64,000 nt of DNA from Streptomyces sp. NBC_00557 (GTDB taxonomy: Bacteria > Actinomycetota > Actinomycetes > Streptomycetales > Streptomycetaceae). Position 1 is the stretch's first letter. Each line of letters starts with the position of its first letter. Under the pieces are notes generated by a model. That model saw only the letters and a program-made list of their open reading frames with translations, made no database searches and was not told the origin of the DNA. The DNA lies in NCBI RefSeq assembly GCF_036345995.1, contig NZ_CP107796.1:6076001-6140000 (forward strand). The letters run 5' to 3'. This document shows, one piece after another, positions 1-64,000 of the stretch. The translations under genes were made by a program, and so were the position numbers.

Positions 1-1566
1 GCGACCGGCAGGATCATGCCGGTCCTGGACGGCCTGGACGAACTGGACCCGCCGGACGGCGCCCGGTCCAGGGCCGTCACCGCCCTGGCCCAGCTCAACG
101 CCTTCGAGGGGCCGCTGGTCCTGACCTGCCGCGCCACCGAGTACACGGCACTCAGCCGCGCCGGTGACCGCCTGCTGGACTGCGCCACGGTCCGGATCGA
201 GGACGTGGGCGCTGCGGACGGCCGGCGGTATCTGATCGAGCGGGCCCTGGACCAGGCCCGGCTGCGCGCGATGGAGCAGACCCTGTTCGCCCCCGGAACG
301 GCCACCGCCGCCGCGCTGACGTCGCCGTGGACGCTGACGCTGGCGTCGCTGGTGTCCCGTTCGGAGTCGGGCGCCGCACGGATCGGGTCGTTCGCGGGCG
401 TCCCCGACTCCCCGGCAGCCCGGCAGGAGGTGCGGGCCGCACTCCTGGAGGCGTTGATCCCCACCGTGTGCGGCGCGGACCCGGCGGAGCGGAGCCCGCG
501 CTACGCGGCGCGGGACGTGACCCGGTGGCTGCGGCTCCTCGCCGCGAGCCTGCGCGGGGGCAACGCGGCGCCGGCCGACGGGGGCGGCTTCACGTCATCC
601 CGGGACTTCGAAGTCCACACCCTGTGGCCGGTCGCGGGGCCGCGCGCGGCGCGCTACACCGCGGTGGCGATCACCCTCGTCTGCTGGCTCCCCGCCCTCG
701 TCCTGCTGGCCCTGTGTTTCCACCGCAATGGTGCGCTTCCGCTGTCCGGGGCGGTGCTGCTGGCTCTGCTCACCCCGGCCCCGCTGGTCTCCGCCTGGGA
801 GGCACGGGGGCGTCATGTGCAGCCCCGCCGGATGCTGTTCCAGCGGCTGCGCGGCCGGCTCGGCTGGAGCCGGGTGGGCCTGGGCACCGTGCTCGGCGGG
901 GTACTGATGCTGCCCCTGGCGCCCTTGTTCGGCCAGGGGTTCGCGCTGGCCGCCGGCGGCGCGTTCGCGTTCGTCTTCGGCTTCGGCCTGGCCCTGTCGG
1001 TACGGGTCGACGTCGACCGGGGCCGGCTGGTCGCCGCCGCCGTGCCGACCGCTCTGGCCGTGATGCTGATCGCGGGGTTCGCGGCCGGCCGGCTCGGCGA
1101 CTTCGTCGGGCTCACCGCCGGCTTCGGTGCCGGCGCGATCGGCCTGGTGGTGGGGGTGCGGGCGGGGCTGCGAGGGGCCCGGCGCAGAGGCGGCGGAGAC
1201 CCCGACCCGAATCCGGCGGGCGTGCCCACCCCGCTGTCCCCCCTGCGCAACGACGCGCTGGCCGGGCTGGTCTCGGGCGCCGTCATGGCGGGGGTGGCGT
1301 TCTACGCGCTGCTCTTCGTCGACTGGCTGAGGGTTCCCTGGCCGTTCGCCGCCGTGACGGCCGCGGCCTGCGGTCTGGCCGCCGGTCCCGGGTTCGTGGC
1401 GATCACCACCCGCCAGTATCTCGGCGTGATCGCCGCGACCAGGGGCCGGCTGCCATGGCGCCTGGCCGGCTTCCTGCGCTGGTGCCACGACCGCGGTCTG
1501 CTGAGGTCGGCTGGAACGGCGTACCAGCTCCGCCACGACGACCTGCTCGAATGGCTGCAGCGCTAG
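1..1566 (+). CDS. NACHT-type STAND NTPase with multi-pass membrane C-terminus (5' end outside window)
   Basis: The reading frame is open from the first base, so the N-terminus and Walker A lie upstream. The visible part starts at the NACHT Walker B region (PVLDGLDEL, acidic residues after a hydrophobic strand), followed by a sensor-like strand ending LVLTCRATEY. After about 200 residues of helical NTPase the protein changes to hydrophobic segments, roughly seven predicted membrane spans between residues 210 and 470 of the visible part. It ends in a short basic tail with YQLRHDDLLEWLQ, similar to the YQFRH...DHL ends of actinobacterial NACHT proteins. NACHT proteins are signal-transducing ATPases, some of them antiphage. 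The trigger and output here are unknown, and the membrane tail suggests a membrane-located effector. The annotation as a NACHT protein is firm; the role is inference. Confidence 0.8.
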   Translation, partial: ATGRIMPVLDGLDELDPPDGARSRAVTALAQLNAFEGPLVLTCRATEYTALSRAGDRLLDCATVRIEDVGAADGRRYLIERALDQARLRAMEQTLFAPGTATAAALTSPWTLTLASLVSRSESGAARIGSFAGVPDSPAARQEVRAALLEALIPTVCGADPAERSPRYAARDVTRWLRLLAASLRGGNAAPADGGGFTSSRDFEVHTLWPVAGPRAARYTAVAITLVCWLPALVLLALCFHRNGALPLSGAVLLALLTPAPLVSAWEARGRHVQPRRMLFQRLRGRLGWSRVGLGTVLGGVLMLPLAPLFGQGFALAAGGAFAFVFGFGLALSVRVDVDRGRLVAAAVPTALAVMLIAGFAAGRLGDFVGLTAGFGAGAIGLVVGVRAGLRGARRRGGGDPDPNPAGVPTPLSPLRNDALAGLVSGAVMAGVAFYALLFVDWLRVPWPFAAVTAAACGLAAGPGFVAITTRQYLGVIAATRGRLPWRLAGFLRWCHDRGLLRSAGTAYQLRHDDLLEWLQR

Positions 1567-1701
1567 GTGTCGACCTCGTCTGCGCAAGTCCGCCCCGACC
1601 ACGCCGGCACCCGGCCGGGGCGGTCGTGTCGGGGGCAGGAACACCTGGGAGAACCCGGGCAGTGCGACGGAGAGCGACCGCGCGAGCGATCGGGGGCACG
1701 A

Positions 1702-1736
1702 AAGGGGCGCCCCCCGGATCCCGGGAAGCGCCCCTT
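1702..1736. terminator. Probable bidirectional terminator between the NACHT gene and nadA
   Basis: Arms AAGGGGCGC (1702-1710) and GCGCCCCTT (1728-1736) form a 9-bp stem with a smaller GC hairpin nested inside. It lies between the convergent 3' ends of the NACHT gene and nadA and can serve both strands. Confidence 0.6.
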
Positions 1737-1758
1737 GCCGACGTACAGACGAAGATCC

Positions 1759-2943
1759 TTACGGCAGTGCCAGCATCCGCTCCAGGGCGAGCTTGGCGAA
1801 CGCCTCGGTCTCCTTGTCGACCTCGATGCGGTTGACCAGGTTGCCCTCGGCGAGGGACTCCAGGGCCCAGACCAGGTGGGGCAGGTCGATGCGGTTCATG
1901 GTCGAGCAGAAGCAGACCGTCCTGTCGAGGAAGACGATCTCCTTGCCCTCGGACGCGAAACGGTTCGCCAGCCGGCGGACCAGGTTCAGCTCGGTGCCGA
2001 TGGCCCACTTGGAGCCGGCCGGGGCCGCCTCGAGGGTCTTGATGATGTACTCGGTGGAGCCGACGTAGTCCGCCGCGGCCACGACCTCGTGCTTGCACTC
2101 GGGGTGCACCAGGACGTTCACGCCGGGGATGCGCTCGCGCACGTCGTTGACCGAGTCCAGGTTGAAGCGGCCGTGGACGGAGCAGTGCCCGCGCCACAGG
2201 ATCATCTTCGCGGCGCGCAGTTCGTCCGCCGTCAGGCCGCCGTTGGGCCTGTGCGGGTTGTAGACCACGCAGTCGTCCAGGGACATGCCCATGTCCCGGA
2301 CGGCGGTGTTGCGGCCGAGGTGCTGGTCGGGCAGGAAGAGCACCTTCTCGCCCTGCTGGAAGGCCCACTCCAGGGCCCGCTTGGCGTTCGACGAGGTGCA
2401 GATCGTGCCACCGTGCTTGCCGGTGAACGCCTTGATGTCGGCGGAGGAGTTCATGTACGAGACGGGGACGACCTGCTCGGCGATCCCGGCCTCCGTCAGC
2501 ACGTCCCAGCACTCCGCGACCTGCTCGGCCGTCGCCATGTCGGCCATCGAGCAGCCGGCGGCGAGGTCGGGCAGGACGACCTTCTGGTCGTCGGAGGTGA
2601 GGATGTCCGCCGACTCGGCCATGAAGTGCACACCGCAGAAGACGATGTACTCGGCCTCCGGGCGCGCGGCCGCGTCCCGGGCCAGCTTGAAGGAGTCGCC
2701 CGTGACGTCGGCGAACTGGATGACCTCGTCGCGCTGGTAGTGGTGGCCGAGCACGAAGACCTTGTCGCCGAGCTTCTCCTTGGCCGCGCGGGCGCGCGCC
2801 ACCAGGTCGGGGTCGGACGGCGACGGAAGGTCACCGGGGCACTCGACGCCCCGCTCGCTCTTCGGGTCGGCCTCCCGGCCGAGCAGCAGCAGGGCGAGCG
2901 GAGTCGGCTGCACGTCGAGCTCCGGGGTCTGGGCGGTGGTCAC
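1759..2943 (-). CDS. nadA: Quinolinate synthase NadA
   Basis: Condenses iminoaspartate with dihydroxyacetone phosphate to quinolinate in de novo NAD synthesis; a cytosolic 4Fe-4S enzyme. The 394-residue protein has the family cores GHHYQRDEV and FCGVHFMAESADIL. The three expected cluster cysteines lie in FCGVHF, HPECKHE and VCFCSTMNR. The GTG at 2943 is preferred over the in-frame GTG at 2952 because an AAAGGG ribosome site lies 8 nt upstream of it. nadB and nadC are not in the window, so the gene stands alone, divergent from the Fe-S carrier gene at 3208. That carrier could supply the cluster, which is inference. The shared promoter region is rich in inverted repeats. Confidence 0.95.
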   Translation of the reverse strand: MTTAQTPELDVQPTPLALLLLGREADPKSERGVECPGDLPSPSDPDLVARARAAKEKLGDKVFVLGHHYQRDEVIQFADVTGDSFKLARDAAARPEAEYIVFCGVHFMAESADILTSDDQKVVLPDLAAGCSMADMATAEQVAECWDVLTEAGIAEQVVPVSYMNSSADIKAFTGKHGGTICTSSNAKRALEWAFQQGEKVLFLPDQHLGRNTAVRDMGMSLDDCVVYNPHRPNGGLTADELRAAKMILWRGHCSVHGRFNLDSVNDVRERIPGVNVLVHPECKHEVVAAADYVGSTEYIIKTLEAAPAGSKWAIGTELNLVRRLANRFASEGKEIVFLDRTVCFCSTMNRIDLPHLVWALESLAEGNLVNRIEVDKETEAFAKLALERMLALP

Positions 2944-2970
2944 GACACGCACCCTTTCTACTTTTCGTCT

Positions 2971-3026
2971 AACTGACGCTATCTATCATAACCGGTTCAC
3001 GTCAGTTTGACGATGTCCATAGCGTC
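2971..3026. promoter_or_regulatory. Interleaved inverted repeats in the nadA/erpA-like divergent promoter region
   Basis: Two perfect 8-bp inverted repeats interlock: AACTGACG (2971-2978) with CGTCAGTT (3000-3007), and GACGCTAT (2975-2982) with ATAGCGTC (3019-3026). A TATGATA -10-like element for nadA lies between them on the minus strand. The layout suggests a repressor site for nadA, possibly NAD-responsive, but no regulator can be named from the sequence. Confidence 0.5.
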
Positions 3027-3207
3027 GATGTGACGTGAATCCCGCCCGCGTCCCCCTTCGGGCCGCTGTCGGCGTTCCCGGGCGTGTGCGAGCATGAAGA
3101 GGGAACCACCAACGCGACAACGTGACTGCCCGGCCCGGAATGAATCCGCGGAAGCGCCGGTTGCACTCGTCGGCAAGCAGTCTCCGTACAACCCGGGAGA
3201 GATGTAG

Positions 3208-3564
3208 ATGTCCGTATCGGACGAGACCACCACCGTCACCGACGGCATCATCCTGACCGACGCCGCCGCGGCCAAGGTCAAGGCCCTGCTCGACCAGGAA
3301 GGCCGCGACGACCTCGCGCTGCGCGTCGCCGTCCAGCCCGGCGGCTGCTCCGGCCTGCGCTACCAGCTCTTCTTCGACGAGCGCTCGCTCGACGGTGACG
3401 TGGAGAAGGACTTCGGCGGGGTCAAGGTCGTCACGGACCGGATGAGCGCTCCGTACCTGGGCGGCGCCACCATCGACTTCGTGGACACCATCGAGAAGCA
3501 GGGCTTCACGATCGACAACCCGAACGCGACCGGCTCCTGCGCCTGCGGCGACTCCTTCAGCTGA
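3208..3564 (+). CDS. HesB/IscA/ErpA-family iron-sulfur cluster carrier
   Basis: A-type carrier that passes Fe-S clusters to target apoproteins in the cytosol. The 118-residue protein is full length for the family and has the three invariant cysteines: Cys47 in PGGCSGL, and Cys111 and Cys113 in GSCACGDSF. A GGGAGAG ribosome site precedes the ATG. It is divergent from nadA, a 4Fe-4S enzyme, and a similar gene (Rv2204c, recalled) lies in the equivalent mycobacterial region. A strong hairpin terminator follows immediately, so it is probably transcribed alone. ErpA-like is the best label; IscA-type cannot be excluded. Confidence 0.93.
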   Translation: MSVSDETTTVTDGIILTDAAAAKVKALLDQEGRDDLALRVAVQPGGCSGLRYQLFFDERSLDGDVEKDFGGVKVVTDRMSAPYLGGATIDFVDTIEKQGFTIDNPNATGSCACGDSFS

Positions 3565-3595
3565 GCCGAGCGCCCGCACGGCCCGACGGCCCGCC

Positions 3596-3631
3596 AAGGC
3601 GGCGGCCCCCTGCACGGGGGGCCGCCGCCTT
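3596..3631 (+). terminator. Strong hairpin terminator
   Basis: A 15-bp perfect GC-rich stem, arms 3596-3610 (AAGGCGGCGGCCCCC) and 3617-3631, with a 6-nt loop. It lies just after the Fe-S carrier stop and before the convergent gene ending at 3649, so it may work in both directions. Confidence 0.85.
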
Positions 3632-3648
3632 CGTCGTACCGCGGTGTC

Positions 3649-5193
3649 CTACCGGCCTGCGGCGGGACGTGCCGCGCTCTCCTGCCGGGTCCGCGGCGAG
3701 GCGTCCGGCCGCAACGCCCCCGGCTTGGCCCGCGGGATCCGGCTGCCGTCCGCGCCGACCACGGTCCGTCCGCCCAGCGGCGCGGCCAGCCGTACGGTCT
3801 TCACGTACTCCTTGGCGATCAGCACGCACACCTTGTCCGGCCAGGGATGCTCCGTCACGCTCACGGTCACCCGCGCGTCGCTCTCCCGCGCCGCCACCGT
3901 GTAGTCGGCGCACACACCGCCGTAGAAGCTCACGGTCAGTTCGCGGTCGTCGGCCAGATAGCCGGTCACCTTCACGGTCCGGGGCGTCCCGGACGCGGTG
4001 GGCGCCGAGGGCGTGGCCGCGGGCGCCAGGTACCGGGGGTCGACCGCCGGGTACGACACCGTGGACGCCCCCTGCCCGTCCGGCCCCCGTACCCGGAACA
4101 GCCACGACGGCACCAGCGTCTGCCGCCCGGAGACCGAGTGCGCGGCCAGCCCGAACACCGCCTTCTCCACGGTGACCTGGTCCTCTCCCGCATCCGCCCC
4201 CCGCTTCGGCGCACCCGTGGACGCGGGGCACGGCCACTCCAGCCGGTCCTTCGGCGGCACCGGGCCGGCGCACCCGCCGATGCCCATCCGGTGGTCGCCC
4301 CTCGGCGCGGCGTTCATCAGCTTCAGCGTCTTCGCGGCGCTCAGCACGGGATACGCGGCGCCCTTCGCCGGCGCCCCCAGCAGGCCGTGCCCGCCGACCA
4401 GCTCGCCCTGCCGGTCCACGGTCAGGCCGGTGGTCCAGCCGTACGTCGGCAGCCCGCCGACCACCGGATCGGCGTCGACCACCCGCTGGGCGCCCATCAC
4501 CTGGCTCGCGTCGATCTTCGCGTCGTCCAGCCCGGCCGCCTTCAGCACCGGCGCGGCGGCCCGGATCGCCTTCGCCGCACTCACGGGGGCGCCGGCGGGG
4601 CCCATCGGGTCGTGCGTGCACAGGGCGCCCTTCCTGCAGTCGTCGGTGCCCGGCGCGTACCGGCTGAAGGTCCAGCTGCCCGGCGCGTCCCGGTGCACCG
4701 TCAGGCTCGGCCCGGTGCCGTCCTTGCCGCCGACCCGCCAGATCCGCCCCTCGGCCACCGGGGCGCCGTCGACACCCAGTGCCTCGGCCAGCCGGGCCAC
4801 CGCGGCCCGGCCGACCTCGCCCTTCGGCGCGTACACCGGCGCGGAACCGGGACCGGCCGGCAACCGCCCCTGGGCGACGTACACGGCGCCGTACGGGTCC
4901 GGCTCGCCCGGCGCGACACCGCCGCCGAAGCCGTCCAGCGCGAGCGGCGGGGGAGTGGCGCCGGAGCCGGCCGTGCCCGGTCCGCCCGTACGACCGCCGC
5001 TGTCGCCGCTCGCCGCGAGGTAGGCGCCACCGCCGCCGGCCAGCAGCACGGCGGCGGCCACGGCGACCACGACGAGCCGCGACCGCCGCCGGTGCGCCCG
5101 CCCGCCCGGGCCGGAGTCCTCGGGGTGTCCGGAGCCCCCGGCGCGTCCGGAGCCGTCGGGGTGCTCGCGGTTCTCGGGTCGCTCGGTGTTCAC
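3649..5193 (-). CDS. Hypothetical membrane-anchored protein with large extracytoplasmic domain
   Basis: I do not recognise the 514-residue product. It has a charged, glycine-rich cytoplasmic N-terminus, a basic stretch (HRRRSR) and one hydrophobic segment at about residues 39-60, then a long Pro/Ala/Gly-rich region predicted outside the cell: a type II topology without an obvious signal-peptidase site. The outer part contains several cysteines, including pairs near DDCRKGALCTHD and GGCAGPVPPKDRLEWPC, which may form disulfides. The GTG at 5193 has a GAGGAG ribosome site 7 nt upstream. It is probably co-transcribed with the small gene at 5296-5505. A surface or envelope-associated role is inference from topology only. 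Confidence 0.75.
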   Translation of the reverse strand: MNTERPENREHPDGSGRAGGSGHPEDSGPGGRAHRRRSRLVVVAVAAAVLLAGGGGAYLAASGDSGGRTGGPGTAGSGATPPPLALDGFGGGVAPGEPDPYGAVYVAQGRLPAGPGSAPVYAPKGEVGRAAVARLAEALGVDGAPVAEGRIWRVGGKDGTGPSLTVHRDAPGSWTFSRYAPGTDDCRKGALCTHDPMGPAGAPVSAAKAIRAAAPVLKAAGLDDAKIDASQVMGAQRVVDADPVVGGLPTYGWTTGLTVDRQGELVGGHGLLGAPAKGAAYPVLSAAKTLKLMNAAPRGDHRMGIGGCAGPVPPKDRLEWPCPASTGAPKRGADAGEDQVTVEKAVFGLAAHSVSGRQTLVPSWLFRVRGPDGQGASTVSYPAVDPRYLAPAATPSAPTASGTPRTVKVTGYLADDRELTVSFYGGVCADYTVAARESDARVTVSVTEHPWPDKVCVLIAKEYVKTVRLAAPLGGRTVVGADGSRIPRAKPGALRPDASPRTRQESAARPAAGR

Positions 5194-5295
5194 CGCATCG
5201 CTCCTCGCTGGTCGTATCCCGCCTCCCCCGCGTGGGGGACGGCGATGGGACGCGGGAGGGGAGCGTGCGGTTCCCTGCGGAACGCGCCCCGCGCC

Positions 5296-5505
5296 TCAGT
5301 CGCCGTACTCGGACATGGCGTCCAGCAGCCGAGCGGAACGCGCCGGCACGCTCACCCCGTGGATCAGGGACGGCGGCACCGGCCGGGACTCGGGGTGCTC
5401 GGGAACCGCCCAGTGCGGAGCCATCCGGGCGCAGTCACCGCGCAGCGTGGCGAGACCGCCCTCGAGGTCGGCCGGGGCGGGGGAGTGGACCTTGAGGTTC
5501 GTCAT
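5296..5505 (-). CDS. Small conserved-type hypothetical protein (69 aa)
   Basis: The frame encodes 69 residues beginning MTNLKVHSP and ending LLDAMSEYGD, with normal Streptomyces codon bias. It has no signal peptide, membrane segment or known motif. The start has only a weak ribosome site. It lies 102 nt upstream of, and in the same direction as, the membrane-anchored protein gene. It is taken as real because the frame is uninterrupted, ends cleanly, and sits between two genes pointing away from one another. The function is unknown. Confidence 0.55.
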   Translation of the reverse strand: MTNLKVHSPAPADLEGGLATLRGDCARMAPHWAVPEHPESRPVPPSLIHGVSVPARSARLLDAMSEYGD

Positions 5506-5634
5506 GACGGCACCGTAGGCCTGCTCCGGGGTGCGAAGAAATACCTACTATCGGGTAGTTTCGTCGGCTGCGGCGCGGGCGGCCAACCGGGTAGCGTTAA
5601 CTGTCAACCCAGCCTCCCGCAGGAGAATGCCGTC

Positions 5635-6609
5635 GTGCGCATCGCAGTCACCGGCTCCATCGCCACCGACCACCTCATGACCTTCCCCGGCAGGTTCGCC
5701 GACCAGCTCGTCGCGGACCAGTTGCACACGGTTTCACTCTCCTTCCTGGTCGACAAGCTCGACGTGCGCCGGGGCGGCGTCGGCGCGAACATCGCCTTCG
5801 GCATGGGCCAGCTGGGCACCAAGCCGATCCTGGTCGGCGCCGCCGGCCCCGACTTCGACGAGTACCGCGCCTGGCTCGACCGGCACGGCGTGGACACCGC
5901 CTCGGTCCGGATCTCCGAGACCCTGCACACCGCCCGCTTCGTGTGCACCACCGACGCCGACCACAACCAGATCGGCTCCTTCTACACCGGCGCGATGAGC
6001 GAGGCCCGCCTCATCGAGCTGAAGACCGTCGCCGACCGCGTGGGCGGCCTCGACCTGGTCCTCATCGGCGCCGACGACCCGGAGGCGATGCTCCGCCACA
6101 CCGAGGAGTGCCGCTCGCGCGGGATCCCGTTCGCCGCCGACTTCTCCCAGCAGATCGCCCGCATGGACGGCGAGGAGATCCGGCTGCTGCTGGACGGGGC
6201 GACGTACCTGTTCTCCAACGAGTACGAGAAGGGCCTCATCGAGTCCAAGACCGGCTGGAGCGACGCCGAGATCCTGGGCAAGGTCGGCCACCGCGTCACC
6301 ACGCTCGGCTCGCGCGGTGTGCGCATCGAGCGGGTCGGCGAGGACCCGATCGAGGTCGGCTGCCCCGAGGAGGAGCGCAAGGCCGACCCCACCGGTGTCG
6401 GCGACGCCTTCCGCGCCGGGTTCCTGTCGGGGCTGGCCTGGGGCGTCTCGCTGGAGCGCGCCGCCCAGGTGGGCTGCATGCTGGCGACGCTGGTCATCGA
6501 GACGGTGGGGACCCAGGAGTACCGGCTGCTCCGCGGGCACTTCATGGAGCGGTTCGTGAAGGCGTACGGGGACGAGGCCGGGGACGAAGTGCGCACCCAC
6601 CTCCGCTGA
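5635..6609 (+). CDS. PfkB-family sugar/nucleoside kinase, adenosine-kinase-like
   Basis: Ribokinase-fold kinase of 324 residues. The PfkB hallmarks are visible: RRGGVGANIAFGMGQLG near residue 45, and DPTGVGDAFRAGFLSG near the C-terminus, with the anion-hole GVGD and catalytic Asp. The GTG at 5635 is set by an AGGAGA ribosome site 8 nt upstream. The mycobacterial gene in the same neighbourhood, Rv2202c (recalled as adenosine kinase AdoK), belongs to this family and also sits near ctaC, so adenosine phosphorylation is the likeliest reaction; another ribonucleoside or sugar is possible. It is convergent with the desulfurase-TusA gene, with only 19 nt between stop codons. Confidence 0.85.
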   Translation: MRIAVTGSIATDHLMTFPGRFADQLVADQLHTVSLSFLVDKLDVRRGGVGANIAFGMGQLGTKPILVGAAGPDFDEYRAWLDRHGVDTASVRISETLHTARFVCTTDADHNQIGSFYTGAMSEARLIELKTVADRVGGLDLVLIGADDPEAMLRHTEECRSRGIPFAADFSQQIARMDGEEIRLLLDGATYLFSNEYEKGLIESKTGWSDAEILGKVGHRVTTLGSRGVRIERVGEDPIEVGCPEEERKADPTGVGDAFRAGFLSGLAWGVSLERAAQVGCMLATLVIETVGTQEYRLLRGHFMERFVKAYGDEAGDEVRTHLR

Positions 6610-6628
6610 GGCCGGCGTTCGAGGGCGT

Positions 6629-8008
6629 TCAGCTCACCCGGCGGACCAGGTAGGCCGTTCCTCCGTCCGCCGGCTCCTCACCGACGTACTCCTGCCCCCG
6701 CATCTCGCACCACGCCGGGATGTCCAGGCGGGCCGCCTCGTCGTCGGAGAGGACCCGCACCGTGCCGCCCACCGGGACCTGACCGAACACCTTGGCCAGC
6801 TCGATGACCGGGATCGGGCAGCGCTTGCCGAGGGAGTCGACGAGCACTTCACCGGGGCCCTCCTGGGCGGCCGGTGCGGCCGGTGCGCCCAGCTTCTCCC
6901 GGACCCCCGCGACCGCGCCCGGCAGCACCTCGAGGAACCGCTCCACGTCCGCCTCGGCCGCCCCCGCCGGCAGGGACACCCGTACGTTCCCCTCGCTCAG
7001 CACGCCCATCGCCTTCAGCACATGGCTGGGCGTCAGCGTGCTGCTGGTGCAGGACGACCCGGAGGAGACGGAGAAGCCCTCCCGGTCCAACTCGTGCAGC
7101 AGCGCCTCGCCGTCGACGTAGAGGCAGGAGAAGGTGACGATCCCGGGCAGCCGGCGCTCGGGGTCGCCGACCACCTCGACGTCCGGCACCAGCTGCGGCA
7201 CCCGGGCCCGGATCCGCTCCGTCAGCTCCCGCAGCCGTACCGCCTCCTGGGCCGCCTCGGCCCGCACCGCCCGCAGGGAGGCCACGGCGGCCACGATCGC
7301 GGGGATGTTCTCGAACCCGGGCGCGCGCCCCGACTCCCGCTCGTCCGCGGGCCCTTGGGCGGCGAACCGCACCCCCTTGCGCACGGCGAGCAGCCCGACC
7401 CCGGACGGCCCGCCCCACTTGTGCGCGCTGGCCGTCAGCAGCGACCAGTCACCCTCGACGGGCCCCCACCCCAGCGACTGCGCCGCGTCCACCAGCAGCG
7501 GCACCCCGGCCGCCCGGCACACCCCGGCCACCTCGGCCACCGGCTGCACGGTGCCCACCTCGTGGTTGGCCGACTGGAGCACGGCGAGCGCGGTGTCCTC
7601 GCGCAGCGCGTCCGCATAGCCGGACGGGTCCACCGCCCCCATCCGGTCCACCGGCACCCGGGTCACCGTCCCGCCGTCCGCTTCGAACACCTCAGCCGAA
7701 TGGAGGACGGAGGAGTGTTCGACCGCCGACACGATCAGGTGGCGTCCCACCCGCCGCCGCCCGGCCAACGCCCCCGCGACGCCCGTGTGTACGGCCCGCG
7801 TCCCCGAGGAGGTGAACACCACCTCGTCCGCGCGGCAGCCGACGGCCTCGGCCGCCGCCTCCCGCGCGGCGTCCAGCAGCATCCGCGCCTTGCGCCCCTC
7901 CCGGTACAGCCGCGCGGGATCCGCCCAGCCCTCGTCCAAGGAGGCCAGCAGCGCCTGACGCGCGACGGGGTGGAGCGGAACGGCGGAGGCAGCGTCAAAG
8001 TAGGCCAT
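6629..8008 (-). CDS. Cysteine desulfurase fused to a C-terminal TusA sulfur-carrier domain
   Basis: Class V PLP aminotransferase fold in residues 1 to about 375: the PLP lysine is in SAHKWGG and the persulfide cysteine in SSGSSCTSS, as in IscS-type enzymes. After an Ala/Pro linker, residues about 390-459 form a TusA-like domain with the acceptor Cys397 in KRCPIPVIELAK. IscS-type enzymes release sulfur from cysteine and TusA carries it for tRNA thiolation or cofactor synthesis; here donor and first acceptor are one polypeptide. No strong ribosome site is seen before the ATG at 8008. The 459-residue length matches desulfurase plus TusA. The sulfur's destination is not shown by the neighbours. 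Confidence 0.9.
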   Translation of the reverse strand: MAYFDAASAVPLHPVARQALLASLDEGWADPARLYREGRKARMLLDAAREAAAEAVGCRADEVVFTSSGTRAVHTGVAGALAGRRRVGRHLIVSAVEHSSVLHSAEVFEADGGTVTRVPVDRMGAVDPSGYADALREDTALAVLQSANHEVGTVQPVAEVAGVCRAAGVPLLVDAAQSLGWGPVEGDWSLLTASAHKWGGPSGVGLLAVRKGVRFAAQGPADERESGRAPGFENIPAIVAAVASLRAVRAEAAQEAVRLRELTERIRARVPQLVPDVEVVGDPERRLPGIVTFSCLYVDGEALLHELDREGFSVSSGSSCTSSTLTPSHVLKAMGVLSEGNVRVSLPAGAAEADVERFLEVLPGAVAGVREKLGAPAAPAAQEGPGEVLVDSLGKRCPIPVIELAKVFGQVPVGGTVRVLSDDEAARLDIPAWCEMRGQEYVGEEPADGGTAYLVRRVS

Positions 8009-8045
8009 ACGGCAACGGTAAGACCCCGGCAGGGGCAGCCGAACC

Positions 8046-8112
8046 AGGGGCGCGGGGCTGTGACATCAGAGGCTCCGCCGCGGGGCGCGACCAGCCACGA
8101 CGGACCCCCGGC
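8046..8112. repeat. Dispersed GC-rich Streptomyces-type intergenic element, copy A
   Basis: A block beginning GGGGCGCGGGGCTGTG, passing through GGCTCCGCCGC, and ending GGGCGCGACCAGCCACGACG. A related block occurs at 12829-12899. Such short self-complementary elements are common in Streptomyces intergenic regions (recalled). It lies upstream of ctaC and outside any coding sequence. Confidence 0.5.
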
Positions 8113-8180
8113 CGCCAATCCAGCGAACCACCCGAGCCAGTAGGCACCCCTCCCCGCGAAGCCTCGGAGAGGGTGGGCTA

Positions 8181-8209
8181 GGGTTTGGTCCGCATAAACA
8201 TCCAAACCC
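8181..8209 (+). promoter_or_regulatory. Inverted repeat upstream of ctaC
   Basis: Perfect 8-bp arms GGGTTTGG (8181-8188) and CCAAACCC (8202-8209) with a 13-nt centre, 80 nt before the ctaC start. It could be an operator or an mRNA leader hairpin. The rest of 8009-8288 shows no convincing gene. Confidence 0.45.
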
Positions 8210-8288
8210 CTGCCCGACGCAGGGCGGCGACCGACCAGCGAGAAGGCCGCAGCCGACCGCGCGGGCGAGACTCTCGGGAAGGCGCTAC

Positions 8289-9248
8289 GTGAGTCCCAAC
8301 GGCTCCGACCGCTCGCCGCGGCGCCCGATGCGGCGGAAGCTGCTGCAGGCACTGACCGCGGGCCTGGTCCTGGCGACCGCAACCGGTTGCACATACAAGG
8401 ACTTCCCCCGCCTTGGCATGCCCACCCCGACCACGGAAGAGGCTCCGCGGATCCTCTCCCTGTGGCAGGGCTCCTGGGCTGCCGCGCTCGCCGTCGGCGT
8501 GCTGGTGTGGGGCCTGATCCTGTGGAGTGCTTTCTTCCACCGGCGCAGCCGCACCAAGGTCGAGGTACCTCCGCAGACCCGGTACAACATGCCGATCGAG
8601 GCCCTGTACACGGTGGTCCCGATCATCATCATCTCGGTGCTCTTCTACTTCACGGCCCGGGACGAGTCGAAGCTCCTGGACCTCTCCAAGAAGCCCGACG
8701 TCACGGTCAACGTGGTCGGCTTCCAGTGGAGCTGGGGCTTCAACTACATCGAGAACGTCCCCGGTGTCTCCGGCGACGCCAAGACCGACAAGAACCTGGA
8801 CGCCATTCCGGACCGGTTCAAGAAGGACTTCCCGGCGAACGCCGGCGGTGTCTACGACGTCGGTACGCCCGGCACGCGGAACCCGCAGACGAACAACCCC
8901 GGTCCGACGCTCTGGCTCCCCAAGGGCAAGACGGTTCGCTTCGTCCTGACCTCTCGTGACGTCATCCACTCCTTCTGGGTGGTGCCGTTCCTGATGAAGC
9001 AGGACGTCATCCCGGGCCACACCAATGCCTTCCAGGTGACCCCGAACCACGAGGGCACCTTCCTCGGCAAGTGCGCCGAGCTCTGCGGTGTCGACCACTC
9101 GCGCATGCTGTTCAACGTGAAGGTCGTCTCCCCGGCGGCGTACCAGAAGCACCTCCAGGACCTCGCCAAGAAGGGGCAGACCGGTTACATTCCCGCCGGC
9201 ATCGCGCAGACGAGCCACGAGAAGAACCGGGAGACGAACAACCTGTGA
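8289..9248 (+). CDS. ctaC: Cytochrome c oxidase subunit II (CtaC), lipoprotein
   Basis: Carries the CuA centre that takes electrons from the bcc complex into the aa3 oxidase. The 319-residue product has a lipoprotein signal ending ATATGC (Cys34), two membrane spans, and a periplasmic-side cupredoxin domain. The CuA ligands are visible: the His of DVIHSFW, and [12 protein letters not shown], which supplies two Cys, a His and a Met. The GTG start has a GGAAGG site just upstream. Its stop overlaps the ctaD start by 4 nt (GTGA), indicating translational coupling in a ctaC-ctaD-ctaF operon. Assignment is firm. Confidence 0.97.
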
Positions 9249-10978
9249 GCATCCTCAACGAACCCCAGGGTGCCGCGGCAGCTGAAGGCGCGTACGCGGA
9301 CGAGCTGCCGGTCAGGCGCAAGCAGCCCGGCAATGTCGTGGTGAAGTGGCTGACGACCACCGACCACAAGACGATCGGGACGATGTACCTTGCGACGTCG
9401 TTCGCGTTCTTCCTGATCGGTGGCGTGATGGCGCTGCTCATGCGCGCCGAGCTGGCCCGTCCGGGTCTGCAGATCATGTCGAACGAGCAGTTCAACCAGG
9501 CGTTCACGATGCACGGCACGATCATGCTGCTGATGTTCGCGACGCCGCTGTTCGCCGGCTTCGCGAACTGGATCATGCCGCTGCAGATCGGCGCGCCCGA
9601 CGTGGCCTTCCCGCGGCTGAACATGTTCGCCTACTGGCTGTACCTGTTCGGCTCGCTCATCGCGGTCGGCGGCTTCCTCACCCCGGAGGGCGCGGCCGAC
9701 TTCGGCTGGTTCGCCTACTCCCCGCTGTCGGACGCGGTCCGCAGCCCGGGCGTCGGCGCCGACATGTGGATCATGGGTCTGGCCATGTCCGGTTTCGGCA
9801 CGATCCTCGGCTCGGTCAACTTCATCACCACGATCATCTGCATGCGCGCCCCGGGCATGACCATGTTCCGCATGCCGATCTTCGTGTGGAACGTGCTGCT
9901 GACCGGTGTCCTGGTCCTGCTGGCCTTCCCGGTGCTGGCGGCCGCGCTGTTCGCGCTGGAGGCGGACCGCAAGTTCGGCGCCCACGTCTTCGACGCCACC
10001 AACGGCGGCGCCCTGCTGTGGCAACACCTCTTCTGGTTCTTCGGCCATCCCGAGGTGTACATCATCGCCCTCCCGTTCTTCGGCATCATCTCCGAAGTGA
10101 TCCCGGTGTTCTCCCGCAAGCCGATGTTCGGCTACATGGGCCTGGTCGCCGCGACCATCGCGATCGCCGGTCTGTCGGTCACGGTGTGGGCGCACCACAT
10201 GTACGTCACCGGCGGCGTGCTGCTGCCGTTCTTCTCCTTCATGACGTTCCTGATCGCCGTCCCGACCGGTGTGAAGTTCTTCAACTGGATCGGCACCATG
10301 TGGAAGGGCAGCCTGTCGTTCGAGACGCCGATGCTCTGGGCGACCGGCTTCCTGATCACCTTCACGTTCGGTGGTCTGACCGGTGTCATCCTGGCCTCGC
10401 CGCCGATGGACTTCCACGTGTCCGACTCGTACTTCGTGGTGGCCCACTTCCACTACGTCGTCTTCGGCACGGTCGTCTTCGCCATGTTCTCCGGCTTCCA
10501 CTTCTGGTGGCCGAAGTGGACCGGCAAGATGCTCGACGAGCGCCTGGGCAAGATCACCTTCTGGACGCTGTTCATCGGCTTCCACGGCACCTTCCTGGTC
10601 CAGCACTGGCTGGGCGCCGAGGGCATGCCCCGCCGGTACGCCGACTACCTGGCCGCCGACGGCTTCACCGCCCTGAACACGGTCTCGACCATCTGCTCCT
10701 TCCTGCTCGGCCTGTCGATCCTGCCGTTCCTCTACAACGTGTGGAAGACGGCCAAGTACGGCAAGCCGGTCGGCGTGGACGACCCGTGGGGCTACGGCCG
10801 CTCCCTGGAGTGGGCGACCTCCTGCCCGCCGCCGCGGCACAACTTCGTCACCCTGCCGCGGATCCGCAGTGAATCCCCGGCGTTCGACCTGCACCACCCC
10901 GAGATCGCCGCGCTGGAGCAGCTCGAGCACGCCGGTCACGGCAGCGCCATCGCGGGCAGCAAGGAGGCCGGCAAGTGA
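9245..10978 (+). CDS. ctaD: Cytochrome c oxidase subunit I (CtaD)
   Basis: Catalytic subunit of the aa3 oxidase with low-spin heme a and the heme a3-CuB site; pumps protons in the plasma membrane. The 577-residue protein has about 12 membrane spans. Conserved pieces include TMHGTIMLL (heme a ligand His), [15 protein letters not shown] (CuB His and the cross-linked Tyr), WAHHMY (CuB His pair) and VAHFHYV (heme a3 and heme a His). The GTG at 9245 overlaps the ctaC stop by 4 nt, and the stop overlaps the ctaF ATG. Together these make an operon. Confidence 0.98.
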
Positions 10979-11373
10979 AGATCCAGGGCCGGATGTTCAT
11001 CTGGCTGAGCTTCTTCCTCCTGATCATGGCCATCGTGTATGGCGTGTGGTCGAAGGAGCCGGCCGGCACCACGGCGCTCTTCCTGGCCTTCGGTCTGAGC
11101 GTGATGATCGGCTTCTACCTGGGCTTCACGGCCCGGCGGGTCGACGCGGGCGCCCAGGACGACAAGGAGGCCGACGTCGCGGACGACGCGGGCGAGCTGG
11201 GCTTCTTCAGCCCGCACAGCTGGCAGCCGCTGCTGCTGGGCTTCGGCGGTGCGATCGCCTTCCTCAGCATCGCGGTCGGCTGGTGGCTGATCTACTTCTC
11301 CGCCCCGTTCATCGTGGTCGGTCTGTTCGGCTGGGTGTTCGAGTACTACCACGGTGAGAACCGCACCCAGTAG
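10975..11373 (+). CDS. ctaF: Actinobacterial cytochrome c oxidase subunit IV (CtaF)
   Basis: Small accessory subunit specific to the actinobacterial bcc-aa3 supercomplex. The 132-residue protein has an N-terminal pair of membrane helices (about residues 6-55), an acidic cytoplasmic loop rich in Asp and Glu, and a second helical pair at about residues 75-125. Its ATG overlaps the ctaD stop (ATGA), so it is co-translated with ctaD. A perfect 14-bp hairpin terminator follows directly, closing the ctaC-D-F operon. Confidence 0.93.
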
Positions 11374-11390
11374 CACCGAGCGCACCACCC

Positions 11391-11429
11391 GGGAGCCCGG
11401 ACCCTTCGTCAGGAGGGGTCCGGGCTCCC
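11391..11429 (+). terminator. Terminator after ctaCDF
   Basis: Perfect 14-bp stem, arms 11391-11404 (GGGAGCCCGGACCC) and 11416-11429, 11-nt loop, followed by a pyrimidine-rich TCTTCT stretch. It separates ctaF from the L,D-transpeptidase gene. Confidence 0.9.
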
Positions 11430-11559
11430 GTCTTCTACACCGGTGGAGCCGGCATTCCGGCGCAGGCGGGGCCGGTGTGTCGTTCACTCGCAGCAGTGTC
11501 GATCCCCCGTACGGGTCACCTGCCGCGCCGATAGGGTCAGCGCCTCATAGCGTGATCGT

Positions 11560-12819
11560 ATGAACCACACTCCGCGGACCCGCACCGTCGTCAGCTGCGC
11601 CCTGCTGGCGACCGCGCTCGGCATGGGCGTCACCGCCTGCGGTCCGGACGGCGACCCTCTGTCGGCCAAGCCGTACGACGCGGCGGACGTGATCTCCTTC
11701 AACGGCCCGACCGAGGCAGGGAAGAAGGCCGATCCGGACAAGCCCCTGGAGGTCACCGCCGACGGCGACGACCGCATCACCGACGTCACCGTCCAGGACT
11801 CCGCAGGGCGCCATGTGGCGGGCGAACTCGCCGCCGACGGCAGCAGATGGCACAGCACCGCCCCGCTGGCCGCCAACGCCCACTACACGGTCACGGTGAG
11901 CACCGAGGACGATGACGGCGCGCCCGGCCGCAAGGTCTTCGCCTTCGACACCAGCAGACCCAGCAGCAAGAAGCGCCTGACCGTCACCTTCGGTCCGAAA
12001 CCGGGCCGGTACGGCGTCGGCGAGCCCATCACCGCCCAACTCAACCAGGCGGTCAAGGACAGGGCGCAGCGCGCCGTCGTGGAGCGCGCCCTCCGGGTGG
12101 ACTCCGTGCCGGCCGTGCAGGGCTCCTGGTACTGGGTGAACGACAAGGAACTCCACTACCGGCCCGAGGAGTACTGGCCCACCGGCACGACGGTCACGGT
12201 GCACAGCAACCTGGACGGCATCAAGATCGGCGACCGGCTGTGGGGCGCCCCGTCCAAGCCGGTGAAGATCACCATCGGCGACCGGATCCTGGCCCTCACC
12301 GACGCCGCGGCCCACCAGCTGACGTTCTACAAGAACGGCGAGGCGATCAAACGGATCCCTGTCACCACCGGCAAGCCCGGCTACGACACCCGCAACGGCA
12401 TCAAGGTCGTCCTGGAGAAGTCGTACCTCGTGCGGATGCGCGGCACCACGATCGGCATCTCCGCGAGCAGCTCCGACTCCTACGACCTGAACGTCTACTA
12501 CGCCGCCCGGGTGACCTGGTCCGGCGAGTACGTCCACGCCGCGCCCTGGTCCGTGGGCTCACAGGGCTACGCGAACGTCAGCCACGGCTGCACCGGCATG
12601 AGCAACGCCAACGCCGCCTGGTTCTTCGAGAACATCCACCCCGGCGACATCGTCCAGGTCGTCAACTCGCGCGGTCACCAGATGGAGGACTTCGGCAACG
12701 GCTTCGGCGACTGGAACGTCGACTGGAAGAAGTGGACGCAGGGCAGCGCCCTGACCAGCACCAAGCAGACGGCGCCGTCGGACGCGGACACGGTCCGCCT
12801 CCAGCCGGCGGCCCTGTGA
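11560..12819 (+). CDS. L,D-transpeptidase lipoprotein (YkuD domain with Ig-like domains)
   Basis: Cell-wall enzyme that makes 3-3 peptidoglycan cross-links. The 419-residue protein has a lipoprotein signal with lipobox VTAC (Cys27), then two Ig-like beta domains (about residues 40-230) and a YkuD domain (about 245-370). The catalytic motif is complete: a His in YVHAAPW followed by SHGCTGMS with Cys344. This multi-domain plan matches actinobacterial LdtMt2-like enzymes. A TAGGGT -10-like box lies at 11532-11537. The gene lies between the ctaCDF and ctaE-qcrCAB operons, with its own promoter and a terminator before it, so it is not simply a respiratory gene. Confidence 0.92.
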   Translation: MNHTPRTRTVVSCALLATALGMGVTACGPDGDPLSAKPYDAADVISFNGPTEAGKKADPDKPLEVTADGDDRITDVTVQDSAGRHVAGELAADGSRWHSTAPLAANAHYTVTVSTEDDDGAPGRKVFAFDTSRPSSKKRLTVTFGPKPGRYGVGEPITAQLNQAVKDRAQRAVVERALRVDSVPAVQGSWYWVNDKELHYRPEEYWPTGTTVTVHSNLDGIKIGDRLWGAPSKPVKITIGDRILALTDAAAHQLTFYKNGEAIKRIPVTTGKPGYDTRNGIKVVLEKSYLVRMRGTTIGISASSSDSYDLNVYYAARVTWSGEYVHAAPWSVGSQGYANVSHGCTGMSNANAAWFFENIHPGDIVQVVNSRGHQMEDFGNGFGDWNVDWKKWTQGSALTSTKQTAPSDADTVRLQPAAL

Positions 12820-12828
12820 GCGCCTCGC

Positions 12829-12899
12829 AGGGCGCGGGGCCGTGTGCGACGTGCGGCTACCGCTGCGCGGGCGCGAACGCCCCCACCGGCCCGCACCCG
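12829..12899. repeat. Dispersed GC-rich intergenic element, copy B
   Basis: A block starting GGGCGCGGGGCCGTGTGCG, containing GTGCGGCTACCGCTGCGC and then GGGCGCGAACGCCCCC. Head and core resemble the element at 8046-8112, although the centre differs. It fills the space between the convergent L,D-transpeptidase and receiver-like genes and may act as a terminator for both. Confidence 0.45.
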
Positions 12900-12926
12900 C
12901 GCACGAAACCCGGCGCCCCCGGTCTG

Positions 12927-13328
12927 TCAGGCGCCCACCAGCCGCCTCTGCCGCAGCAACGAGGCCAGCGCCGACGCGAACTCGACGGGATCCACCGGCA
13001 GGGTGACCGCGGCGTCCGCCCGGCTCCACGTCGCCAGCCAGGCGTCCTGCGGCCGCCCCATCAGAAGCAGCACCGGCGGGCAGTTGAACACCTCGTCCTT
13101 GATCTGCCGGCACACCCCCATACCGCCCATCGGCACGGCCTCGCCGTCCAGCACGCAGACGTCGATGCCGCCCTTGTCCAGCTCACGCAGCACCGCGCCG
13201 GGAGTGGCGCACTCGACGAACTCGACGAGGGGCACGTCCGGAGCGGGCCTGCGGCCGGCGGCCAGCCGTACTTGCTCGCGGGTGTTGGAGTCGTCGCTGT
13301 AGACCAGCACCGTGGCGGTCGGCTGCAT
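12927..13328 (-). CDS. Receiver-domain-like protein without output domain
   Basis: A single 133-residue domain resembling a response-regulator receiver: an acidic pair at Asp12-Asp13 (YSDDSN), a possible phosphoacceptor Asp61 at the end of strand 3 (VCVLDGE), and alternating strands and helices. The usual Lys-Pro after strand 5 is replaced by LPVDP, so the switch lysine is missing and normal phosphorylation chemistry is doubtful. There is no DNA-binding or enzymatic domain. A GGAGGAACC ribosome site precedes the ATG. It is divergent from ctaE and sits inside the respiratory cluster. A regulatory or scaffold role there is inference. Confidence 0.8.
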   Translation of the reverse strand: MQPTATVLVYSDDSNTREQVRLAAGRRPAPDVPLVEFVECATPGAVLRELDKGGIDVCVLDGEAVPMGGMGVCRQIKDEVFNCPPVLLLMGRPQDAWLATWSRADAAVTLPVDPVEFASALASLLRQRRLVGA

Positions 13329-13484
13329 GGTTCCTCCGGGACGTCGGCGTCGTACGGACGGGACGGACAGGGCCGTTCGGGGCGGAGCTTACTCCCGTGG
13401 AAGTGCCCATGAACACCACGTCAACACCGGTCCGGTGGGGAGCAACACTCCGAACGGCACCCCCCGGAGTGAGGGCGGGATAAG

Positions 13485-13505
13485 CGACCGACATAATGTC
13501 GGTCG
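13485..13505. promoter_or_regulatory. Perfect 21-bp palindrome overlapping the ctaE start codon
   Basis: Arms CGACCGACAT (13485-13494) and ATGTCGGTCG (13496-13505) flank a single central A. The second arm begins with the ctaE ATG. It could bind a dimeric regulator, or form an mRNA hairpin that hides the start. Confidence 0.7.
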
Positions 13506-14116
13506 TGGCGACAGCAACGACAGTAGAAACCGGGCACGCGCACCCGTCGGTCAATCGGCCGAACCTCACCAGCGTCGGAACCATCATCTGGCTGAGTTCC
13601 GAGCTGATGTTCTTCGCGGCCCTCTTCGCGATGTACTTCACCCTGCGATCGGTGACGGGTCCGGCGCACTGGAAGCACATGGCCGACGCGCTCAATGTGC
13701 CCTTCTCCGCGACGAACACCACGATCCTGGTGCTCTCCTCGCTCACCTGCCAGCTCGGCGTGTTCGCGGCCGAGCGCGGTGACGTGAAGAAGCTCCGCGG
13801 GTGGTTCATCCTCACCTTCATCATGGGTGCGATCTTCATCGGCGGTCAGATCTACGAGTACACGAGCCTGGTGAAGGACGACGGCATCTCGCTGTCCTCG
13901 GACCCGTACGGCTCGGTGTTCTACCTGACCACCGGCTTCCACGGCCTGCACGTGACGGGCGGTCTCATCGCCTTCCTGCTGGTCCTCGGACGCACCTACA
14001 TGGCCAAGAGGTTCACCCACGAGCAGGCGACCGCCGCCATCGTCGTGTCCTACTACTGGCACTTCGTCGATGTGGTCTGGATCGGCCTTTTCGCCACGAT
14101 CTACCTGATCAAGTAG
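13496..14116 (+). CDS. ctaE: Cytochrome c oxidase subunit III (CtaE)
   Basis: Membrane subunit that stabilises the aa3 catalytic core. The 206-residue protein has five predicted membrane helices. The conserved segment [29 protein letters not shown] matches in parts the actinobacterial CtaE N-terminus, and [12 protein letters not shown] and [14 protein letters not shown] are family motifs. The start could be this ATG or the in-frame GTG at 13505; neither has a strong ribosome site, and the ATG lies within a palindrome. It is the first gene of the ctaE-qcrC-qcrA-qcrB operon, split from ctaCDF as in mycobacteria. Confidence 0.95.
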
Positions 14117-14179
14117 CCGGGACCGGTTCCCGCACATCCAGAAGCACCGACGCAGAAGATCCTGACACCGGGGTAATCC

Positions 14180-14992
14180 GTGAAAAAGCTCTCCGCACGA
14201 CGACGCCATCCGCTGGCGGCGGTCGTCGTCCTACTCCTCGCGCTGGCGGCCACTGGGGGGCTGTACGCCGCGTTCGCACCCGCGGGCAAGGCGCAGGCCG
14301 ATGATTCCGCCCAGTCCCTGACCATCCAGGAGGGCAAGAAGCTCTACGAGGTCGGCTGCGCCAGCTGCCACGGCACCGGTGGCCAGGGCTCCTCCGACGG
14401 GCCGAGCCTGGTCGGCGTGGGCGCCGCGGCCGTCGACTTCCAGGTCGGCACCGGCCGTATGCCCGCGGCCACCTCGCAGGGCGCCCAGGTCCCGCGCAAG
14501 AAGGTCGTCTACAACCAGACGCAGATCGACCAGCTCGCCGCGTACATCGCCTCGCTGGGCGCCGGCCCGAGCGTCCCCACCAAGGACCAGTACGGTCCGG
14601 CGGGCGCGGACATCGCCAAGGGCGGCGAGCTGTTCCGCACCAACTGCGCGCAGTGCCACAACTTCACCGGCAAGGGCGGTGCCCTCACCAAGGGCAAGTT
14701 CGCGCCCACGCTGGAGGGTGTCGACCCGAAGCACATCTACGAGGCCATGCAGACCGGCCCGCAGAACATGCCGTCCTTCCCCGACACCACGCTGTCCTCG
14801 AAGAACAAGAAGGACATCATCGCGTACCTGCACGCGGTCGACAGCAGCGAGACGACGAACCCCGGCGGTCTGGAGCTGGGCGGCCTCGGGCCGGTCAGTG
14901 AGGGTCTGTTCGCCTGGATCTTCGGCCTCGGCGCGCTGATCGCCGTCGCCGTCTGGGTCGCCGCTCGGACCGCAAAGGCCAAGAAGTCATGA
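14180..14992 (+). CDS. qcrC: Diheme cytochrome c subunit of the bcc complex (QcrC)
   Basis: Passes electrons from the Rieske centre directly to CuA, replacing a soluble cytochrome c. The 270-residue protein has an N-terminal hydrophobic export segment, two c-type heme motifs (CASCHGTGG near residue 60 and CAQCHNFTG near residue 160), and a C-terminal membrane anchor (about residues 240-262) followed by basic residues. The GTG start is preceded by GGGGTAA. The stop overlaps the qcrA ATG (ATGA). Confidence 0.97.
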   Translation: MKKLSARRRHPLAAVVVLLLALAATGGLYAAFAPAGKAQADDSAQSLTIQEGKKLYEVGCASCHGTGGQGSSDGPSLVGVGAAAVDFQVGTGRMPAATSQGAQVPRKKVVYNQTQIDQLAAYIASLGAGPSVPTKDQYGPAGADIAKGGELFRTNCAQCHNFTGKGGALTKGKFAPTLEGVDPKHIYEAMQTGPQNMPSFPDTTLSSKNKKDIIAYLHAVDSSETTNPGGLELGGLGPVSEGLFAWIFGLGALIAVAVWVAARTAKAKKS

Positions 14993-16047
14993 GTAGCCAA
15001 GACATTCCAGAAGAGAACCTGCCCGCTGAGCAGGACCACGCGCACGGCGCGGTAGGGATCGCGGACGAGGAGAACCCGTTCGCGGATCCGGGCCTGCCGC
15101 CCCACGAGCACCGCATCCAGGACATCGACGAGCGGGCCGCCAAGCGGTCCGAGCGCGCGGTCGCCCTGCTGTTCACGGTGTCGATGCTGGCCACCCTCGG
15201 CTTCATCGCCTCGTACGTGACGATCCCGCACGACAAGAACATCTTCGTGTTCCCGATCGGGCACCTCAGCGCGCTGAACTTCGCGCTGGGCCTGACCCTC
15301 GGCACGGCGCTGTTCTGCATCGGCGCGGGCGCGGTCCACTGGGCCCGCACCCTGATGTCCGACGTCGAGGTCGCCGACGAGCGGCACCCGATCGAGGCCG
15401 CCCCCGAGGTCCGCGCGAAGGTCCACGCGGACTTCAGGCAGGGCGCCAAGGAGTCGGCGCTCGGCCGCCGCAAGCTGATCCGCAACACGATGTTCGGTGC
15501 GCTGGCGCTGGTGCCGCTCTCCGGCGTCATGCTGCTGCGCGACCTCGGCCCGCTGCCCGGCACCTCGCTGCGTCACACGCTGTGGGCCAAGGGCAAGCGC
15601 CTGGTCAACATGAACACGGGCCAGCCGCTGCGTCCCGAGGACGTCGCCGTCGGTTCCCTCACCTTCGCCAAGCCCGACGGGCTGGAGGAGACGAGCGAGG
15701 ACTTCCAGACGGAGATCGCCAAGGCCGCCCTGATGATCGTCCGGCTCCAGCCGGGCAACATCAAGGACAAGCGCGAGCTCGACTGGTCGCACGAGGGCAT
15801 CGTCGCCTTCTCGAAGATCTGCACCCACGTCGGCTGCCCGATCTCCCTGTACGAGCAGCAGACGCACCACGTGCTGTGCCCGTGCCACCAGTCCACCTTC
15901 GACCTCTCCGACGGTGCCCGAGTGATCTTCGGCCCCGCCGGCCACGCCCTGCCGCAGCTGCGCATCGGTGTGGACAGCGAGGGTTACCTCCAGGCGCTCG
16001 GCGACTTCGAGGAGCCCGTCGGTCCTGCATTCTGGGAGCGCGGATGA
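14989..16047 (+). CDS. qcrA: Rieske iron-sulfur subunit of the bcc complex (QcrA)
   Basis: Carries the 2Fe-2S cluster that accepts electrons from menaquinol. The 352-residue protein has an acidic N-terminal extension, three membrane spans (about residues 55-75, 85-110 and 165-185) typical of actinobacteria, and a C-terminal Rieske domain. The cluster ligands are in CTHVGCPIS and CPCHQSTFD. It starts by overlapping the qcrC stop, and its own stop overlaps the qcrB ATG, so the three bcc subunits are translationally coupled. Confidence 0.97.
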   Translation: MSSQDIPEENLPAEQDHAHGAVGIADEENPFADPGLPPHEHRIQDIDERAAKRSERAVALLFTVSMLATLGFIASYVTIPHDKNIFVFPIGHLSALNFALGLTLGTALFCIGAGAVHWARTLMSDVEVADERHPIEAAPEVRAKVHADFRQGAKESALGRRKLIRNTMFGALALVPLSGVMLLRDLGPLPGTSLRHTLWAKGKRLVNMNTGQPLRPEDVAVGSLTFAKPDGLEETSEDFQTEIAKAALMIVRLQPGNIKDKRELDWSHEGIVAFSKICTHVGCPISLYEQQTHHVLCPCHQSTFDLSDGARVIFGPAGHALPQLRIGVDSEGYLQALGDFEEPVGPAFWERG

Positions 16048-17681
16048 GTACTGCATCGAACGACGCACCCCGCTCTCGCGGGAAGGCACCGGCCGGCGAG
16101 CGTGTCGCCGACTGGGCCGACGGCCGGCTCGGGATCTACTCCCTGGCCAAGGCCAACATGCGCAAGATCTTCCCCGACCACTGGTCGTTCATGTTGGGCG
16201 AAGTGTGCATGTACAGCTTCATCATCATCATCCTGACGGGTGTCTATCTGACGCTGTTCTTCCACCCGTCGATGAACGAGGTGGAGTACCACGGCAGCTA
16301 TGTCCCGCTCCAGGGGCAGCTGATGTCCGAGGCGTTCAACTCGACCCTGCACATCTCCTTCGACGTGCGCGGTGGCCTGCTCGTGCGGCAGATCCACCAC
16401 TGGGCCGCGCTGATCTTCCTCGCCGGCATGTTCGTGCACATGATGCGCGTGTTCTTCACCGGTGCGTTCCGCAAGCCGCGTGAGATCAACTGGCTGTTCG
16501 GCTTCCTGCTGTTCGTCCTCGGCATGTTCACCGGCTTCACCGGTTACTCGCTCCCGGACGACCTGCTCTCCGGCACCGGTGTCCGCTTCATGGAGGGCGC
16601 GATCCTGTCCGTGCCGATCGTCGGCACGTACCTGTCGTACTTCCTCTTCGGCGGTCAGTTCCCCGGCCACGACTTCGTCGCCCGGTTCTACTCGATCCAC
16701 ATCCTGCTGCTGCCGGGCATCATGCTCGGTCTGATGGTGGCGCACCTGATCCTGGTCTTCTACCACAAGCACACGCAGTTCGCGGGTCCGGGCAAGACCA
16801 ACAACAACGTCGTCGGCATGCCGCTGCTGCCGGTCTACATGGCCAAGGCCGGAGGCTTCTTCTTCCTGGTCTTCGGTGTCATCGCGGCCATCGCGGCGGT
16901 CGCCCAGATCAACCCGATCTGGGCCATGGGCCCCTACCGCCCGGACCAGGTGTCCACCGGCGCCCAGCCCGACTGGTACATGGGCTTCGCCGAGGGTCTG
17001 ATCCGCTTCATGCCGGGCTGGGAGATCAACTTCGCGGGCCACACGCTCGTCCTGGGCGTGTTCATCCCGCTGGTTCTCTTCCCGCTGGTCCTGGCGGCGA
17101 TCGCGGTCTACCCGTTCATCGAGTCGTGGATCACCGGCGACAAGCGCGAGCACCACATCCTGGACCGCCCGCGCAACGCCCCGACGCGCACCGCGTTCGG
17201 TGTGGCCTGGGTGACGATCTACATGATCACCCTGGTCGGCGGTGGCAACGACCTGTGGGCCACCCACTTCCACCTGTCGATCAACGCGGTCACCTGGTTC
17301 GTCCGGATCGGGTTCTTCGTCGGCCCGGTCATCGCGTTCCTCGTCACCAAGCGGATCTGCCTGGGTCTGCAGCGGCGTGACCGCGACAAGGTGCTGCACG
17401 GCCGCGAGACCGGCATCATCAAGCGGCTGCCGCACGGTGAGTTCATCGAGGTGCACGAGCCGCTCAGCCAGGAGCAGCTGCACACCCTCACCGCGCACGA
17501 GCAGTACAAGCCGGCCGAGATCGGCCCGACGGTCGACGAGAACGGCGTCGAGCGCAAGGTGCGTGCCGGCGAGAAGCTGCGGGTGAAGCTGTCCAACGCC
17601 TACTACGGCGAGAACAACCAGATCCCGAAGCCGACCGTCGAGGAGTACAAGGAGATCACGAGCGGCCACGGCCACCACTGA
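16044..17681 (+). CDS. qcrB: Cytochrome b subunit of the bcc complex (QcrB)
   Basis: Binds two b hemes and oxidises menaquinol; the target of several mycobacterial inhibitors (recalled). The 545-residue protein has the bis-His heme ligands in two helices ([18 protein letters not shown] and [17 protein letters not shown]) plus further spans, and a C-terminal cytoplasmic extension longer than in proteobacteria. The ATG at 16044 overlaps the qcrA stop. The operon ends in a perfect 14-bp hairpin. Confidence 0.97.
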
Positions 17682-17700
17682 TCCCCGCGTCGCCACAGGG

Positions 17701-17733
17701 AAGGGCCCCGTCCGGCTTACGGACGGGGCCCTT
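17701..17733 (+). terminator. Terminator after qcrB
   Basis: Perfect 14-bp stem, arms 17701-17714 (AAGGGCCCCGTCCG) and 17720-17733, 5-nt loop. It ends the ctaE-qcrCAB operon before trpD. Confidence 0.9.
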
Positions 17734-17802
17734 CGCCGTGTACGGGGGTGGATAGGGTGGGAAACCACCACTGATTCCGTGTACGACACCCAGGAGCGGC
17801 TG

Positions 17803-18867
17803 ATGAGCGCTGTGACCCCCGCTGGAGGCGACACCGCGGCGGGCCGTTCCTGGCCCGCCCTGCTGAACGGCCTGCTGGACGGCCGGGACCTGTCCGCCGA
17901 CGACACCGCGTGGGCGATGGACCTGATCATGCGCGGCGAGGCGACCGACGCGCAGATCGCCGGGTTCATGGTGGCCCTGCGGGCCAAGGGCGAGACGGTG
18001 GAGGAGATCACCGGGCTCGTCCGCACGATGTACGCGCACGCCAATGTGATCGAGGTGCCGGGCCCGGCCGTCGACATCGTCGGCACCGGCGGCGACGGCG
18101 CCAAGACGGTGAACATCTCCACGATGTCGTCGATCGTCGTGGCGGGCACGGGCGCCAAGGTCGTCAAGCACGGCAACCGCGCCGCGTCCTCCGCCTCCGG
18201 GTCCTCCGACGTGCTGGAGAAGCTCGGGATCAATCTGAACCTGACCCCGCAGCGGGTCGCCGAGGTCGCCGAAGAGGCCGGCATCACCATCTGCTTCGCG
18301 GTGAGGTTCCACCCGTCGTTGCGTCATGTCGCCCCGGCGCGCGGCCAGCTGGGCATCCGCACCACCTTCAACGTCCTCGGCCCGCTGACCAACCCCGCGC
18401 AGGTCAGGTCCCAGGCCGTCGGCGTCGCCGACCCGCGGATGGCGCCCATCGTGGCCGGGGTCCTCGCCGAGCGCGGCAACTCCGCCCTGGTGTTCCGCGG
18501 CGACGACGGCCTGGACGAGCTGACCACGACCGCCACCTCGCGGGTCTGGGTGGTCCGGGACGGCAAGGTCACCGAGGAGACCTTCGATCCCAGGGACGTC
18601 GGCCTCGACCTCGTTCCCGTCGAGGCCCTGCGCGGCGCGGACGCGTCGTACAACGCGGAGGTGGCGCGGCGCCTGCTGGACGGCGAGAAGGGCCCGGTGC
18701 GGGACGCGGTGCTGCTGAACTCGGCGGCGGCCCTCGCGGCCCTGCACCCGACGGACGCCCCGCTCGCCGACCAGCTGCGCGCCGGCATGGCCAAGGCCGC
18801 CGAGTCGATCGACACGGGCGCGGCGAAGCGCACCCTGGAGCGCTGGGTGGCGGCCAGCAACGCCTAG
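17803..18867 (+). CDS. trpD: Anthranilate phosphoribosyltransferase TrpD
   Basis: Second step of tryptophan synthesis: joins anthranilate and PRPP. The 354-residue protein has the PRPP/Mg motifs [16 protein letters not shown] and [15 protein letters not shown], and the later substrate loop [11 protein letters not shown]. The ATG at 17803 has AGGAG 6 nt upstream; the in-frame GTG at 17779 lacks a site. It is separated from the trpE-G fusion at 47-49 kb. Adjacency to the oxidase genes is also seen in mycobacteria (recalled). A large hairpin follows the stop. Confidence 0.96.
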
Positions 18868-18914
18868 TGCTGCGACCGGAAAGGTTCACCGGCAAACCTT
18901 TCCGGCCACAGCAC
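18867..18914 (+). terminator. Long hairpin after trpD
   Basis: Inner 11-bp stem CCGGAAAGGTT (18876-18886) with AACCTTTCCGG (18895-18905), extended by GTGCTG (18867-18872) pairing with CAGCAC (18909-18914) across a short internal loop. It starts within the trpD stop codon. Confidence 0.8.
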
Positions 18915-18995
18915 CAGGCCCTGCCGCCGGAGGTTCGTCGTCCCGCGATCCGGACACGGGTTGCGGGGCGGCGATCTTTTCCCTTAAGTTCCCGT

Positions 18996-19118
18996 ACCAG
19001 GTCATGAGTGACAGCCATCAGGCCCCGGCCGGCTGTCCGGCAACCCTCCGTCCGTGGCGGGGTGCCCCGGGTGAGGACCAGGCCGTAGGCAGCGAGGTCT
19101 ACGGCAAGCGCGGACCCC
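18996..19118 (+). ncRNA. SAM-IV riboswitch
   Basis: The segment GGTCATGAGTG...GGCAACCCTCC...GGCGGGGTGCCCCGGGTGA...GACCAGG matches the actinobacterial SAM-IV aptamer consensus as I recall it. It is followed by the hairpin CCGTAG (19083-19088) with CTACGG and then CAAGCGCGGA. SAM-IV elements sense S-adenosylmethionine and control sulfur genes. The gene downstream is a cysteine-desulfurase-like enzyme, which fits. Confidence 0.88.
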
Positions 19119-19150
19119 TCGCGCGCTGCCGAGCGCGGGACCAGGGGTCC
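19112..19150 (+). terminator. Candidate expression-platform hairpin of the SAM-IV riboswitch
   Basis: Outer arms GGACCCCT (19112-19119) and AGGGGTCC (19143-19150), with an inner CGCGCT/AGCGCG stem. The right arm also belongs to a competing 7-bp hairpin (GACCAGG, GGT, CCTGGTC), so two structures exclude one another, as expected for a switch. Confidence 0.6.
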
Positions 19151-19171
19151 TGGTCGTCGAGGGAGTCTTCC

Positions 19172-19192
19172 GTGAGCAAGCGAATGCGATAG
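19172..19192 (+). CDS. Possible six-codon leader minigene (MSKRMR)
   Basis: GTG AGC AAG CGA ATG CGA TAG with a GGGAG ribosome site 6 nt upstream. It lies between the SAM-IV hairpin and the desulfurase-like gene at 19274. A small ATG-independent hairpin, ACGCCC/GGGCGT (19237-19252), follows it. Translation here could couple or attenuate expression. It may also be chance; no peptide function is claimed. Confidence 0.4.
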   Translation: MSKRMR

Positions 19193-19273
19193 GGCCGCCG
19201 AGCCCCGCCTCCGCACACCCTTCTTCTCATCTTCGTACGCCCCTGCGGGCGTGTTCCTCACGGGAGTTCACCG

Positions 19274-20635
19274 ATGTCCGTCTTCACCGCTGCCGCCGAC
19301 CAGTCCGTTTGCGCCCCGCTGCCCGTTCTGGGCAGGGATGTCACCGTCCCGCTCGTCACCGGAGGCGAGGTCACCTACGCAGCCCTCGACTACGCGGCCA
19401 GCGCCCCCGCCCTGCAGCGCGTCTGGGACGACGTGGCCGCCTACGCGCCGTACTACGGCAGCGTCCACCGCGGCGCCGGCTACCTCTCCCAGCTCTCCAC
19501 CGACCTGTTCGAGAACGCCCGCAGGACCGTCGCCGAGTTCCTCGGCTGCCGCGCGGACGACCAGGTGATCTTCACCCGCTCCACCACCGACTCGCTGAAC
19601 CTGCTGGCCCGTGCGCTCCCCGCCGGCTGCCAGGTCTTCGTCTTCGAGACCGAGCACCACGCCTCCCTGCTGCCCTGGCAGGACACGCGGGTGACCTACC
19701 TGGACGCCCCGCGCACCCCGCAGCAGGCGGTCGCGACCCTGGAGCGGGCCCTCGCCGACCGGGATCCCTACGGCCCGGCCCTGGTCTGCGTCACCGGCGC
19801 CTCCAACGTCACCGGCGAGCTGTGGCCGGTGCGCGAACTGGCCGCCGCCGCCCACGCGCACGGCGCCCGGATCGTCCTCGACGCCGCCCAGCTCGCCCCG
19901 CACCACCCGGTGGACGTCCGCGACCTGGACGTCGACTGGGTCGCCTTCTCCGGGCACAAGCTGTACGCCCCCTTCGGCTCCGGCGTCCTGGCCGGCCGCG
20001 CCGACTGGCTGCGCGCGGCCGAGCCGTACCTCGCGGGCGGCGGCGCCAGCCGCAAGGTGACCCGGCGTCAGGACGGCGGCGTCGACGTGGAGTGGCACGA
20101 CAGCGCCGCCCGGCACGAGGCGGGCTCCCCGAACGTCATCGGCGCCTACTCCATCGCCTCGGCCTGCAAGGCCCTCACCGAGGCCGGCTGGGAGAACCTG
20201 GTCGCCCGCGAGCGGCACCTGATCGCCAGGGTCCGCGAGGGCCTCGCCGGGGTGCCGCAGGTGCGGATCCTGTCGCTGTTCGGCGACGACGCCCCGCGCG
20301 TCGGCGTCATCTCCTTCGTGGTCGAGGGCTGGAACAGCTCCCACTTCGCCGCCGCGCTCTCCGCCGAGTACGGCATCGGCGTGCGCGACGGCCTGTTCTG
20401 CGCCCACCCCCTGGTGCGCACCCTCCTCGGCAGCGACCCGCAGAGCCAGGGCGAGTGCGGCGCCCCCGAGGCCGCGCCGGGCGAGAAGTCCCTCAACGCC
20501 ATCCGCGTCAGCTTCGGCGCGGGCACGCCCGACGAGCACGTCGACCGCTTCGTCACCGCCGTGAGGGAACTCGTCACCGAGGGTGCGAAGTGGACGTACC
20601 GCACGGAGGACGGCCGCTGCGTCCCGGCGGTGTGA
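19274..20635 (+). CDS. Class V aminotransferase, cysteine-desulfurase-like (SufS/CsdA type)
   Basis: PLP enzyme of 453 residues with the Schiff-base lysine in SGHKLYAPFG and a SufS-like region RDGLFCAHPLVR that supplies a candidate persulfide cysteine. The upstream strand AGARIVLDAAQLAPHHPVD carries the PLP Asp. A GGGAG site precedes the ATG. It is under a SAM-IV riboswitch, so expression should fall when S-adenosylmethionine is plentiful. This points to a role in sulfur assimilation or cysteine use, not housekeeping Fe-S assembly. The exact substrate (cysteine, selenocysteine or another beta-substituted amino acid) is not settled by sequence. Confidence 0.88.
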   Translation: MSVFTAAADQSVCAPLPVLGRDVTVPLVTGGEVTYAALDYAASAPALQRVWDDVAAYAPYYGSVHRGAGYLSQLSTDLFENARRTVAEFLGCRADDQVIFTRSTTDSLNLLARALPAGCQVFVFETEHHASLLPWQDTRVTYLDAPRTPQQAVATLERALADRDPYGPALVCVTGASNVTGELWPVRELAAAAHAHGARIVLDAAQLAPHHPVDVRDLDVDWVAFSGHKLYAPFGSGVLAGRADWLRAAEPYLAGGGASRKVTRRQDGGVDVEWHDSAARHEAGSPNVIGAYSIASACKALTEAGWENLVARERHLIARVREGLAGVPQVRILSLFGDDAPRVGVISFVVEGWNSSHFAAALSAEYGIGVRDGLFCAHPLVRTLLGSDPQSQGECGAPEAAPGEKSLNAIRVSFGAGTPDEHVDRFVTAVRELVTEGAKWTYRTEDGRCVPAV

Positions 20636-20676
20636 TCAGCGCGCCCCGCACCCGTCTGGGCAGCCGTTCGAAACGA

Positions 20677-20958
20677 TCAGTTGTCCAGTCCGATCGAGAA
20701 CGCCGCCTCGAGGTCGTGCTGGGAGTACGTCCGGAACGCGACGTGCGTGTCCGTGGCCTCGACGCCGGGGATCTTGCTGATCCGGCCGGGGATGACCTCG
20801 GCCAGGTCGTCGTGGCGGCGGACCCGGACCATGGCGATCAGGTCGTAGGTGCCGGTGACCGAGAAGACCTCGCTGACGCTCTCGAGAGCGGCGATCTCCT
20901 CCGCGATCTCGGGGATCCGGTCGACGCTGGTCTTGATCAGAACGATCGCGGTGATCAC
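20677..20958 (-). CDS. Stand-alone Lrp/AsnC ligand-binding (RAM) domain protein
   Basis: The 93-residue protein corresponds only to the effector-binding half of Lrp/AsnC regulators: a beta-alpha-beta fold with VTGTYDLIAMVRV and the final strand FRTYSQHDLEAAF. There is no N-terminal helix-turn-helix. Such demi-Lrp proteins bind amino acids and can form oligomers with full-length partners. The GTG at 20958 has a GGGAGAG site 8 nt upstream and overlaps the stop of the rhomboid gene (GTGA), so the two are translationally coupled. What ligand it senses is unknown. Confidence 0.88.
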   Translation of the reverse strand: MITAIVLIKTSVDRIPEIAEEIAALESVSEVFSVTGTYDLIAMVRVRRHDDLAEVIPGRISKIPGVEATDTHVAFRTYSQHDLEAAFSIGLDN

Positions 20959-21746
20959 GGCTGGTTCTCTCCCTCGAGGGCCTGAGCAGGGGCGGCTTTC
21001 ACTCTAGCCCGCCCGTCTCCCACCACCGCCCCTCGAAGGCCGCCCTGCGGGCCCTCCCAGGCGCCGTGGCGCACCCACGCGTAGCCGAAGCCCAGGCCGA
21101 AGCCGATCACGTGCGCCAGATAGGCCACCCCGGGGCCGTCGGACGCCCGCCCGGCCGCCGCCCACTGCAGCGCCGCCCAGAACGGCAGCACGACCCACGC
21201 CGGAAACCGGAGCGGCAGGAAGAACAGGAACGGCAGGAGACTGGTCACGCGCGCGCGGGGGAACAGGTAGAGGAACGCTCCGAGGACCGCCGAGATCGCC
21301 CCCGAGGCGCCGACCAGCGACTGCCCGGAGGCGGCGTTGGCGGCCGCGTAGCCCAGCAGGGCCAGGTAGCCGCAGCCGACGTAGAACAGGGTGAACTCGA
21401 CCCGGCCCATCCGTTCCTCGGTCATCGTGCCGAAGACGAAGAGGAAGAGCATGTTGCCGAGCAGATGCACCCAGTTTCCGTGCACGAACAGGGCCGTGGC
21501 CGGGGTCAGGGCGTCGCGCACCGGCCTGGCGAACAGCTCGGCCGGCACCACGCCCCAGCGCGCGAAATACGCCCGCTGCGCGGCGAGCAGGGCCTGCCCG
21601 GAGCCGTACCCGGGGGTGAGCCCCGAGGCCGGGCCCAGGACGAAGAGCAGACAGCACAGGGCGATGAGGCCGTACGTCATGGGCGCCGAGGTGCTCCGGA
21701 CCGCTCGGAGAACCCTGCCGGCCGCCGTAGTCCACTGGCTGATCAT
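20955..21746 (-). CDS. Rhomboid-family intramembrane serine protease
   Basis: The 263-residue protein has about six membrane helices. It contains the oxyanion-hole Asn helix (HLLGNMLFLFVFG), the catalytic Ser in SLVGASGAISAVLG and the catalytic His in YLAHVIGFGLGF, so it is predicted active. It cleaves transmembrane substrates within the bilayer. The ATG at 21746 is chosen because homologous sequence begins soon after it; the ribosome site is weak. The 3' end overlaps the RAM-domain gene. The C-terminal cytoplasmic tail is rich in Gly and Arg. Confidence 0.9.
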   Translation of the reverse strand: MISQWTTAAGRVLRAVRSTSAPMTYGLIALCCLLFVLGPASGLTPGYGSGQALLAAQRAYFARWGVVPAELFARPVRDALTPATALFVHGNWVHLLGNMLFLFVFGTMTEERMGRVEFTLFYVGCGYLALLGYAAANAASGQSLVGASGAISAVLGAFLYLFPRARVTSLLPFLFFLPLRFPAWVVLPFWAALQWAAAGRASDGPGVAYLAHVIGFGLGFGYAWVRHGAWEGPQGGLRGAVVGDGRARVKAAPAQALEGENQP

Positions 21747-21911
21747 GACTACAGAGCATGACGTAACGGGACGCAAGCTGACAGACTGCCTCGCCGCCGT
21801 GGACGGATCAGCGGCGAGTCGCCGCCAGGCCGTAGGGTTACGGCCACACGTGCCGGCCGGCGGCGCGTGCGGCCACCACGAGCGATGACGAGAAGGAAGC
21901 GGACAGCGACG

Positions 21912-22151
21912 ATGACGGTTCCCCTGCCGACCGCGACGACCCGATGGCGCTGCACCCTGTGCGGCAACCTCACCCGGTTCGACGTGACGCGTTCCTCGAA
22001 GGTCGTCGAGTACGTCCACCTCGATCTGGCGGGGGAGCCGACCGTGGAGGAGCGCGAGGTGGTCAGTGAGACCATCGAGTCGGTGCGCTGCCGCTGGTGC
22101 AACGCGGTGGACCAGGTGGAACTCGTGGACAGGCCGGGTGCCGGCTCCTGA
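21912..22151 (+). CDS. Small zinc-ribbon protein
   Basis: A 79-residue protein with two CxxC pairs, Cys14/Cys17 (CTLC) and Cys60/Cys63 (CRWC), spaced like a single zinc ribbon around a beta-rich centre (VVEYVHLDL). Starts further upstream (ATG at 21885) are possible; a GAAGGAAG stretch lies about 13 nt before the chosen ATG. It reads toward the NYN-domain gene 40 nt downstream and may be in its operon. A nucleic-acid or protein-binding role is inference from the fold. Confidence 0.75.
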   Translation: MTVPLPTATTRWRCTLCGNLTRFDVTRSSKVVEYVHLDLAGEPTVEEREVVSETIESVRCRWCNAVDQVELVDRPGAGS

Positions 22152-22191
22152 GCGGAGCGGACCCGGGCAGGGAAGTAGTGGGGTGTGACGG

Positions 22192-23535
22192 ATGGCGGAG
22201 ACCACAGGCGGGGGGCCGGGCGACGGCACCGCCGAGGTGCTTGACCGTCCGCTGCCCGAGGGTGTGCGCCGCCGGGTCGTGCAGATCGTCTCGGACGGCT
22301 TCGGCGGCCTGACCCTGTCGGAACTGCCCGCCCAGCTGAGGCAGTACGCCCGGTTCACCCCCACCCGCCGGGCGAAGTTCGCCGGGAACGCGATGGCGGC
22401 GGCGCTGGAGACCGACGCGCTGTTCCGGCAGCGGATCGGGGACAAGCTCAGAGAGGCGCAGCCGGAACTCGCCGGCGCCCTCGACTCCGGCTCCCCGCCC
22501 CCGGCCGCGGACCCGCTCGACGTGGCGGCCGCGGCCTACGTACTGCGCCCGGCGGGCTGGGTGAAGCTGGTCACCGCGGCCGGCGAGGAGGCCCAGCGCG
22601 CGGACGCCGAGCGCGCCGACGAGGAGACCCGGGCGGAACTGGACCGGCTGCGCTCCGAGCTGGCCCACGCCCGCGAGCACACCCGTGCAGAGACCGACCG
22701 GCTGCGCGCGGAGCTGGAGTCGGCGAAGAAGGAAGCCGAATCGCTTCACCGCAAGCTCCGGGCCGCGCTCAGCGACGTCAAGCGCGGCGAGGCCGCTCTG
22801 CGCAGGGCCCAGGCCGAGATGGACGCCCTGCGCGCCGAGGCGCACACCCAGGTGTCGGCCGCCGAGAGCGAGGCCCGCCGGCTCAAGGCCCGGCTCGGCG
22901 AGGCCGAGGCCGCGCTGGAGGCCACCCGCCGCGCCGCCCGCGAGGGGCGCAGCGTGGAGGACATGCGGGTACGGCTGCTGCTCGACACCCTGCTGGACGC
23001 CACCCAGGGCCTGCGGCGCGAACTCGCCCTGCCGCCGGTGTCCGTGCGCCCCGCCGAGACCGTGGACGCCGTCGAACCGGGCCGGATGACCCCCAAGGAC
23101 ATCGCGGCGCGCGCCCTGTCGGAGCACGACCCGGCCATCCTCGACCAGCTGCTCGCGCTGCCGCAGGCGCATCTGGTGGTCGACGGCTACAACGTCACCA
23201 AGACCGGCTATCCGCAGATGCCGCTGGAGAAGCAGCGGCTCAGGCTGCTCGGCCAGCTCTCCGCGCTCGCCGCGCAGACCGGCGCCGAGGTGACGTGCGT
23301 CTTCGACGGCGCCGAACTGGCCGCCCCGGTGCTGCTCGCGCCGCCGCGCGGGGTGCGGGTGCTGTTCTCCAAGCCGGGCGTCACCGCGGACGAGCTGATC
23401 CGCCAGCTCGTGCGCGCCGAGCCGCCGGGCCGTCCGGTCATCGTCGCCTCCACGGACCGCGAGGTGGCCGACGGGGTCGCCAGGGCGGGTGCCCGACCGG
23501 TCGCGTCTGCGGTGCTTCTCAAGCGACTGTCCTGA
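22192..23535 (+). CDS. NYN (YacP-like) domain protein with central coiled coil
   Basis: The 447-residue protein has an N-terminal helical domain (about residues 10-130), a long charged heptad-rich coiled coil (about 135-260), and a C-terminal NYN/PIN-like nuclease domain (about 320-447). The last begins HLVVDGYNVTKTGYP, with conserved acidic residues in CVFDGAE, GVTADELI and STDREVADGV. NYN domains are metal-dependent RNases; YacP/Rae1-type members cut mRNA on the ribosome. An endoribonuclease function is therefore likely, and the coiled coil suggests dimerisation or docking. The ATG at 22192 is preceded by a GGGGTGTGACGG stretch. Confidence 0.85.
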   Translation: MAETTGGGPGDGTAEVLDRPLPEGVRRRVVQIVSDGFGGLTLSELPAQLRQYARFTPTRRAKFAGNAMAAALETDALFRQRIGDKLREAQPELAGALDSGSPPPAADPLDVAAAAYVLRPAGWVKLVTAAGEEAQRADAERADEETRAELDRLRSELAHAREHTRAETDRLRAELESAKKEAESLHRKLRAALSDVKRGEAALRRAQAEMDALRAEAHTQVSAAESEARRLKARLGEAEAALEATRRAAREGRSVEDMRVRLLLDTLLDATQGLRRELALPPVSVRPAETVDAVEPGRMTPKDIAARALSEHDPAILDQLLALPQAHLVVDGYNVTKTGYPQMPLEKQRLRLLGQLSALAAQTGAEVTCVFDGAELAAPVLLAPPRGVRVLFSKPGVTADELIRQLVRAEPPGRPVIVASTDREVADGVARAGARPVASAVLLKRLS

Positions 23536-23598
23536 AGGTCCGTCGGACATGGGCAATGTCCGAATTGGAGTGATCTTCACGCCACCTAGTGTCAATCA

Positions 23599-23694
23599 CG
23601 CATCACTGCTTGTGAGTTGTGTGCAAAGAATGCATTGTGTGATGCGATTTTCTGGTGTGAGGATTTGAACTGATCACAAGTGGGTCACTAGGGT
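23599..23694 (+). promoter_or_regulatory. Promoter region of the first NlpC/P60 gene
   Basis: A housekeeping-type promoter is visible: TTGAAC (23665-23670), 18 nt, TAGGGT (23689-23694). Just upstream is a perfect inverted repeat, CGCATCAC (23599-23606) and GTGATGCG (23639-23646), in unusually AT-rich DNA. The leader downstream contains GTGATCACTCACTCACTCAC. I do not see the c-di-AMP (ydaO) riboswitch that precedes some Streptomyces wall-hydrolase genes. Confidence 0.55.
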
Positions 23695-23755
23695 CTGGGC
23701 TCGAACCTCCGAACGGGTGATCACTCACTCACTCACAAGAAGGAGTTCGTCCTCC

Positions 23756-24790
23756 GTGGCGTCCCACCGTCGACCCAAGCAGCAGAGTCGCGCCCGCGTG
23801 ACCGTGCTGACCACCGCAGCCGCAGCCGCTGTCGTCCTGAGCGCGAACGCCGCCAATGCCGCGCCGAGCCAGAAGCTCACCAAGGACCAGGTCAAGGCCA
23901 AGGTCGACAAGCTCTACGAGGAGGCCGAGCAGGCCACCGAGAAGTTCAACGGAGCGAAGGACAAGCAGCAGAAGCTGCAGAAGGAAATCTCCACCATCCA
24001 GGACAACGTCGCCCGCGGTCAGCAGGACCTCAACAAGCTGCGCGACGGCCTGGGTTCGCTGGCCACCGCGCAGTACCGCTCGGGCGGCATCGACCCCTCG
24101 GTCCAGCTCTTCCTGTCCTCCAACCCGGACGACTTCCTCGACAAGGCGTCCACGCTCGACCAGTTGAGCGCCCAGCAGGTCGACGCCCTGAAGAAGATCC
24201 AGGACAAACAGCGCGAACTCGCCCAGGAGCGCGCCGAGGCCGCCGACAAGCTCAAGGACCTCTCCGCCACCCGCACCCAGCTGGAGGAGAAGAAGAAGGA
24301 GGTCCAGGCCAAGCTCGCCGAGGCGCAGAAGATCCTCAACACCCTGACGGCCAAGGAGAAGCAGGAGCTCGCCGCCCAGCAGGCGCGCGCCGACCGCTCC
24401 TCCAGCGAGCGCGTCAACCTCGGCGACGCCCCGCCCGCCTCCGGCCGCGCCTCCGCCGCCTTCGCCGCCGCCCAGAGCAAGCTCGGCTCGCCGTACGTCT
24501 ACGGCGCCTCCGGCCCGTCCTCCTTCGACTGCTCGGGCCTGACCTCCTGGGCCTACGCCCAGGCCGGCGTCTCCATACCGCGCACCTCCGAGGCGCAGGC
24601 CACCATCGGCACCCGGATCTACGACCAGAGCCAGCTCAAGGTCGGCGACCTGGTGTTCTTCTACGGCGACATCCACCACGTCGGCCTGTACGCCGGCAAC
24701 GGCCAGGTGCTGCACGCGCCGCACACCGGTGCCGTCGTCCGCTACGAGGCGATGTCCGACATGCCGTTCCAGTTCGGCGTCCGCGTCTGA
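23756..24790 (+). CDS. Secreted NlpC/P60 peptidoglycan hydrolase with N-terminal coiled coil (paralogue 1)
   Basis: Cuts peptide bonds in peptidoglycan stems outside the cell. The 344-residue precursor has a signal peptide ending ANAANAA, a coiled-coil region (about residues 45-225, rich in Lys, Glu and Gln), and an NlpC/P60 domain. The catalytic Cys is in SFDCSGLTSWAYAQAG and the His in DIHHVGLYAGNG. The GTG at 23756 has AGGAG 10 nt upstream; a GTG at 23717 would add 13 residues without a site. The layout resembles RipA-type endopeptidases, in which the coiled coil blocks the active site until processed. It is followed by a very similar gene at 25086. Confidence 0.93.
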   Translation: MASHRRPKQQSRARVTVLTTAAAAAVVLSANAANAAPSQKLTKDQVKAKVDKLYEEAEQATEKFNGAKDKQQKLQKEISTIQDNVARGQQDLNKLRDGLGSLATAQYRSGGIDPSVQLFLSSNPDDFLDKASTLDQLSAQQVDALKKIQDKQRELAQERAEAADKLKDLSATRTQLEEKKKEVQAKLAEAQKILNTLTAKEKQELAAQQARADRSSSERVNLGDAPPASGRASAAFAAAQSKLGSPYVYGASGPSSFDCSGLTSWAYAQAGVSIPRTSEAQATIGTRIYDQSQLKVGDLVFFYGDIHHVGLYAGNGQVLHAPHTGAVVRYEAMSDMPFQFGVRV

Positions 24791-24912
24791 CCCCACCCCG
24801 CGCGACACGGCCCGGTCCTCCGGCGAAACCCGCTCTGTTACCCGCGTACGCGCCGGGAACGCCGTCGGGATGGCGCCCGAACGGGCGAATCCCCTGGACC
24901 GGAGCTGACTCC

Positions 24913-24948
24913 ACGCCCCGCCGGTGACCTGCGTCAGCGGCGGGGCGT
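24913..24948 (+). terminator. Terminator between the NlpC/P60 paralogues
   Basis: Perfect 11-bp stem, ACGCCCCGCCG (24913-24923) with CGGCGGGGCGT (24938-24948), 14-nt loop. It implies the second paralogue has its own promoter in 24949-25085. Confidence 0.75.
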
Positions 24949-25085
24949 CACTGTGTGTCGCCGCCCCGGCCGTTGGTCGGCGCTCCCGCGCACGGCTACT
25001 GTCTGCCGCGTTTCCCCGGCGCCGGGGTCTCCCCGTCCCCAGGCGCCGGGGGAACGGTCGTACGTCCGCCAGCAGAAGGACTGCC

Positions 25086-26117
25086 GTGGGGTCTCATCGC
25101 CGCCTTGCCTCCTTTGGATTCGACCGGGGCACCGCCGCCCTGTGCGTACTGTCGGCCGCGACCGCCGCGCTCGGCGCCGTACCGGCGCACGCGGCGCCGC
25201 ACCCCGACGCCCGTGCCGAGGTGGACCGCCTCTACCAGGAGGCCGAGCAGGCGACCCAGGCCTTCGACAAGGCCCAGGAGCGCGCGGGGGTGCTGCGCCG
25301 CGAGGTGCGGGCCGCCCAGGACCGCATCGCCCGGCAGCAGCAGCGCGTCAACACCCTGCGCGAACAGCTCGGTGCGCTGGCCGGCGCCCAGTACCGCGCG
25401 GGCGGCATCGACCCGGCCGTCGCGCTGCTGTTCTCCAACGACCCCGACGACTACCTCGACAAGGCCGCCACCCTCGACCGCATCACCGCCCAACAGGCGG
25501 GGCATCTGCGGGAGTTGCGGTCGGCGCTGCGGGAACTGGCGCAGGAGCGCGCGCAGGCGGCCGGGAAGCTCGCCGAGCTTGTGCGCGGCCGCGAGGCCGT
25601 GGCCGCGCACAAGCGGACCGTGCAGAAGAAGCTCGCCGAGGCCCAGCGGCTGCTCGGCACACTGTCGCCCGCCGCGCGCGCCGCCTTCGGCCGGGCCTCG
25701 CGCTCCGACGACTCCGGCCGCGCCGACCTGTCCGAGCTCGCCGACCTGGCCGGCGGCAGTGCCGCCCCCGACGCCCGCGCCGCCGCCGCGGTGGCCGCCG
25801 CCCGCTCCGCCCTCGGCCGGCCCTACGTGTGGGGCGCCAACGGCCCCTCCGGCTTCGACTGCTCGGGCCTGATGCAGTGGTCGTACGCGCACGCCGGCAT
25901 CCAGCTGCCGCGCACCTCGCAGGAGCAGCGCTTCGCCGGCCGGCGCGTCCCGCTGTCCGGGATCCGGCCCGGCGACCTCGTGGTCTACCGCTCCGACGCC
26001 AGCCACGTGGGCATGTACGTGGGCAACGGCCGGGTCATCCACGCCCCCTATCCGGGAGCCGCGGTGCGCTACGACCCGGTCGGGATGATGCCGATCTCCT
26101 CGGTCACCCGGCCCTGA
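25086..26117 (+). CDS. Secreted NlpC/P60 peptidoglycan hydrolase with N-terminal coiled coil (paralogue 2)
   Basis: The 343-residue protein has the same plan as its neighbour: signal peptide ending VPAHAA, coiled coil beginning ARAEVDRLYQEAEQATQ, and an NlpC/P60 domain with Cys in GFDCSGLMQWSYAHAG and His in ASHVGMYVGNGR. Blocks such as LYEEAEQAT/LYQEAEQAT and RSGGIDPSVQLF/RAGGIDPAVALL show that the two genes arose by tandem duplication. This copy is more Arg- and Ala-rich and less Lys-rich. The GTG at 25086 has an AAGGAC site 6 nt upstream. It probably shares substrate class with its neighbour but may differ in timing. Confidence 0.93.
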   Translation: MGSHRRLASFGFDRGTAALCVLSAATAALGAVPAHAAPHPDARAEVDRLYQEAEQATQAFDKAQERAGVLRREVRAAQDRIARQQQRVNTLREQLGALAGAQYRAGGIDPAVALLFSNDPDDYLDKAATLDRITAQQAGHLRELRSALRELAQERAQAAGKLAELVRGREAVAAHKRTVQKKLAEAQRLLGTLSPAARAAFGRASRSDDSGRADLSELADLAGGSAAPDARAAAAVAAARSALGRPYVWGANGPSGFDCSGLMQWSYAHAGIQLPRTSQEQRFAGRRVPLSGIRPGDLVVYRSDASHVGMYVGNGRVIHAPYPGAAVRYDPVGMMPISSVTRP

Positions 26118-26145
26118 TCCGCCCGCTCGCCGTTACGATCGGGAA

Positions 26146-27339
26146 GTGGCTGGTCGCAGACGGGCGTGGAGCATCGGGGCCGTGGGGCTCGTCCTGCTGC
26201 TGCCCTCGGCGGGCTGCGGCGGCACCCCGGCCGACTCCACCCGCACCGAGGTGCAGCACCTGCTCGACCGGCGCTCCGCCGCCCTGCTGCACCACGACGA
26301 GACGGCATACGGGGCGACGGGCGCCCGCACCGAGTACACCCGGCTGCGCGCCCTGCCGCTGGCCTCCTGGCGCTACCGGGTCACCGGCGTGCACCGCACC
26401 GGTTCCGGCGCCACCGCCGACGCCGACCTCAGCTACCGCGTCGCCGGGTACGACAGGGCCCCGGTCGACGCCCGCCGCACCCTCACCCTGCGCCGCACCG
26501 CGGACGGCAGGTGGTACGTCACCGCCGACCGGCCCGCCCGGGACGCCGGGCAGCAGTTGTGGGACCAGGGCGCGGTGACCGCCGTCGAGGGCGCCCACAG
26601 CCTGGTGCTGGGCACCGGGCGGGCCACCGCGGACCTGCGCGGCTACGCGCGGCTCGCCGACCGCGCGGTCCCGGCCGTCTCCCGGGTCTGGGGCACCGGC
26701 TGGGCCCGCCATGTCGTCGTCCTCGTCCCGCGCTCCCTCGACGGCATGGCCCGGCTGCTGGGATCGCCGACCGCCGACTACCGGGGCATCGCCGCCGTCA
26801 CCACCGGGGAGGCGGGCGGCTCGGGCACGGCTCCGGCGGACCGGGTGGTCGTCAACCCCGAGGCCTACGCCATCCTCGGCGGCCTGGGCAAGCAGGTGGT
26901 GCTCACCCACGAGACCACGCATGTGGCCACCCGCGCGCAGACCACCGCGGCGACCCCGCTGTGGCTGTCCGAGGGCTTCGCGGACTGGATCGGCTACCTC
27001 GGCACCGGCCGCACCCCGACGGAGGCCGCGCCGGAACTCACCCGTGCCGTCCAGGACGGCCACGCGCCCACCGCGCTCCCCACCGACAAGGACTTCGGCT
27101 TCACCAGCGCCCCCGCCGAGCTCGCCCGGGCCTACGAGAGCGGCTGGCTGGCCTGCCGGATGATCGCCGAACGCTGGGGCACGGCCCGGCTCGACGCCTT
27201 CTACCGTGCCGTGGGCGCCCATCGGCAGCGGGCGGGCGCGGTCGAGGAGGCCCTGAAGACGGTGCTGGGGACCACCGCGGAGGCGTTCACCGAGCAGTGG
27301 CGGGAGTACGTGCGGGAGCAGCTGACCCCGACCGAGTGA
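26146..27339 (+). CDS. Lipoprotein with HExxH metallopeptidase (peptidase MA-like) domain
   Basis: The 397-residue product has a lipoprotein signal with lipobox LPSAGC (Cys24), so it is anchored outside the membrane. An N-terminal half similar to NTF2-like folds is followed by a gluzincin-type active site: HETTHVAT, with a Glu in SEGFADWIG about 25 residues later as third zinc ligand. This supports a zinc metallopeptidase. It starts 28 nt after the second NlpC/P60 gene and is probably co-transcribed, which suggests work on the cell wall or on secreted hydrolases. The substrate is unknown. Confidence 0.8.
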   Translation: MAGRRRAWSIGAVGLVLLLPSAGCGGTPADSTRTEVQHLLDRRSAALLHHDETAYGATGARTEYTRLRALPLASWRYRVTGVHRTGSGATADADLSYRVAGYDRAPVDARRTLTLRRTADGRWYVTADRPARDAGQQLWDQGAVTAVEGAHSLVLGTGRATADLRGYARLADRAVPAVSRVWGTGWARHVVVLVPRSLDGMARLLGSPTADYRGIAAVTTGEAGGSGTAPADRVVVNPEAYAILGGLGKQVVLTHETTHVATRAQTTAATPLWLSEGFADWIGYLGTGRTPTEAAPELTRAVQDGHAPTALPTDKDFGFTSAPAELARAYESGWLACRMIAERWGTARLDAFYRAVGAHRQRAGAVEEALKTVLGTTAEAFTEQWREYVREQLTPTE

Positions 27340-27360
27340 CCGACGCGTCCCGGCAGCGGA

Positions 27361-27891
27361 TCAGCAGGCCTTCTCCAGCGTCTCGATGGCCTCCCGCAGC
27401 CAGGCCCGCTCCGCCTGCCCCGTGGCCCGGGCGACCCGCAGCATGCCCTCGCGGAACAGGTCCCCGGCCTCCTCGGCGCGCACCGGCTCCCCCTTGCGGT
27501 AGAAGAAGCTCGCCGGGGTCTGGAGGAACTCCAGCCGGCGGCGCAGCACCGCCGCCTGGGCGGCGGGGTCGTCCAGGTGCCGCAGGAAGGCCAGGAGCGT
27601 GTTGAAGCGGACCTGGTCGGTGATCTCCGCCTGCTTCGGGTCGCGCAGCCGCGCGAGCAGCTCCCGCCGGCCCTCGGCCGTCAGGGACAGCACCCGGCGC
27701 GGGGCGGCGCTCGCGCCGTCCTCGGTGCGCTGGTCGAGCAGTCCGGCGGCGACGAGCCGGTTGATGGCCGGGTAGAGCGCACCGTCGCTGACCGGGCGGA
27801 CATGGCCGCTCAGCGCCTTGATGCGCTCCTTCAGCTCGTACCCGTGCAGCGGCTCCTCGGCGAGGAAGCCCAGGATCGACAACTCCAGCAC
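27361..27891 (-). CDS. PadR-family transcriptional regulator
   Basis: Winged helix-turn-helix protein of 176 residues. The PadR N-terminal domain (about 1-85) carries ILGFLAEEPLHGYEL and the recognition region PVSDGALYPAINRLVAAGLL; the C-terminal helices mediate dimerisation. An AGGAGGAG ribosome site precedes the GTG. It is divergent from the MATE gene across a 90-nt gap holding a 16-bp inverted repeat, so it most likely represses the transporter and itself. PadR proteins are often released by phenolic or drug-like ligands; the ligand here is unknown. Confidence 0.92.
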   Translation of the reverse strand: MLELSILGFLAEEPLHGYELKERIKALSGHVRPVSDGALYPAINRLVAAGLLDQRTEDGASAAPRRVLSLTAEGRRELLARLRDPKQAEITDQVRFNTLLAFLRHLDDPAAQAAVLRRRLEFLQTPASFFYRKGEPVRAEEAGDLFREGMLRVARATGQAERAWLREAIETLEKAC

Positions 27892-27929
27892 GCGGTCTCC
27901 TCCTTGCAGCGGTCCCTGGGGCCATGCTA

Positions 27930-27972
27930 CCTCTTATCGAGCTACCTCGTTTCGATGTAGCTCGATAAGAGG
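27930..27972. promoter_or_regulatory. Operator for the PadR/MATE divergent pair
   Basis: Perfect 16-bp inverted repeat, CCTCTTATCGAGCTAC (27930-27945) and GTAGCTCGATAAGAGG (27957-27972), with an 11-nt centre. The right end includes the GAGGAG ribosome site of the MATE gene, so bound repressor would block both transcription and ribosome access. Confidence 0.85.
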
Positions 27973-27981
27973 AGTGGCTCC

Positions 27982-29358
27982 GTGAACGCCCACCGCAAGC
28001 AGCTCATCGCCCTCGCCCACCCCGTCTACCTCTCCCTGCTCGCCTCGGTGGCCTCCGGGATCATCAACACCGTCTGGGTCTCCCGGCTCGGCGGCGCCGC
28101 CGTCGCCGCCGTGGCCGTCGCCACCAACACGGAGAACGTGCTGCTCGGCGTCGCCCTGGTCTTCGCCTCCGGTACGACCGTGCTGGTGGCGCACGCCCGA
28201 GGAGCCCGGGACCCGTCCGCCGTACGCGCCGCCGTACGGGGCGGCTGGGCGCTGTGCGCGCTGGTCACCCCGCTCGTCGCGGCCGGCGGGTTCCTGCTGC
28301 GCGGGCCGCTGGCCGCCCTGGTCCTCGGCGGCGGCGACGGCACGGCCCCGCACCTGGCCACCGCCTACTTCGCCGTCTCCCTGCCCGGCATGACCGTCTT
28401 CTTCGCCCAGCAGCTCGTCGACGGCATCCTCAAGGGCGCCGGCGACACCCGCACCCCGATGCGCCTGGCCCTGCTGGCCAACGGCCTGATCCTGCTGTGC
28501 GACCCCCTGCTGATCCACCTCTACGGTGTCCGGGGCGCCGCCGCCTCCATCGTGCTGTGCCGCGGCGTGGCCCTCGCGGCCGGCCTGCGCGCCCTGCGCC
28601 GCGACGCCGTGCTGCGGACGGCCGCCGCGGCGCCGCCCGCCGCGCCCGGGCCCGCCGCCCTGCGCCGCACCCTCACCACCGGCCTGCCCATGTCCGCCGA
28701 CTTCACCGTGCGCCAGAGCGGGGCCCTGGTGCTGGTGGCGATCGTGGCCCGGCTCGGGGTGACGGCGGTGGCCGCCTACGCCATCGCCTACAAGGTCATG
28801 TACCTGGCCACCATGGCCTTCTACGCCGTCCGGCAGGCCGCGGCGATCCACACCGCGCACACCCGGGGCGCCGGCGCGGACGCGCGGCGGGACATCGGCC
28901 GGCAGGCGGTGCTGGTCTCCGGGACCCTCGGTCTCGCCGCCTCCGCCCTGTTCGCCGCGACGGCCCCCTGGATCATGGCGGCGTTCGGCGCCGGACCCCA
29001 AGTCGCCCACCAGGGCGCGCTGTTCCTGCGCTGCATAGGCCCCTATCTGCTGCTGATGGCCTGCTTCATCGCGCTCGGCGGAGTCTTCGAGGGCGGCGGC
29101 GGGGCGCCGGCGCTGCTGCGGGTCACCCTGCTGGGCACGGCCGTCCAGCTGCCCCTGGCGTACGCCCTCGGCGGCCTCGGCCTGCCCGGCGTCTGCCTGG
29201 CGCTGGCGCTCGCGATGGCCGTGCAGTGCGCCGCGGTGGCGGCGCTGCCCGGGCGGGCCGCAAGCCCCAAGGCGCCCGGCCGCCGGGTCAGGGGGAGACG
29301 GGGGCCTGACGCGACCGGGCGGGCTCGGGCGGCAGGGGCGCGGCGGGGGCCGGGGTGA
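27982..29358 (+). CDS. MATE-family multidrug/toxin efflux transporter
   Basis: The 458-residue membrane protein has 12 predicted helices arranged as two six-helix bundles. Family features include the N-terminal HPVYLSLLASVASGIINTVWVSRLG and the repeat-related segment TGLPMSADFTVRQSGALV. MATE proteins export cationic or drug-like compounds in exchange for Na+ or H+. The GTG at 27982 follows a GAGGAG site inside the operator, and control by the PadR neighbour is expected. The last 71 nt overlap the 3' end of the convergent glycosyltransferase gene. The exported substrate is unknown. Confidence 0.93.
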   Translation: MNAHRKQLIALAHPVYLSLLASVASGIINTVWVSRLGGAAVAAVAVATNTENVLLGVALVFASGTTVLVAHARGARDPSAVRAAVRGGWALCALVTPLVAAGGFLLRGPLAALVLGGGDGTAPHLATAYFAVSLPGMTVFFAQQLVDGILKGAGDTRTPMRLALLANGLILLCDPLLIHLYGVRGAAASIVLCRGVALAAGLRALRRDAVLRTAAAAPPAAPGPAALRRTLTTGLPMSADFTVRQSGALVLVAIVARLGVTAVAAYAIAYKVMYLATMAFYAVRQAAAIHTAHTRGAGADARRDIGRQAVLVSGTLGLAASALFAATAPWIMAAFGAGPQVAHQGALFLRCIGPYLLLMACFIALGGVFEGGGGAPALLRVTLLGTAVQLPLAYALGGLGLPGVCLALALAMAVQCAAVAALPGRAASPKAPGRRVRGRRGPDATGRARAAGARRGPG

Positions 29359-30523
29359 CGGTCGAGCGCCACAGCCGGCGGGCCGCCGTGACCGAGGCCG
29401 CGACCAGCAGGCCGTTGCGCAGCACCAGCAGCAGCACCCCGTACCCGTCGCTGACCACCACATGGCCGAAGCCGATCGGGAACTCCAGGACCGTCAGGAA
29501 GGACGCGGCCACCACCATCAGCGCGGGCGCGCCCATCCGGCTCGCCCGGTACGACACGCACACCGCGGCCAGGCCGACCAGCCACACCATGTACTGCGGG
29601 CTGATCACCCGGCTGGTGACCGTGAACAGCAGCACCGCCGTGAAGGCCGCCTCCGCGAGCGTGTGCGGCGCCCAGCGGGTCGCGCGCAGCCGCCACAGCA
29701 GCAGCCAGCCGAACCCGAGCACGGTCAGCGCCAGCGCGGCCGCGCTGACCTGCTCCACATGCGGGCCGACGAACTCGATCGACCCGTAGTTCAGCAGCAC
29801 CTGTCCCCGCCAGCCGAAGTGCCGGGCCACATGGAAGACCAGGGCGCCGAGCGACTCCACCTCGGTGCCCCGGTCCCGCTGGAAGGTCAGGAAGGCGAAG
29901 GCGCCCGGCATGGTCACCGAGAACAGCGCGGCGAGGGCCGACGCGGTCACCGCCGCCGACCACCACGCCCGCCGCCGCACGGCGCCGGCCAGCAGCAGCG
30001 CCGGCCACACCTTCAGCAGCGCGCCGAACGCCGTCAGCGCGCCCATCGCCCTCGGATGCCGGGCCCCGGCGAGCAGCGCCGCCACGGCCACCGCGGTCAC
30101 CATCACGTCGTAACGGGCGTACACCGTCGGGCCGAGCAGCGGCACGCCCGTCACCCACACCCACACACCGCGCGAGGAGCGGCCGGGGCGCCGGTGCGCG
30201 GACAGCAGCAGCACCAGGACGACCGCGTCGGCGAAGAACGCCAGCAGGAAGAAGGCGTGCTCGTACGACAGGAAGGGCAGCACGGCGGGCGACAGGACCG
30301 GGAGGGCGGCGGCCGGCGGGTACTGCCAGGTCACGTCGTCCAGCGGGAACGTGCCCTGCCGCAGCACCTCGTACCAGCCCCGGTAGGTCACCGACACGTC
30401 GGAGGTGACGTCCAGGTCCGAGAAGGCGTACACCCGGAAGACGAACAGCAGCAGCAGCGTCCGGGTCGCGGCCCAGGTCGCGAGCAGCCAGGTCAGGGAC
30501 CGCCCGGCGCCTTTGGTCTCCAC
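29288..30523 (-). CDS. GT87-type polyprenyl-phosphate mannosyltransferase-like membrane protein
   Basis: The 411-residue protein has about ten membrane helices and the GT-C signature region near residue 40 (DLDVTSDVSVTYRGW, acidic residues after helix 1), followed by QYPPAAALPVL. GT87 enzymes use polyprenyl-phosphate-mannose to extend lipomannan or related glycolipids outside the membrane. The GTG at 30523 has AAGGGG 6 nt upstream. It is divergent from a PimB'-like mannosyltransferase gene, supporting a shared mannolipid pathway, and Rv2181 (recalled) sits in the equivalent mycobacterial region. The Pro- and Arg-rich C-terminus overlaps the MATE gene by 71 nt. Confidence 0.85.
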   Translation of the reverse strand: METKGAGRSLTWLLATWAATRTLLLLFVFRVYAFSDLDVTSDVSVTYRGWYEVLRQGTFPLDDVTWQYPPAAALPVLSPAVLPFLSYEHAFFLLAFFADAVVLVLLLSAHRRPGRSSRGVWVWVTGVPLLGPTVYARYDVMVTAVAVAALLAGARHPRAMGALTAFGALLKVWPALLLAGAVRRRAWWSAAVTASALAALFSVTMPGAFAFLTFQRDRGTEVESLGALVFHVARHFGWRGQVLLNYGSIEFVGPHVEQVSAAALALTVLGFGWLLLWRLRATRWAPHTLAEAAFTAVLLFTVTSRVISPQYMVWLVGLAAVCVSYRASRMGAPALMVVAASFLTVLEFPIGFGHVVVSDGYGVLLLVLRNGLLVAASVTAARRLWRSTVTPAPAAPLPPEPARSRQAPVSP

Positions 30524-30688
30524 GTGATCCCCTTGCCGTCCGATTCCCGTGCCGATCGCTTCGGCGCCGCCTCGCGGCACCATGATGGCGTGCCCGGCTG
30601 TGGGCATGCCACAGACTCGGCCGCGGCGGACCCCGTACCGCCCGTTCGATCCCGGCCGGGCAGGGCCCGTTCGGTAGGGTCGGCGGCG

Positions 30689-31831
30689 ATGCACAAGACC
30701 CTGATCGTCACCAACGACTTCCCGCCCCGGCCGGGCGGCATCCAGGCCTTCCTGCACAACATGGCCCTCCGCCTGGACCCCGGCCGGCTGGTCGTGTACG
30801 CCTCCACCTGGAAGCGCGGCCGGGAGGGCGCCGAGGCCACCGCCGCCTTCGACGCCGAGCAGCCCTTCACCGTCGTACGCGACCGTACGACCATGCTGCT
30901 GCCGACCCCGCAGGCGACCCGGCGGGCGGTGGGGCTGCTGCGCGAGCACGGGTGCACCTCGGTCTGGTTCGGCGCCGCGGCGCCGCTCGGCCTCATGGCC
31001 CCGGCGCTGCGCAAGGCGGGCGCCGAGCGGCTGGTGGCCACCACCCACGGCCACGAGGCCGGCTGGGCCCAGCTGCCCGCCGCCCGGCAGCTGCTGCGCC
31101 GGATCGGCGAGTCCACGGACACCATCACCTATCTGGGTGAGTACACCCGGTCCCGCATCGCCGCCGCGCTCACCCCCGAGGCGGCGAGCCGCATGGTGCA
31201 GCTGCCGCCGGGGGTGGACGAGAAGACCTTCCACCCCGGCTCCGGCGGCGAGGAGATCCGCGCCCGCCTCGGCCTGACCGACCGCCCGGTGGTGGTCTGC
31301 GTCTCCCGGCTGGTCCCCCGCAAGGGCCAGGACACCCTGATCCAGGCGATGCCCCGCATCCTCGCCGCCGAGCCCGGCACCGTCCTGCTCATCGTCGGCG
31401 GCGGCCCCTACGAGCGGGACCTGCGCCGGATGGCCGCCGAGACCGGCGTCGCCGGTTCCGTCCGCTTCACCGGCGCCGTCCCCTGGTCCGAACTCCCCGC
31501 CCACTACGGCGCCGGCGACGTCTTCGCCATGCCCTGCCGGACCCGGCGCGGCGGCCTGGACGTGGAGGGCCTGGGCATCGTCTACCTGGAGGCGTCGGCG
31601 ACGGGACTGCCGGTGGTGGCGGGCGACTCGGGCGGCGCACCGGACGCCGTCCTGGACGGCGAGACGGGCTGGGTGGTCCGGGGCGGCGACCCGGCGGCGG
31701 CGGCCGACCGCATCATCCCCCTGCTCCAGGACCCCGAGCTGCGCCGCAGGATGGGACAGCGGGGCCGGCAGTGGGTGGAGGAGCGCTGGCGCTGGGACCT
31801 GCTCGCCGAGCGGCTGAGGAACGTGCTGTAG
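30689..31831 (+). CDS. GT4 glycosyltransferase, PimB'-like (phosphatidylinositol mannoside synthesis)
   Basis: Cytosolic GT-B enzyme of 380 residues. The N-terminus TNDFPPRPGGIQAFLHNMA is the acceptor side; the nucleotide-sugar site has VSRLVPRKGQDTLI and the EX7E-type region DVEGLGIVYLEASATGLPVVAG. These segments match, in my recall, the mycobacterial PimB' family that adds the second mannose to phosphatidylinositol. The ATG at 30689 is preceded by TAGGGT 20 nt upstream, so the leader is short. The gene ends at the border of a large repeat array that separates it from a convergent acyl-CoA synthetase gene. GDP-mannose as donor is inference. Confidence 0.88.
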   Translation: MHKTLIVTNDFPPRPGGIQAFLHNMALRLDPGRLVVYASTWKRGREGAEATAAFDAEQPFTVVRDRTTMLLPTPQATRRAVGLLREHGCTSVWFGAAAPLGLMAPALRKAGAERLVATTHGHEAGWAQLPAARQLLRRIGESTDTITYLGEYTRSRIAAALTPEAASRMVQLPPGVDEKTFHPGSGGEEIRARLGLTDRPVVVCVSRLVPRKGQDTLIQAMPRILAAEPGTVLLIVGGGPYERDLRRMAAETGVAGSVRFTGAVPWSELPAHYGAGDVFAMPCRTRRGGLDVEGLGIVYLEASATGLPVVAGDSGGAPDAVLDGETGWVVRGGDPAAAADRIIPLLQDPELRRRMGQRGRQWVEERWRWDLLAERLRNVL

Positions 31832-32379
31832 GGCTACGCCGGGCAGGGATTGGGCTCCGCCGGGCAGGGCGTTGGGTTTCGCCCGGCAGAGCGCGGGTTT
31901 TCGCCGGGCAGGGCGCGGAGTTCCGCCGGGCGGGGCGCCGGGCTTCGCCCGCAAGGGCGCGGGGTTCCGGGCGGGGCGCCGGGCTTCGCCCGCAAGGGCG
32001 CGGGGTTCCGCCGAGCTCCGCCTGCTGGGGTGCGAGGCTCGCTGGGCAGGGCGTCGGCCTCCGCTGGGCAGGGTGCGGGGCTTCCCGGGCAGGGCATTGG
32101 GCTCCGCCCGGTAGGGCGTTGGGTTTCGCCCGGCGGGGCGCGGGGTTCCGCCGAGCTTCGCCCGCTGGGGCGCGAGGCTCGCTGGGCAGGACGCGGGGCT
32201 TCTCCGGCCAGGGCATTGGGCTCCGCCCGGCAGGGCGCGGGTTTTCGCCGGGCAGGGCATTGGGCTCCGCCCGGCAGGGCATTGGGCTCCGCCCGGCAGG
32301 GCGCCGGGCTTCGCCCGCAAGGGCGCGGGGTTCCGCCGGGCGGGGCGCCGGGCTTTGCCCGGTAGGGCGCCGCTCTGCC
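31831..32379. repeat. Tandem array of about 24 degenerate 20-23-nt GC-rich units
   Basis: The whole gap between two convergent genes is filled by units of the type GGGCTCCGCCCGGCAGGGC plus a 3-nt tail (ATT, GCG or GCC). Variants include GGGCTTCGCCCGCAAGGGC and GGGTTTTCGCCGGGCAGGG. Many units contain GGGC-TTC-GCCC, a compact hairpin. Higher-order duplication is visible: blocks around 32006-32138 and 32139-32258 share the same succession of variants, including the distinctive CCGAGCTCCGCCTGCTGGGG/CCGAGCTTCGCCCGCTGGGG step. Unit length is not a multiple of three, so open frames through it are not proteins. There are no unique spacers, so it is not CRISPR. Confidence 0.9.
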
Positions 32380-34176
32380 CTACTTGGCGTAGAGCGCCTC
32401 GATCTCGTCCGCGTAGTCCTTGGCCACCACGTTCCGCTTCAGCTTCAGCGACGGGGTCAGGTGGCCCGACTCCTCCGTGAACTGCGACGGCAGAATGCGG
32501 AACTTCCGCACCGACTCCGCCTTCGACACCGCGGCGTTGCCGTCGTCGACCGCCGCCTGGATCGCCGCGATCAGATCCGGGTCGTCCTTCAGCGACGCCG
32601 CGGTGGAGCCGGCCGGCTTGCCGTGCTCGGTGGCCCAACGGCCCAGGAACTCCTCGTCGATGGTGACCAGCGCGCCCACGAACGGCCGCCCGTCGCCCAC
32701 CACCATGCACTCCGCGACCAGCGCGTGCGCCCGGATCCGGTCCTCGATCACCGCGGGGGCGACGTTCTTGCCGCCCGCCGTGACGATGATCTCCTTCTTC
32801 CGGCCGGTGATCCGCAGATAGCCGTCCTCGTCCAGGGTGCCGATGTCCCCGGTGTGGAACCAGCCGTCGGCCAGCGCCTCCGCGGTCGCGCCCGGGTTGT
32901 TCCAGTACTCCTTGAACAGGTGCTCGCCGTGCAGCAGCACCTCACCGTCGTCCGCTATCCGCACCACCGAACCCGGCAGCGGCTGCCCGACCGTGCCGAT
33001 CTTCTGCCGGTCCCACGGGTTGAACGCCGTCGCCGCACAGGACTCGGTCAGGCCGTAGCCCTCCAGCACCGTGAAGCCGATGCCACGGAAGAAGTGGCCG
33101 AGCCGCTCGCCCAGCGGGGCGCCGCCGGAGATGGCGTACTCGCCCCGGCCGCCGAGCACCGCGCGCAGCTTGCTGTAGACCAGCCGGTCGAACACCTTGT
33201 GCTTGAGCTTCAGGCCGAACGACGGGCCCGACGGGCTGTCCAGCGCCTTGCTGTAGGCGATCGCGGTGTCCGCCGCCTTGTCGAAGACCGCGCCCTTGCC
33301 GTCCGCCTGCGCCTTGGCGCGCGCCGAGTTGTACACCTTCTCGAAGACCCGCGGGACGCCGAGGACCAGCGTCGGCCGGAACGCGGCCAGTTCGTCGGTG
33401 AGGTTCTTGATGTCCGGGACGCAGCCCAGCTTGATCGGCGCCATCATCGGCGCGATCTGCACCAGCCGGCCGAAGACATGGGCGAGCGGCAGGAAGAGCA
33501 GCACCGAGCACTCGCCGGTACGGAACAGCGGGCGCAGCCGCTCCACGATGTTGCCGCACTCGGCGAAGAAGCTGCGGTGGGTGAGCACACAGCCCTTGGG
33601 GCGGCCGGTGGTGCCGCTCGTGTACACGATGGTGGCCGGGTCGTCGGCCTTGGCCAGCGAGCTGCGCTCCTCGACCGTCTCGTCCGACACGTCCTGCCCG
33701 AGCCGCACCAGCTCCTCCACGCCGCCGGCCTCGATCTGCCAGACGTGCTTGAGGGCGGGCAGCGACTCGCGCACCGACTCCACGGCCGCCGCGTGGCCCG
33801 CCAGCTCCACGATGCAGGCGGTGGCGCCCGAGTCGGACAGGATCCACTGCACCTGCTCGGGCGAGCTGGTCTCGTACACCGGCACGGTGACCGCGCCCGC
33901 GCTCCAGATGGCGAAGTCCAGCAGCGTCCACTCGTAGCGGGTGCGGGACATCAGGCCCACCCGGTCGCCCGGCTGCACCCCGGCCGCGACGAGGCCCTTG
34001 GCGGCGGCGTGCACCTCGGCCAGGAACGCCCGGGCCGTCACGTCCTGCCAGACACCGGCCACCTTGCGGGCGATGACGGCGACGTCGGGATGCTGCGCGG
34101 CGTTTCTGCGGACGATGTCGGTCAGATTGCCGTCCGCAGGGACCTCGTACAAAGCCGGAAGGCTGAACTCGCGCAA
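32380..34176 (-). CDS. Long-chain fatty acid-CoA ligase (FadD15-like)
   Basis: Activates fatty acids to acyl-AMP and then acyl-CoA. The 598-residue ANL-family enzyme has the P-loop TIVYTSGTTGRPKG, the A5 region EGYGLTESCAA, the ATP Asp in GWFHTGDIGTLDEDGYLRI and the C-terminal lysine region ITGRKKEIIVTAGGKN. The start is TTG at 34176 with a GAGGAG site upstream. No in-frame ATG or GTG with a better site is seen. The C-terminus is complete and ends at the repeat array. A FadD15 gene lies next to pimB' in mycobacteria (recalled), so membrane-lipid supply is plausible. Confidence 0.95.
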   Translation of the reverse strand: MREFSLPALYEVPADGNLTDIVRRNAAQHPDVAVIARKVAGVWQDVTARAFLAEVHAAAKGLVAAGVQPGDRVGLMSRTRYEWTLLDFAIWSAGAVTVPVYETSSPEQVQWILSDSGATACIVELAGHAAAVESVRESLPALKHVWQIEAGGVEELVRLGQDVSDETVEERSSLAKADDPATIVYTSGTTGRPKGCVLTHRSFFAECGNIVERLRPLFRTGECSVLLFLPLAHVFGRLVQIAPMMAPIKLGCVPDIKNLTDELAAFRPTLVLGVPRVFEKVYNSARAKAQADGKGAVFDKAADTAIAYSKALDSPSGPSFGLKLKHKVFDRLVYSKLRAVLGGRGEYAISGGAPLGERLGHFFRGIGFTVLEGYGLTESCAATAFNPWDRQKIGTVGQPLPGSVVRIADDGEVLLHGEHLFKEYWNNPGATAEALADGWFHTGDIGTLDEDGYLRITGRKKEIIVTAGGKNVAPAVIEDRIRAHALVAECMVVGDGRPFVGALVTIDEEFLGRWATEHGKPAGSTAASLKDDPDLIAAIQAAVDDGNAAVSKAESVRKFRILPSQFTEESGHLTPSLKLKRNVVAKDYADEIEALYAK

Positions 34177-34472
34177 GACTGCTGCTCCTCATAGGGCGCC
34201 GGCGCCACGACACTGTGTGATGCGACGGTGCGGTCCACGGCTCGGGCAGGTGCTCGGGAATTCAGCTGTTGAAATCCAGAGCACGACTGGACTGCCCGGA
34301 CGTTACCCGCCGGTATGGCGTCTACGACAGGGGGTTCCGCCGAGATGTTCGCTGCGTCACACGCGTGGGCGTTCCTTCGCGCACAGTAGTCCACGGCCGA
34401 ACCGACCGGCGAGTAACCGCAGGCCGGACCGACACTGTTCACGCAGATCCCACAGGCCTACGCTTGATCGCC

Positions 34473-35270
34473 ATGGCATCCACACGCCCCGGAAACCGAA
34501 GGACGCGCGTCCACGTGGTCAGCGACGTGCACGGCAACGTCCGCGACCTGGCGCGGGCCGGCGAGGGGGCCGACGCCCTGATCTGCCTGGGCGACCTGGT
34601 GCTCTTCCTCGACTACGCCGACCACTCGCGCGGCATCTTCCCGGACCTGTTCGGCAAGGAGAACGCCGACCGGATCGTCGAGCTGCGCACCGCCCGGCGG
34701 TTCGAGGAGGCGCGGGAGTTCGGCGCCCGGCTGTGGGCGGGCATCGGCGCGGACCGGGCGTCGGCCATCGAGAAGGCGGTGCGCAAGCAGTACGCCGAGC
34801 TGTTCGCCGCGTTCCCCACCCCGACGTACGCCACCTACGGCAACGTCGACATGCCGCCCCTGTGGCGGGAGTACGCCGGCCCCGGCACCACCGTCCTCGA
34901 CGGCGAGCGGGTCGAGATCGGCGGCTGGACCTTCGGCTTCGTCGGCGGCGGGCTGCGCACCCCGATGCGCACGCCGTACGAGATCGGCGACGAGGAGTAC
35001 GCGGCGAAGATCGAGGCGGTCGGCGAGGTCGACGTGCTGTGCACGCACATCCCGCCGGAGGTGCCGGAGCTGGTGTACGACACGGTCGCCCGCCGCTTCG
35101 AACGCGGCAGCCGCGCCCTGCTGGACGCCATCCGCCGCACCCGGCCCCGCTACGCGCTCTTCGGCCATGTCCACCAGCCGCTCGTGCGCCGTATGCGCAT
35201 CGGCGCGACGGAGTGCGTGAACGTCGGCCACTTCGCCGGGACGGGCCGGCCCTGGGCGCTGGAATGGTGA
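34473..35270 (+). CDS. Metallophosphoesterase (calcineurin-like)
   Basis: The 265-residue protein has the dinuclear-metal motifs in order: SDVHGN (residues 17-22), LGDLV, YGNVD, CTHIP and FGHVH. In the third motif the usual GNH[DE] is GNVD, so the general-acid His is absent and activity may be altered. The substrate (phosphoprotein, nucleotide or other phosphodiester) cannot be told. The ATG follows a TACGCT -10-like hexamer by a few nt, so the mRNA may be leaderless. In the 296-nt gap before it I see no convincing gene. Confidence 0.87.
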   Translation: MASTRPGNRRTRVHVVSDVHGNVRDLARAGEGADALICLGDLVLFLDYADHSRGIFPDLFGKENADRIVELRTARRFEEAREFGARLWAGIGADRASAIEKAVRKQYAELFAAFPTPTYATYGNVDMPPLWREYAGPGTTVLDGERVEIGGWTFGFVGGGLRTPMRTPYEIGDEEYAAKIEAVGEVDVLCTHIPPEVPELVYDTVARRFERGSRALLDAIRRTRPRYALFGHVHQPLVRRMRIGATECVNVGHFAGTGRPWALEW

Positions 35271-35381
35271 GAACCGGGACATCGGGTGAAGGCGGCAGGT
35301 CGGCGGCGCGGTAGCCTTCACGCTGCACACACGTGCGCACGACGACCTCTGTACCGGCCCGCATCTGGAGGAGCCACGGCG

Positions 35382-35825
35382 ATGGCGGAACACACCAGCT
35401 CGAGCATCACCATCGAGGCGGCACCGGCCGACGTCATGGGGGTGATCGCCGACTTCGCCCGCTATCCCGACTGGACCGGTGAGGTGAAGGAGGCGGAGGT
35501 CCTCAAGACCGATGACCAGGGCCGTGCCGAGCAGGTCCGCCTCGTCATGGATGCCGGCGCCATCAAGGACGACCAGACGCTGGCCTACACCTGGACCGGC
35601 GACAACGAGGTCTCCTGGACCCTGGTCAAGTCCCAGATGCTGCGCTCCCTCGACGGCTCCTACATCCTCAAGCCCACCGGCCCGTCCACCACCGAGGTCA
35701 CCTACCTCCTCACCGTGGACGTCAAGATCCCCATGCTCGGCATGATCAAGCGCAAGGCGGAGAAGGTCATCATCGACCGCGCGCTGGCGGGCCTGAAGAA
35801 GCGCGTGGAGTCGGGGCAGAAGTAG
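35382..35825 (+). CDS. SRPBCC (START-like/polyketide-cyclase fold) protein
   Basis: The 147-residue helix-grip protein begins with the typical strand SSSITIEAAPADVMGVIADFARYPDW and ends in a long amphipathic helix. This fold binds hydrophobic ligands. GGAGGAG precedes the ATG. It is followed 44 nt later by the ArsA-like gene, in the order of Rv2185c-Rv2184c (recalled). A role in lipid or isoprenoid handling near the mannolipid genes is inference. Confidence 0.88.
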   Translation: MAEHTSSSITIEAAPADVMGVIADFARYPDWTGEVKEAEVLKTDDQGRAEQVRLVMDAGAIKDDQTLAYTWTGDNEVSWTLVKSQMLRSLDGSYILKPTGPSTTEVTYLLTVDVKIPMLGMIKRKAEKVIIDRALAGLKKRVESGQK

Positions 35826-35869
35826 TCGCTCCCGTTTGAACCCCGCGCACGGCGGTACCGTTCACCCCC

Positions 35870-37045
35870 ATGCGCACCATCCTGATCACGGGCCCGGGCG
35901 GCGGCGGTCGTACCACGATCGCCGCCGCCACCGCGCTCGCCGCCGCCCGCGAGGGCGCCCGCACCCTCCTGCTCGGCGCCGACCGCACCGACACCCTCGG
36001 CGCCGCGCTGGGCTCCGCGACAGGACCGGCGCCGCACGAGGCCGCGCCGCACCTCACCGTCTGGCGGCCCGACGCCGCCGAACGCTTCCGCGAGGACCTC
36101 ACCGCCTTCCAGGACCGCGCCGCGAACGTCCTCGACCTGCTCGGCGCCGCCCGGCTGGACGCCGAGGAGGTCACCCCGCTGCCCGGCGCCGAGGAACTGT
36201 CCTTCCTGCGCGCCCTCCGGGACGCGGCCCTGTCCGAGCGGTTCGACCTCCTCGTCGTGGACCTCCCGCCGCAGCCGCAGGCCCTCGCGCTGCTCGGCCT
36301 GCCCGAGGAGCTGCGCCGCTATCTGCGCCGTCTGCTCCCGCCCGAGCGGCAGGCGGCCCGCGCCCTGCGCCCGGTCCTCGGGCGGCTGGCCGGCGTGCCG
36401 ATGCCGTCCGACTGGCTGTACGAGACGGCGGCCCGCTGGGACGTCGAACTGGCCGCCGTCGAGGCCGTCCTCACCGACCGGGACACCGTCGTACGCCTGG
36501 TCGCCGAGCCCGGCCCGGCCGGCGCCGACGCCGTGCGGACCGCGGGGCTCGGCCTCGCCCTGCGCGGCCTGCGCACCGAGGCCCTGATCGCCAACCGCAC
36601 CCTGCCCGAGAGCACCCCGGACAGCTGGCTGTCCTCCCTGCTCGCCCAGCAGCGCAAGACGCTCGCCGACTGGCAGGAGCAGCCGTACGACGTCCATCCC
36701 GTGCCGCACCTCGGGCGCGACCCGCGCGGCGCCGACGACCTCGCCGCCCTCGCCGTACCCGGCGTCAAACCAGCGCCCGCCCCGGTCGAGTGGCCCGTCG
36801 AGGACCGCAGGAGCGAGGACGGCGTGCTGGTCTGGCACATCCCGCTGCCCGGCGCCATACGGGACGAGCTGGACCTGATCCGGCGCGGCGACGAACTCGT
36901 GATCAGCGCCGGCCCGTTCCGCCGGATCGTCCCGCTGCCCTCCGCCCTGCGCCGCTGCGGCGTCGCCGGCGCCGGCCTGCGCGAGGGCGAGCTGCGCATC
37001 CGGTTCGCCCCGGACCCCGACCTGTGGCCCGCGACCGGACGGTGA
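35870..37045 (+). CDS. ArsA/GET3-like ATPase with degenerate P-loop
   Basis: The 391-residue protein follows the ArsA/GET3 plan: an N-terminal deviant Walker A loop, a central helical region, Walker B-like DLLVVDLPP, and a C-terminal beta domain (about 310-391) like the HSP20-like ArsA C-terminal domain. The loop reads GPGGGGRTT where active members have GKGGVGKTT, so both the signature Lys and the phosphate-binding Lys are replaced. ATP hydrolysis may be lost or altered. It is preceded by the SRPBCC gene and followed by the DUF5304-like gene, the same trio as Rv2185c-Rv2183c (recalled). True arsenite pumping is unlikely, as no ars genes are present. Confidence 0.82.
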   Translation: MRTILITGPGGGGRTTIAAATALAAAREGARTLLLGADRTDTLGAALGSATGPAPHEAAPHLTVWRPDAAERFREDLTAFQDRAANVLDLLGAARLDAEEVTPLPGAEELSFLRALRDAALSERFDLLVVDLPPQPQALALLGLPEELRRYLRRLLPPERQAARALRPVLGRLAGVPMPSDWLYETAARWDVELAAVEAVLTDRDTVVRLVAEPGPAGADAVRTAGLGLALRGLRTEALIANRTLPESTPDSWLSSLLAQQRKTLADWQEQPYDVHPVPHLGRDPRGADDLAALAVPGVKPAPAPVEWPVEDRRSEDGVLVWHIPLPGAIRDELDLIRRGDELVISAGPFRRIVPLPSALRRCGVAGAGLREGELRIRFAPDPDLWPATGR

Positions 37046-37105
37046 TGATCCGGGTGCGGCCGTTCGGGTAACGTCGTAAAGGCGAACCGTAGTCAGGAGT
37101 CCGCC

Positions 37106-37606
37106 ATGAGCGAAGAGCGTCCCGCATCCGACTCGCCCGAGGAACACGCGGAACAGGGGCGGGCGACCGACGCCGACGCCTGGGCCACGGCCTGCGCCGA
37201 GGACCTCGCCGCCGAGAAGGCCCGCCGCCGCGCCGAGCACGGCCCGCAGCCGGGCTCGGCCGCCGAGGAGCTGAAGAGGCTCGTGGACACGGTGGCCGAG
37301 AAGCTGTCCGGTCTGCAGTCACCGGTCCTCGGCGGCCTCGCCGGACCCGCCGCCCAGCAGGTGGTACGGCAGGTCGTCCAGCAGGCCAAGGCCGCCGTCG
37401 AGCCCGTCATCGACCGCAACCCCGAGGTCTTCGACCATCTCGCCGCGGCCGGCAGCGAACTGCTCGCCGCCTACCGCTCCGCGGTCCAGGCCCAGGAGCG
37501 CCGCTGGACCGCCCGCACGGCCGACGACCTCACCCGCGAGGATCCCGGCGGCCGGCGCGACGGAGGCGAGGGCACCGGCCCGGGGGAGCGCATCGACCTG
37601 GACTGA
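37106..37606 (+). CDS. DUF5304-like hypothetical protein
   Basis: The 166-residue protein is acidic at both ends with a helical middle (about 60-130: ELKRLVDTVAEKLSGLQ and a Gln/Val-rich amphipathic stretch). There is no signal or membrane segment. AGGAG lies 5 nt before the ATG. It follows the ArsA-like gene and precedes glkA, all on the plus strand and closely spaced, so an operon from 35382 is likely. The function is unknown. Confidence 0.8.
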   Translation: MSEERPASDSPEEHAEQGRATDADAWATACAEDLAAEKARRRAEHGPQPGSAAEELKRLVDTVAEKLSGLQSPVLGGLAGPAAQQVVRQVVQQAKAAVEPVIDRNPEVFDHLAAAGSELLAAYRSAVQAQERRWTARTADDLTREDPGGRRDGGEGTGPGERIDLD

Positions 37607-37673
37607 AGCCCTCCCACGGCGGGGCCTCGGGTACGGTTGGCCGTAGCGGGGCTCGACCGAAACTGAGGGATTC

Positions 37674-38627
37674 ATGGGACTCACCATCGGCGTCGACATC
37701 GGCGGCACCAAGATCGCGGCCGGCGTGGTCGACGAGGAAGGCAACATCCTCTCGACCTTCAAGGTGCCGACCCCCACCACGCCCGAGGCCATCGTGGACG
37801 CCATCGCCTCGGCGGTGGAGGGTGCGCGCGCCGGGCACGAGATCGTCGGCGTGGGCATCGGCGCGGCCGGTTACGTCAACCGCCAGCGCTCCACGGTGTA
37901 CTTCGCGCCCAACATCGACTGGCGCAACGAGCCGCTGAAGGACAAGGTCGAGGCCCGCGTGGGCCTCCCGGTCGTGGTCGAGAACGACGCGAACGCCGCC
38001 GCCTGGGGCGAGTACAGGTTCGGCGCCGGCAAGGGCCACCGCAACGTCATCTGCATCACGCTCGGCACCGGCCTCGGCGGCGGCATCATCATCGGCAACA
38101 AGCTGCGCCGCGGCCACTTCGGCGTCGCCGCGGAGTTCGGGCACATCCGGATGGTCCCGGACGGCCTGCTGTGCGGCTGCGGCTCGCAGGGCTGCTGGGA
38201 GCAGTACGCCTCCGGCCGCGCCCTGGTGCGCTACGCCAAGCAGCGCGCCAACGCCACCCCCGAGCGCGCCGAGGTGCTGCTGGCGCTGGGCGACGGCACG
38301 CCCGACGGCATCGAGGGCAAGCACATCTCCGTGGCCGCCCGCCAGGGCTGCCCGGTGGCCGTGGACTCCTACCGCGAGCTGGCCCGCTGGGTCGGCGCCG
38401 GCCTGGCCGACCTGGCCTCCCTCTTCGACCCCTCGGCGTTCATCGTCGGCGGCGGCCTCTCCGACGAGGGGGAGCTGGTCCTCGACCCGATCCGCAAGTC
38501 CTACAAGCGCTGGCTGGTCGGCGGCAACTGGCGTCCCGTGGCCGATGTGATCGCCGCCCAGCTCGGCAACAAGGCGGGCCTGGTGGGCGCGGCGGACCTG
38601 GCGCGGGAACCCGACCCGATCATGTGA
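37674..38627 (+). CDS. glkA: Glucokinase GlkA (ROK family)
   Basis: Phosphorylates glucose with ATP and, in Streptomyces, is needed for carbon catabolite repression (recalled). The 317-residue ROK protein has the ATP site GVDIGGTKIAAGVVD, the catalytic Asp in VENDANAAAWGE, the phosphate region LGTGLGGGIIIG, and the ROK zinc motif CGCGSQGCWEQY. A GAGGGA site precedes the ATG. A stem-loop follows. It sits 27 kb before metF and 9 kb before pfkA, and has no sugar-transport neighbour. Confidence 0.96.
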   Translation: MGLTIGVDIGGTKIAAGVVDEEGNILSTFKVPTPTTPEAIVDAIASAVEGARAGHEIVGVGIGAAGYVNRQRSTVYFAPNIDWRNEPLKDKVEARVGLPVVVENDANAAAWGEYRFGAGKGHRNVICITLGTGLGGGIIIGNKLRRGHFGVAAEFGHIRMVPDGLLCGCGSQGCWEQYASGRALVRYAKQRANATPERAEVLLALGDGTPDGIEGKHISVAARQGCPVAVDSYRELARWVGAGLADLASLFDPSAFIVGGGLSDEGELVLDPIRKSYKRWLVGGNWRPVADVIAAQLGNKAGLVGAADLAREPDPIM

Positions 38628-38653
38628 GGGACGCTCACCACAGCAGGCGCGCA

Positions 38654-38680
38654 GGGGCGCGGGGACGATCCTCGCGCCCC
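38654..38680 (+). terminator. Terminator after glkA
   Basis: Stem GGGGCGCGGGG (38654-38664) with CCTCGCGCCCC (38670-38680), one G-U pair, 5-nt loop. Confidence 0.7.
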
Positions 38681-38724
38681 GAGCTGTCGGATGCCCCGCC
38701 CCGGGGACGTCGTACATTGACGGC

Positions 38725-39477
38725 ATGGCAACCCCGCTGCTCCCCAACTCCCGTACCGAGCCGGACGGTGCCGCCGTCATCCGCGTCCTGAGCTACAACA
38801 TCCGCTCGATGCGCGACGACACCCGGGCCCTGGCCAGGGTGATCACCGCGTGCGCCCCCGACCTGGTCCTGATCCAGGAGGCCCCCCGTTTCTTCCGCTG
38901 GCGCAAGAAGCTGGCCCGGCTGGCGGCGGCCTCCGGCCAGGTCGTCCTCACCGGCGGCGCCACCGCGGCGGGCCCCGCGATCCTGTGCTCGCTCCGGGCC
39001 ACCGTGGAGCGGACCGAGGACGTGCTGCTGCCCCTCACCCCCGGACTGCACCGGCGCGGCCTCGCCACGGCGGTGGTCCGCTTCGGCGGCGCCCGCCTGG
39101 GCGTGATCAGCTGCCATCTGAGCCTCGAGGCGAACGAGCGGTACGAGCAGGGCGGCATGCTCCTCGACCGGCTGGCCGGACTCGGGGCGGAGCACGCCCT
39201 CGCGGGCGGCGACCTGAACGAGGGCCCCGGCGGCCGGACCTTCCGCCGGCTCTCCGCGAGCCTCCAGGACTGCCGGGCCGTCGCCCCCTGGGGCGGCGAC
39301 GCGACCTGGCCGCACAGCGACCCGCCGCGGCGCATCGACGCCGTGTTCGCGACCAAGGGCGTCGAGGTGCTCGGCTGCGGGGTGCCCCTGGACCAGCCGG
39401 GCGTCACCCGCGCCGACCTGACGGCGGCCACGGACCATCTCCCGGTCCTCGCCGCGGTGCGCGTACCCGCGGCGTGA
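38725..39477 (+). CDS. Endonuclease/exonuclease/phosphatase-family protein
   Basis: The 250-residue protein has the DNase I-like motif series: an Asn in VLSYNIRSMRDD, the metal Glu in LIQEAPRF, GGDLNEGPGG (Asp and Asn), and the C-terminal ATDHLPV (Asp-His). The fold hydrolyses phosphodiesters in nucleic acids or lipids. There is no signal peptide, so it is cytosolic. The ATG follows TACATTG by 6 nt, suggesting a leaderless transcript. The substrate is unknown. Confidence 0.85.
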   Translation: MATPLLPNSRTEPDGAAVIRVLSYNIRSMRDDTRALARVITACAPDLVLIQEAPRFFRWRKKLARLAAASGQVVLTGGATAAGPAILCSLRATVERTEDVLLPLTPGLHRRGLATAVVRFGGARLGVISCHLSLEANERYEQGGMLLDRLAGLGAEHALAGGDLNEGPGGRTFRRLSASLQDCRAVAPWGGDATWPHSDPPRRIDAVFATKGVEVLGCGVPLDQPGVTRADLTAATDHLPVLAAVRVPAA

Positions 39478-39483
39478 AACCCG

Positions 39484-39558
39484 CTTGAACTAAGTACAGG
39501 AAATCCCTTGTGCGTCCTCGGCAGCCCCGCCTACAGTCTGCCTTGTACTTAGTTCAAG
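39484..39558 (+). promoter_or_regulatory. Paired TetR-type operators in the serine-hydrolase promoter
   Basis: A perfect 15-bp inverted repeat, CTTGAACTAAGTACA (39484-39498) and TGTACTTAGTTCAAG (39544-39558), with a 45-nt spacer that can hold the promoter. Each arm is itself a near-palindrome of the form GTAC-N3-GTTC. The same core recurs at 41759-41773 before the tetR gene. Confidence 0.8.
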
Positions 39559-39591
39559 TCATCAGGCGCATGTGCCTCGAGGGGGAGCCCG

Positions 39592-40962
39592 ATGTCCGGG
39601 AAGCAGGAGCAGCTGGCCGCGTTCGTGGAGACGGCGGCCGAGGAGCACGGGGTGGCGGGAGCCGCCGTCGCCGTGCTGGCCGACGGCGAGGAGACGTATG
39701 CCGCGTGGGGCGTGACGAACGTCGAGCACCCCCTGCCGGTCGACGAGCGCACCCTCTTCCCGGTCGCCTCGGTGAGCAAGACCTTCACGGCGACCGCGCT
39801 GATGCGCCTGGCCGAGCAGGGCAGGCTGGACCTCGACGCGCCGGTGCGCCGGTACGTCCCGGAACTGCGCCTCGCCGACGAGGGGGCCGCCGCCCGGATC
39901 ACCGTGCTGAACCTGCTCAACCACACGGCGGGCCTGGACTGGAACCTGGTCGACGCGGACGAGGGCGACGGCTCGCTCGCCGCGTTCGTCGCCCGGCTGG
40001 ACCGGCTGCCGCTGATCGCGCCGCCGGGGGCCCGCGCGTCGTACAGCCAGGCCGGTTACAACCTGCTCGGCCGGGTGGTGGAGCACGTCACCGGCCTGCC
40101 GTTCGAGAAGGCGGTCGCCGGCCTGCTGCTGCGGCCGCTGGGCCTCGCCGACACCGTCTTCGACCTGGACGACGTCGTGGTCCGCCGGTTCGCCGTGGGG
40201 CACAACCGCGCCGCCGACGGCACGCTGACACCCGCCCGGCCCTGGAAGTCCTGGCGGGCCGGTCTGCGCGGCAACAACCCGGGCGGCGGGATCGTCTCCT
40301 CGGCGAGCGACCTGCTGCGCTGGGCGCGGTTCCAGCTGGGCGACGGGGAGGGCCTGCTGCCCGCCGGCACCCTGCGCCGCATGCGGGAGCCCACCGTCGC
40401 ACTGCGGGGCAGCACGCTCGGCGACGCCTTCGGCATCTGCTGGTTCCTGCGGGACGTGCAGGGCGTGCGCACGGCCGGCCACGGCGGCTCGGGCAACGGC
40501 CAGTTCGCCGAGCTGCTCCTCGTCCCCGGGCGGGACGTCGCCGTCGTCTCGCTGGCCAACTCCGGCCCGGACGGCTACCAGTTCAACCAGGCGGTGCTGA
40601 AGCGGGCGCTGGAGCTGTTCGTCGGAGTGGCCGAGCGGGAGCCGGAGCCGCTGCCGTACGACGAGGAGCGGGCGCGGGAGGTCGTCGGGCGGTACCGGAT
40701 CGACGCCATGAACCTCGACATCGCGGCGGACGCCGGCCGGCTCACGCTGGCGGTCGGCATCAGACCGGGGATCCGGGCGGCCTCGGATGCGCAGATGCCG
40801 CCGGACCATCCGGCGGCGGAAATCGGCTTCCTGCCGGGGGACGGTGACGAGTACGTCGTGACCGAGGGCGGCCTGAAGGGCCAGCGGGGTTTCTTCTCCC
40901 GCGCGGCCGACGGCACGGTGACGGGCGTCGACCTGGCGGGACGCCTCTTCCCACGGGCCTGA
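39592..40962 (+). CDS. Serine hydrolase, beta-lactamase/penicillin-binding-protein-like (class C fold)
   Basis: The 456-residue protein has the SxxK active-site motif at Ser60-Lys63 (ASVSKTF), the second motif YSQAGYN (Gln in place of the usual YxN Asn) and the third motif GHGGSGN. It has no signal peptide, so it probably works in the cytosol on esters or peptides, not on cell-wall beta-lactams. A beta-rich C-terminal domain (about 360-456) follows the hydrolase. A GGGGGAG site precedes the ATG. Two strong operators precede it and a TetR gene is convergent downstream. Confidence 0.9.
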   Translation: MSGKQEQLAAFVETAAEEHGVAGAAVAVLADGEETYAAWGVTNVEHPLPVDERTLFPVASVSKTFTATALMRLAEQGRLDLDAPVRRYVPELRLADEGAAARITVLNLLNHTAGLDWNLVDADEGDGSLAAFVARLDRLPLIAPPGARASYSQAGYNLLGRVVEHVTGLPFEKAVAGLLLRPLGLADTVFDLDDVVVRRFAVGHNRAADGTLTPARPWKSWRAGLRGNNPGGGIVSSASDLLRWARFQLGDGEGLLPAGTLRRMREPTVALRGSTLGDAFGICWFLRDVQGVRTAGHGGSGNGQFAELLLVPGRDVAVVSLANSGPDGYQFNQAVLKRALELFVGVAEREPEPLPYDEERAREVVGRYRIDAMNLDIAADAGRLTLAVGIRPGIRAASDAQMPPDHPAAEIGFLPGDGDEYVVTEGGLKGQRGFFSRAADGTVTGVDLAGRLFPRA

Positions 40963-41012
40963 TCCGCCGTGTCCGCGCAGCCCCCGGGCGGCCTGCCGCC
41001 GCGAGGCGCCTC

Positions 41013-41729
41013 TCAGCGAACGGCGCCCGGAGCCGGTCGGCTGGTGCCGGACGCGGTGCCGCCCCCGGCCGGCCGCAGCCCCGCCAGCAGTGCCCGCAGC
41101 CCCTCCGCGTAGCTCCCGTCCGGCGCCCCGGCGTACTCCGTGGCCGCCCCCGTGCCCAGGCGCGCCCGCAGGCGCGGGAACGCCTCCGCCGCCCCGGACG
41201 CCTCGGCGAGCGTCTCCCTGAAGCGTTCCTCGGGGTCCTCACCGGCCCGCCGGAACCTCCGGGTCAGGCAGGCGGCGGCGGACGCGCCGAGCGCGTTGCC
41301 GAGGACGTAGGTCACCACCGCACCGGCCGCCCGGTCCGCCTCCTGTGCCGTGAACCCGGCCGTCTCGAAGACTCCGAGGAGATGGTCGTCGTAGCGGGCC
41401 TTGCCGGCGCCCCACAGCAGATGCGAGCTGATCGCCTGCACGAGCCACGGGTGCCGGAGCAGCATCTCGCGCAGCCGGCCGGCCATCGCCGTGGCCGTGC
41501 TCCGCCAGTCCTCGGGGTCGAGCGGCGGAAGCTCGACCTCCTGCCACACCCGGTCCGCGGCGAGCAGTACGAGGTCGTCCTTGTTCTTCACGTGCCAGTA
41601 GACGGCGGTCGCCGCGGCCCCCAGCCGTTTGCCCAGGCTGCGCATGTTCAGCCCTTCGAGGCCCTCCTCGTCCAGGAGGCGCACGGCGGTCCGGACGATC
41701 TGCTCCTGGGTGAGGGTGTCGCGCGGCAT
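41013..41729 (-). CDS. TetR-family repressor with TetR_C-type ligand domain
   Basis: The 238-residue protein has an N-terminal helix-turn-helix (about 10-57) with MRSLGKRLGAAATAVYWHVKNKDDL and a C-terminal helical domain similar to the tetracycline-repressor C-domain. Its own promoter has the operator core GTAC-N3-GTTC (41759-41773), and two copies flank the promoter of the serine hydrolase 2.2 kb away. This implies autorepression and control of the hydrolase. The gene is convergent with its target, 50 nt between stops. The inducer is unknown. Confidence 0.93.
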   Translation of the reverse strand: MPRDTLTQEQIVRTAVRLLDEEGLEGLNMRSLGKRLGAAATAVYWHVKNKDDLVLLAADRVWQEVELPPLDPEDWRSTATAMAGRLREMLLRHPWLVQAISSHLLWGAGKARYDDHLLGVFETAGFTAQEADRAAGAVVTYVLGNALGASAAACLTRRFRRAGEDPEERFRETLAEASGAAEAFPRLRARLGTGAATEYAGAPDGSYAEGLRALLAGLRPAGGGTASGTSRPAPGAVR

Positions 41730-41758
41730 GCGCTCACGATAGGTGAGCCGGCCGGGAC

Positions 41759-41773
41759 CTGTACAAAGTTCAG
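41759..41773. promoter_or_regulatory. Autoregulatory operator of the tetR gene
   Basis: CTGTACAAAGTTCAG, 30 nt upstream of the tetR start, shares GTAC-N3-GTTCA with the operators at 39484-39558. Confidence 0.7.
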
Positions 41774-41795
41774 ACCACGGTGGCGGCGCCGGCGG

Positions 41796-42365
41796 TCACA
41801 CCACGGCGCCCCGGCCCGGGTCGTCGTCCTCGTCGTCGTCCGTGCGCATCCGCATCACCAGCGTGGCGAAGCCGCCGAGGAAGCCGCCGACGCTCAGGGT
41901 GGTCAGCCACCAGGTCATGTCCCAGCCGAGCAGCATCGCCAGCAGGACCAGCACCGGTCCGCCCACGACGCCCAGCCAGGCGAACTTCGCGGTGGTGTCG
42001 GCGTCCGGCAGCGGCGGCGGCTCCGGCGGCACGAAGTGACCCTCGTCGTCCTCGTCGAAGTCGTCCTCGGAGGGCTCGGGCGGGGTGTGGTCGCGCGGGC
42101 CGACCCCGGGCGCGAAGGAGACCGAGCTGCCCAGCGGCGGCCGCACCGGCGCCTTGTCGGCGGCGTCGCTCTCGGCGTCCTGCTCCGGCTCCGGCAGCGC
42201 CAGGTCCTCCACCGGCCTGAAGGGCGCGGCCCCCGGCGGGTCCGGCGGTTCCTCGCCGTACCCCGCGACGATGGCCCGCCAGGCGGCGTCCTCGTCGAAG
42301 GGCGGGTTCTGCTCGTCCGGCTCGCGGCCCTCGCGGCCTTCGCGGTCGGACTCGTGCTCAGCCAC
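41796..42365 (-). CDS. Acidic hypothetical membrane protein with two C-terminal helices
   Basis: The 189-residue protein has a long acidic, Pro-rich N-terminal region (about 1-125, many Asp and Glu), then two membrane helices (about 128-150 and 153-172) and an acidic tail. The GTG at 42365 overlaps the end of the esterase gene, so the pair is translationally coupled. I recognise no domain. A membrane adaptor partnering the esterase is possible but only inferred from coupling. Confidence 0.78.
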   Translation of the reverse strand: MAEHESDREGREGREPDEQNPPFDEDAAWRAIVAGYGEEPPDPPGAAPFRPVEDLALPEPEQDAESDAADKAPVRPPLGSSVSFAPGVGPRDHTPPEPSEDDFDEDDEGHFVPPEPPPLPDADTTAKFAWLGVVGGPVLVLLAMLLGWDMTWWLTTLSVGGFLGGFATLVMRMRTDDDEDDDPGRGAVV

Positions 42366-43137
42366 CTGCGGCCGTCCCTTCCTTGCCGAGAACGGGTGCG
42401 AGCCGGCCCATGAAGCCGAGGCTCTCCTCGAAGATCCGGTCCGCATCCACGTCCAACGTCGCCACGTGGTAGCTGTGTTCCAGCACGATCTCCGTCACGT
42501 CCGTGGACGAGACCCGGCTCAGCACCCGGGCCGAGTCGGCCGCCGGGACCACGTGGTCCCGGGCACTGCGCAGCAGCAGCAGCGGCTGGGTGACCTGGGG
42601 CAGCTCGACGTCCAGCCGGCGCAGGAACACGCGCAGCGAGTGCGCGGCGTGCAGCGGCACCCGGTCGTAGCCCAGCTCGGCCGCGCCCTCCTTCGCTATG
42701 TCGCTGGCGATGCCCTTCGTCGTGCGCACGAGGTGCCGGGCCACCGGAAGGGCGTACGCCGACAGGCCGTGCACCTTGTTCGCCGGGTTGACGAGCACGA
42801 CGCCCTGCACGCGCTCGCCGTGCCGGGCGGCCAGCCGGAGCGCCAGCGCGCCACCCATCGACAGGCCCGCCACGAACACCCTGGAGCAGCGCTCGGAGAG
42901 CATCCGCAGCTCGCGGTCCACCTCCGCGTACCAGTCCTGCCAGCTGGTGACCTGCATGTCCTCCCAGCGGGTGCCGTGTCCGGGCAGCAGGGGCAGCGAC
43001 ACGGTCAGGCCGTGCGCCGCGTGGTGCTCCGCCCAGGGGCGCAGCGACTGGGGCGAGCCGGTGAAGCCGTGGCAGAGGAGGACCCCCACCTCCCCGCCCT
43101 CGTGGCGGTACGGCTCGGCTCCGGGGAGGACCGGCAC
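42358..43137 (-). CDS. Alpha/beta-hydrolase carboxylesterase (Est30/monoacylglycerol lipase-like)
   Basis: The 259-residue cytosolic hydrolase has the oxyanion segment LLCHGFTGSP, the nucleophile elbow GLSMGG, the acid in SARDHVVP and the His in LEHSYHVATLD. Length and motifs fit Est30-type carboxylesterases that act on short or medium acyl esters. The GTG at 43137 has AGGAG 8 nt upstream. It is divergent from the PlsC acyltransferase gene, which suggests lipid turnover, and its stop overlaps the next gene. Confidence 0.92.
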   Translation of the reverse strand: MPVLPGAEPYRHEGGEVGVLLCHGFTGSPQSLRPWAEHHAAHGLTVSLPLLPGHGTRWEDMQVTSWQDWYAEVDRELRMLSERCSRVFVAGLSMGGALALRLAARHGERVQGVVLVNPANKVHGLSAYALPVARHLVRTTKGIASDIAKEGAAELGYDRVPLHAAHSLRVFLRRLDVELPQVTQPLLLLRSARDHVVPAADSARVLSRVSSTDVTEIVLEHSYHVATLDVDADRIFEESLGFMGRLAPVLGKEGTAAGG

Positions 43138-43308
43138 CTTCGACGCTCCTGTTCCTGAAGATGCCCCCGCCGGTGGCCGGCGCGGGCGTGAGGGAAACGT
43201 GCGGATGTGCTTCACCGTACGCGACCGCACTGACACCGACCAGGGTCGTCGGGTGCTTTGACGGTCCCGCGGGTTAAGGTCTGTTCGACGGAAACAGGAG
43301 GCACGCGG

Positions 43309-44052
43309 GTGTTGTACGGCACGATGAAGGTCGCCATCGGGGGGCCGCTGAAGGTCGCCTTCAGACCCTGGGTGGAAGGCCTGGAGAACATCCCGGCCGA
43401 GGGGCCCGCCATACTGGCGAGCAATCACCTGTCCTTCTCGGACTCCTTCTTCCTGCCCGCGGTGCTGGACCGCAAGGTCACCTTCATCGCCAAGGCGGAG
43501 TACTTCACGACGCCCGGGGTGAAGGGCCGGCTGACCGCCGCGTTCTTCAAGGGCGTCGGACAGCTCCCGGTGGACCGCTCCGGGGCGCGCGGCGCCGGTG
43601 AGGCCGCGGTCAGGAGCGGCATAGAGGTGCTGGAACGCGGCGAGCTGTTCGGCATCTACCCCGAGGGCACCCGCTCGCCCGACGGCCGCCTCTACCGGGG
43701 CAAGCCCGGCGGCCTCGCGCGCGTGGCCCTCGCCACCGGCGCTCCGGTCATCCCGGTGGCGATGATCGACACCGAGAAGATCCAGCCGCCCGGCAAGGTG
43801 GTGCCGAAGCTGATGCGGCCCGGCATCCGCATCGGCAAACCGCTGGACTTCAGCCGCTACCACGGCATGGAGCACGACCGCTTCGTCCTGCGCGCCCTGA
43901 CCGACGAGGTCATGTACGAGATCATGAAGCTCTCCGGTCAGGAGTACGTCGACATGTACGCGACCGCCGCCAAGCGGCAGATCGCGGAGGCGGCGAAGGC
44001 GGCCAAGGAGGCCGAGAAGAAGGACGCCGAGAAGAAGAAGGCTGAGGACTAG
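43309..44052 (+). CDS. PlsC-type lysophospholipid acyltransferase
   Basis: Transfers an acyl group to a lysophospholipid or glycolipid at the membrane. The 247-residue protein has motif I NHLSFSD (NHx4D), motif III YPEGTRS and motif IV VIPVAMI. The Lys/Glu/Ala-rich C-terminal tail (about 215-247) is a likely coiled or basic membrane-binding helix. The GTG at 43309 has AGGAGG upstream. An Rv2182c-like acyltransferase is found in the same mycobacterial block (recalled), so a role with the mannolipid genes 12 kb away is possible. Confidence 0.92.
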   Translation: MLYGTMKVAIGGPLKVAFRPWVEGLENIPAEGPAILASNHLSFSDSFFLPAVLDRKVTFIAKAEYFTTPGVKGRLTAAFFKGVGQLPVDRSGARGAGEAAVRSGIEVLERGELFGIYPEGTRSPDGRLYRGKPGGLARVALATGAPVIPVAMIDTEKIQPPGKVVPKLMRPGIRIGKPLDFSRYHGMEHDRFVLRALTDEVMYEIMKLSGQEYVDMYATAAKRQIAEAAKAAKEAEKKDAEKKKAED

Positions 44053-44088
44053 CGAGGGCCCGCAGCAGGGGCCGGGGGGACGGGGGAC

Positions 44089-45408
44089 ATGGCCGAGCGC
44101 GAGCACGACGCGGCCGCGGGGCGCGTCGACGGCGCCAGGACGCGCCTGCGCGGGCGCGAGGGGCCGGGAAAGGCCGGCCGCTCCGCGGACCGCGGCGCGG
44201 GAGCCGGCCGGCCGGCTCCCGCGCCGCGGATGTCGGTCGAGCTGCCGCTGTGGCGCGCGCTCACCGGCTACCGCGTCCTGACGATGGTGTACGCCATCGG
44301 CCTGTGCGCCGGCGCGTACTCCCACTTCGCACGGCCCTGGATCGCCGTCGCCTACTACGCCGTCCTGGCGGTGTGGACCCTCGCCACCCTGCCCCGGGTG
44401 CGGAACGCGGCGAGCTGCACCAAGGGCTTCCTGGCCGCCGACCTGGCCGTCGCGCTCCTCGGCATCCTGCTCACCCCGCTCGCCGACAGCCACCAGCGGA
44501 TCGCCGGCGGCGGCCCCACCCTGCCGTCGATATGGACCGCCGGCTCGGTGCTGGCCTTCGCCCTCAAGGGCGGCTGGCGCTGGGCGGCCGTCGCCTCCAC
44601 CGGCGTGGCCGCCGCCAACCTCGTCGAGCGCGGGCAGCCCGCCCGGGACACCGTGCACAACGTGATCCTCGTCTGGGTGGCCTCGATCGCCATCGGCTAC
44701 GTCGTGGAGGTCGCCCGCGCCTCCGAGCGCACCCTCGCCCGCGCCCTGGAGATCGAGGCCGCCACCCGGGAGCGGGAGCGGCTGGCCCGGGACATCCACG
44801 ACGGGGTGCTCCAGGTGCTGGCGATGGTGCAGCGGCGCGGCGCGGTCATCGGCGGCGAGGCGGCGGAGCTGGGCCGGCTCGCGGGGGAGCAGGAGGTGGC
44901 GCTGCGCACCCTGGTCTCCGGCGGCCTGGCGCCGGCCTCCCGGGTGACGCAGGACGCCGCCGGGGCCGTCGTGCACGCCGTCGGGGAATCCGGCGACGAG
45001 GGACCGGTCGACCTGCGTTCGCTGCTGGCTCCCCATGCGTGCGCCCGGGTGAGCCTGGCCGAGCCCGGGGCGCCGGTCGAGCTGCCCGGGCCGGCCGCGC
45101 GGGAACTGGCCGCCGCGGTCGGCGCCGCCCTGGACAACGTGCGCAGGCACGCCGGGGACGGGGCCCGAGCCTGGATCCTGGTCGAGGACGAGCCGGACGA
45201 GATCGTGGTGACCGTCCGGGACGACGGCCCGGGCATCCCCGAGGGCCGGCTCGCCCAGGCCGAGGGGGAGGGTCGGCTGGGCGTGGCCCAGTCGATCCGG
45301 GGGCGGCTGCGCGACCTCGGCGGCAGCGCCGCACTCGTCTCCGTGCCCGGACAGGGCACGGAGGTGGAACTGAAAGTACCGAAGAACGTGAAGGCGGGGC
45401 GTCGATGA
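44089..45408 (+). CDS. Sensor histidine kinase, MacS-like (HisKA_3 type)
   Basis: The 439-residue membrane kinase has a low-complexity N-terminus (1-47), about six membrane helices (about 62-205), a dimerisation/phosphoacceptor helix with His237 (RLARDIHDGVLQ), and an ATPase domain with ALDNVRRHAG (N box), RDDGPGIP (G1) and GRLGVAQSIRGRL (G2). The start at 44089 has a strong GGGGGACGGGGGAC site; a second ATG at codon 48 lacks one. The macR-like regulator starts inside its stop (ATGA). In S. coelicolor this pair is, from memory, MacRS, linked to morphogenic membrane proteins. A perfect 40-bp palindrome encodes residues 34-47. Confidence 0.9.
   Translation: MAEREHDAAAGRVDGARTRLRGREGPGKAGRSADRGAGAGRPAPAPRMSVELPLWRALTGYRVLTMVYAIGLCAGAYSHFARPWIAVAYYAVLAVWTLATLPRVRNAASCTKGFLAADLAVALLGILLTPLADSHQRIAGGGPTLPSIWTAGSVLAFALKGGWRWAAVASTGVAAANLVERGQPARDTVHNVILVWVASIAIGYVVEVARASERTLARALEIEAATRERERLARDIHDGVLQVLAMVQRRGAVIGGEAAELGRLAGEQEVALRTLVSGGLAPASRVTQDAAGAVVHAVGESGDEGPVDLRSLLAPHACARVSLAEPGAPVELPGPAARELAAAVGAALDNVRRHAGDGARAWILVEDEPDEIVVTVRDDGPGIPEGRLAQAEGEGRLGVAQSIRGRLRDLGGSAALVSVPGQGTEVELKVPKNVKAGRR
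44190..44229. repeat. Perfect 40-bp palindrome within the kinase gene
   Basis: The first 20 bases (44190-44209) are the exact reverse complement of the second 20 (44210-44229), with no loop. It is all G/C except one A-T pair per arm and ends on the base before the in-frame ATG at codon 48. It would form a cruciform or an extremely stable mRNA hairpin. Confidence 0.95.
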
Positions 45409-46082
45409 GCGAGCAGCGGGACCCGATCAAGGTCATGGTGGTGGACGACCACCCCATGTGGCGCGACGCGGTCGCCCGGGACCTGACCGAGTCCGGCTTC
45501 CACGTGGTCGCGACGGCCGGCGACGGCGAGCAGGCGGTCCGCCGCGCCAAGGCCACCGCCCCCGACGTCCTCGTGCTGGACCTCAACCTCCCGGCCAAGC
45601 CCGGGGTCCAGGTGTGCAAGGAACTGGTCGGCCACAACCCGGCGTTGCGGGTCCTCGTGCTGTCCGCGAGCGGGGAGCACGCCGACGTGCTGGAGGCGGT
45701 GAAGTCCGGCGCGACCGGCTATCTGCTGAAGTCGGCCTCCACCGAGGAACTGCTGGACGCCGTGCGCCGGACCGCCGCCGGCGACCCGGTGTTCACGCCG
45801 GGCCTCGCCGGACTCGTCCTCGGCGAGTACCGCAGGCTCGCCGCCGAGCCGGCGCCCGCGCCCGGCACGGACGCACCCGGCGCGCCCCGGCTGACCGACC
45901 GGGAGACGGAGGTGCTGCGGCTGGTCGCCAAGGGCCTGAGCTACAAGCAGATCGCCGAACGCCTGGTCATCTCGCACCGCACGGTCCAGAACCACGTGCA
46001 GAACACCCTCGGCAAGCTCCAGCTGCACAACCGGGTCGAGCTGGTGCGGTACGCCATCGAGCGCGGCCTCGACGAGGAGTAG
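45405..46082 (+). CDS. NarL/LuxR-family response regulator, MacR-like
   Basis: The 225-residue regulator has a receiver domain with acidic pocket Asp14-Asp15, phosphoacceptor Asp59 (VLVLDLNLP) and Lys109 (YLLKSAS), so phosphorylation should be normal. The C-terminal LuxR-type helix-turn-helix (about 158-220) has LTDRETEVLRLVAKGLSYKQ and RTVQNHVQNTLGKLQ. It starts 4 nt inside the kinase stop and is surely its partner. Targets cannot be read from this window. Confidence 0.95.
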   Translation: MSEQRDPIKVMVVDDHPMWRDAVARDLTESGFHVVATAGDGEQAVRRAKATAPDVLVLDLNLPAKPGVQVCKELVGHNPALRVLVLSASGEHADVLEAVKSGATGYLLKSASTEELLDAVRRTAAGDPVFTPGLAGLVLGEYRRLAAEPAPAPGTDAPGAPRLTDRETEVLRLVAKGLSYKQIAERLVISHRTVQNHVQNTLGKLQLHNRVELVRYAIERGLDEE

Positions 46083-46217
46083 CCCCCGGCCCGCTCCGGC
46101 CCGGCCCGGTCCGCCGGGAGGCAATGCCCCGAAATCACCCGTCCCGCCCCTCCCGGTGTGACCTGAATCACCATACCGTGACTCTCTGTCAGGGAACCGC
46201 GGTGAAGGGACATTTCC

Positions 46218-47246
46218 ATGCGGGTGGGAGTACTGACCGGAGGCGGCGACTGCCCCGGGCTCAACGCCGTCATCCGGGGCATCGTCCGCAAGGGCGTGCA
46301 GGAGTACGGCTACGACTTCGTCGGCTTCCGGGACGGCTGGCGGGGTCCTCTCGAAGGCGCCACCGTCCCTCTCGGCATCCCCGCGGTGCGCGGCATCCTG
46401 CCCCGCGGCGGCACCATCCTGGGCTCCTCGCGCACCAACCCCCTCAAGGAGGAGAACGGCATCCGCCGGATCAAGGACAACCTGGCCAAGCTGGACGTCG
46501 AGGCGCTCGTCGCCATCGGGGGCGAGGACACCCTCGGCGTCGCCGCCCGGCTGTCCGACGAGTACGGGGTGCCCTGCGTCGGCGTCCCCAAGACGATCGA
46601 CAACGACCTGTCCGCCACCGACTACACCTTCGGCTTCGACACCGCCGTCAACATCGCCACCGAGGCCATCGACCGCCTGCACACCACCGCCGAGTCCCAC
46701 ATGCGGGTGCTGGTGGTGGAGGTGATGGGCCGTCACGCGGGCTGGATCGCCCTGCACTCGGGCCTGGCCGGCGGCGCCAACGTCATCCTCATCCCCGAGC
46801 AGCGCTTCGACGTGGAGCAGGTCTGCGCCTGGGTCACCTCCCGCTTCCGGGCGTCGTACGCGCCGATCGTGGTCGTCGCCGAGGGCGCCATGCCGAAGGA
46901 CGGCGACATGGTGCTCAAGGACGGGTCGCTCGACTCCTTCGGGCACGTCCGGCTCTCCGGGGTCGGCGAGTGGCTGGCCAAGGAGATCGAGAGCCGCACC
47001 GGCAAGGAGGCCCGCACCACGGTCCTCGGCCACGTCCAGCGCGGCGGCACGCCCAGCGCCTTCGACCGCTGGCTCGCCACCCGGTTCGGGCTGCACGCCG
47101 TCGACTGCGTCCACGACGGCGACTTCGGCACGATGGTCGCCCTGCGCGGCACCGACATCGTCCGCGTCCCCCTCGCCGAGGCCACGGCCAGGCTGAAGAC
47201 GGTGGACCCGAAGCTGTACGCGGAGGTCGGGGTGTTCTTCGGCTGA
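46218..47246 (+). CDS. pfkA: 6-phosphofructokinase PfkA with PPi-type donor-site residues
   Basis: Phosphorylates fructose 6-phosphate in glycolysis. The 342-residue group III enzyme has GGGDCPGLNAVIRG (phosphate loop), PKTIDNDL (catalytic Asp), MGRHAGW and ERAM-region equivalents. At the donor site it reads GGEDT, with Asp104 and Lys125. In E. coli ATP-PFK these positions are Gly104 and Gly; Asp and Lys are typical of PPi-dependent enzymes. Some Streptomyces enzymes of this group are described as ATP-dependent (recalled), so the donor is uncertain. GAAGGGAC precedes the ATG. A hairpin shared with trpEG follows. Confidence 0.95.
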   Translation: MRVGVLTGGGDCPGLNAVIRGIVRKGVQEYGYDFVGFRDGWRGPLEGATVPLGIPAVRGILPRGGTILGSSRTNPLKEENGIRRIKDNLAKLDVEALVAIGGEDTLGVAARLSDEYGVPCVGVPKTIDNDLSATDYTFGFDTAVNIATEAIDRLHTTAESHMRVLVVEVMGRHAGWIALHSGLAGGANVILIPEQRFDVEQVCAWVTSRFRASYAPIVVVAEGAMPKDGDMVLKDGSLDSFGHVRLSGVGEWLAKEIESRTGKEARTTVLGHVQRGGTPSAFDRWLATRFGLHAVDCVHDGDFGTMVALRGTDIVRVPLAEATARLKTVDPKLYAEVGVFFG

Positions 47247-47255
47247 CCGCCCGTC

Positions 47256-47289
47256 CCGGGCCCGGGGACCCCGCGGTCCCCGGGCCCGG
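47256..47289. terminator. Bidirectional terminator between pfkA and trpEG
   Basis: Perfect 15-bp stem, CCGGGCCCGGGGACC (47256-47270) with its complement at 47275-47289, CCGC loop, between two convergent genes. Confidence 0.88.
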
Positions 47290-47293
47290 CCGC

Positions 47294-49156
47294 TCAGCTC
47301 GCCGTGCTCGCCCGGCGCAGCCGGCCGATCAGCTCCCGTACCACGGCCGCCCCGTTCAGGCTGAGGACCGACTCCGGGTGGAACTGCACGCCCGCGAAGC
47401 CGGGCCCGCGCAGCGCGTGCACCTCGCCGTTCGCCGCCCGGCTCACCTCGATGCCGTGCGCGGCCAGCTCCCGGGCCGTCTCCTCGTCGCAGCGGGCGAC
47501 GAAGCTGTTGTAGAAGCCGACGGTCTCCGGCCGCCCGAACAGGTCGACCGTGGTCTGCGCCCCCTGGTACGGAACCTCCTTGCGGACGGTCTCCAGGCCC
47601 AGCTCCGCCGCGATCAGCTCGTGGCCCAGGCAGACGCCGAGCACCCCGTGCCGGTGCTCCCGGATCACCGTGGCGGTCAGCTCCCGCAGCAGACGCATCT
47701 TCGGGTCGGCGAGGTCGGCCGGGTCACCCGGTCCGGGGCCGAGCACCACCGGCCCCTCGTGGGCGAGCACCGCCGCCCGCAGTCCCGGCTCGTCGTACCG
47801 CCGTACCGTCACCTCCAGGCCGCCCGAGCGCAGCACGTGGGCGAGCATCGCGGTGAAGGTGTCCTCGCCGTCGACCACCAGGGCGTGCCCCTCCACGGCA
47901 GCGGCGCGCTCCTGCATCCGCAGCCAGAACGGCGCCAGCGCCGAGCGGCGCCCGTCCAGCGCGGCCCGCACCCGCGGGTCGTCGGCCAGCCGGGGCCGCT
48001 CCCGCTCCGCGCGCGGCCGGGACGGCCGTACCCCGAGTGCCGCCAGCACGCCCGCCGCCTTCGCGTGGGTCTCCGCGACCTCGCCCGCCGGGTCCGAGCC
48101 GCGCACCAGCGTGGCGCCGACCGGGACGCGCAGCCGGCCCCGCGCCGAGATGTCGGCGGTGCGGATCAGGATGGGGGAGTCCAGGGTCTGCGCCCCGCCG
48201 GAGTCCCGGCCGAGCAGGGCGAGGGCGCCCGCGTAGTACCCGCGGCCGCCGGCCTCGTGGCGCTCGATGACCCGGCAGGCGTTCTGCACGGGCGAGCCGG
48301 TGACGGTGGCCGCGAACATCGTCTCGCGCAGCACGTCCCTCACGTCGAGGGAGGACTTCCCGCGCAGCTCGTACTCGGTGTGCGCGAGGTGCGCCATCTC
48401 CTTCAGGCGCGGCCCGACGACCACCCCGCCCATGTCGCCGACGGTGCACATCATCTTCAGTTCCTCGTCCACGACCATCGACAGCTCCTCGATCTCCTTG
48501 CCGTCGGCGAGGAAGGCCAGGAGGTGCTCGGGGGTCGGGCCCTCGGCGGGATAGCGGTAGGTCCCGCTGATCGGGTTCATGACGACCGTCCCGCCGGACA
48601 TCCGCACGTGCACCTCGGGACTGGCCCCGACCAGCGTCCGGTCCCCGGTGTGCACGACGAACGTCCAGTACGCGCCCCGCTCGCCCTCCAGCAGCCGGCG
48701 GAACAGGGCGAGCGCGTCGGCCCGGCCGAACCCCGGGATCTCGCCCTCGTACGTCCGCCGGATCACGAAGTTCGCGCCCTCGCCCCGGCCGATCTCCTCG
48801 CGGAGCACCCGGCCGACGATCTCGCCGTACGCCTCGTCGCCGACGTCGAAGCCGCCGCCCTCGACCCGCACGTCATGGCCGGGCAGCCGGCGCAGGGCCT
48901 CGTCCAGCGGGATCTCGTACGACTCCTCGGGGACCAGCGCCAGCAGCGGGGTGCCGTCGTCGCGGACGTCGAAGCCGCGCTCGCGGATCTGCCGGAACGG
49001 CACCAGCGCGAGGCACTCGTCGGGCAGGCCGGCGAGCCGGTCGTGGCGGCTCACCGGGCCGGTCAGCACCTCCACCGTGTGCGGGTCGCGGCCCGGGGTG
49101 CGGCGGCGGAGCAGGGCGAAGGGGCGGTCGTCGTGCAGCAGCTGTGCCAGGTCCAT
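47294..49156 (-). CDS. trpEG: Anthranilate synthase, TrpE-TrpG fusion
   Basis: Makes anthranilate from chorismate and glutamine, the first step to tryptophan. The 620-residue protein joins a TrpE chorismate domain (about 1-400; GVVVGPRLKEMAHL and ENACR-like VTGSPVQNACRVIE) to a class I glutamine amidotransferase (about 415-620) with nucleophile GVCLGH and FHPES His-Glu. An AGAGGAACC site precedes the ATG. Its mRNA starts with a Trp-codon leader and attenuator, so it is controlled by tryptophanyl-tRNA level. It is divergent from the DAHP synthase gene that feeds chorismate. Fused forms are also used for phenazine or antibiotic anthranilate, but the Trp attenuator supports primary metabolism. 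Confidence 0.95.
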   Translation of the reverse strand: MDLAQLLHDDRPFALLRRRTPGRDPHTVEVLTGPVSRHDRLAGLPDECLALVPFRQIRERGFDVRDDGTPLLALVPEESYEIPLDEALRRLPGHDVRVEGGGFDVGDEAYGEIVGRVLREEIGRGEGANFVIRRTYEGEIPGFGRADALALFRRLLEGERGAYWTFVVHTGDRTLVGASPEVHVRMSGGTVVMNPISGTYRYPAEGPTPEHLLAFLADGKEIEELSMVVDEELKMMCTVGDMGGVVVGPRLKEMAHLAHTEYELRGKSSLDVRDVLRETMFAATVTGSPVQNACRVIERHEAGGRGYYAGALALLGRDSGGAQTLDSPILIRTADISARGRLRVPVGATLVRGSDPAGEVAETHAKAAGVLAALGVRPSRPRAERERPRLADDPRVRAALDGRRSALAPFWLRMQERAAAVEGHALVVDGEDTFTAMLAHVLRSGGLEVTVRRYDEPGLRAAVLAHEGPVVLGPGPGDPADLADPKMRLLRELTATVIREHRHGVLGVCLGHELIAAELGLETVRKEVPYQGAQTTVDLFGRPETVGFYNSFVARCDEETARELAAHGIEVSRAANGEVHALRGPGFAGVQFHPESVLSLNGAAVVRELIGRLRRASTAS

Positions 49157-49198
49157 GGTTCCTCTTCCGTCGATGGGGAGGAACGGCCCCGGACACGC

Positions 49199-49225
49199 CG
49201 AAGGCCGCCCCTCGGGCGGCCTTCG
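49199..49225 (-). terminator. Trp attenuator terminator hairpin
   Basis: Perfect 12-bp stem, CGAAGGCCGCCC (49199-49210) with GGGCGGCCTTCG (49214-49225), 3-nt loop. It lies between the leader peptide and trpEG. Confidence 0.85.
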
Positions 49226-49246
49226 CGAAGTCTTGCGTACGCGCGA

Positions 49247-49303
49247 TCAGTGGGCCGCCGGATGAGCGGTCCACCACCAGTTCTGGATCGACAGCGCGAA
49301 CAT
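49247..49303 (-). CDS. trpL: Trp leader peptide (18 aa, three tandem Trp)
   Basis: The peptide MFALSIQNWWWTAHPAAH contains three consecutive Trp codons, the classic sign of attenuation. Ribosome stalling when charged tRNA-Trp is low would prevent the downstream hairpin from forming. The ATG is only 7 nt after a TAGGGT -10 box (49311-49316, minus strand), so the leader mRNA is probably leaderless. Attenuation of anthranilate synthase is described for S. venezuelae (recalled). Confidence 0.92.
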   Translation of the reverse strand: MFALSIQNWWWTAHPAAH

Positions 49304-49410
49304 GGCACGAACCCTACCGCACCGGCCTCCGAGTCCACAGGACAACCCTCGCGTCTCACCCTTCGAGCCAGAAGATGGGGCACGCGACACGACCCCGTAA
49401 TGTTTACGAG

Positions 49411-50763
49411 GTGACCGTGAACGCTAAGACCAGCCCCGGCGCTGGCAACACCTGGCGAAACCTGCCCGCGGCGCAGCAGCCCGAGTACCCCGACCCCGAG
49501 GCTCTGCGCGCAGTGATCGCGGACCTCGAGTCGTATCCGCCGCTCGTCTTCGCGGGCGAGTGCGACCAGCTGCGCGCCCGGATGGCGGCCGTCGCCAAGG
49601 GAGAGGCGTTCCTCCTCCAGGGCGGCGACTGCGCCGAGGCCTTCGACGCGGTGTCCGCCGACCACATCCGCAACAAGCTGAAGACACTGCTCCAGATGGG
49701 CGCCGTCCTCACCTACGCGGCCTCCGTGCCCGTGGTGAAGGTCGGCCGGATCGCCGGGCAGTACTCCAAGCCCCGCTCCAAGCCGACCGAGACCCGCGAC
49801 GGCGTGACGCTCCCGGTGTACCGGGGCGACTCCGTCAACGGCTTCGAGTTCACGCCCGAGTCCCGCATCCCGGACCCGGAGCGGCTGAAGCGCATGTACA
49901 ACGCCTCGGCGTCCACGCTGAACCTGGTGCGCGCCTTCACCACCGGCGGTTACGCCGACCTGCGCCAGGTGCACGCCTGGAACCAGGACTTCGTGAAGAC
50001 CTCGCCGTCCGGCCAGCGCTACGAGCAGCTCGCCCGCGAGATCGACAACGCGCTGAACTTCATGCGGGCCTGCGGCGCCGAGCCGGAGGAGTTCAAGACC
50101 GTCGAGTTCTTCTCCTCGCACGAGGCGCTGCTGCTGGACTACGAGTCCGCCCTGACCCGGGTCGACTCGCGCACCGGCAAGCTGTACGACGTCTCCGCGC
50201 ACATGGTGTGGATCGGTGAGCGCACCCGCCAGCTGGACGGCGCGCACATCGAGTTCGCCTCGCAGATCCGCAACCCGCTCGGCATCAAGCTCGGCCCGAC
50301 GACGACGGCCGAGGAGGCGCTGCAGTACATCGACCGCCTCGACCCCGAGCGGGAGCCGGGCCGGCTGACCTTCATCGTGCGGATGGGCGCCGACAAGATC
50401 CGCGACCGGCTCCCCGAGCTGGTGGAGAAGGTCACGGCGTCCGGCGCGACGGTGGCCTGGGTGACCGACCCGATGCACGGCAACACCTTCGAGGCGGCCT
50501 CCGGGCACAAGACCCGCCGCTTCGACGACGTGCTCGACGAGGTCAAGGGCTTCTTCGAGGTCCACAAGGCGCTCGGCACCCACCCCGGCGGCATCCATGT
50601 GGAGCTGACCGGCGACGACGTCACCGAGTGCGTCGGCGGCGGCGACGAGATCTTCGTCGACGATCTGCACCAGCGCTACGAGACCGCCTGCGACCCGCGG
50701 CTGAACCGCAGCCAGTCGCTGGACCTGGCGTTCCTCGTCGCGGAGATGTACCGGGACCAGTGA
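49411..50763 (+). CDS. 3-deoxy-7-phosphoheptulonate (DAHP) synthase, class II (plant type)
   Basis: First enzyme of the shikimate pathway: condenses phosphoenolpyruvate with erythrose 4-phosphate. The 450-residue class II protein has the metal/active-site pieces LLQGGDCAEAF (Cys), RIAGQYSKPRS, WVTDPMHGNT (His) and HVELTGDDVTEC (Glu, Asp). The GTG at 49411 follows TAATGT by a few nt, so the transcript has almost no leader. It is divergent from trpEG. A terminator with a T-rich tail follows. Confidence 0.95.
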   Translation: MTVNAKTSPGAGNTWRNLPAAQQPEYPDPEALRAVIADLESYPPLVFAGECDQLRARMAAVAKGEAFLLQGGDCAEAFDAVSADHIRNKLKTLLQMGAVLTYAASVPVVKVGRIAGQYSKPRSKPTETRDGVTLPVYRGDSVNGFEFTPESRIPDPERLKRMYNASASTLNLVRAFTTGGYADLRQVHAWNQDFVKTSPSGQRYEQLAREIDNALNFMRACGAEPEEFKTVEFFSSHEALLLDYESALTRVDSRTGKLYDVSAHMVWIGERTRQLDGAHIEFASQIRNPLGIKLGPTTTAEEALQYIDRLDPEREPGRLTFIVRMGADKIRDRLPELVEKVTASGATVAWVTDPMHGNTFEAASGHKTRRFDDVLDEVKGFFEVHKALGTHPGGIHVELTGDDVTECVGGGDEIFVDDLHQRYETACDPRLNRSQSLDLAFLVAEMYRDQ

Positions 50764-50770
50764 GCGGGCG

Positions 50771-50804
50771 AAGGGGCGCGGATCACACAGGATCCGCGCC
50801 CCTT
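50771..50804 (+). terminator. Terminator after DAHP synthase
   Basis: Perfect 14-bp stem, AAGGGGCGCGGATC (50771-50784) and its complement (50791-50804), 6-nt loop, followed by CCTCTTTT: one of the few hairpins here with a clear U-tract. Confidence 0.93.
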
Positions 50805-50837
50805 CCTCTTTTGCGCGTCCGCGCCGGATAGGTAAGG

Positions 50838-50856
50838 TTAGGTTTGCCTCACCGAG
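50838..50856 (+). promoter_or_regulatory. DmdR/IdeR-type iron box before bfd
   Basis: TTAGGTTTGCCTCACCGAG matches 14 of 19 positions of the DtxR-family consensus TTAGGTTAGGCTAACCTAA (recalled). It is 46 nt before bfd and suggests repression by iron-loaded DmdR1/IdeR. Confidence 0.75.
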
Positions 50857-50902
50857 ATACGGGATGGCGGTCATACAACGATCCCGTCGGGAGGTGCGCC
50901 GC

Positions 50903-51127
50903 GTGTACGTCTGCAGCTGCTTCGGCATCACCGAGGCCCAGGTCCGGCAGCACGCGGAGAACGGTGCCTGCACTCCCCGCCAGATAGCCTCCGCCTGCAA
51001 GGCGGGCACGGACTGCGGCGGCTGCGTCCGGCGCATCCAGGCCCTCCTCGGCCGGGGCGCCTGCCCCCGCCGGGAGCTGATCGAGCGGCGCGCCCCGGCG
51101 CTGGAGCGGCTGGACGACGCCGCCTAG
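50903..51127 (+). CDS. bfd: Bacterioferritin-associated ferredoxin (Bfd)
   Basis: Small 2Fe-2S protein of 74 residues that reduces bacterioferritin heme and releases stored iron. The four cluster cysteines are present as CxC (Cys4, Cys6) and CxxC (Cys38, Cys41) with the expected spacing. A GGGAGG site precedes the GTG. It has an iron box upstream and is convergent with bfr. Expression when iron is short fits its role. Confidence 0.93.
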   Translation: MYVCSCFGITEAQVRQHAENGACTPRQIASACKAGTDCGGCVRRIQALLGRGACPRRELIERRAPALERLDDAA

Positions 51128-51187
51128 CAGCCGCGTGCCCGGCCGCACTCCTGCATGGTGCGGCCGCTCACTGTGTTGCGCGGCCCC

Positions 51188-51706
51188 TCAGTCTGTGGAG
51201 AAGCCGCTGGTGCCGGGGCCCGAGGGGTCGGGCTGGCTCTGCTCGATCACGGTCGAGAGGTAGAGCGCCTCGCCCAGCTTGTCCACGAGTTCCAGCTGGG
51301 TGTCCAGGTAGTCGATGTGGTGCTCCTCGTCGGCCAGGATCGCCTCGAAGACGTTCGCCGAGGTGATGTCGTCCTTCTCGCGCATCAGCCGGATGCCGCG
51401 GCGCAGCCGGTCGATGGCCTCGGCCTCGATCTGCCGGTCGGCCTGGAACATCTCGGTCACCGTCTGCCCGACCCGGACATGGAAGAGCCGCTGGTAGTTC
51501 GGCAGGCCGTCGAGCAGCAGGATGCGGTCGGTGAGGATCTCCGCGTGCCGCATCTCGTCGAAGGACTCGGCCCGGGTGTACCTGGCGAGCTTCGACCATC
51601 CCTTGTGGTCCTGGAGCTTGGCGTGCAGGAAGTACTGGTTGATCGCGGTCAGCTCGGCGGTCAGCTGCTCGTTGAGCAGTTCGATGATCTCGGGGTCGCC
51701 CTGCAT
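51188..51706 (-). CDS. bfr: Bacterioferritin
   Basis: Stores iron as a 24-subunit shell. The 172-residue subunit has all ferroxidase ligands at standard positions: Glu18, Glu51, His54, Glu94, Glu127 and His130. Met52, the heme axial ligand, is also present (FDEMRHAE), so it should bind heme between subunits. The ATG at 51706 has AGGAG 9 nt upstream. The C-terminus is a short Pro/Ser/Gly tail. Palindromic DNA lies in its promoter region. Convergent with bfd. Confidence 0.96.
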   Translation of the reverse strand: MQGDPEIIELLNEQLTAELTAINQYFLHAKLQDHKGWSKLARYTRAESFDEMRHAEILTDRILLLDGLPNYQRLFHVRVGQTVTEMFQADRQIEAEAIDRLRRGIRLMREKDDITSANVFEAILADEEHHIDYLDTQLELVDKLGEALYLSTVIEQSQPDPSGPGTSGFSTD

Positions 51707-51781
51707 CGCAATGGACTCCTTCCAGATGAGCCGGACCCGGCCGATAGCGCCGCATGATGGCACCGGCGATGAAGATCGTCC

Positions 51782-51803
51782 AGTAAGTGCGCACTTAGTA
51801 AGT
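51782..51803. promoter_or_regulatory. Overlapping palindromes between bfr and the molybdopterin gene
   Basis: TAAGTGCGCACTTA (51784-51797) is a perfect palindrome, ACTTAGTAAGT (51793-51803) is another, and AGTAAGT is repeated at 51782 and 51797. It does not match the iron-box consensus. Confidence 0.6.
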
Positions 51804-51881
51804 ACGTTATGAGTTGCTGGCTCTTGTCCGGTTTCAGGCGGGTGGTCAAGGGCACTGCCCGGGGTCTGTCAGGATGGATAC

Positions 51882-52514
51882 ATGGGTCATCCGGTGGAGC
51901 GAGCGTCGGAAGCGACGGCAGGGTCCGGGCTTCCGCCGGGTCAGCGGCTCCAGCGCGGCTGGCCGGTCACGCACTACGGGCCCGTGCCGAAGTTCCGCCC
52001 CGAGCGCTGGGAGTTCCGGGTCTTCGGCGCCACCGCCGACGGTGACAAGCACGTCTGGAACCACGAGGAGTTCACGGCCCTGCCGTACACCACCGTGGTG
52101 GCCGATCTGCACTGCGTGACGAAGTTCAGCATGGTCGGAGCGGAGTGGGGCGGCATCCCGGCCGCGGTGATCCTTGACCTGGCCCCGCCGGCGCCGGACG
52201 TCACCCATGTGATGGTCTGGGCGGAGTACGGCTTCAGCTCCAACCTCCGCCTGTCGGACTTCGCCTCCGACCGCACCCTCTTCGCCACCCACAAGGACGG
52301 CGAGCTCCTCACCGCCGAGCACGGCTTCCCGGTCCGCCTGATCGTGCCGCACCTGTACGCCTGGAAGGGCCCCAAGTGGGTCCGCGGGGTGGAGTACATG
52401 ACCGCCGACCGCCGCGGCTTCTGGGAGGAACGCGGCTACCACAACATCGGCGACCCGTGGAAGGAACAGCGGTACTCGTACCAGGAGGAACCGGGGGAGG
52501 GCCCGGAGCTGTGA
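51882..52514 (+). CDS. Small sulfite-oxidase-like molybdopterin-binding protein
   Basis: The 210-residue protein corresponds to the SUOX molybdopterin domain alone: DLHCVTKFS with the Mo-coordinating Cys, the region YGFSSNLRLSDF, and the end HLYAWKGPKWVRGVEYM. There is no twin-arginine signal, heme domain or dimerisation domain, so it is cytosolic and of the MsrP/YedY-like short class without export. The electron partner is not in the window. GGATGG precedes the ATG by a few nt. The natural substrate is unknown. Confidence 0.87.
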   Translation: MGHPVERASEATAGSGLPPGQRLQRGWPVTHYGPVPKFRPERWEFRVFGATADGDKHVWNHEEFTALPYTTVVADLHCVTKFSMVGAEWGGIPAAVILDLAPPAPDVTHVMVWAEYGFSSNLRLSDFASDRTLFATHKDGELLTAEHGFPVRLIVPHLYAWKGPKWVRGVEYMTADRRGFWEERGYHNIGDPWKEQRYSYQEEPGEGPEL

Positions 52515-52532
52515 GCCGGACGGACCGGGCCG

Positions 52533-53426
52533 TCAGCCGTCCCTGAGCTTCTTCAGCCGCTCCACGTCCGCCGCGTGCCCCTCCTTGCCGCCGGGCGTCT
52601 CGATGATCAGGGGGACGCCCTGCGTCGCCCGGTGGGTCATCAGCGCCCGGAACGGGTCCTCGCCGATGCGGCCGTCGCCGATGTTCTCGTGCCGGTCCTT
52701 GTGCGCGCCTGCCACGTCCTTGGAGTCGTTGGCGTGGATCAGCTTCAGCCGGCCCTCGCCGACCGTGTCCACCAGCAGGTCGAGGGTCCGGTGCATGCCG
52801 CCCGGCTCGGTCAGGTCGTGGCCGGCGGCGAAGACGTGGCAGGTGTCCAGGCACACCCCGAGCCTGGGGTGCGCGTCCAGCGCCTCGAAGTACGGGCCGA
52901 AGTCCCAGGTGCGCGAGCACAGCGAGGCGCCCTGCCCGGCCGTCGACTCCAGCAGCAGGCAGGGGTCGTCGTCGTGGGTCAGCTCGTCCAGCAGCGGCAG
53001 CAGACGCGCCCGCACCTGCTTCAGGGCCACCTCCCTGCTCCGCCCGCCGGTCGCGCTCCCGGTGTGCACGACCACGCCGAGCGCGCCGATCTCGCGCCCG
53101 CGCCGCAGCGAGTGCCGCAGCGACTCCACCGACCGCTCCACGGTCGCCTCGGTGTGCGAGCCGAAGTTGATCAGGTACGGGGCGTGGACGTACGCCGGGA
53201 CCGACTGCTCGGCGCAGGCCGCCCGGAACGCCTCGTCCTGGCGGGGGCTGCCCGCGGGGGTGGCCCAGCCGCGCGGGTTGGCCACGAAGACCTGTACGGC
53301 CTCCGCCTTCAGCGCGCGGGCGTAGGGGAGTCCCACCGAGTGCAGACCGCCGGCGACGGGCACATGGGCGCCGACGGGGTTGCGGACGGCGGGAGCCGGG
53401 AGGGAGGGGGAGGATGGTGAGGTCAT
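52533..53426 (-). CDS. nfo: Deoxyribonuclease IV (endonuclease IV, Nfo-like)
   Basis: AP endonuclease for base-excision repair. The 297-residue TIM-barrel protein has the metal-site pieces VHAPYLINFGS, VVHTGSATGG, LLLESTAGQG (Glu), CLDTCHVFAAGHDL and LIHANDSKD, ending in PLIIETPGGK, as in Nfo enzymes. The ATG at 53426 is preferred because homologous sequence (VGAHVPVAGGL) begins about 15 residues after it; an upstream start at 53483 would add 19 residues with no match I know. It is convergent with the molybdopterin gene. Confidence 0.93.
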   Translation of the reverse strand: MTSPSSPSLPAPAVRNPVGAHVPVAGGLHSVGLPYARALKAEAVQVFVANPRGWATPAGSPRQDEAFRAACAEQSVPAYVHAPYLINFGSHTEATVERSVESLRHSLRRGREIGALGVVVHTGSATGGRSREVALKQVRARLLPLLDELTHDDDPCLLLESTAGQGASLCSRTWDFGPYFEALDAHPRLGVCLDTCHVFAAGHDLTEPGGMHRTLDLLVDTVGEGRLKLIHANDSKDVAGAHKDRHENIGDGRIGEDPFRALMTHRATQGVPLIIETPGGKEGHAADVERLKKLRDG

Positions 53427-53952
53427 GACCCACCCAGCATGCCAGGACGTGTGGGGACGGCCCCGATCAGGGTACGACTGCACCAGCGCCCCCGTGCGGG
53501 TTCGGAGTGAAGCTCAGCGGGGAGACCGGAGCGGTCCTGGCCAAGGCGACCGGTGAGGCATACCCGGTCGTCCGGGCCGTGTGGGAGAACTAGCGGGGCC
53601 CGGCGCGGCCGCGCCCGGGTGTCCGGATCCCCGCAGCCGGGGGAGGACGCCTACCATGCCCGAGTGGCGCGGACGCCGCGGTGCGGGCCGTATGCCGGAT
53701 GTCCCGGAGACGGAAGGGGCACAGGCACGGGGGCGCCCGTGGGCCCGAGGATGCTCACCTGCCAGACGTCGGTTGCGGTCAGCTCCGCGACCGGTTCCAC
53801 CCCCAAGAGACCTCTCCCCCCGTCTGCCCCGCCACCGGACACGCGTCTGCGGAGCCGCCATAGCAGCGGCCTGGCAGGGGGGAAGCAGGGGGCAACGGGC
53901 CGTCGGTGGCGGGCAGTTGGCCCTGCCGCCGAGCGGTCCGCGGGCGCCCTGG
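53427..53952. other. 526-nt gene-poor interval
   Basis: Between nfo and the PASTA kinase I see no convincing gene. A 28-codon frame on the plus strand (53507-53593, ending VVRAVWEN) has no ribosome site. Minus-strand frames such as 53651-53842 look like GC-bias artefacts. Confidence 0.55.
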
Positions 53953-55869
53953 TCAGCGGATGGTGATCGTGATGGTGGAGCCCTTGGGGGCCTTGTCGCC
54001 GCCCCGCACCGACTGCTTCTTCACGGTGTCGCCGAACAGGCCGAGCAGCCCGCGGTCCTCCTCCACCTTGAAGCCGGCGCCCTCCAGCGCCTTGTGGGCG
54101 TCGTCGACGCTGTCGCCGGTCACGTCCGGCACCTCGACCATCACCGGGCCCTTGGACAGCGTCAGCGTCACCGTGTCGCCCTGGGCGGCCTGGCTGCCGT
54201 CGCCCGGGCTCTGCCGGGCCACCTTGCCCTGGTCGTACTGCGAGTTGACCTGCCCGGGCGCGATCCGCACCTTCAGCCCGGCGTCCGTCAGCTGCTGCCG
54301 GGCGTCGGCCAGGTCGTCGCCGGTGACGTCCGGCACGTCGACCGGGCTGCCCTTGCTGACGGTCAGCGCGATCGCCGAGCCGGCGTGCCGCCTGGTCCCG
54401 GCCTGCGGGGTCGTGGCGATCACCGAGCCCCGGGGCACGTCCTCGCTGAACTCCCGGGTGACCATGCCCGGCGCCAGGCCGTCAGCCTTCAGCCGCGCCC
54501 GCGCCTCGGCCAGCGTGCGCCCCTCGACGTCCGGTACGTTCACCGTCTCCGGGCCCAGCGAGATCCTCAGCGTCACCGCGTCGTGGTCACGGATGCGGGC
54601 GCCGGGCGCCGGGTCGGTGCCGATGACCGTGCCCCGGGCCACGGTGTCGTTGTACTCCCGCTTGACCTGCCCGACCTCGAGGCCGGACGACTCCAGCCGG
54701 GCGCGGGCCTGCGCCTCGGTCTTGGCCAGCAGCGGCGGGACCTTCGTGAACTGGCCCGAGTTGATGTACCAGACCCCGGCGCCGACGCCGAGCACCACCA
54801 GCAGGGCGGCGACGACCGTCAGCACCAGCCGCCCGGACCTGCGCGGCGGCACCGGGGGCGCCTGCAGCAGGCTGGTGCGCTGCACGCCGTCCCCGGACGG
54901 CTCCTCGTCGCCGACCGGCAGGGGCCTGGGCACCGTCAGCGAGCGCGGTATCACGCTCGTACGGTCGCCCGCGTTGTCGTGCTCCGCGGTCACCGCCTGC
55001 GGCGGCATCGCGTCCAGCTGCTCGTCGCTCAGGCCCCGGCGCGCCTCGCGCACCAGGGCGAGCAGTGCCACGGCGTCCTGCGGCCGGATCTCCGGGTTGC
55101 GCGCGGTCGCCGACGCGACCAGCTCGTCCAGGCCGTACGGCAGCCCCGGCACCAGCGCCGACGGCGGCGGCACGTCCTCGTGGAGGTGCTTGTAGAGCAC
55201 CTGCGCGGGTGAGTCCCCCGCGTGCGGCTTGGCGCCGGTCAGCATCTCGTACAGCACGACACCGCACGCGTACACGTCGACGCGGGCGTCGGCGCCGCCC
55301 TGCTCGATCTGCTCGGGGGCGAGATACGACACGGTGCCGAGGACGGCGCCGGTCGTGCCGGTCTGCGTGTCCACGGACCGCACGAGTCCGAAGTCGGCGA
55401 CCTTGACCCGGCCGTCGTCGCCGATCAGCACGTTCTCCGGCTTCATGTCCCGGTGCACGAACCCGGCCCGGTGCGCCGCCCCGAGCGCGGCGAGGACGGA
55501 CTCGAGGATGTCGAGCGCCGCGCGCGGCTGCAGCGCCCCCCGCTCGCGCAGCACGTCCCGCAGGGTGCAGCCGGCGACGTACTCCATCGCCAGGTACACG
55601 TACGACCCGTCGGTGCCCTGGTCGAAGACCTGCACCACGTTCGGGTGGGCCAGCCGGGCCACCGACTTCGCCTCCCGGATGAACCGCTCCACGAACGATC
55701 CGTCCGCGGCGAGCGCCGGATGCATCACCTTCAGCGCGAGCACACGGTCCAGACGGGTGTCCAGGGCCCGGTAGACCGTGGCCATCCCGCCGACCGCGAT
55801 CCGCGCGTCGACGCGATAACGGCCGTCGAGCACCTGCCCGACGAGGGGGTCCTGAAGGGTCGTATCCAC
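53953..55869 (-). CDS. PASTA-domain Ser/Thr protein kinase (PknL/PkaF-like)
   Basis: The 638-residue membrane kinase has a cytoplasmic kinase domain (about 15-280) with Lys47 (LALKVM), HRD Asp141 (HRDMKPEN) and DFG Asp159, all intact. It has one membrane helix (347-369) and four extracellular PASTA repeats (about 375-638), which bind muropeptides or lipid II. It is likely to sense cell-wall state. In mycobacteria PknL lies next to Rv2175c, a substrate; here the Rv2175c-like gene is at 59788. The GTG at 55869 is the first in-frame start. Confidence 0.94.
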   Translation of the reverse strand: MDTTLQDPLVGQVLDGRYRVDARIAVGGMATVYRALDTRLDRVLALKVMHPALAADGSFVERFIREAKSVARLAHPNVVQVFDQGTDGSYVYLAMEYVAGCTLRDVLRERGALQPRAALDILESVLAALGAAHRAGFVHRDMKPENVLIGDDGRVKVADFGLVRSVDTQTGTTGAVLGTVSYLAPEQIEQGGADARVDVYACGVVLYEMLTGAKPHAGDSPAQVLYKHLHEDVPPPSALVPGLPYGLDELVASATARNPEIRPQDAVALLALVREARRGLSDEQLDAMPPQAVTAEHDNAGDRTSVIPRSLTVPRPLPVGDEEPSGDGVQRTSLLQAPPVPPRRSGRLVLTVVAALLVVLGVGAGVWYINSGQFTKVPPLLAKTEAQARARLESSGLEVGQVKREYNDTVARGTVIGTDPAPGARIRDHDAVTLRISLGPETVNVPDVEGRTLAEARARLKADGLAPGMVTREFSEDVPRGSVIATTPQAGTRRHAGSAIALTVSKGSPVDVPDVTGDDLADARQQLTDAGLKVRIAPGQVNSQYDQGKVARQSPGDGSQAAQGDTVTLTLSKGPVMVEVPDVTGDSVDDAHKALEGAGFKVEEDRGLLGLFGDTVKKQSVRGGDKAPKGSTITITIR

Positions 55870-55959
55870 GAGAGGGGAGTCTACGAGGAGCGACCGACAG
55901 CGCCGTACGGTGCGCCGACGCCGGTGACGGAATGCAGCACAGCTGTGACGGCCCCGGGA

Positions 55960-56757
<798 letters not shown>

Positions 56758-56964
56758 TCAGCCTCCCTGGACCGCGGTGAGGACTTCGACCCGGTCGCCG
56801 TCGGCGAGCGCCGTGGCGGCCCACCGCGCGCGCGGGACGACGGTCTCGTTGACGGCGGCGGCCACCCCGGACACCGACGGGGTCAGCGACCGTACGACGG
56901 CCTCGAGAGCGGTGCCCGGAGCGATCTCCCGGCGGTCTCCGTTGACAGAGATCGAGATGCTCAT
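56758..56964 (-). CDS. thiS: Sulfur carrier protein ThiS
   Basis: The 68-residue ubiquitin-like protein ends in Gly-Gly (AVQGG), where the thiocarboxylate is made. It overlaps the thiO stop by 4 nt and is followed 4 nt later by thiG. It matches the usual size exactly. Confidence 0.96.
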   Translation of the reverse strand: MSISISVNGDRREIAPGTALEAVVRSLTPSVSGVAAAVNETVVPRARWAATALADGDRVEVLTAVQGG

Positions 56965-58124
56965 GCGGGCTGCTCCACGAGGGCGGGGGCGCCGAAGCGC
57001 CGCGGCGTGAACGGGCGGGCTTCCTCCGGCAGTTCGCCGTCGGCCAGCAGCCGTGCCATCACATCCCCGGTGACCGGCGTCAGCAGCACCCCGTTGCGGT
57101 AGTGCCCGGTGGCCAGCAGCAGCCCGTCCAGCCCGGACGGGCCGAGCAGCGGCGCGTTGTCGGGGGAACCGGGGCGCAGCCCGGCCCGGGTCTCGGTGAG
57201 CGGCAGCTCGGTGATGCCCGGCACCAGCTCGTGGGCGTCGCGCAGCAGCTCGTAGACCCCGCCCGCGGTGACGGCCGTGTCCCAGCCCAGCTCCTCGCTG
57301 GTCGCGCCGACGACCAGCTCGCCGTTCTCCCGGGGCACCAGGTACACCTGGCTGCCGCGGACCACGGCGCGGACGGTACGGCTGAGGAAGGGCGCGTACC
57401 GGCGCGGCACGGTGAGCCGCAGCACCTGCCCCTTCACCGGGCGCACCGGAGGCAGCAGCGCCTCGGGCACCCCCGCGAGCCGTCCGCTCATGCTCCCGGC
57501 GGCGAGCACCACCTGCCCGGCGCGCAGCACGGTGCCGTCGGCGGTGGTCACCCCGGCCGCCCGGCCGCCCGTGACGTCGAGCCGCTCGGCCCACGCGCGG
57601 TGGAAGGCGACGCCCGTCCGCTCGCAGGCGGTCACCAGGGCCGCCGCGAGGCGCCGCGGGTCGATCTGGTGGTCGCCGTCGACCCGCAGCCCGCCGCGCA
57701 CCCCGGGCGCCAGCATCGGCTCCAGGCGCCGGCACTCCCGCCCGGACAGCCACTGCGAGTCCAGGCCCGAGCGCTGCTGCAACGCGTGCAGCTCCCGCAG
57801 GTGGGCGCGGTCGTCGGCGTCCAGCGCGACCGCGAGGGTGCCGCAGCGGCGGTAGCCGAGGTCGTGGCCGGTCAGCTCGGTCAGCTCGGCCGCGAAGCGC
57901 GGGTAGCGGCGGGCCGACTCCAGGTTCAGGGCGAGCAGCGTCTCCTCGCCGTAGTGCAGTTCCGTGACGGCGGCCAGCATTCCGGCCGCGACCCGGGCGG
58001 CCCCGCCGCCGGGCTCGGGGTCCACCACGGCCGTGGCCAGCCCGCGCTGCGCCGCGCGCCAGGCCGTGACCAGGCCGATGATCCCGCCCCCGATGACGAG
58101 GACGTCGGACGTACGTGACGACAT
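56961..58124 (-). CDS. thiO: Glycine oxidase ThiO
   Basis: FAD enzyme that oxidises glycine to dehydroglycine for thiazole synthesis. The 387-residue DAO-family protein has the N-terminal dinucleotide motif VIGGGIIGLVTAW and the C-terminal ATGHYRNGVLLTP typical of ThiO. It is the first gene after the TPP riboswitch. The ATG at 58124 is the first good start; GGGAGGGG lies upstream within the switch's 3' side, so the aptamer can control ribosome access. Confidence 0.95.
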   Translation of the reverse strand: MSSRTSDVLVIGGGIIGLVTAWRAAQRGLATAVVDPEPGGGAARVAAGMLAAVTELHYGEETLLALNLESARRYPRFAAELTELTGHDLGYRRCGTLAVALDADDRAHLRELHALQQRSGLDSQWLSGRECRRLEPMLAPGVRGGLRVDGDHQIDPRRLAAALVTACERTGVAFHRAWAERLDVTGGRAAGVTTADGTVLRAGQVVLAAGSMSGRLAGVPEALLPPVRPVKGQVLRLTVPRRYAPFLSRTVRAVVRGSQVYLVPRENGELVVGATSEELGWDTAVTAGGVYELLRDAHELVPGITELPLTETRAGLRPGSPDNAPLLGPSGLDGLLLATGHYRNGVLLTPVTGDVMARLLADGELPEEARPFTPRRFGAPALVEQPA

Positions 58125-58137
58125 GGGCGTCCAGCCC

Positions 58138-58230
58138 CTCCCTTCGCCGGCATGACCCGGATCAGGTTCGTACGGTCGGAGGCCGCCAGCCTCCCTCTCA
58201 GCCCGGTGCGTCCGGGCTCCCGCGAGTGCG
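58138..58230 (-). ncRNA. TPP (THI-box) riboswitch
   Basis: Read on the minus strand, it has the conserved pieces GGGCTGAGAGGGAGGC, then ACCTGATCCGGGTCATGCCGG and CGAAGGGAGG. It lies just before thiO. It senses thiamine pyrophosphate and probably sequesters the GGGAGGGG ribosome site. Confidence 0.95.
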
Positions 58231-58416
58231 TGTACGGGGGCCACCCTAGCCCGCCGCCCGCACCGCCCGTAAGAGCGCCCCCGGCCGTCCACGGCCGTCC
58301 GGTCGGCACCCGGGAGGGTGAGCCGCCGGGCGATCGGGCACTGCTGCGGGCGGTGTGGAGCAGGTCACCGGGCATGGCCGCTGACTGACGCTCCGTCACG
58401 TGTCTATGGTGATCGG

Positions 58417-59649
58417 GTGGGCGAACAGACAGCACAAGAGGGCACGTCACAGGGGCGGCACGTGGTCGTCGCCGGCGCGGGCATGGCCGGCGTGCAGACC
58501 GCGGTCGCGCTGCGGGAGCAGGGCTTCACGGGCGCCGTCACCGTGATCGGCGCCGAACCGCACCAGCCGTACGACCGGCCGCCGCTGTCGAAGGCCGTGC
58601 TGCTCGGCAAGGCCGAGGACTCCGCCTTCGACGTGGACTTCGACTCCCTCGAGGTCGAGCTGCGGCTCGGCTGCGAAGTGCTGGGCCTGCGCCCCGCCGA
58701 GCGGGAGCTGGACACCGAGCAGGGCCCGGTGCCGTACGACGTCCTCGTCCTCGCCACCGGCGCCGAGCCGGTCACCCTGCCGGGCACCGAGGGCGTGCCC
58801 GGCGTGCATCTGCTGCGCACCCTGGACGACGCCGAACGGCTGCGGCCGGTACTGGCCCGGCAGCACGAGATCGTGGTGGTCGGGGCCGGCTGGATCGGCG
58901 CCGAGTTCGCCACGGCCGCCCGTCAGGCCGGGTGCGCGGTGACCGTCGTGGAGGCCGCCGACCGGCCGCTCGCCGGCGCCCTGCCTGCCGAGGTCGCCGC
59001 CCCCATGGCCGCCTGGTACGCCGACGCGGGCGCCGAACTGCGCACGCACGCGCGCGTGGAGCGCGTCGAGCCCGGCGCGGTGCTCCTGGCCGACGGCACC
59101 CGGCTGCCCGCGGGCGCCGTCGTCGTCGGCATCGGCGCCCGCCCCGCCACGGCCTGGCTGGCCGGCTCCGGGGTCGAACTGGGCCCGCACGGGGACGTCC
59201 TCGCCGACGCCCGGCTGCGCACGTCCGTGCCCGACGTGTACGCCGTCGGCGACTGCGCCTCCTTCCCCTCCGCCCGCTACGGCGAACGGCTGCTCGTCCA
59301 CCACTGGGACAACGCCCTGCAGGGCCCGCGCACGGTCGCCGCGAACATCCTCGGCGAGACCCCGGCGGTCTACGACCCGGTGCCGTACTTCTGGTCCGAG
59401 CAGTTCGGCCGCTTCGTGCAGTACGCCGGCCACCACCCGGCCGCCGACCGGCTGATCTGGCGCGGCGACCCGGCGGGCCCGGCCTGGTCGGTGTGCTGGC
59501 TGTGCGAGGACCGCCTGGTGGCGCTGCTGGCCGTGGGCCGACCGCGTGATCTCGCCCAGGGACGGAGACTGATCGAGGCGGGCACCCGGATGGACGCGGC
59601 GGCCCTGGCCGATCCCGGAAAGCCCCTGAAGGACGCGAAGGCCGGGTGA
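58417..59649 (+). CDS. FAD-dependent pyridine nucleotide-disulfide oxidoreductase (ferredoxin/rubredoxin reductase-like)
   Basis: The 410-residue flavoprotein has FAD and NAD(P) Rossmann motifs (VAGAGMAGVQTA near residue 18; VVGAGWIGAEFA near residue 150), PPLSK after the first, and the FAD closing motif YAVGDCASFP. It has the C-terminal reductase domain with YFWSEQFG typical of ferredoxin reductases of the BphA4/putidaredoxin-reductase group. A TATGGT box 7 nt before the GTG suggests a leaderless mRNA. The electron acceptor is not in the window. Confidence 0.9.
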   Translation: MGEQTAQEGTSQGRHVVVAGAGMAGVQTAVALREQGFTGAVTVIGAEPHQPYDRPPLSKAVLLGKAEDSAFDVDFDSLEVELRLGCEVLGLRPAERELDTEQGPVPYDVLVLATGAEPVTLPGTEGVPGVHLLRTLDDAERLRPVLARQHEIVVVGAGWIGAEFATAARQAGCAVTVVEAADRPLAGALPAEVAAPMAAWYADAGAELRTHARVERVEPGAVLLADGTRLPAGAVVVGIGARPATAWLAGSGVELGPHGDVLADARLRTSVPDVYAVGDCASFPSARYGERLLVHHWDNALQGPRTVAANILGETPAVYDPVPYFWSEQFGRFVQYAGHHPAADRLIWRGDPAGPAWSVCWLCEDRLVALLAVGRPRDLAQGRRLIEAGTRMDAAALADPGKPLKDAKAG

Positions 59650-59787
59650 CTGCCGCCCCGGAAGGGGCGCGGGCTCGTTCCGGCGTGCCGCCGCGCGGGA
59701 GCGACCGGTCACCGCCACGCCCCGCCCGGCGACACAGCCCGGCACGACGCATCGCGACCGGACCGGCCGAGCGCCTACCCTGGTGCC

Positions 59788-60153
59788 GTGACCGAGATTG
59801 ACGCAAAGATCGATGCTCTCGTCCCCGCCTGGCTCACCCTCCCCGACATCGCCGAAAGGCTCGGCGTGGAGGTGACGCGCGTGCGGCAGCTGGTCAAGGA
59901 GGGCCAGCTCATCGCCGTCCGCCGAGGTGAGAACCGGGCGCTGCACGTCCCCGCCGCCTTCATCGACGGGGACAAGGTCGTCAAGGGCCTGTCCGGCACC
60001 CTGACGCTCCTGCGGGACGACGGCTTCACGGTCGAAGAGATGATCGAGTGGCTCTTCACCCCCGACGACACCCTGCCCGGCACCCCCGCGCAGGCCCTGC
60101 GCGAGAATCGCGGCACGGAGGTGAAGCGCCGCGCCCAGGCGCTCGCCGTCTGA
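59788..60153 (+). CDS. Rv2175c-like winged-helix DNA-binding protein
   Basis: The 121-residue protein has an N-terminal excisionase/MerR-like helix-turn-helix (about 15-50: LTLPDIAERLGVEVTRVRQLVKEGQL, then VRRGENRALHVPAAF) and a helical C-terminal domain. It resembles mycobacterial Rv2175c, a DNA-binding substrate of PknL (recalled). A Thr-rich N-terminus in Rv2175c carries the phosphosite; here only Thr2 precedes the wHTH. A TACCCT box 7 nt before the GTG suggests leaderless translation. Confidence 0.88.
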   Translation: MTEIDAKIDALVPAWLTLPDIAERLGVEVTRVRQLVKEGQLIAVRRGENRALHVPAAFIDGDKVVKGLSGTLTLLRDDGFTVEEMIEWLFTPDDTLPGTPAQALRENRGTEVKRRAQALAV

Positions 60154-60246
60154 GCCGACCCGCACCACAAGGGGTGGCGTGCGGGCCGCCGCACCCGTAC
60201 GCCACCCGTGCCAGCAGCCAGGGACACCGATCAGGGGGACCCACGT

Positions 60247-60894
60247 ATGTCCGACACCGCGCGTGCCGCGCTCGCCGACGCCCGTCTGTACCTGTGCACG
60301 GACGCGCGCACCCGCCAGGGCGACCTCCCCGAGTTCCTGGACGCGGTCCTGGCCGGCGGCGTCGACATCGTGCAGCTGCGCGACAAGGGCATGGAGGCCG
60401 CCGAGGAGCTGGCGCACCTGGAGGTCTTCGCGGACGCCTGCGCCCGGCACGGCAAGCTGCTCGCGGTGAACGACCGCGCGGACGTCGCCCACGCGGCCCG
60501 CGCCGACGTCCTGCACCTCGGCCAGGGCGACCTGCCGGTCCCGGCCGCGCGCGCCATCCTCGGCGACGAGGTGCTGATCGGCCGCTCCACGCACGCCGAG
60601 TCCGAGGCGGCGGCGGCCGCCGCGCAGGAGGGCGTGGACTACTTCTGCACCGGCCCCTGCTGGCCCACCCCCACCAAGCCCGGCCGGCCCGCGCCCGGCC
60701 TCGGCCTGGTCCGGTACACGGCCGGCCTGGCCACCGACCGCCCCTGGTTCGCGATCGGCGGGATCGACCTCACCAACCTGGACGAGGTGCTGGACGCGGG
60801 CGCCCGCCGGGTGGTCGTGGTCCGCGCGATCACCGAGGCCGACGACCCGGGAGCGGCAGCGGCGGACTTCGCGAAGCGGCTCCGGCAGTTCTAG
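60247..60894 (+). CDS. thiE: Thiamine-phosphate synthase ThiE
   Basis: Couples the pyrimidine and thiazole moieties to make thiamine phosphate. The 215-residue TIM-barrel has VQLRDK, NDRADVA and the pyrophosphate loop [11 protein letters not shown], a variant of the usual GPIFPTxTK, and ends AIGGI...NLDEV. The ATG at 60247 has GGGGGA 9 nt upstream. It is apart from thiOSG and has no riboswitch, so it may be expressed constitutively. Confidence 0.95.
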
Positions 60895-61036
60895 AGGCGG
60901 CTCCGGCGGTTCCGGAAGCGGCTCCGGCGGGTCCCGCGGCGCCGTTGTCCGGGGTTTTGTCCAAGGAGTGGACAGCAACCCGGCAATTCGGGCAAATTAC
61001 CGTCCTCCGGTTGGGGGACCGCCCACCCCTGGCTAA

Positions 61037-61969
<933 letters not shown>

Positions 61970-62025
61970 ACCGGCCGCACCGCGATACGACACACTGCGT
62001 AGCGGTCACTGGGAGAGGGGCGTAC

Positions 62026-62949
62026 ATGGGCTGGACGGTCCTCTACATCGCGTTCGGCATCGTCGCACTGTGGTTGCTGGGCGAGGTGCTGCTGCAGTAC
62101 AAGGCGCGGCTGCGCTGGCGGCTGCTCGCCTTCGCCGGCTTCCTCGGCGTCGTGCTGGGTGTGCTGATGCCGTCCGTCGTCGTCATCGGGCTCGGCGCGA
62201 TCGCCTTCGCGGTCGGCCAGACCTATGTCACGCTGTCGTTCCGCCGCGGCTTCGCCGCCGGCTGGGCGGTCAAGCGCCCCGACACGGACGGCGAGGGCGG
62301 CAGCAAGCGCCGCCGCGGCAAGGCCGACCGGCACGCCCCGGACCTCGACGGCGCCGAGCCCGAGGGCCCGGCGGACGACCGGGACGCCGACGGCCGCTAC
62401 CACCAGGACGGCGCCTACGACGAGGACTACGACCGCGACGACGTCTTCACCCCGGCGTCCCGCGGCGCCGAGCCCACCGCCGCCGAGACCACCGCCGTGT
62501 ACGAACCGCAGCCCCTGCCCGACGACACCGGCTCCTATGGCGTCTACGGCGACACCGCCTACGCGGCCGCCACCCCGTCCCAGGGCACCGAGCAGCAGAG
62601 TTACGCCTACGACTACTCGGGCTACGCCCAGCAGGGCTACGGCTACGACGCCGGGGGACAGCAGGCGTACGCCAACTACTCCGACCCGTACATCGGCAGC
62701 CAGTCCTACGGCGGCGCCGCGTACGACACCGGCTACGCGCAGCAGTACACCCAGCAGGGCTACGCCCAGGAGCCGTACGGCGGCGGCTACGGCGAGACGC
62801 CGGCCGGCGGGGTATGGGTGCCGCAGCAGCGCACCGACGAGACGTACGGCGGCGCACTCCCGCAGGAGCAGCCGTACCCCTACCAGGGCCAGGGCCACGC
62901 CGAGCAGCCGCAGCCCGGCGCCGGCTACGACGAGCAGTACCGCTTCTGA
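62026..62949 (+). CDS. Two-helix membrane protein with prion-like Tyr/Gln/Gly-rich tail
   Basis: The 307-residue protein has two membrane helices (about 5-23 and 32-66), then a basic segment (SKRRRGKADRH), an acidic stretch (about 110-150) and a low-complexity tail (about 160-307) dominated by Tyr, Gln, Gly and Ala, with repeated YAQQGYGY, YAQQYTQQGYAQ-type units. Such tails are disordered and can phase-separate. GGGAGAGGGG precedes the ATG. The function is unknown. Confidence 0.85.
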   Translation: MGWTVLYIAFGIVALWLLGEVLLQYKARLRWRLLAFAGFLGVVLGVLMPSVVVIGLGAIAFAVGQTYVTLSFRRGFAAGWAVKRPDTDGEGGSKRRRGKADRHAPDLDGAEPEGPADDRDADGRYHQDGAYDEDYDRDDVFTPASRGAEPTAAETTAVYEPQPLPDDTGSYGVYGDTAYAAATPSQGTEQQSYAYDYSGYAQQGYGYDAGGQQAYANYSDPYIGSQSYGGAAYDTGYAQQYTQQGYAQEPYGGGYGETPAGGVWVPQQRTDETYGGALPQEQPYPYQGQGHAEQPQPGAGYDEQYRF

Positions 62950-62983
62950 GGCGGGCAGCGCCCGTCCGGGGCCGGGCCCGTGC

Positions 62984-64000
62984 TCACTGCGAGCCGCGGA
63001 ACTCCGGGCCCTCCACGATCAGCCCCGCCACCAGTGCGCCCGACATGCCCGCGTGCGGCAGGCCGCCGCCGGGGTGCGACCAGCCGCCGACGGTGAGGAG
63101 ACCGGCCAGAGTGGTGGCGTTGCCCGGATGCAGCAGGCGTCCGGCGCCCGCCGCGAGTGCCGGAGCCGGTATCGCGCCGCCCGCCGCGCCCGTGGCCTCC
63201 TCGACGGCGGCGGGGGCGAGCACCTCCGTCCACAGGATGCGGTCCCGCAGCCCGGGCACGGCCCGCCCGGCCGTCTCGATCATGTGCTGCGCGTGGCGGT
63301 CGAGCGCCTCCCGGTCCTGCTGCCACGGGCCGGCGGGGACCACCGAGGACAGGACCACCGCCTCATGGGCGGCGTCCGGCACCAGCGCCGGGTCGTCCGG
63401 GCGCAGCACGGTGACCGTGGGGGCCGCCACCGCCCCGACCGAGCCGCCGAACACCAGCTCCCGCTCGGCCTGCCGATCCTGCGCGTGCACCACGGTCCGG
63501 TGGGCCGTGCCGTCCGGCCGGCCGCCGCGCAGCGCCAGCAGCACCGTGAGCCGGCTCGTCCTCCCGGGCTGCGGCGGGACCTCGCCCGCGCCGCGCAGGG
63601 CCGTGCCCTGCAGGAACCGGCCGAGGGCGTCCGGGGCCACACCGGCCACCACGAAGTCCGCCTCGGCCACCGTGCCGTCCGTCAACTCCACGCCTGCCGC
63701 CCGGCCGTCCTTCTCCAGGATCCGGGCGACCTCCGCGCCGAAGACGAACTCCACCCGCCGCCGCACGCACCGCTCGTACACCGCGCGCGCCAACTCCCGG
63801 ACGCCGCCGCGCACATACCAGGTGCCGAAGGCGTGCTCCATGTAGGGCAGCACGGCCGCGCTCGCCGGGGTGGTCCGCGGATCCAGGCCGTAGCCGAGCG
63901 CGGTGCTGTCCAGCAGCGCGGCCAGGCGCTCGTCGCGCAGCTCCCAGGCGCCGATCTCGGACAGCGTGCCCGCCCGCCGGGTGCGCAGCAGCCGCCTGTG
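62984..64000 (-). CDS. CrtI-like FAD-dependent phytoene desaturase/oxidoreductase (5' end outside window)
   Basis: The frame is open to the last base, so the N-terminal FAD motif lies beyond 64000. The visible 338 residues include YMEHAFGTWYVRGGVRELARAVYE, the VDFVVAGVAPDALGRFL region and the C-terminal FAD-binding end TVGGWSHPGGGLPHAGMSG. This places it in the CrtI/amine-oxidase superfamily. In S. coelicolor a polyprenyl-synthetase gene is nearby (recalled), so carotenoid- or isoprenoid-linked oxidation is possible but unproven. Confidence 0.88.
   Translation of the reverse strand, partial: HRRLLRTRRAGTLSEIGAWELRDERLAALLDSTALGYGLDPRTTPASAAVLPYMEHAFGTWYVRGGVRELARAVYERCVRRRVEFVFGAEVARILEKDGRAAGVELTDGTVAEADFVVAGVAPDALGRFLQGTALRGAGEVPPQPGRTSRLTVLLALRGGRPDGTAHRTVVHAQDRQAERELVFGGSVGAVAAPTVTVLRPDDPALVPDAAHEAVVLSSVVPAGPWQQDREALDRHAQHMIETAGRAVPGLRDRILWTEVLAPAAVEEATGAAGGAIPAPALAAGAGRLLHPGNATTLAGLLTVGGWSHPGGGLPHAGMSGALVAGLIVEGPEFRGSQ

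What the first reader, a model, noticed from the sequence alone, without database searches (positions are those of the whole stretch)
31831..32379. Hairpin-forming minisatellite array filling a convergent intergenic region
About 24 degenerate 20-23-nt units (type GGGCTCCGCCCGGCAGGGC plus a short tail) occupy the entire gap between the pimB'-like gene and fadD, starting inside the former's stop codon. Units can fold as GGGC-TTC-GCCC hairpins, and a larger block of units is duplicated, indicating expansion by slippage or unequal exchange. The array is not coding, has no spacers, and is far bigger than any terminator here. It could act as a tandem terminator, a barrier between convergent RNAs, a structured 3' UTR, or a copy-number-variable locus.
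Basis: partly seen in the sequence, partly recalled or inferred. Interest (0 to 1): 0.75.

Follow-up and report, generated by a model that had tools for sequence, protein, structure and literature searches.

The report
Private minisatellite between two converging genes
A 540-base stretch of a Streptomyces chromosome between two genes that point at each other consists of about 24 worn copies of a 22-letter DNA unit; it is most likely a repeat that grew by copying errors in this lineage, an ordinary if tidy example of bacterial minisatellite DNA with no shown function.

Summary
The array is real. About 24 units of 19-23 nt (two of 32 nt) fill 31831-32372, practically the whole gap between a GT4 glycosyltransferase gene and a convergent acyl-CoA ligase gene. 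It is non-coding, 80% GC and built from nested duplications, one exact (41 nt). It looks private: 0 of 92 distinct gaps at the same locus in relatives hold a unit-like sequence, against 18 here. In 50 of those 92 the gap holds a cholesterol-oxidase-like gene that this genome lacks. No second array of this unit was found in the genome. The proposed per-unit hairpin is not the predicted fold of the two units folded, covaries at most weakly, and the best 50-nt stretch is within the shuffle range; U-tract terminators are at chance. Arrays with other units sit in other convergent gaps of this genome and, in three other species, in this very gap. Array frequency rises from divergent to tandem to convergent gaps, but for long arrays this did not repeat outside the first sample. 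Best reading: a lineage-specific minisatellite grown where no promoter or gene stands in the way. A new member of a known kind; function not shown. Largely ordinary.

The parts
30689..31831 (+).
   Evidence: ORF; start at 30689 chosen by me, tblastn matches in relatives begin at residue 1 for most; Pfam PF00534 151 bits, PF13439; none of the 25 NCBIfam matches shown reaches its cut-off
31831..32372 (.). Tandem array: about 24 units of 19-23 nt (two of 32 nt), consensus GGGCTTCGCCGGGCAGGGCGC, with 22/44/66-nt periodicity
31926..32010 (+). Exact tandem duplication of a 41-nt block (2.1 copies, 100%): probably the youngest growth step
31846..31969 (+). 124-nt block repeated at 32212-32335 (83%) and 32256-32379 (82%)
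31967..32082 (+). 116-nt block repeated at 32107-32222 (79%)
32380..34176 (-). Right flanking gene, convergent: AMP-binding long-chain acyl-CoA ligase (FadD type), 598 aa
   Evidence: ORF; Pfam PF00501 263 bits, PF23562; best NCBIfam match FadD11 371 bits, below its cut-off of 950

Best explanation
This is a lineage-specific, non-coding minisatellite. A short GC-rich sequence in the 3'-to-3' gap between two convergent genes was duplicated. The copies then multiplied by replication slippage or unequal recombination into about 24 units, which have since diverged. The gap tolerated the growth because it holds two gene ends and no promoter, and here it also lost (or never had) the cholesterol-oxidase-like gene that many relatives keep at this spot. 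Shown: the array, its nested duplications, its absence from the relatives measured, the absence of the oxidase gene, and arrays with other units in other convergent gaps of the same genome. Inferred: slippage or unequal exchange as the mechanism, relaxed constraint as the reason for the place, and the absence of a selected function.
For: Nested duplications of different ages, from 100% identical (41 nt) down to about 60%. Unit lengths of 19-23 nt with frame-breaking steps, so no coding constraint. Zero unit-like sequences (<=4 mismatches, both strands, whole gaps) in 92 distinct relative gaps against 18 in this one; the reversed control pattern has 1 site in each of 4 gaps. Among 391 other genomes of the genus, 178 have a match at E <= 1e-3 (only 2 first-look candidates scored per genome); the best is 75% over query bases 6-131, a look-alike array between two co-directional genes. 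In the own genome 11 of 23 sites with <=2 mismatches to the unit lie in the array, and the other 12 are scattered singles against 8 sites for the reversed control; BLAST of the array region finds only itself (40 of 271 candidates scored). Three other species have grown other tandem repeats in this same gap (L067, L074, L179; TRF scores 379, 453, 658), so the place tolerates arrays. Two other convergent-gap arrays of this genome were checked in 60 other genomes each. Where both flanks matched close together, no array match was listed: 1 genome for one array (95 nt between the flank matches), 5 for the other (95-399 nt). Two more genomes have flanks 6.2 and 2.3 kb apart. Over 1.2 Mb of own sequence without the window, gaps >=60 bp holding a TRF array (score >=80) were 3/163 divergent, 17/338 tandem and 13/104 convergent (permutation trend p 0.0002; a third of it is the sample that suggested the idea).
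Against: Folding of the whole array is more stable than shuffles (z -3.4 on +, -1.95 on -, 60 shuffles; four 130-nt parts -2.6, -3.0, -1.3, -3.6), as selected structure might give, though internal repeats alone could do this. The GGGC/GCCC pairing scores a little above shuffles (covariation 0.172 against 0.106, reached by 22 of 500). The 3'-end bias is weak. The fresh sample taken after writing the prediction gave 2/57, 6/105, 4/37 (right order, p 0.12). Arrays >=150 nt were enriched in convergent gaps only in the first own sample (5 convergent, 1 tandem, window not counted); none in the second, one tandem gap in the third, none convergent against 4 other in two further Streptomyces. Measured as share of gap bases, divergent gaps of G398 exceed convergent ones (19.2% against 9.1%, mostly one CRISPR-like stretch) and in G325 divergent exceed tandem. 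Of the 29 best look-alike hits in other species 6 were convergent, 6 tandem, 5 divergent, 11 in called genes and 1 at an edge. No population data show that the array is still changing.
Confidence: 0.76

Rival explanations
1. The array works as a two-way terminator or transcription buffer: a series of weak GC hairpins that stops both converging RNA polymerases and shields the two mRNA 3' ends.
For: Place between convergent genes with nothing else in the gap. The whole array folds more stably than shuffles. Some short gaps at this locus in relatives hold one strong inverted repeat (for example L082, L104, L073; best 50-nt energies about -45 to -57), so a terminator at this place is plausible. 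Streptomyces transcript ends include many structured ends without U-tracts (PMC8269248, passages seen). The GGGC/GCCC pairing covaries slightly above shuffles.
Against: Best local 50-nt fold in the array (-38.6 on +, -33.9 on -) is within the shuffle range (means -37.0 and -33.5; 17 and 25 of 60 shuffles as low) and ranks 12th and 23rd of 43 distinct short gaps. The two units folded alone behave like shuffles, and the alternative pairing does not exceed shuffles. One U-tract terminator-like site found, 0.5 expected. Not conserved.
Confidence: 0.16
2. The array is a DNA-level element (G-quadruplex on the G-rich + strand, or a topology sink between convergent genes).
For: + strand 46% G; 4 G4-pattern matches (loops 1-7) against a mean of 1.3 in 200 mononucleotide shuffles; G4Hunter maximum 1.76.
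Against: Weak excess, tested against a shuffle that ignores the array's own repetition; single locus, no conservation.
Confidence: 0.04
3. The array encodes a repeat protein or a C-terminal extension.
For: Several frames are open through much of it.
Against: Open frames are expected at 80% GC. Units of 19-23 nt shift the frame repeatedly. No Pfam match for the two array ORFs tested. My own codon-usage gene caller puts no gene there.
Confidence: 0.02
4. Assembly artefact.
For: Tandem repeats are prone to it.
Against: The genome stands in 2 contigs, the array is short, and its units are mostly distinguishable (22 of 24 distinct).
Confidence: 0.02

Closest known systems
Non-coding satellites/minisatellites of prokaryotes (survey PMC6749651; passages seen)
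   Same: At least 4 tandem units of 10-200 nt, unique sequence, single place, non-coding; the survey's table row for S. coelicolor reads as 38 satellites in 9.05 Mb (4.2 per Mb; [quoted passage not shown]
   Different: Units are more degenerate here than a regularity filter may accept; the word 'convergent' occurs 0 times in its main text
Intergenic stem-loop structures of bacteria (survey PMC1590033; passages seen)
   Same: Preference for convergent over divergent intergenic regions is reported there for stem-loop structures in all bacteria studied
   Different: Those are stem-loops; this is one tandem array whose unit hairpin is at most weakly supported
MIRU and other VNTR loci of mycobacteria (recalled)
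   Same: Tandem intergenic repeats, may overlap stop codons, may vary in copy number
   Different: MIRUs are longer related units found at many places of one genome; this unit was found at one place only
Intrinsic (U-tract) terminators of Streptomyces (PMC8269248; passages seen)
   Same: GC-rich stem potential at gene 3' ends
   Different: No U-tract above chance, no outstanding stem-loop

Membership tests
Prokaryotic non-coding satellite/minisatellite | At least 4 tandem units of 10-200 nt (definition in PMC6749651, passage) | tested here: met
   About 24 units of 19-23 nt
Prokaryotic non-coding satellite/minisatellite | Internal regularity by that survey's own score | not tested
   Their program was not run; TRF gives 65-73% matches between copies for the 22-, 44- and 66-nt rows
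Prokaryotic non-coding satellite/minisatellite | Non-coding | tested here: met
   Frame-breaking unit lengths, no gene called, no Pfam match for two ORFs
Variable-number tandem repeat locus | Copy number differs between strains of a species | not testable with these tools
   One genome per species held
Intrinsic terminator | Stem-loop followed by U-tract, above chance | tested here: not met
   1 found, 0.5 expected in shuffles over 31500-32700; local folds within shuffle range
REP/BIME-type dispersed palindromes | Many related copies around the genome | tested here: not met
   12 scattered single sites with <=2 mismatches against 8 for the reversed control; BLAST finds only itself (40 of 271 candidates scored)
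Structured RNA family (Rfam) | Match at gathering score | tested here: not met
   0 matches in window 30500-34500
CRISPR array | Near-identical repeats separated by unique spacers | tested here: not met
   Head-to-tail degenerate units, no spacers

The most novel reading that the evidence does not exclude
Convergent gaps of Streptomyces are nurseries of private minisatellites. Seeded at gene 3' ends, perhaps by terminator stems, by dispersed GC-rich elements or by collisions of converging RNA polymerases, arrays with a different unit at each locus, and at one locus in different species, grow until they fill the gap, and there serve as interchangeable, sequence-independent buffers between converging transcripts.
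Probability: 0.1. Interest if true: 0.55.

Novelty: new member of a known kind. Interest (0 to 1): 0.27.

Why it matters
Taken alone it shows how a bacterial intergenic gap can be replaced by tandem DNA with no trace in relatives, and it gives a candidate strain-typing marker. If the weak rise of array frequency from divergent to tandem to convergent gaps holds on whole genomes, it would link minisatellite birth in GC-rich bacteria to gene 3' ends, which can be tested directly with public genomes and Term-seq data.

Tried and rejected
Tandem terminator: best 50-nt fold within the shuffle range (17 of 60 and 25 of 60 shuffles as low on + and -) and 12th and 23rd of 43 distinct short gaps. An earlier, coarser scan at 5-nt steps gave -35.1 and -30.8 and 15th of 44 with one duplicate gap counted; one search replaces it. 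Per-unit hairpin: two registers counted. GGGC-tyc-GCCC has 79.7% of cells paired against 76.3% shuffled (32 of 500 reach it), covariation 0.172 against 0.106 (22 of 500), further pair types 5 against 3.5 (20 of 500): weak, and the tool warns that related sequences can do this. The other register has 79.5% against 80.0%.

Array behind a contig break in S. barringtoniae (L025): rejected. The glycosyltransferase contig ends inside that gene. The ligase contig runs through the oxidase gene and ends about 190 bases past the oxidase match, in sequence that by recall resembles a transposase.

Array as remnant of the oxidase gene: no tblastn hit of that protein in the window gap at E <= 1e-3, whereas 4 relative gaps hold remnants.

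General rule 'long arrays sit in convergent gaps': seen first in own sample 1. Not repeated in own samples 2 and 3 nor in genomes G325 and G005. In G398, of another family, long arrays were in 3 of 39 convergent, 4 of 91 tandem and 1 of 55 divergent gaps of >=60 bp. Only the softer ordering for arrays of any length held. Much of those data had been seen before the prediction was noted, so only own sample 3 is a fresh test (p 0.12). By share of bases the ordering fails in G325 and G398. In the 80 glycosyltransferase loci the counts were 2/126 divergent, 4/134 tandem and 9/64 convergent; they are one locus and were not pooled.

Look-alike hits in other species: mixed positions. Some of the 29 hits have no TRF array, and one (L116) is cut short so that its position is unsure. 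My first gene caller missed the left flanking gene and was replaced by a codon-usage caller; all gap classes rest on that caller, not on curated annotation.

Literature: no listed title or abstract on minisatellites in convergent gaps of Streptomyces in searches (open-licence library; listings capped, for example 20 of 358 papers, 12 of 53). Some Streptomyces genome papers mention minisatellites (listings; not read).

Full report
What is there. The window lies in a 9.02-Mb, two-contig genome. The best 80 matches to its glycosyltransferase in a collection of species genomes are Streptomyces records, apart from one titled Actinobacteria bacterium. Between the stop codon of a GT4 glycosyltransferase gene (30689-31831, +) and that of a convergent acyl-CoA ligase gene (32380-34176, -) lie 548 bases. 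Practically all of them are a tandem array: best TRF score 330, periods 22, 44 and 66. The self-match at 22 nt is 0.627; the largest in 200 dinucleotide shuffles, over offsets 10-99, is 0.431, and the best TRF score in 200 shuffles is 103. The array is 80% GC, with G 46% and C 33% on the + strand.

How it grew. Twenty-four aligned units, borders set by hand, run from 19 to 23 nt, with two of 32 nt that look like fused partial units. Larger blocks are copied: 124 nt at 82-83% identity 366 and 410 nt apart, 116 nt at 79%, and 41 nt repeated in tandem without a difference. Duplications of such different ages fit repeated slippage or unequal exchange; the mechanism itself is inferred. Unit lengths shift the reading frame repeatedly, two ORFs through the array match no Pfam family, and a codon-usage gene caller finds no gene there.

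Relatives. The other five named loci (L025, L035, L053, L066, L083) had no ligase gene on the stretch held. One search shows the two genes about 4 to 5 kb apart in two of them, a ligase match about 75 nt away in one, and separate contigs in two. The 95 gaps give 92 distinct ones besides the window. None holds a 19-mer within 4 mismatches of the unit on either strand over its whole length; the window holds 18 (reversed control: 1 site in each of 4 gaps). In 50 of 92 the gap contains a cholesterol-oxidase-like GMC oxidoreductase gene (family), in 4 a remnant of it, in 38 neither. The own genome has only one distant relative of that protein (32-56% identity in three pieces of one 660-codon frame). 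So the array stands where many relatives have a gene; whether gene loss came before the array is not known. One contig break at this place, in S. barringtoniae, turned out not to hide an array. In three relatives without the oxidase gene other tandem repeats fill much of this gap: L067 (TRF score 379, 119-nt period), L074 (453, 114 nt) and L179 (658, 128 nt), and all three contain the core of a dispersed element, not this unit.

Elsewhere. No second array of the unit was found in its own genome (candidate limits apply). Of 391 other genomes of the genus 178 have some match at E <= 1e-3, with 2 candidates scored per genome; the best is 75% over query bases 6-131 at another place. Look-alike GC-rich arrays, many with units near 18-24 nt, are therefore common in the genus but unrelated by position. 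Of the 29 best look-alike hits, 6 lay in convergent gaps, 6 in tandem, 5 in divergent, 11 in called genes and 1 at an edge.

Structure. Counting pairs over the units gives weak excess for that register (22 of 500 shuffles reach the covariation score) and none for the other. The array as a whole folds more stably than dinucleotide shuffles (z -3.4 for the + strand, -1.95 for the - strand). But its best 50-nt stretch does not stand out: -38.6 on + and -33.9 on -, equalled by 17 and 25 of 60 shuffles, and 12th and 23rd of 43 distinct short gaps. U-tract terminator-like sites are at chance and Rfam has no match. Some gaps of relatives do hold one strong inverted repeat, so termination is probably needed here, but nothing marks the array as a special device for it.

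Placement. In the first 400 kb sampled from the own genome plus the window, 6 of 8 non-coding arrays of >=150 nt lay in convergent gaps, 1 in a tandem gap and 1 at an edge, each with a different unit. This looked like a rule, so I tested it. For long arrays it failed: the second own sample had no gap with such an array, the third had one tandem gap, and genomes G325 and G005 had 0 convergent and 4 other gaps. For arrays of any length with TRF score >=80 the ordering divergent < tandem < convergent appeared in each sample: own 3/163, 17/338, 13/104 (samples 1, 2 and 3 each in that order); G325 1/56, 4/133, 1/26; G005 2/52, 9/129, 4/36; G398 2/55, 6/91, 4/39. Pooling own samples 2 and 3 with G325 and G005 gives 6/218, 25/497, 12/131 (permutation p 0.008). 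However, much of this had been seen before I wrote the prediction; the one fresh sample gives p 0.12. By share of gap bases the order is broken in G325 and G398. For two other convergent-gap arrays of this genome, searched in 60 other genomes each, no array match was listed where both flanks lay close together (1 genome for the first, 5 for the second), so arrays without counterparts recur; whether those gaps hold other arrays was not checked. A published survey reports a preference of stem-loop structures for convergent over divergent regions in bacteria (PMC1590033, passages), so a 3'-end bias of such DNA is not unexpected.

Judgement. Prokaryotic minisatellites are a known kind; a survey row for S. 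coelicolor reads as 38 satellites (PMC6749651, passages). The finding is a new member: real, non-coding, private among the relatives seen, grown in place. A function in termination or buffering is possible but has no specific support. The most interesting open thread is the placement rule, together with the repeated filling of this one gap by unrelated arrays, which needs whole annotated genomes.

Noticed in passing
L034:4644-4748 and matches; own genome for example G000:C1:6719317-6719375: A dispersed element of about 55 nt (core GGCGCGGGGAACTGCGCG) gives 22 matches in the own genome, 58 and 72 in two relatives and 13 in a fourth (first-look candidates scored were limited to 40 per genome), some of them in tandem. 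Its core lies in 26 of 93 distinct gaps at this locus, not in the window's (<=3 mismatches). Three of its sequence strings were found in no paper of the library.
   Followed up: partly
gaps of L067, L074 and L179: The same convergent gap has grown other tandem repeats in other species (TRF scores 379, 453 and 658; periods 119, 114 and 128 nt), containing the dispersed element and not this unit.
   Followed up: partly
gap between the two flanking genes in relatives (for example L026:4732-6429): A cholesterol-oxidase-like gene is present in 50 of 92 distinct relative gaps, reduced to remnants in 4 (L036, L049, L051, L181) and not detected in 38; the own genome has only a distant relative.
   Followed up: partly
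L240:3209-3481, L252:14303-14618, L246:16378-16615, L242:17170-17383, L245:464-627 (own genome): Five further non-coding arrays with other units in convergent gaps; those in L240 and L252 cover most of their gaps.
   Followed up: partly
L246:12574-12939 (own genome): A 69-nt unit repeated 5.3 times at 92% match inside a called gene: a coding repeat, unit a multiple of three.
   Followed up: no
L327:11209-15571 (genome G398): Long arrays (TRF period 183) whose consensus begins with what looks like a CRISPR repeat, judged by eye and recall.
   Followed up: no
L216, last 190 bases (genome of S. barringtoniae): The contig with ligase and oxidase genes ends in sequence that by recall resembles a transposase, so an insertion sequence may sit next to the oxidase gene there.
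   Followed up: no
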